Source: Clostridiales bacterium UBA1246 (lineage in GTDB: Bacteria; Bacillota; Clostridia; Oscillospirales; Oscillospiraceae). From it: 5,698 bases of DNA. A program made the position numbers and the translations under genes. Positions 1-5,698 of this stretch are shown one piece after another. The notes under the pieces are model-generated. The model was not told where the DNA came from. It did not search any database and saw only the letters and a program-made list of their open reading frames with translations. The stretch lies in assembly GCA_002308315.1 (NCBI GenBank), contig DBWE01000205.1, positions 3,789 to 9,486 of the forward strand. The letters are read 5' to 3'. Positions within the stretch are counted from its first letter, which is position 1. Each line of letters starts with the position of its first letter.

Positions 1-499
1 GCCCGAAGCGGCGGCCGTATTTGTCCGTTCTGTATTCGAAGCGCTTTACGGAAATATACGTCATCATCTGCAGCTTTGTCACGGCCGCGTCGAAGCTCTT
101 TTCAAGCCCGCAGGCCGCCTTCAGATCGTGCGACAGCATGCCGCCCTCAGCTTTTGACAGCGCGTCCATCACTCCCTTGATCCGCAGCGGCGCGAGTCCC
201 TCCTCGTACAGCGAATCGAAATCATATCCCCGCCTGCGCCAGTTGGCAAGATGCGTATACAGCTCCGGCAGCATAAGCCCCGCCCTGCCGTCAAAGAGCT
301 TGGCGTATACGAACCGGCCGCTCTCGGCCAGCTCCATGCGCCATTCCCACGGTCCCGGCAATTCCGTGAACCAGTATTTTCCCGGCGTCATCTCCTGCAC
401 CGAAAAGCCCTCGACGGGGTTTTTGAATATGGGCAGCATGCCCATTTCCGACACGACGTCGGCAAGCTCCTCCGCGTTCGTTATCTCCCTGCGCTTCAC
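1..499 (-). CDS. AlkZ-related winged-helix protein, 3' end cut by window edge
   Basis: The first 166 residues are visible; the C-terminus lies beyond the left edge. The GTG start overlaps the birA stop in a GTGA quartet, and a GGAGAGG site (510-516) sits 10 nt upstream, which supports this start and translational coupling. The protein has no signal peptide or membrane segment. A PWEWR motif (residues 50-54) is followed by an AKLFDGRAG strand pair (66-74), a GYDFDSLYEEGLA segment (91-103), and a stretch around 106-155 that resembles a winged helix (MLSHDLKAACGLEK, then LQMMTYISVKRFEY). This order matches, from memory, proteins annotated as AlkZ-related in Clostridia, distant relatives of the YcaQ/AlkZ DNA glycosylases. 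The visible part is too short to judge glycosylase activity, and no catalytic motif is claimed. It could also be an uncharacterised winged-helix protein. Being next to birA probably reflects co-transcription rather than a shared pathway. Confidence 0.6.
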   Translation of the reverse strand, partial: MKRREITNAEELADVVSEMGMLPIFKNPVEGFSVQEMTPGKYWFTELPGPWEWRMELAESGRFVYAKLFDGRAGLMLPELYTHLANWRRRGYDFDSLYEEGLAPLRIKGVMDALSKAEGGMLSHDLKAACGLEKSFDAAVTKLQMMTYISVKRFEYRTDKYGRRFG

Positions 500-1131
500 T
501 GTACCGTTACCTCTCCGAAGCGTATATACTCCGTTTCTCCCCTGTCGTTTATTATCCTCAGTGCCCCGTCGCGCTCTATGCCGGCGGCGATCCCGCTCCG
601 TCCGTCCGCTGCGGTCACTCTTTTTCCCAGCGTGGAGCAGTGCGCTCTGTATTCTTCCATATATTTTCCCGTTTCCGCGCCGTCGAGCGCGGCTATGAAG
701 CGGCCCATGCTCTCTGCGACCGCGCCGCAGTCGTAGCGTTTGCCCGTGAGCATATACAGCGACACGGCCCTGCCTCTCAGCTGCGGCGAAAAATCCTCCC
801 TGCGCTGATTTACGTTCAGTCCCGCTCCGACTATCACGAAGCTCTTTTCGCCCATGGTGACCATTTCAGTGAGTATGCCGCACAGCTTTCTCCCGCCGGA
901 CACGAGATCGTTGGGCCATTTTATATCCGCGTCCGCTCCGAAGGCGGCCGCGGCGCGTCTCACGGCTACGGCGGCGGCGCAGGTCAGTCCCTCTGTGCCC
1001 GACGCTGAGAGCAGTACGCTCACATATGCGCCTCCCGGGGGAGACTCGAAGCTTCTTCCGAGCCTGCCTCTGCCGCCGGTCTGCCGCACGGCAGTCAGCA
1101 CCGTGCCGGTCCGGGCGCCCGATACGGCCAT
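496..1131 (-). CDS. birA: Biotin--[acetyl-CoA-carboxylase] ligase (BirA, no DNA-binding domain)
   Basis: This cytoplasmic enzyme activates biotin with ATP to biotinyl-AMP and transfers it to the lysine of biotin carrier proteins such as the acetyl-CoA carboxylase subunit. From the ATG at 1131 it has 211 residues. It shows the nucleotide/biotin loop QTGGRGRLGRSF (17-28), SPPGGAY (30-36), KWPND (71-75), the RKLCGILTEM segment with the probable catalytic Lys82, and GAGLNVN (102-108). A C-terminal SH3-like part follows (GIAAGIERDGAL... to the end). No N-terminal helix-turn-helix is present, so it is a group I, non-repressor type. The conserved STN motif that normally begins the catalytic domain lies in frame upstream of this ATG (see 1132-1185). 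The true N-terminus is therefore probably about 16-18 residues longer, and the coordinates given use the only canonical start codon. It overlaps the downstream AlkZ-related gene by 4 nt. Confidence 0.88.
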   Translation of the reverse strand: MAVSGARTGTVLTAVRQTGGRGRLGRSFESPPGGAYVSVLLSASGTEGLTCAAAVAVRRAAAAFGADADIKWPNDLVSGGRKLCGILTEMVTMGEKSFVIVGAGLNVNQRREDFSPQLRGRAVSLYMLTGKRYDCGAVAESMGRFIAALDGAETGKYMEEYRAHCSTLGKRVTAADGRSGIAAGIERDGALRIINDRGETEYIRFGEVTVQ

Positions 1132-1185
1132 TTTTTTCAGCTCATCATTGGTCGATCCGACGCATTCTCTCCGTATGATCTCCGT
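1132..1185 (-). other. birA: Probable N-terminal coding extension of birA lacking a canonical start
   Basis: Read in the birA frame, these 18 codons give TEIIRRECVGSTNDELKK, directly continuous with the annotated start. A short beta strand followed by STNDxLK is exactly how the biotin ligase catalytic domain usually begins. The frame is open back to a TAA at 1216-1218 but holds no ATG, GTG or TTG. An ATC codon (1177-1179) has a GGGAG 8 nt upstream (1188-1192) and would give eight residues before the STN serine, a natural length. The alternative is an indel in the G-rich tract near 1188-1206, joining the frame to a GTG at 1232-1234. That the extension is coding is well supported by the motif; how translation starts is unresolved. 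Confidence 0.65.
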
Positions 1186-1224
1186 TGCTCCCGGCCCCTT
1201 TCCCCGCGGCTGTACTTAACAGTA

Positions 1225-1253
1225 ATAATACCACCTTTTTTCTTCCGGGGCAA
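1225..1253 (-). promoter_or_regulatory. Predicted SigA-type promoter for birA
   Basis: On the minus strand a TTGCCC -35 box (1248-1253) and a TATTAT -10 box (1225-1230) are separated by exactly 17 nt. Transcription would begin near 1218, just upstream of the birA coding extension. The prediction rests on consensus match, spacing and position only. Confidence 0.55.
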
Positions 1254-1276
1254 TAGCTCCGGCGCGTCCGTCACGG

Positions 1277-1305
1277 TTGCAATGAGGCGATGTGTGTGGT
1301 ATTAT
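1277..1305 (+). promoter_or_regulatory. Predicted SigA-type promoter for the alr operon
   Basis: A TTGCAA -35 box (1277-1282) and a TATTAT -10 box (1300-1305) are separated by 17 nt. Transcription would begin near 1312, giving a leader of roughly 24 nt before the alr start at 1336. This promoter diverges from the birA promoter; the two -35 boxes are 23 nt apart, and I see no clear operator palindrome between them. Confidence 0.6.
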
Positions 1306-1321
1306 TTCTCAAAGGCTTTTC

Positions 1322-1327
1322 GGGAGG
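1322..1327 (+). promoter_or_regulatory. Ribosome binding site that fixes the alr start
   Basis: GGGAGG lies 8 nt before the ATG at 1336. The longer in-frame reading from the ATG at 1282 would start inside the predicted promoter and has no such site. Confidence 0.7.
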
Positions 1328-1335
1328 CATGTTCC

Positions 1336-2460
1336 ATGGAAATGACCCGGCGTACCGCCGCCGTCGTCCACCTTGACCGCCTTGAACGCAATATACGAAG
1401 GGTGCTCGGCTCTCTCGCCCCCGGCACGGAGCTGATAGCCGTCGTCAAGGGCGACGCCTACGGCCACGGCATAGCGGGGGTCGCGCCTGTTTTCAAGGCC
1501 TGCGGCGTAAAAAGCTACGCCGTTTCCGTATGGGAAGAGGGCCGCGCTCTCCGCCGCGCCGGCTGTGCGGACGAGCCGATACTCATTTTGGGAGACACCC
1601 TGCCCTCCGGGCTGCCCAAGCTGCTGAAATACCGCCTCACTCCCACCGTGTTCTCGACGGATACCGCCGAGCGGCTGGACAGGCTCGCCGCCGCGGCGGG
1701 CACGGTGCAGGGCATACATATCAAGCTCGATACCGGCATGAACCGCATCGGTTTTCCCGCGGACGAGCGCTGCATCGAGCCGGTATCGCGCATAGCCGCG
1801 ATGAAAAATCTCCGCATCGACGGCGCTTTCACCCATTTTTCCCGCGCCGACGAGCCGGGATGCGGCGAAACGCGCCGCCAGCTCGAAATGTTCATGAACG
1901 CCGTCTCCGCCCTCAGGCGCTCCGGCGTCGTCATACCCATGATACACGCCGCCAACAGCCCCGCTCTGCTTTTCGGCCCGCCCGAGGCCCGGCTGGACGC
2001 CGTGCGCGTCGGCGACGCGCTTTTCGGCCTGTGTCCCGGAGAGGGGGAAGCCTGGGAGGCGTCCGGCCTTGAGGAGGTCATGAGCTGGCATACTTGCGTC
2101 GCCATGGTCAAGACCGTCCCCGAGGGCACGCCCGTGGGCTACGGAGGCAGCTTCGTCACAAAACGCCCCACGGTCATAGCCACGCTGCCGGTAGGCTTTG
2201 CCGACGGATACAGCCGCCGCCTGTCGAACCGCGGACACGTGAGCATACACGGCCGCGCCGCGCCGGTGATTGGCAAGGTATGCATGGATATGTTCATGGC
2301 CGACGTTACCGACATACCGGGCGTCCGCGCGGGAGACAGGGCCGAGCTTATCGGGGGCGCAGTCTCCGTTCTCGGCATGGCCGACGATATGGACGCGAAC
2401 GTGGACGAGGTCGTATGCGGGATATCCGCGAGGGTACCGAAGATCTATACAGCGAAATGA
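1336..2460 (+). CDS. alr: Alanine racemase
   Basis: This PLP-dependent cytoplasmic enzyme interconverts L- and D-alanine, supplying D-Ala for the peptidoglycan stem peptide. With the start at 1336 it has 374 residues, normal for the family. The N-terminal TIM barrel carries the PLP lysine Lys38 in AVVKGDAYGHG, the MNRIGF motif with Arg137, and the VRVGDALFGL motif with Arg224, which contacts the PLP ring nitrogen in the family. The C-terminal beta domain carries the second catalytic base, Tyr269, in VGYGGSF, then LPVGFADGYSRRL, and Met317-Asp318 of the substrate-entry segment (CMDMFMAD). It ends with the usual CGISARVPKIY motif. All key residues are present, so it should be active. It is the first gene of the rightward set, driven by the promoter at 1277-1305; the next gene starts 27 nt after its stop. 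A catabolic racemase is less likely given the cell-wall neighbours. Confidence 0.95.
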   Translation: MEMTRRTAAVVHLDRLERNIRRVLGSLAPGTELIAVVKGDAYGHGIAGVAPVFKACGVKSYAVSVWEEGRALRRAGCADEPILILGDTLPSGLPKLLKYRLTPTVFSTDTAERLDRLAAAAGTVQGIHIKLDTGMNRIGFPADERCIEPVSRIAAMKNLRIDGAFTHFSRADEPGCGETRRQLEMFMNAVSALRRSGVVIPMIHAANSPALLFGPPEARLDAVRVGDALFGLCPGEGEAWEASGLEEVMSWHTCVAMVKTVPEGTPVGYGGSFVTKRPTVIATLPVGFADGYSRRLSNRGHVSIHGRAAPVIGKVCMDMFMADVTDIPGVRAGDRAELIGGAVSVLGMADDMDANVDEVVCGISARVPKIYTAK

Positions 2461-2475
2461 CCGCGTTTCGCGGTC
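2459..2475 (+). repeat. Short perfect stem-loop between alr and the ATP-grasp gene
   Basis: GACCGCG-TTT-CGCGGTC forms a 7-bp stem with a 3-nt loop. It starts within the alr stop codon and ends just before the Shine-Dalgarno site of the next gene. There is no following T-run, so it is not a classical terminator. It could stabilise or process the mRNA, tune expression of the downstream genes, or be chance in GC-rich sequence. Confidence 0.45.
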
Positions 2476-2487
2476 CGGGAGGATAAT

Positions 2488-3510
2488 ATGGACATAAGCT
2501 ACATTCGCCGCATCCTCGGCGGCGCCAGCTTCAAAAAGCTGACTTCCGTCGTTGACAAAGTATGCGAAAAAACGGGCAAAAACCGCCTTTCCGTTTTTCT
2601 CGATATACTCCGCTGTACGAAAAAATACGGCGCCGGGTACTACGATTATCTCATTTTCGGCTTCTATGATCTTCCCGCCGAAAAGCGCGCCACCTACGTC
2701 ACGCGCATGATAAGCCGCAAGCTGAACCTGTTTCTGAACGACGCGGAATACATGCACTGCTTTGACAACAAGGACGAGTTCAACGAGATCTTCGCGAAGT
2801 TCATTCGCCGCGGCTGGATCCGTGCCGACAGGGCGGACAGGGAAAGCCTTCGCGCCTTCTGCGCGGGCAAGGCGGAGATATTCGCCAAGATACGGGACGG
2901 CGAGTGCAGTCACGGCGTGGAGCGCATACGCATGGCGGACTGGCCGGATTTCGACGCTCTGTACGAGCACATAAAGAGCTGCGGCTACGGGCTTATCGAG
3001 GACGTGGTGGACCAGCACCCGGACCTCGAGGCCCTGCATCCCGGCTCGGTCAACTGCATGCGCATCATCACCCTGCTCGACGATTCCGGCGAGCCTCACT
3101 GTCTTTACGCCGTGCAGAAAATAGGCATGGGCGACTCCTTCGTGGACTGCAACTGCATGTTCGCTCCCGTCGACGTGGAGACCGGGGTGATAAAATATCC
3201 CGCTCATTCGGGCGAGACCCCGCTCGGCATCATCTATAACGAGCATCCCGACTCTCACATCACCATACCCGGCTACCGTCTGCCCTTCGTTCCGCAGGCA
3301 GTGGCGATGTGCCTCGAGGCCGCCAGGATCGTCCCTCAGGTGCGCTACGTCGGCTGGGACGTGGCGATAAGCCGGGACGGCCCGGAATTCATCGAGGGCA
3401 ACACCTACTGCGCCCACGATTTCTGGCAGCTGCCCGTCCATACTCCCGACCGCGTCGGTATGCTTCCCGTATTCAGAAAGTACGCCGCCGGCCTGAAGGA
3501 CGTGCTTTGA
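2488..3510 (+). CDS. Sugar-transfer-associated type ATP-grasp protein, putative carboxylate-amine ligase
   Basis: This is a 340-residue soluble protein of the ATP-grasp family often named 'sugar-transfer associated' (alpha-L-glutamate ligase related). ATP-grasp enzymes form an acyl-phosphate and join it to an amine or thiol; the substrate here is unknown. The family N-terminus is recognisable: FKKL...VCEKTGK (about 16-31), YGAGYYDY (47-54) and HCFDNKDEFNEIF (about 90-102). The ATP-grasp core shows IEDVVDQHPDLEALHPGS with Glu171, the NCMR motif with Asn189 and Arg192, and a C-terminal metal/ATP site VGWDVAIS...EFIEGN with Asp291, Glu303 and Asn305. GGGAGG (2477-2482) lies 5 nt before the ATG. 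Lying between alr and a MurT/GatD-type pair, it may act on a peptidoglycan precursor; known ATP-grasp ligases such as enterococcal D-aspartate ligase do so. That role is inference. A polysaccharide-related role is the main alternative. Confidence 0.8.
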   Translation: MDISYIRRILGGASFKKLTSVVDKVCEKTGKNRLSVFLDILRCTKKYGAGYYDYLIFGFYDLPAEKRATYVTRMISRKLNLFLNDAEYMHCFDNKDEFNEIFAKFIRRGWIRADRADRESLRAFCAGKAEIFAKIRDGECSHGVERIRMADWPDFDALYEHIKSCGYGLIEDVVDQHPDLEALHPGSVNCMRIITLLDDSGEPHCLYAVQKIGMGDSFVDCNCMFAPVDVETGVIKYPAHSGETPLGIIYNEHPDSHITIPGYRLPFVPQAVAMCLEAARIVPQVRYVGWDVAISRDGPEFIEGNTYCAHDFWQLPVHTPDRVGMLPVFRKYAAGLKDVL

Positions 3511-3560
3511 AGCATAGCAGCAAACGACCGTTTTCCGCTGAAATAAATACGAACCGATAA

Positions 3561-3574
3561 AAAGGACCGCCTTT
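3561..3574 (+). promoter_or_regulatory. Small hairpin covering the murT-like Shine-Dalgarno site
   Basis: The best ribosome site for the ATG at 3578 is AAAGGA (3561-3566), 11 nt upstream, which is a long spacing. AAAGG can pair with CCTTT (3570-3574) across a 4-nt loop, partly masking the site. The 67-nt gap (3511-3577) is the longest inside the operon and shows no convincing promoter. The regulatory effect is speculative. Confidence 0.3.
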
Positions 3575-3577
3575 GAG

Positions 3578-4954
3578 ATGAACAAGCTGCGCTACGTCCT
3601 CGCTTTTATCACGGCCAAGCTTTCCGTGATCGCGCTGAAGCTGACCGGCCATCCGGCCACCAATCTGCCGGGGCAGCTGGCTCTGCGCATCTGCCCGGAT
3701 TTTCTCGGCAGGGTGCCCAAGCCCGAACGCATCATCGCCGTTACCGGCACCAACGGCAAGACCACCCTCACCAATCTGCTGTGCGACCTGCTCGAGCTGA
3801 CGGGCGAAAAGACGGTATCGAACCGCTACGGCTCCAACCTCGCCTCGGGCATCGTGACGGCGCTGCTGTCGGGCTGCTCTCCCCTCGGCCGCCAGCGCGC
3901 GACCGTGGGCGTGATCGAAATAGACGAGCGCTCCGCTCCGAGGGTATTCCCCCGTATGACGCCGCAGCTGCTCGTGATAACCAACCTGTTTCGGGACTCC
4001 ATCATGCGCAACGCCCATCCCGCGTATATTGCCGACCTGCTCAGCCGCTATATCCCCGCCTCCGTCAGGCTGCTGGTCAACGCGGACGATCTTATCTCCT
4101 GCCGGGTCGCTCCTCAGTGCGAAAGGGAGTATTTCGGCATAGGGCCCATGCCCGGGGACACGGTGGAGTGCGTCAACCTGATCAACGACATGCGCATCTG
4201 CCCGATATGTCACGGCACGCTGCGCTACGACTACCGCCGCTATCATCACATAGGCAGGGCAGTCTGCACCTCCTGCGGCTTCTCCTCCCCGGAATACGAC
4301 TACGCCGGCAGCGAGGTCGATTTTGACAAAATGACCATGCGCGTCTCCGACAAGGGCGGGAGCGCGGTATACGGCCTGCTCAACGACAGCGTGTTCAACT
4401 GCTACAATCTGCTCTGCGCCGTCGCGGTCATGCGTTCTCTCGGCTTTGAGCACGAGCGCATCGCGGCCCTCGCGGCGCAGTGCCGCATCGTCGCCACGCG
4501 GCACGAGAGCGTAAAAGCGGGGGACGTCACTCTCGTGATGCAGATGGCCAAGGAGAAAAACGCCCTTGCCTGCTCCCGCGCCTTCGACTACGTCGCGGGA
4601 CGCGAGGGCGAAAAAGAGATAGTGCTTATGATGAACTGCCTCGGCGACGTAAAGCACTGGTCGGAAAACGTATCGTGGCTGTACGACTGCGATTTCGAGT
4701 TTCTCAACAAGCCCGACATACGCTGCATCGTCGCCACCGGCGCAAGGGCGCTGGACTACAGGCTGAGGCTTCTGCTGGCGGGCGTAGCCGAGGAAAAGAT
4801 AATATGCGTCGAAGACGAAATGGAGGCCGTTTCCCGCCTGCCCTTCGTCAAGGGCGATCAGGTATATCTCTTCTACGGCACCGACTCGCTCGTTTTCGCC
4901 CAAAAGGTACGCGCCCGCATCGAAGCGCTCGCAAGGGAGGCCGCCGAGAAATGA
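3578..4954 (+). CDS. murT: MurT-like Mur ligase, divergent lipid II isoglutaminyl synthase subunit
   Basis: MurT is the ATP-using subunit that activates the D-glutamate alpha-carboxyl of lipid II for amidation, working with GatD at the cytoplasmic membrane face. This 458-residue protein has the Mur ligase P-loop TGTNGKTT (56-63), an IEIDE segment, a Cys4 zinc ribbon (C208, C211, C230, C233; CPIC and CTSC pairs) and a DUF1727-like C-terminus with SWLYDCDFE (Asp370/Asp372). One of those aspartates is probably the residue that completes the GatD active site in canonical complexes. Several MurT signatures differ: NLFRD (136-140) is followed by SIMRNAHP instead of QLDRYGE, and the usual KNPAG-type motif is replaced around 321-328 by MQMAKEKN. 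The stop overlaps the next start in ATGA. It is clearly a MurT homologue; whether it performs the canonical amidation is doubtful given its partner. Confidence 0.85.
   Translation: MNKLRYVLAFITAKLSVIALKLTGHPATNLPGQLALRICPDFLGRVPKPERIIAVTGTNGKTTLTNLLCDLLELTGEKTVSNRYGSNLASGIVTALLSGCSPLGRQRATVGVIEIDERSAPRVFPRMTPQLLVITNLFRDSIMRNAHPAYIADLLSRYIPASVRLLVNADDLISCRVAPQCEREYFGIGPMPGDTVECVNLINDMRICPICHGTLRYDYRRYHHIGRAVCTSCGFSSPEYDYAGSEVDFDKMTMRVSDKGGSAVYGLLNDSVFNCYNLLCAVAVMRSLGFEHERIAALAAQCRIVATRHESVKAGDVTLVMQMAKEKNALACSRAFDYVAGREGEKEIVLMMNCLGDVKHWSENVSWLYDCDFEFLNKPDIRCIVATGARALDYRLRLLLAGVAEEKIICVEDEMEAVSRLPFVKGDQVYLFYGTDSLVFAQKVRARIEALAREAAEK
4933..4940 (+). promoter_or_regulatory. Ribosome binding site of the gatD-like gene inside murT
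   Basis: AAGGGAGG lies 10 nt before the ATG at 4951. Together with the ATGA stop/start overlap it fixes the start and suggests coupled translation, giving balanced amounts of the two subunits. Confidence 0.65.
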
Positions 4955-5661
4955 AAGTCGAAATACTCTTCCCGGAGGTCGCCAACCTCTACGGCGATCT
5001 TATGAATCCGGAATATCTCCGCCGCTCGTGCCCCGAAATCGAGCTCGTGGAGACCTCTCTGCGCTCCCGTCCCCTTTTTGCCGACGAAGAGCCCGCGCTG
5101 ATATACATGGGCTCCGTGACCGAGGAGGGCATCACCCTCGCCGTCGAGGCGCTCACGCCGTACCGCGAAAGGCTGATAAGCCTCATCGGCTCCGGTCAGC
5201 TCTTTCTCATCACCGGCAACGCCCTGGATATATTCGGCGAGGACATAACCGCCGACAGCGGCCGGACGCAGAAGTGCCTCGGCATATTCCCCACCCACGC
5301 GAAGTATAAGATGATGGACCGCTACAACGCGCTTTACGTCGGTTCCTTCGGCGATATGGACATCGTAGGCTTCAAAAGCCTGTTCGGGCACAGCTACGGC
5401 AGCGTGGAGCCGCTGTTCCGCACGCTGCGCGGCGACGGGCTGAACGAAAGCGAAAAGGGCGAGGGCATACGCAAAAACCGCTTCATGGCCACCTACGTCA
5501 CCGGCCCCCTGCTGATACTCAATCCGCCCTTCACCAAATGGCTGCTCGGCGAAATGGGCGCCGGGGACTGCTCTCTTGCCTTCGAGGACGCCGCCACGGA
5601 GCTTTACAGGCAGCGCGTTTCCCAGTTCAAGGATCCCTCAACGGGAATTATCTACCATTAA
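4951..5661 (+). CDS. gatD: GatD-like class I amidotransferase-fold protein lacking catalytic residues
   Basis: GatD is normally the glutaminase subunit that feeds ammonia to MurT. This 236-residue protein matches it along its length: NLYGD near the start, a nucleophile-elbow region (84-96), CLGIF, DIVGF (137-141), and EGI...TYVTGP (to 186) followed by a conserved-looking C-terminus. The active site is altered. The canonical ICGGYQ elbow reads LITGNALDIFG, placing Thr88 at the nucleophilic Cys (Cys94 in S. aureus GatD). The canonical YLHGP reads YVTGP, placing Thr184 at the catalytic His (His189). The conserved GFENHGG reads GFKSLFG, with Leu144 at that His. Arg124 lies near the place of the substrate-binding Arg128. 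The frame is intact and codon use matches its neighbours, so it is not a decayed pseudogene. I infer a structural, substrate-binding or differently reacting partner for the MurT-like protein. Confidence 0.82.
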   Translation: MKVEILFPEVANLYGDLMNPEYLRRSCPEIELVETSLRSRPLFADEEPALIYMGSVTEEGITLAVEALTPYRERLISLIGSGQLFLITGNALDIFGEDITADSGRTQKCLGIFPTHAKYKMMDRYNALYVGSFGDMDIVGFKSLFGHSYGSVEPLFRTLRGDGLNESEKGEGIRKNRFMATYVTGPLLILNPPFTKWLLGEMGAGDCSLAFEDAATELYRQRVSQFKDPSTGIIYH

Positions 5662-5665
5662 AAAA

Positions 5666-5698
5666 CCGCCGGTAAAGTTTTCAGAACTTTACCGGCGG
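5666..5698 (+). terminator. Rho-independent terminator at the operon end, probably bidirectional
   Basis: CCGCCGGTAAAGTT pairs perfectly with AACTTTACCGGCGG (14 bp) across a TTCAG loop, 4 nt after the gatD-like stop codon. The window ends on the last stem base, so the plus-strand T-run cannot be seen. Five A residues at 5661-5665 would give a T-run on the minus strand, suggesting use by a converging gene as well. Confidence 0.8.

Follow-up and report, generated by a model that had tools for sequence, protein, structure and literature searches.

Recurrent loss of the glutaminase site of MurT/GatD, fixed across whole clades

Several Gram-positive bacteria cannot do without the amidation of D-glutamate (D-Glu) in lipid II, a reaction that has been described as glutamine-dependent. 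In ammonia-dependent carbamoyl phosphate synthetase I, a glutaminase domain has been kept after the loss of its nucleophile, and ammonia is the donor. The lipid II isoglutaminyl synthase of S. aureus and S. pneumoniae is a pair of proteins, the ligase MurT and the glutaminase GatD. Cys94 of S. aureus GatD sits between a strand and a helix, in the elbow T92-I93-C94-G95-G96 (PMC5871853), and glycines of canonical GatD have an oxyanion role (PMC5871853, PMC6085368). Asp349 of MurT is described as the third residue of the catalytic triad, and the changes C94S or C94G in GatD and D349N in MurT abolish activity in vitro (PMC6113224). Another study instead proposes Asp32 of S. pneumoniae GatD (residue 19 in S. 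aureus) as the third triad residue, and reports that the MurT change Asp355Ala in S. pneumoniae merely lowered activity (PMC6085368). In S. aureus, the MurT/GatD complex with C94G has no glutamine-dependent activity and keeps NH3-dependent amidation at pH 8.5; the same source records no use of ammonia by this complex at pH 7.5, and neither subunit works alone (PMC3266927). Archaea with pseudomurein have a MurT-like protein without GatD (PMC11915815).

We analysed 5,698 nucleotides from Clostridiales bacterium UBA1246 (contig DBWE01000205.1, positions 3,789 to 9,486); we refer to this whole stretch as the window and count positions from its first letter. It contains these features:

1282-2460, + strand: alanine racemase gene alr (PF01168/PF00842), upstream of the ATP-grasp gene and of murT-gatD, all of them on one strand
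2488..3510, + strand: ATP-grasp ligase (PF14397, profile match), directly upstream of murT
3578..4954, + strand: MurT-like Mur ligase partner, 458 amino acids (PF08353, 86.5 bits; PF08245, 24.9 bits; both above the cut-off)
3746..3766, + strand: ATP-binding motif GTNGKTT of MurT, kept (equivalents of Lys59/Thr60 in 19 of 19 aligned rows)
4199..4276, + strand: four-Cys zinc ribbon of MurT (Cys208, 211, 230 and 233), kept in 19 of 19 rows
4661..4678, + strand: SENVSW in MurT, with Asn364 at the position of the triad residue Asp349 (MurT alignment)
4951..4954, + strand: ATGA overlap of the murT stop and the gatD start, read from the sequence
4951..5661, + strand: GatD-like subunit, 236 amino acids, without the catalytic Cys or His (alignments, profile search and AlphaFold2 model)
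5110..5124, + strand: G54-S-V-T-E58, replacing the Gly-Gly-Gly oxyanion strand of canonical GatD (alignment)
5212..5229, + strand: T88-G89-N90-A91-L92-D93, replacing I93-C94-G95-G96-Y97-Q98 (alignment of 121 rows)
5368..5397, + strand: GFKSLFGHSY (residues 140-149), replacing GFENHGGRTY (alignment; Lys142 in 121 of 121 rows)
5491..5508, + strand: TYVTGP (residues 181-186), with Thr184 at the position of the catalytic His189 (alignment)
5666..5698, + strand: perfect 14-bp inverted repeat with a 5-base loop, terminator-like, right after gatD and at the end of the window and contig (read from the sequence)

The gatD frame starts inside the stop codon of murT, and both genes are under purifying selection (dN/dS of about 0.10 for gatD and 0.07 for murT, relative to a genome of the same genus). 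This rules out a pseudogene and bears out the claim of the first-pass annotation that the subunit is intact and coupled to its MurT partner. The AlphaFold2 model of the subunit (pLDDT 94) has the predicted fold of GatD (TM 0.87 to 6gs2_A). MurT passes the domain cut-offs (PF08245, for the middle domain, needs 24 bits, and PF08353, for the MurT_C domain, 25). Both proteins miss the NCBIfam equivalog cut-offs by far: MurT scores 171.9 bits against 800 for NF045635 and 186.7 against 800 for NF052464, and GatD scores 30.5 against 400 for NF045636 and 44.4 against 450 for NF052463. We consider the window protein to be GatD-related rather than GatD proper, because it has neither of the two defining catalytic residues, Cys94 and His189. 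Such Cys-less proteins are annotated as glutamine amidotransferase or CobQ in database homologue listings.

HMMER and two MAFFT alignments, all gapless at the elbow, place Cys94 of S. aureus GatD on Gly89 of the window protein, Ile93 on Thr88, Gly95 on Asn90, and Gln98 on Asp93; His189 falls on Thr184, likewise in a gapless alignment. The AlphaFold2 model has a strand at residues 85-88 and a helix at 89-95, and since Cys94 sits between a strand and a helix, Gly89 is the elbow residue. The first-pass annotation, which started from LITGNALDIFG (residues 86-96, at 5206-5238) and TYVTGP (at the coordinates above), had put the expected Cys at Thr88, which is off by one. Its other assignments, His189 to Thr184 and the His of GFENHGG to Leu144, agree with the alignment. 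So does its argument from equal motif spacings: recounted by hand, LGI to IVGF is 32 residues and IVGF to (H/T)GP is 49 in both the window GatD and S. aureus GatD.

A homologue search with the window protein found 721 proteins, and we aligned the best 120 of them with the window (121 rows, the first homologue being a 100% match to the window). The first-pass annotation had asked whether its Thr positions and motif hold across a clade: T88-G89 is invariant, N90 is present in 121 of 121 rows, position 93 is Glu in 78 rows and Asp in 43, and position 184 varies (Ile in 62, Thr in 53, Leu in 5 and Met in 1). No row has a Cys at 88 or 89 or a His at 184, and the window protein lacks the residues needed for glutaminase activity, as the annotation had claimed. 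The oxyanion strand now mostly reads G-(S/T)-x-T-E, and the GFENHGGRTY segment mostly GFKS(Q/L)F(G/T)H(S/T)Y. Furthermore, 16 positions are conserved in at least 117 of the 121 rows and differ from the consensus of eight canonical rows, and 8 of these 16 lie at the old active site (57, 58, 88-91, 142 and 145). This implies that, to judge from the alignment, the site has been rebuilt and has not just decayed.

We searched genomes at two depths. Among 40 relatives (the window's own genome included), 20 gave a match, one of them a fragment. A search of 243 genomes from the class matched 124 at E 1e-8, using a window-type model that may miss canonical GatDs far from it, and 39 of the 124 carry a Cys-less GatD. 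We read 127 loci from this sample, plus the window; 40 are Cys-less (39 genomes, 21 family codes) and 88 are Cys-bearing (25 family codes), and seven family codes hold both. The Cys-less loci include kinds A, B and D. A-type loci, such as the window, have the elbow TGNAxE (more broadly TGNxxE/D) and the MurT segment SEN; B-type loci have TGN(S/A)xE/D and SRKY(F/Y)TSET; and D-type loci mostly have TGT(S/T)xxL, with TNTF(Y) in MurT (five TGT loci and two near variants). One locus (L046) combines a TGTAMD elbow with an A-like MurT, and two (L048 and L057) have an INN elbow; the latter are the most divergent kind, with no TxxxGP motif and with long branches in the MurT tree. Among the best 120 of 3844 B-type homologues, which include one from the cultured species Pseudoflavonifractor phocaeensis, 119 have Gly at the Cys position and one has a gap there; at the His position 114 have Thr and 6 have Ile. 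Neither a Cys-elbow pattern nor an HGP/HGS pattern occurs in any of the best 120 of 810 D-type homologues. The first-pass annotation had noted that close homologues with the Cys would point to an isolated mutation, and none of the 120 listed window-type homologues carries it. Together with the listed B-type homologues (119 of 120, with one gap), this rules out an isolated mutation or a sequencing error.

Four loci of one family (f56) have lost both Cys and His and retain GFENH and the Asp of MurT. Six (L083, L088, L091, L110, L117 and L163) retain the His and have Gly or Ser in place of the Cys, and the MurT Asp is present in all four of these that are readable; their sequences suggest an early stage of the same loss. 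Two loci that combine a TGN elbow with the MurT Asp (L052 and L158) are possible intermediates.

We also noted some unusual loci. The TGN-elbow locus L052, with its MurT Asp, still has GFENH in GatD. One genome (G278) has two different Cys-less GatDs (L047 and L164). Four loci (L022, L068, L099 and L138) keep the Cys elbow and have Tyr, Asp, Asp and Gln, respectively, in place of the catalytic His.

In MurT, the equivalents of the Mg-binding residue Glu108 and of Asn267 are kept in all 19 aligned rows, as are the ATP-site and zinc residues listed above. We placed the Asp349 position by counting along S. aureus MurT (GRD349TSW). All 11 window-type rows have Asn there and all 3 B-type rows have Glu; the 4 canonical rows, like S. 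aureus, have Asp. We then compared 149 loci, leaving out L002 (a duplicate) and L024 (a fragment); 7 of the 149 have no readable MurT. All 91 Cys-bearing loci have Asp at this position and 36 of the 51 Cys-less loci do not (26 Asn, 9 Glu and 1 Thr), so within this set the MurT Asp is lost only where the GatD Cys is gone. The 15 Cys-less loci that keep the Asp include two window-like loci (L044 and L047) and five other TGN loci (L052, L055, L058, L062 and L158). The argument from Asp349 is not absolute, because the equivalent of S. pneumoniae GatD Asp32 is kept, as Asp16, in 119 of 121 window-type rows and because Asp355Ala had a partial effect in S. pneumoniae.

We built a quick tree of MurT, with long branches, from 97 rows (49 Cys-less and 48 canonical, thinned from 91). 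It requires at least four changes of Cys state. On one side of a branch with SH-aLRT support of 97 are 42 Cys-less rows, while f56, f29 and L083 lie apart, among canonical rows; L081, the sister of L083 with the same genus code, has the Cys. A single origin of all Cys-less GatDs was rejected by an AU test (p 4e-11) that used this quick tree, which we had already inspected. Judging from these sequences, the Cys of GatD has been lost more than once.

The Cys-less pair also seems to have no canonical counterpart in the same genomes. When we searched with a model of canonical GatD, all 11 Cys-less genomes of the family/order set and 37 of the 38 in the class set (48 of 49 in total) gave no canonical GatD. 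Eight control genomes matched at E below 1e-130, which is expected by design because the model was built from them. The other matches to this model lie in open frames of 491-690 amino acids, which we took for CobQ by length alone. In the one exception, G051, a canonical pair (L095) accompanies a Cys-less copy with a fragmented MurT (L117). We therefore rejected a second canonical pair as the source of glutaminase activity, none having been found in 48 of 49 genomes; the window's own genome is 67% complete. In summary, the glutaminase site of MurT/GatD has been lost recurrently, and the loss is fixed across whole clades. Apart from Thr88, the original observation was real and wider than noted, being clade-wide, recurrent and accompanied by replacement of Asp349 in MurT.

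MurT and gatD were together in every context that we compared. Other neighbours were shared in a few contexts at most, and we dropped the idea of a fixed partner operon. In the window's genus and in G124, whose protein is 47% identical to the window's, the ATP-grasp gene directly precedes murT; in G040 it is about 150 bases from the MurT match. In a search of 51 genomes, strong relatives (E below 1e-40) were found in 4 of 15 A-type and 6 of 12 B-type genomes (10 of 27 together), and in none of the 20 canonical or 4 D-type genomes; weaker matches occurred in three more A- or B-type genomes (G003, G012 and G068). This co-occurrence with A- and B-type Cys-less GatDs is suggestive only, because the matches share genera and families. 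Our guess is that the ATP-grasp ligase is part of the same system as murT-gatD.

How does the locus compare with the systems described above? It lacks the equivalents of Cys94 and His189 of S. aureus and S. pneumoniae MurT/GatD, it has Asn in place of Asp349, and its oxyanion glycines and GFENH loop are changed, so no glutaminase activity would be expected. Like the C94G mutant of S. aureus (PMC3266927), it has Gly at the nucleophile position and a MurT partner; unlike that single change, the loss seen here is natural and clade-wide, extends to the His and the Asp, and comes with a new conserved motif. It resembles carbamoyl phosphate synthetase I in retaining a glutaminase domain without the nucleophile, with an unrelated ligase. 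It resembles the pseudomurein archaea (PMC11915815) in having a MurT relative without a glutaminase partner, but there GatD is absent, and here it is kept and remodelled.

Our preferred reading, to which we give not quite an even chance, is that the window pair is a glutamine-free ligase that would amidate the alpha-carboxyl of D-Glu in lipid II with free ammonia, GatD being a non-hydrolysing partner that MurT needs. MurT would phosphorylate the alpha-carboxylate of D-Glu, as proposed for S. aureus, and ammonia would be the donor in the window's clade. The remodelled pocket (T-G-N-x-x-D/E, Lys142 and Glu58) would hold no thioester and may shape the mouth of a channel or an ammonium site, and GatD was likely retained because MurT requires it. 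Outside the window's clade, amines or amino acids may be the donors. By analogy, the C94G experiment favours an ammonia-dependent ligase with a non-hydrolysing GatD, since that complex used NH3 at pH 8.5 and still needed GatD. Several points count against this reading: the pocket has acquired invariant, specific residues beyond what simple use of ammonia would need, the S. aureus complex is reported not to use ammonia at pH 7.5 (PMC3266927), and 15 of the 51 Cys-less loci keep the MurT Asp.

Other donors are suggested by the lineage-specific MurT segments and by the presence of Acetobacterium (D-type) among the Cys-less clade. It is possible, and in our estimate more probably wrong than right, that what Cys-less pairs attach to the D-Glu alpha-carboxyl of lipid II is an amine or an amino acid instead of ammonia, with the pocket as a donor site that differs by sub-clade; in Acetobacterium, the pair would be the ligase for the bridge diamino acid of B-type peptidoglycan. 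B-type bridges are held on the alpha-carboxyl of D-Glu, and the murein of Acetobacterium woodii is, we presume, B-type. Neither point is stated in the papers that we consulted on the wall type of A. woodii or of Eubacteriaceae, and PMC4156110 gave no fact on A. woodii. In agreement with a donor site, sub-clades A, B and D differ from one another in their motifs, both at the old elbow and in the MurT segment facing GatD. The D-type GatD of genome G118 is identical (100% over the 224 residues compared) to an A. woodii protein; 18 of 19 genomes with G118's genus code have a D-type GatD, the single miss being 81% complete; and the canonical-model search found no canonical GatD in G118. The A. woodii pair adjoins mnmA and glmM (both above a cut-off) and a glmS-like gene. 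B2-alpha is among the peptidoglycan types of Eubacterium, for which A types are on record too (PMC11382707, Table 1), and the peptidoglycan of E. limosum has Ala, Glu, Lys, Orn and Ser (PMC4791908). The ATP-grasp gene beside murT would also fit another donor, but its counts are not independent of kinship and the D-type genomes have no such relative; moreover, the Acetobacterium link concerns the D-type and not the window's A-type. Negativicutes carry a polyamine on the D-Glu alpha-carboxyl (PMC10628300), but it is probably made in another way, as most diderm Bacillota lack MurT: 63 of the 73 Omp85-bearing genomes of the phylum, which we took as diderm Bacillota, had no MurT_C match, and we dropped a link to these walls. 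(The other 10 of the 73 had a match, loci L168-L177.) Less likely still, and unlikely as a whole, is that Cys-less pairs are diversified lipid II D-Glu alpha-carboxyl ligases whose ex-glutaminase binds ammonia, amines or amino acids according to sub-clade and which, in Acetobacterium and its relatives, would include the missing enzyme that starts the B-type bridge.

We consider it quite improbable that GatD is a bare scaffold or regulator and the pair has left peptidoglycan amidation, or that MurT acts on another carboxylate. The MurT loop RDQxDR(Y/F)GE, which in S. pneumoniae lies at the interface with GatD (PMC6085368), has become RDSxxRN(A/G)HP in most window-type rows, and the missed equivalog cut-offs would fit as well; yet the Cys-less pair stands in for the canonical pair in the 48 genomes, the MurT ligase residues that we checked are kept, and in Eubacteriaceae the pair is found with glmM. 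That the window protein still hydrolyses glutamine through other residues is far less probable again. Asp16 remains, as does a conserved His147 (110 of 121 rows, where canonical rows have Lys or Arg), but no Cys is conserved elsewhere in GatD (the best, Cys27, is in 84 of 121 rows), the oxyanion glycines are altered, and the glutamine-capturing Arg128 aligns with Asp123, beside an invariant Arg124, so it is lost or shifted.

In openly accessible literature, surveyed mainly by listing, we found no description of a Cys-less GatD or of a link between MurT and B-type walls. A widespread and repeatedly evolved form of MurT/GatD without glutaminase activity would mean that the need for the glutaminase subunit goes beyond the supply of ammonia. 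It would also correct annotations as glutamine amidotransferase or CobQ. If ammonia or another amine is used, these bacteria would have a glutamine-free route to this part of the wall. The pair would be a concrete candidate for modifying the alpha-carboxyl of D-Glu in bacteria whose peptidoglycan is unusual, among them A. woodii, which has been described as genetically tractable (PMC9307552).
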